Assembly: GCA_022566355.1 (NCBI GenBank)
Contig: JADFJB010000168.1
Coordinates: forward strand, 1-7,222
Source: a candidate division KSB1 bacterium
GTDB lineage: Bacteria; Zhuqueibacterota; JdFR-76; DREG01
Length of the DNA: 7,222 bases
Direction of reading: 5' to 3'
Shown: piece by piece, positions 1 through 7,222 of the stretch
Position numbering within the stretch: position 1 is the first letter of the stretch
How the letters are laid out: the number at the start of each line of letters is the position of its first letter
Made by a program: the position numbers and the translations under genes
The notes under the pieces: model-generated
Told to the model about the DNA's origin: nothing
What the model saw: only the letters and a program-made list of their open reading frames with translations
Database searches by the model: none

Positions 1-61
1 ATTACTTAATAATATCATCCTGATTGTTGTGTTTTATTTTTATAATAATAAACCATTTGAT

Positions 62-85
62 TATTTGCAAATAGATAATTTATCT
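62..85. repeat. Adjoining short inverted repeats downstream of the sigma-54 activator
   Basis: TATTTGCAAATA (62-73) is a perfect 12-base palindrome. It abuts AGATAA-T-TTATCT (73-85), a perfect 6-1-6 inverted repeat. They lie in the 176-base A+T-rich stretch after the stop of the activator gene. Neither is followed by a clear T-run on the minus strand, so a terminator role is doubtful. Nothing else is seen in 1-176. Confidence 0.3.
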
Positions 86-176
86 GAACTATTTTAAAGA
101 ATAGAAACATTTATCTAAATGGGTAGTGAAATAGTCGATAGTATTGGGCACGGGCATCTAGAATAGACATCAAATA

Positions 177-1700
177 TTATGTGCGTTGGATGTTTAATTT
201 TTTCATTCTCGATTCAAGAGTTGTTCGTTTTATCCCCAATAATTTAGCAGCTCCCCTCTCACCGCTGATCTTCCAATTTGTAAATTCTAAAGCTTTTAAT
301 ATGTAACTTCTTTCGTTCTCTTCGAGGGTTGTTATTTCTTCTTTTTGAAGTACGCCAATGTTTTTTGGTAATGAATCACCTAGATCCAATTTATTACCAC
401 GTGTGATGATCACAGCTCTTTCAATAATATTTTCCAATTCCCGAACGTTACCCGGCCAGGAGTAATTAATTAAAGCATCCATTACTTTTTGTGTAATTGC
501 ACCAATCTGCTTTCCGATTCTTGTTCCATGTTTTAACAAAAAATGCTGAGCTAATAATGGGATATCTTCTTTTCTCTCTCTTAGAGGCAAGAGATTGATA
601 GGAAACACATTTAATCTGTAATAAAGATCCTCTCTGAATTCTCCTTTTTCAACTGCCATCCGGAGGTCCCGGTTGGTGGCAACAATTACCCGAACATTCA
701 CCTTTGTAGTTTTTGTACTTCCTAATCTTTCGAACTCACCTTCCTGAAGAACCCTGAGTAATTTTGGTTGTAGTTCCAGGGGGATTTCTCCAATCTCATC
801 CAGAAAAATGCTGCCGCCATCAGCAAGTTCAAATCTGCCGATTTTGCGTGCAAACGCTCCTGTAAAAGCACCTTTTTCGTGTCCGAATAATTCACTCTCG
901 ATTAAAGTGGAGGGCAATGCAGCACAATTGACTATTACAAGTGCTCTTTCTTTGCGTTTGCTGATGTTATGAACTGCACGCGCTATCAGTTCTTTACCGG
1001 TTCCTGATTCTCCCAAAATCAGAACAGTTGAATCGGTGGCTGCTACTTGCTCTACCTGTGTTAAGACTTTTCTAAATTTTTTACTTTGGCTTATTATTTC
1101 CTCGAAGTTATGAGTCAATTTAATTTCCTGCTGCAGATATATATTCTCTTGCTCTAACCGGGTTTTTAATTGTTCAACTTCTGTTAATGCTTTTTGCAGG
1201 TCTGCATTGCTTTTCTGAATAGCCCGGTCTGCTTCTTTTCTTCTGGTGATATCACTAAAGGCGACTACTGCACCCATCAACTTTCCTTTATCATCCCTCA
1301 TAGGCGTACTGATATATTCAACCGGAAAGCATGTCCCGTCCTTTCTCCAAAAGACTTCAGTATCAACACGGTGAACTTTGCCATCTTTAAATGCAGCATA
1401 TATAGGACAATCCTTTGCTTCATAGTGAGAGCCATCCGGTTTAGTATGATGAATAATATCGTGCTGTCTTTTTCCGATTAGATCTTCCAGCTGCCAACCA
1501 AGCATATTAGCTGCAGTATCGTTTACAAACGTTGTGTGCCCTTTTGTATCCAAGCCATATACTCCTTCCCCCACTGATTTTAAAATGAGTTCTTCATGCC
1601 TTTGCAATTGCTCTAATTCATTTATTGCATTCCTATATTGTGTTGTCTTAGTTAAGGGTTGATGCTTCGTGTGGGTCTCTTCTACTTTTTTATGTGCCAT
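177..1700 (-). CDS. PAS-domain sigma-54-dependent transcriptional activator (AAA+, Fis-type HTH)
   Basis: This 507-residue enhancer-binding protein should use ATP hydrolysis to remodel sigma-54 RNA polymerase. Residues about 1-35 are a polar, coil-prone leader. A PAS sensor spans about 36-155 and includes [11 protein letters not shown] (Cys98), a stretch common in PAS domains of FhlA-like activators. A predicted coiled coil at about 156-195 links it to the AAA+ core. The core shows Walker A GESGTGKE (230-237), the sigma-54-contacting GAFTGA loop (277-282), Walker [11 protein letters not shown] (296-305), ATNRDL (341-346), the arginine-finger region [10 protein letters not shown] (355-364) and WPGNVREL (415-422). 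A Fis-type helix-turn-helix closes the protein (about 460-505). All key motifs are intact. There is no receiver domain, so the input is probably a ligand or cofactor in PAS. Only a weak ribosome-binding site precedes the ATG at 1698-1700. The target genes are not apparent, and no clear -24/-12 promoter was found in the window. Confidence 0.96.
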
Positions 1701-1773
1701 AGTAATTTTCTTACTTTACAAGTTGAATATTAAATCCAATCGCTCCATATCCAATTCTTTCTTTTGGTCCGCC

Positions 1774-2178
1774 TCATTCCTCATGGGCAGTTTGTAAGCC
1801 TCGTGCCATAGGAATGGCAAGATTTAGAGTTTCATCAATAGACAGGGGACCGGTTTCGATTTTGTCCTTTAGTGTTTTACCCTTGATATATTCCATGTCA
1901 ATGAACATCTCATCCCCCTCTTCCGCGGAGGCAAGCTTGAATTCTTCGATGCTGTAAATGATAGCGATGTTAGAATGGTTCAGACCAGCAGCCGCTTGCG
2001 CTTCAACTCTGAAGCGTTTTCGTTCCTCACCATGCTTTGCGATATGTGGTTGCAGAAACTTGAGCGCTTCAAACCGGTCGAGCTTAAGGTCCTGGGCTTT
2101 ATAGACCAAACCCATCCCGCCTTCGCCGAGCTTGGAAAGGATTTTGTCCCGCCTGGGCGGGATGGTTTGGCCGATCAT
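1774..2178 (-). pseudogene. Serine/threonine protein kinase, N-lobe fragment (truncated)
   Basis: The 134-residue product matches the start of a Hanks-type bacterial kinase. It has the glycine-rich loop GEGGMG (18-23), the invariant lysine in EALKFL (Lys40), the alpha-C glutamate region FRVEAQ (Glu59) and a hinge near MEYIKG (95-100). It ends at AHEE. In intact kinases the residues after AHE lead straight into the HRD catalytic loop and then the DFG motif; both are absent here. The fragment could bind nucleotide at most and should not phosphorylate. After the TGA the same frame stays open for 20 more codons (1711-1773), but these do not resemble a kinase. The ATG at 2176-2178 begins MIGQTI, an opening I associate with this kinase group. 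The gene lies 42 bases after the HU gene on the same strand. It is probably a deletion remnant; a short regulatory decoy is less likely. Confidence 0.85.
2147..2162. repeat. G+C-rich perfect inverted repeat inside the kinase 5' end
   Basis: TCCCGCC-TG-GGCGGGA is a perfect 7-2-7 inverted repeat in A+T-rich surroundings. It encodes the PPRRD stretch (residues 7-11) of the kinase fragment, where relatives usually carry a shorter SHYK-like segment between MIGQTI and KIL. It may be a small palindromic repeat inserted in frame, or chance. Confidence 0.5.
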
Positions 2179-2220
2179 GATGGCTTTCGATTGTTTGTCA
2201 AGGTAAAATCATATTATTGT

Positions 2221-2532
2221 TTAGAGAGGTCTTTTTAACTCCTTTTTAAGTAATTTCCCTGGTTTGAAATGTGTTTTCCTTCTTGGGGAAACATAAACAG
2301 TCTCACCGGTTTTGGGGTTACGAGCTTTGGGCTTTGCTTTTGTCGTCTTTACTTCGAAAACACCGAAATCACGAATCTCAATCCTTACTTCAGGGTCAGC
2401 TTCTGCCATAACTTCTCGCAAAATCGTAAACAATGCAGACACAATTTTTTCTGTTAATGGAAATCTTTCATCCACTTCACGGGCAACTCGATTAGCAATA
2501 TCCCTCTTTGTTACGGTAGTCTTCATTGTCAT
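2221..2532 (-). CDS. HU/IHF-family DNA-binding protein
   Basis: This is a small, basic, histone-like nucleoid protein of about 103 residues that should dimerise and bend DNA. The family pattern is clear: an N-terminal helical pair (TKRDIANRVAREV), then IEIRDFGVFEVK, where relatives usually have IEIRGFGSFEVR. Next comes the DNA-gripping beta-arm with KARNPKTGE, which carries the intercalating proline of the RNP-x-TG motif, and finally HFKPGKLLKKEL. The length is close to the usual 90-105 residues. I prefer the ATG at 2530-2532, which has GGA six bases upstream. A TTG at 2536-2538 and an ATG at 2524-2526 share the frame. The promoter-like element in the adjoining repeat ends about 20 bases upstream, so the gene is probably transcribed from there, with the kinase stump following. 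The sequence alone does not decide between HU and IHF. Confidence 0.95.
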   Translation of the reverse strand: MTMKTTVTKRDIANRVAREVDERFPLTEKIVSALFTILREVMAEADPEVRIEIRDFGVFEVKTTKAKPKARNPKTGETVYVSPRRKTHFKPGKLLKKELKRPL

Positions 2533-2552
2533 AAACAATCCATCATAATTGC

Positions 2553-2581
2553 ATAATACTAGTTGAGAAGTCCAAAATCAA
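2553..2581 (-). promoter_or_regulatory. Predicted promoter of the HU gene, partly inside a direct repeat
   Basis: On the minus strand TTGATT (2576-2581) is separated by exactly 17 bases from TATTAT (2553-2558), a sigma-70-like -35/-10 pair. The start of transcription would fall near 2546, leaving a leader of about 14 bases before the ATG at 2532. The -35 and most of the spacer belong to the direct repeat at 2563-2629. The same arrangement recurs at the second copy. Confidence 0.5.
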
Positions 2582-2629
2582 TGGTTTTCTTGACTTTATT
2601 AGGATTTGATTAGATAGATAATTTTTCAG
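2563..2629. repeat. Direct repeat, copy A (upstream of the HU gene)
   Basis: This 67-base segment recurs at 4540-4608. The first 38 bases, starting TTGAGAAGTCC, are identical. The rest differs by a few substitutions and a 2-base length change, and both copies end GATAGATAATTTTTCAG. Weaker similarity (GGACA, then TCATGGG) continues to about 2647. An imperfect hairpin is possible inside it: AAGTC and AAAA pair with TTTT and GACTT. It is intergenic, encodes no protein and has no terminal inverted repeats or transposase. Confidence 0.9.
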
Positions 2630-2674
2630 ATTATGGACATCATGGGGGGATAAATTCTATCCATCACGCTGCAG

Positions 2675-2688
2675 CCCTTATATAAGGG
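2675..2688. repeat. 14-base perfect palindrome
   Basis: CCCTTATATAAGGG is a perfect palindrome between repeat copy A and the terminator hairpin, in the gap between the malic enzyme and HU genes. It could be a dimeric regulator site or a small hairpin. No T-run follows on either strand. Confidence 0.4.
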
Positions 2689-2716
2689 TTACATAAACCA
2701 CCCAAAATGGGAATGA

Positions 2717-2747
2717 ATAAAAGGCGTTTTAATGCCTTTTATTTTTT
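2717..2747. terminator. Stem-loop terminator downstream of the malic enzyme gene
   Basis: ATAAAAGGC (2717-2725) pairs perfectly with GCCTTTTAT (2734-2742) around an 8-base loop, 41 bases past the malic enzyme stop. The better T-run (2742-2747) lies on the plus strand. Read in the minus direction the stem is followed only by TATTCATT. It is therefore a plausible bidirectional intrinsic terminator, stronger against plus-strand transcription. Confidence 0.6.
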
Positions 2748-2788
2748 GTTAGCAAATGTTCATTTATTTGAACGAGTGTACTTTCTTT

Positions 2789-4403
2789 CTAATAACGTGG
2801 ATCATACATATAGTCCGAAATAAATTGTTTTAAATCTTGAGGCTTATCGTTTTGAGCTATACCTAATTCATAAGCTTTTTCTGCTACAGCTGTGGCAATA
2901 GCCAATGATAATTTCCTGATTTCTGTTAATCGTGGATAAAGTGCACCATCTTGAATATTTTTTTCATTCACCAATTCGGCAAGTGTTCGAGCAACAACTA
3001 AAAACAAATCGTCTGGAATAGTCCGAGCAATAGATATTATAGCACCTAAGCCTAATCCTGGGAAGACATAAGCATTATTCCCTTGTCCGGGGCGGTATTC
3101 TTTTCCATTAAAATGAACCTTATCAAATGGACTTCCACTAGCAAAGATAGCTCTTCCATTGCTCCAATTATATGCTTGCTCAGCCGTACATTCTGCTCTA
3201 GACGTAGGATTGGATAAGGCAAAAATTACAGGTCGTTCATTAATGGTTGCCATATGTTCAATGACTTTCTTAGTGAATGTGCCGGGAGCTCCTGTGGCTC
3301 CAATTAGGACATGAGGTTTTATCGAATCAATTGCATCAATAAAATTTAACTGGTTATAATCATGAGCATAAGGGAGATTGTGTTCCATCAAATCATCTCG
3401 ACTAGACACTACCAGTCCGTTTATATCTACAAACCATAAACACTTATAAGCTTCTTCTTTGCTCAAGCCTTCATCTACAAAGGCAAAGACCATAAGGTCG
3501 GCAATACCAGTAGCTGCTGAACCAGCACCTAAAAACATAATTCTTAAATCTGAAAAATTTATTCTTGTAATTCTCGTAGAGGCATACACACCCGCTAATG
3601 AAACAGCAGCAGTACCTTGAATATCATCATTAAAACAGAGTACACGATCCCTGTATTTTTTCAATAAAGCGTAAGCATTTGGAGTTAAAAAATCTTCAAA
3701 CTGGATTAACACGTTAGGATATTTTTCCTGCACGGCCATTACGAATTCTTCGACCAATTCAAAATATGCTTCCCCTTCAAGTCGTTTTTTGGGATAACCT
3801 AAATAAAGTATATCTTCTAGTATTTCCTGATTATTGGTACCAACATCCAACATCACTGGTAGGCATTGGTGTGGAAGTATCCCAGCACAAGCTGTGTATA
3901 ATGCTAGTTTGCCAATTGGAATTCCCATACCATTTGCTCCCAAATCTCCAAGACCAAGTATGCGTTGCCCATCTGTAACAAACAATTACTCGGATATCCT
4001 TTTCAGGCCAGTTATCAAGGATTTTACTAATTTCTCCCTTATCATCCGGAGTGATGTAAAAGCCTTTTGATCTTCTGAAAATATGAGAAAATTCTTTACA
4101 AGCCTGACCCACAGTTGGTGTATAAATTAAGGGCATGATTTCTTCAATGTGACTGGTAACAACCCTATAAAAAAGCTTTTCATTACGATCTTGCAGAGAT
4201 GATAAAAGTATATATCGTTCTATATCATAAGCCTTACGTTTTATACCATTCATAACACGTTTTACCTGAATATCTTGACTTACTATTGAATAGGGTAATA
4301 AACCTCTCAATCCTAATTGTTCTCTTTCTTCTTTTGTAAAAGCAACGGACTTATTTAATGTGCCATCATGTAGTAATTCAAAGTTTCTTTTTTTTGTAAT
4401 CAT
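2789..4403 (-). pseudogene. maeA: NAD-type malic enzyme, complete but interrupted by one frameshift
   Basis: The enzyme oxidatively decarboxylates malate to pyruvate and CO2, producing NAD(P)H in the cytosol. The N-terminal part (ATG at 4401-4403) has the malic motif MPLIYTPTVGQAC with catalytic Tyr94. Its frame fails after DIRVIV. The other frame resumes with TDGQRILGLGDLG and runs to the stop at 2789, with Arg147, catalytic Lys165, metal ligands in QFEDF and FNDDIQGT, the dinucleotide motif FLGAGSAATGIA, SNPTSRAEC and a YRPGQGNNAYVFPG segment. Removing one base at 3980-3982 restores about 537 residues, close to the usual 540-580 of the large E. coli MaeA/eukaryotic class. Residue spacing fits human ME2 with an offset of 18 or 19. 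Apart from the indel nothing looks degenerate, so a recent mutation or sequencing error is more likely than old decay. Two promoter candidates lie upstream, a hairpin downstream. NAD rather than NADP is a family-level guess. Confidence 0.93.
3980..3982 (-). other. Frameshift site in the malic enzyme gene
   Basis: On the minus strand the gene reads ATT-GTT-TGT-TAC where conserved Val-Val-Thr-Asp-Gly requires ATT-GTT-GTT-ACA. One extra T in the TTT at 3980-3982 accounts for the shift. It lies in a small AAC/AAAC repeat context on the plus strand, prone to slippage. No slippery heptamer with a downstream structure suggesting programmed frameshifting was recognised. Confidence 0.85.
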
Positions 4404-4491
4404 AATTTCTGTTTAATATTTGCTAACGGTTGTATATATCATTGTTTTTACACCTTTTGCCAATCAGAATATAGTTATCTCAAGAGTTTTG

Positions 4492-4520
4492 ATTATAGCC
4501 AGGAGAAATTTCCAGTGCAA
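4492..4520 (-). promoter_or_regulatory. Predicted proximal promoter of the malic enzyme gene
   Basis: On the minus strand TTGCAC (4515-4520) lies 17 bases from a consensus TATAAT (4492-4497). Transcription would begin near 4485 and give a leader of about 80 bases before the ATG at 4403. The -10 is perfect; the -35 is only a partial match. Confidence 0.45.
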
Positions 4521-4529
4521 CGATATTGG

Positions 4530-4558
4530 ATAGTACACATTGAGAAGTCCAAAATCAA
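4530..4558 (-). promoter_or_regulatory. Predicted distal promoter of the malic enzyme gene, partly inside direct repeat B
   Basis: On the minus strand TTGATT (4553-4558), a 17-base spacer and TACTAT (4530-4535) repeat the arrangement seen before the HU gene. The -35 lies in the repeat and the -10 just beyond its end. The hexamer spacing is kept although the bases outside the repeat have diverged. Confidence 0.4.
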
Positions 4559-4608
4559 TGGTTTTCTTGACTTTATTGGAATGTTTGAATGGATAGATAA
4601 TTTTTCAG
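4540..4608. repeat. Direct repeat, copy B (upstream of the malic enzyme gene)
   Basis: This is the second copy of the element at 2563-2629, in the same orientation, with the first 38 bases identical. Similarity may extend to about 4640 through GGACA and TCATGGG, with roughly 12 extra bases here. The two copies bracket the malic enzyme gene, about 1.98 kb apart. Confidence 0.9.
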
Positions 4609-4758
4609 CCCACAGGCGGACAATGGTAGGCATCTCATGGGAAAACAAATCCGAGTCATTGAGTTGAGTGAATTTTCATTTTATTTACCTACTTTTTTGT
4701 TTGATTTAAAGTTTAAGGTTATGATTTATTTGTTGTTTCCCACATTTTTGAAATCGGT

Positions 4759-5592
4759 TCAGCTAAACCATATCACCACACCAATAGTCATAACTATTAA
4801 GCTGCCTAGCGTCGCCAAGGCAGCAATGCCACGTGAGTTGCGAGAGAGCGGTCGAAAGAGCAACGCAATGCGACCAACCAAAAACATTGGAGGTGCAGCC
4901 TTCAGCAGGTCACGCTGCGCCTGTGGTCCCGCGTGCTTCAACACTTCGTGAAAATATCCGATGCCTCGAGCCAGTGGACCAAACATCGCTACACTCTGTG
5001 GTTTTACTGGGTTTTTGCCAGCCGAAACACGCTCCAATGTTTGCTCCAATCCCTGTTCATCGCCAGCCCAAAGAGAACGGAATGCAATCTTGCCATCTGT
5101 ATTCATGAGATAGGCAGCATTTGGCTTCGTGTCTAAGGCTCGATGTAGACTCCCATCGATGTCGTCAACAGCTACTGTCCAAGGTATATCATAATGGCCC
5201 TTCATAGCCTTTGCATGTTCGAGCTTTTCGTCAAGAGTTTCCGGCTGCTGATAGTTCTCCCCTGGATGCGCCTCACGAACATTCAGCATGACGAAAGTTA
5301 TCTTGTCGCCGAATTTAGAGTAAAGTCGCTTCAACGGTGTGAAAGAACTTACAGTCATCGGACAAGTCACCGACCCGAATATCAGCAGAAGTGGCTGCTT
5401 GTCAATGTAATCCTTCGTCTTGATTCGATCGCCAGTTGTCGTTACCAAATCGAACTCAGGTAAGGGGTCGCCAGGGCCAGGCGCCGTCTTCTTGAATTGA
5501 AAATCTTGAATCAAGAGCTGAGTCCTAAGGCGTTTAAAGCGATATTCGGAAGCCTTCGCAGCCGAACCTTTAATATTGTTTTTTTCACCCAT
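4759..5592 (-). CDS. Iodothyronine-deiodinase-like thioredoxin-fold protein with C-terminal membrane anchor
   Basis: The protein has 277 residues. The central part resembles the T4 deiodinase family: a redoxin-like entry (PGDPLPEFDLVTTTGDRI, 40-57), then LLLIFGSVTCPMT with Cys77 where animal deiodinases have selenocysteine, the family hallmark REAHPGENY (106-114), and IPWTVAVDDIDGSLHRAL (136-153). The codon at 77 is TGT, not TGA, so this is the cysteine form. A C-terminal region of about 85 residues ends in a hydrophobic segment (about 255-275), predicting a single-pass tail anchor; no N-terminal signal peptide is seen. Bacterial members are of unknown substrate; a thiol-dependent reductase or peroxidase-like role is the safest guess. 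A strong Shine-Dalgarno AAAGGAG sits 6 bases before the ATG. The start lies 39 bases after the merA remnant, so the two were probably one transcript. Composition is richer in G+C than the malic enzyme gene, suggesting transfer. Confidence 0.85.
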   Translation of the reverse strand: MGEKNNIKGSAAKASEYRFKRLRTQLLIQDFQFKKTAPGPGDPLPEFDLVTTTGDRIKTKDYIDKQPLLLIFGSVTCPMTVSSFTPLKRLYSKFGDKITFVMLNVREAHPGENYQQPETLDEKLEHAKAMKGHYDIPWTVAVDDIDGSLHRALDTKPNAAYLMNTDGKIAFRSLWAGDEQGLEQTLERVSAGKNPVKPQSVAMFGPLARGIGYFHEVLKHAGPQAQRDLLKAAPPMFLVGRIALLFRPLSRNSRGIAALATLGSLIVMTIGVVIWFS

Positions 5593-5598
5593 TTTTGG

Positions 5599-5605
5599 CT
5601 CCTTT
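5599..5605 (-). promoter_or_regulatory. Strong ribosome-binding site of the deiodinase-like gene
   Basis: AAAGGAG on the minus strand, 6 bases before the ATG at 5590-5592, fixes the start. Such a strong site contrasts with the weak leaders of the regulator and malic enzyme genes. Confidence 0.8.
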
Positions 5606-5631
5606 TTTTATTTACTTCTGGAAACCGGGCC

Positions 5632-6150
5632 CTATCCCGCACAGCACGACAACTTCGTCACATCTTTGTCGAATGTCTGCGCGGCAAGCTTGATCCCTTC
5701 GGACAGGGTCAGGTAGGGGTGGAACACCGATGTCAGGTTCTCGATCGTGAGTCCGAACTGAACGGCGAGTGCTAACTCCGCAATCATCTCGCCAGCTTCT
5801 GAGGCCAGAATATGGGCCCCAAGGATCTTCCGTGTATTCTTGTCTGCTACAAGCTTGACGAAACCACGCGTGTCGCGCGCGGCAAGCGCACGGGGTATAT
5901 GTTCAAGAGGCAACTCTGAGCTAATCGGTTCCATCCCCTGGAATCGGATTTCCTCCTCGGTGAGTCCGACCGACGCCACTTGCGGATCCGTAAAAGTGAC
6001 CTTGGGCACTGCCGTGAGATCGAACGGCAGGGTATTGCCAGTCAGGGCGTTCTCCGCAGCCGTCGTCCCGCCATAGGCCCCGACGTAGACGAACATCGGC
6101 TCGCCCGTAACATCACCCGCAGCATAGATATCAGGATTCCCAGGCGTCCT
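5632..6150 (-). pseudogene. merA: Mercuric reductase MerA, C-terminal fragment
   Basis: About 172 residues match the end of mercuric ion reductase, the flavoprotein that reduces Hg(II) to Hg(0) with NADPH. Visible are NPDIYAAGDVTGEPMF (the FAD-binding GD motif near the end of the nucleotide-binding part), then the dimerisation domain from VPKVTFTDPQVASVGLTE through HPYLTLSEGIKLAAQTF, and the terminal SCCAG, whose paired cysteines pass Hg(II) to the active site. That tail separates it from dihydrolipoamide dehydrogenase. The N-terminal heavy-metal domain, FAD- and NADPH-binding folds and redox-active CxxxxC are gone, so it cannot be an active reductase. Homology stops near 6140-6150 at a junction with a metallo-beta-lactamase-fold remnant; the merA frame meets TGA at 6157-6159. 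An internal ATG at 6094-6096 could start a shorter product. No merR, merT or merP is in view. Confidence 0.9.
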
Positions 6151-6335
6151 TTTATGTCAAGATTATCGTAGTGCTGCTGGTGACTCAGAAACACAGCGTC
6201 GATCTTCCCGATCTCCTCTACCGGAATTGGTGGCGCCATATTCTTCTTTAACAGATGTCCTGGCCCCTCGTCTTTTTCGGTATCCTTCGGATCAAAGCCC
6301 GGGTCGGTTGCTTGAACCTTTCGGCTATGATGAAT
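6144..6335 (-). pseudogene. Metallo-beta-lactamase-fold hydrolase, internal fragment fused out of frame to merA
   Basis: A 64-codon open stretch includes ATDPGFDPKD, then EEIGKIDAVFLSHQQHYDNLD and KGR. This resembles the MBL-fold clade that carries TDPxFDP and SHDQHxDNLDxAGR, with the metal-site loop modified to SHQQHYDNLD. The N-terminal strands before TDP and everything after DNLDxxGR are missing. Upstream the frame is closed by the TGA at 6336-6338, which overlaps the good ATG at 6337-6339, so that start cannot feed this frame without a one-base shift. Downstream the frame runs about 100 bases into merA DNA, out of merA frame, and stops at 6042. It cannot make a functional hydrolase. Such proteins often act on small lactones or phosphoesters, but no substrate can be assigned here. 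Confidence 0.65.
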
Positions 6336-6336
6336 T

Positions 6337-6357
6337 CATTTGTGATTCTCCTTTTTT
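6337..6357 (-). promoter_or_regulatory. Strong ribosome-binding site and ATG opening a five-codon dead-end frame
   Basis: AAAAAAGGAG (6348-6357) lies 8 bases before ATG (6337-6339), an excellent initiation signal. The frame reads Met-Asn-Ser-Ser and stops at TAG. It looks like the intact start of a gene whose body was lost or shifted. The +1 frame leads into the MBL-fold remnant. Confidence 0.6.
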
Positions 6358-6407
6358 GAAACGAGTTAAATACGTTTAATTAATTTGTTAATAGTTCTGT
6401 CTAATAG

Positions 6408-6417
6408 CCTCCTTTCT
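6408..6417 (-). promoter_or_regulatory. Shine-Dalgarno sequence without a start codon
   Basis: The minus strand reads AGAAAGGAGG, a near-perfect anti-16S match. No ATG, GTG or TTG follows at usable distance; the next ATG is about 70 bases downstream at 6337-6339. It may mark a lost gene start, or be chance in purine-rich sequence. Confidence 0.4.
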
Positions 6418-6430
6418 GAGTTAATTTTTT

Positions 6431-6461
6431 GTTAATCTCTTAACAGCTGTTCTTATAACAG
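6431..6461. promoter_or_regulatory. Overlapping inverted repeats at the predicted transcription start (operator-like)
   Basis: Three inverted repeats overlap: GTTAA-TCTC-TTAAC (6431-6444), the palindrome AACAGCTGTT (6442-6451) and CTGTT-CTTAT-AACAG (6447-6461). They cover the -10 and the predicted +1 of the promoter at 6452-6480, where a repressor would block initiation. No regulator gene is adjacent within the window. Confidence 0.4.
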
Positions 6462-6480
6462 TAAATAAAAACACTTGCAA
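6452..6480 (-). promoter_or_regulatory. Predicted promoter for the MBL/merA/deiodinase-like transcript
   Basis: On the minus strand TTGCAA (6475-6480), a 17-base spacer and TATAAG (6452-6457) form a reasonable sigma-70-like pair. Transcription would start near 6445 and read through both ribosome-binding sites into the merA remnant and the deiodinase-like gene, leaving a leader of about 105 bases before the ATG at 6339. Confidence 0.45.
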
Positions 6481-6550
6481 CTGATAAACATAAGAACCAA
6501 TGTGTGTACGGTGAAAGATTTGCTAAAGTGTTCATGATTTTTTTCCTGTT

Positions 6551-6564
6551 TAGAAATGTTTCTA
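6551..6564. repeat. Inverted repeat just after the alpha/beta hydrolase gene
   Basis: TAGAAA-TG-TTTCTA is a perfect 6-2-6 inverted repeat 7 bases past the hydrolase stop. In the minus direction it is followed by AACAGG and an A-run rather than T's, so termination would be weak. Confidence 0.35.
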
Positions 6565-6571
6565 TAAGATT

Positions 6572-7222
6572 TTAATTAATTGAATAGTTGATTTGTTTGC
6601 TCAGAAACTCTCTGATTAGCTTAGCTATTACATCCCCGTCTTCTTCCAGGGCAAAGTGTCCTGTGTCAAGCAAATGAAATTCTATGTTTTTCAAATCCCT
6701 TTTGTAAGGAAATGCTCCTTCGGAAGGGAAGATGTAATCATTTTTCCCCCAAACAATTATTGTTGGAGGCTGATAAGTACGGAAGTATTCCTGCCAGCCT
6801 GGATAAAGAGGTACGTTTGTACGGTAGTCGTAAAACATGGCTAACTGAATTTTATCATTTTCGTCTCTTGTTAAATGTCTTAGATCTATGTTCCAATTGT
6901 CGGGACTGATTTTTTCGGGATCCCTTACCCCATGCGTATATTGCCATTTCAAACCATCGAGAGAATGAAATCCTTCCAGGGCTTTGCCATTTTCTTCTGT
7001 TTTGTCGTTCCAATATTTTTTAATTGGATCCCAGAATTCAAGTAATCCCTCATCATAGGCATTACCGTTTTGAATAATTAATGCTTCTACACGCTCGGGG
7101 TATTTTGCCGCAATCCTGAATCCTATCGGTGCACCATAATCCATTAAGTAAATGCTGTATTTCTTCACATCAAGTTTTTCCAGGAAGCCTTCTATAATTG
7201 CAGCCATATTATCGAATGTGTA
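6572..7222 (-). CDS. Alpha/beta hydrolase (haloalkane dehalogenase/epoxide hydrolase-like), 5' end beyond the window
   Basis: The frame is open to the window edge; five codons (YTFDN) precede the first visible Met at 7205-7207, so the N-terminal part, with the oxyanion-hole HG motif, is missing. Numbering from the edge, [13 protein letters not shown] carries the nucleophile elbow with Asp28 rather than Ser. WGKNDYIFP gives the acid (Asp162) and [10 protein letters not shown] the histidine (His189). An Asp-His-Asp set is known from haloalkane dehalogenases and epoxide hydrolases, so it should cleave C-halogen or epoxide bonds, or something chemically related; the substrate is not predictable. 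A cap domain rich in Trp and Tyr lies between the elbow and the acid. The visible 216 residues would be roughly three quarters of a usual protein of about 290. The gene is followed by the gene-free stretch and seems independent of the mer remnant. Confidence 0.9.

Follow-up and report, generated by a model that had tools for sequence, protein, structure and literature searches.

A dispersed family of putative promoters before unrelated genes in a candidate division KSB1 genome, probably derived from 5′ sequences of a Ser/Thr kinase family

The window (the whole stretch of DNA analysed, 7,222 nt, which is all of contig C168 in a draft genome of 4.62 Mb and 213 contigs) carries two members of a family of about 28 dispersed repeats, best read as a putative promoter with its leader and longer than the element described in an earlier note on this DNA. 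We put the probability at about 0.7 that the repeat is one sigma-70-type promoter plus leader, present in about 28 copies and originating from the 5′ region of a family of Ser/Thr kinases. This predicted promoter now stands before unrelated genes, including those for an HU paralogue and a malic enzyme, and thus looks like one promoter that has been reused, rewiring many genes.

The repeat pair in the window and its family

The features of the window that concern us are as follows.

1774..2178, minus strand: truncated Ser/Thr kinase stub of 134 aa, MIGQTIPP..., just after HU (Pfam PF00069)
2221..2532, minus strand: HU paralogue, start ATGACAATG some 20 nt downstream of the −10 (Pfam PF00216; paralogues)
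2540..2630, minus strand: copy of the family before HU, with the promoter part but little of the leader (model match 2508–2644)
2553..2558, minus strand: −10 of the HU copy, TATTAT, at 17-nt spacing (sequence; family conservation; promoter scan)
2576..2581, minus strand: −35 of the HU copy, TTGATT (sequence; conserved in the family)
2789..4403, minus strand: gene for malic enzyme, its frame interrupted once near 3981–3985 (ORFs, Pfam)
4453..4617, minus strand: family copy ahead of malic enzyme, with a nearly full leader (model match 4455–4617)
4453..4467, minus strand: kinase-start relic CTGATTGGCAAAAGG of the malic enzyme copy; the family version is ATGATTGGCAAAA (alignment)
4530..4535, minus strand: −10 of the malic enzyme copy, TACTAT, at 17-nt spacing (sequence; family conservation)
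4553..4558, minus strand: −35 of the malic enzyme copy, TTGATT (sequence; family conservation)

The two intergenic repeats lie the same way round, about 1977 nt apart, and share an identical 38-nt core that can be read directly from the sequence (2563–2600 and 4540–4577), as the earlier note had claimed. The repeat search extends the match to 58 nt at 88 % (2548–2605 and 4525–4582), and a further 25 nt are 92 % alike (2605–2629 and 4584–4608). In a search across the whole genome, copy 2 is matched by copy 1 at E=3.7e-22, and the repeat is therefore not due to chance. The claimed minus-strand elements, TTGATT-17-TATTAT before HU and TTGATT-17-TACTAT before malic enzyme, are both present, and the starts predicted near 2546 and 4523 are compatible with the positions of the two −10 hexamers. 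The −10 had been placed outside the repeat, but homology across the family runs through it, and it thus lies inside a larger element. At the malic enzyme copy the family alignment extends about 107 nt beyond the −35, to the kinase-start relic.

A sequence-only model built from 16 copies finds 28 copies in the genome at a cut-off of E≤0.01, most of them only 70–80 % alike. The earlier note proposed a search for the core across this genome and its relatives; many copies are found in the genome itself and no convincing one in 20 relatives, and among these genomes, none of which is of the same genus, the family appears to be lineage-specific. Weak matches to the model occur once each in G002 (same family), G005 and G006 (both same order) and twice in G012 (same phylum); at E-values of 0.0016–0.009 and 18–20 bits they were set aside as chance or generic promoter matches. 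The exact core pattern has no match in viral contigs, and its only match in the genome collection, in an Ignavibacteria MAG, scores 12.4 bits with the model and was likewise taken as chance. No Rfam family reaches its gathering score in the window. In five cases two copies lie no more than 3 kb apart (on C13, C168, C164, C115 and C85), all the same way round; a uniform model in which contig breaks are disregarded predicts 0.49 such pairs. That one copy in the window arose from the other by local duplication is not supported, the nearest relatives of each being found elsewhere.

Promoter signature and orientation of the copies

A sigma-70-type promoter is recognized by −35 and −10 hexamers 16–18 nt apart and conserved at the key positions, and the family has such hexamers, its consensus being TTGAYT, 17 nt and TAnnnT. 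Among the 25 copies with a whole core, mismatch to the consensus is 2 % in TTGA and 2.7 % at −10 positions 1, 2 and 6, compared with 29 % at −10 positions 3–5, 18 % in the 17-nt spacer and 36 % in the 20 nt after the −10; TTGA is present in 23 of these copies and TAnnnT at 17 nt in 24. The probability of equal conservation at seven random positions is 1.5e-4. Since the copies were recruited by homology to the core, its overall conservation is inflated; the contrast within the −10, between positions 1, 2 and 6 and positions 3–5, is not accounted for by this recruitment, and judged from the aligned copies the pattern is that expected from a sigma-70-type promoter under selection. A generic promoter scan, which gives 13 sites against 9.0 expected, does not stand out.

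Orientation was assigned by reading the ORF lists around 24 copies, leaving aside three at contig ends and C115:10692, which is without the promoter part. A co-oriented gene, or a kinase relic and then a gene, lies downstream in 23 of the 24, a raw count to be read without a random-intergenic baseline. The only exception, C164:5172, is also the only judged copy with a destroyed −10 (CAGATA). From the conservation pattern and orientation together we infer that the family copies have promoter activity. The dispersed promoter module suggested in the earlier note thereby gains support, in that the copies are many, nearly all precede start codons on the coding strand and their conservation is concentrated at the −35 and −10; the random orientation that the note held to speak against it did not occur, 23 of the 24 judged copies reading into a same-strand gene or kinase relic. 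The genes behind the copies belong to unrelated Pfam families and share no theme.

Kinase, tRNA-Met and HU sequences

The fullest copies lead from the 3′ end of a tRNA-Met through the promoter to the opening codons of a Ser/Thr kinase. C35 has, in this order, an intact tRNA-Met, a terminator-like hairpin, a conserved stretch, the promoter and the kinase start; copies at two loci on C13 and on C43 have only the 3′ part of the tRNA-Met at their start, and on C48 this 3′ part is present and the promoter absent. In the alignments many copies continue into ATGATYGG, with which Ser/Thr kinases of the form MIGxTISHYKILxKLGEGGMGVVYKAE begin. The kinase sequence forms long frames after copies on C47 and C13, three tandem starts on C35 (two short stubs and then a long frame) and stubs, some with stops, on C59, C164, C115, C80 and C23. 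Upstream of the genome's other kinases no convincing copy was found, and the element is absent from most of them, a point against the main reading.

The 5′ region of this kinase family is the likely source of the repeat, which the earlier note had missed. Duplication would have spread kinase 5′ regions through the genome, the frames of these kinases would then have decayed or been replaced, and the surviving promoters would have been retained where they transcribed a neighbouring gene; in the window, one copy would now drive the HU paralogue and the other malic enzyme. Duplication of the tRNA–kinase 5′ region followed by erosion would be the simplest reading, the direction of which we infer.

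The genome has three close HU genes, on C168 (the window), C85 and C13, which are 80–88 % alike at the DNA level. Upstream of the C13 gene the sequence is AT-rich with a GGAGG, like that of the closest matches in relatives. In front of the C168 and C85 genes lies the family promoter, no second promoter being evident, and both genes have the extra start ATGACA. In what would be a duplicated lineage, the repeat thus seems to have taken the place of the control region that HU normally has. At C85:6089 (L063) the earlier HU start codon is now ATA, and therefore only the new ATGACA start remains there.

No malic enzyme was found in the genomes compared from the same family or order, and the gene may therefore be acquired; its only matches in relatives are in two same-phylum genomes, at 42–44 % identity. 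The break in its frame (3975–3990) reflects either gene decay or an assembly error.

We note that the tandem kinase starts on C35 (L060) look like the result of a local duplication of kinase 5′ ends. The tRNA-Met pieces on C13, C43 and C48 (L081, L084 and L082) have a near-palindrome like TCCGCCAGCTGGCGGA at the place of the variable arm, and pieces with this near-palindrome sit upstream of full-length copies.

Alternative readings and known systems

The right ends of the copies scatter from about +19 to +257, and many left ends lie near −65 to −72, where those of shortened copies cluster at AATCTGAAAAATT. This clustering is not predicted by plain erosion, and a self-moving unit therefore has to be considered: a promoter–leader module whose left end tends to fall near −70 and whose right end is open could have moved by itself and rewired dozens of genes, HU among them, in one lineage, but we think this unlikely. 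Equally doubtful is a MITE- or REP-like small mobile element that has its own ends and an outward promoter, inserts ahead of genes and has kinase genes as frequent targets or passengers. The copies are indeed dispersed, apparently lineage-specific and intergenic, and the clustered left ends would suit such an element; the right ends, however, scatter, the boundaries vary, no inverted ends are seen by eye in the alignments, the copies are strictly co-oriented with genes, and tRNA and kinase coding sequence lies within the fullest of them.

The near-palindrome AAAATCATTGATTTT over the −35 could be an operator on which a shared regulator co-regulates all copies, and its AAAATCA half has 0–20 % mismatch compared with 36 % after the −10. 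This is nevertheless quite improbable, since of the two halves the left is the more variable (the right being the −35 itself), the variation is not what a palindrome preserved on both sides would show, and the downstream genes have no theme in common. Kinase stubs and a frameshifted malic enzyme gene point to ongoing decay, and the similarity among most copies is just 70–80 %, as might be expected if they were inert debris of duplicated kinase genes whose unused promoters lie before HU and malic enzyme by accident; yet debris would not conserve −10 positions 1, 2 and 6 over 3–5, would not be co-oriented in 23 of 24 cases and would leave two HU paralogues with no other evident promoter, and we regard this as very improbable. 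That the two direct repeats are the footprint of a single cassette insertion which brought in malic enzyme, a possibility raised in the earlier note, is hardly credible: the gene may be acquired, given its absence from the same-family and same-order genomes compared, but neither copy in the window is the nearest relative of the other, the two differ in length and relic content, and about 26 further copies lie elsewhere in the genome. Recombination between the two copies, also raised there, might delete malic enzyme.

The closest known kind to this putative kinase-derived family would be the putative mobile promoters. These, and the propagation of promoters, were reportedly treated by Matus-Garcia, Nijveen and van Passel in 2012 (doi 10.1093/nar/gks787). 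As described in papers that cite this work (PMC8049555, PMC4596501, PMC9208149), they are short repeated promoters before unrelated genes of one genome, without a transposase gene of their own. The present family shares these properties, with a promoter-sized repeat, predicted to act as a promoter, in 28 copies before non-homologous genes. Unlike putative mobile promoters, it shows a likely source gene family, kinase-stub intermediates and an adjoining tRNA end, and movement as a separate unit is only a candidate here, the ends being variable and the left ends clustering near −65 to −72. The spread of bacterial promoters to new genes has mostly been inferred from repeats of unknown origin; here a single genome shows what looks like the source, a kinase 5′ region next to a tRNA, together with kinase stubs as intermediates and, as end products, unrelated genes with the same promoter, and a traceable source with intermediates is what is new relative to known mobile promoters.

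As in the regulatory switching of intergenic regions (PMC9944727), the upstream sequences of the C168 and C85 HU genes are unrelated to those of the C13 gene and of relatives, but that switching is between isolates, whereas the HU change is seen between paralogues of one genome and its donor would be a promoter family of the same genome. HU thus offers a before-and-after comparison, with one paralogue having a relative-like upstream sequence and two having the repeat promoter. MITEs and REP-like repeats are short, non-coding, dispersed and multi-copy, and the present family resembles them in all four respects. In contrast to those repeats (reviewed in PMC10969869), it is co-oriented with genes and continuous with kinase coding sequence, and neither constant ends nor terminal inverted repeats were seen.

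Another short repeat, MITE-like and inverted at its ends (TTTACCCTGTGAGATAA ... TTATCTCAC-GGTAAAC), is present in six copies, at about 1610–1705 of L005 and on C179, C80, C115, C55 and C10 of G000; on C10, C80 and C23 it is located inside or next to copies of the promoter family and kinase starts. Elsewhere in the window, positions 5632–6239 hold a broken oxidoreductase gene that resembles the C-terminal part of mercuric reductase (Pyr_redox_dim, ending in LSCCAG) and adjoins a redoxin/deiodinase-like gene.
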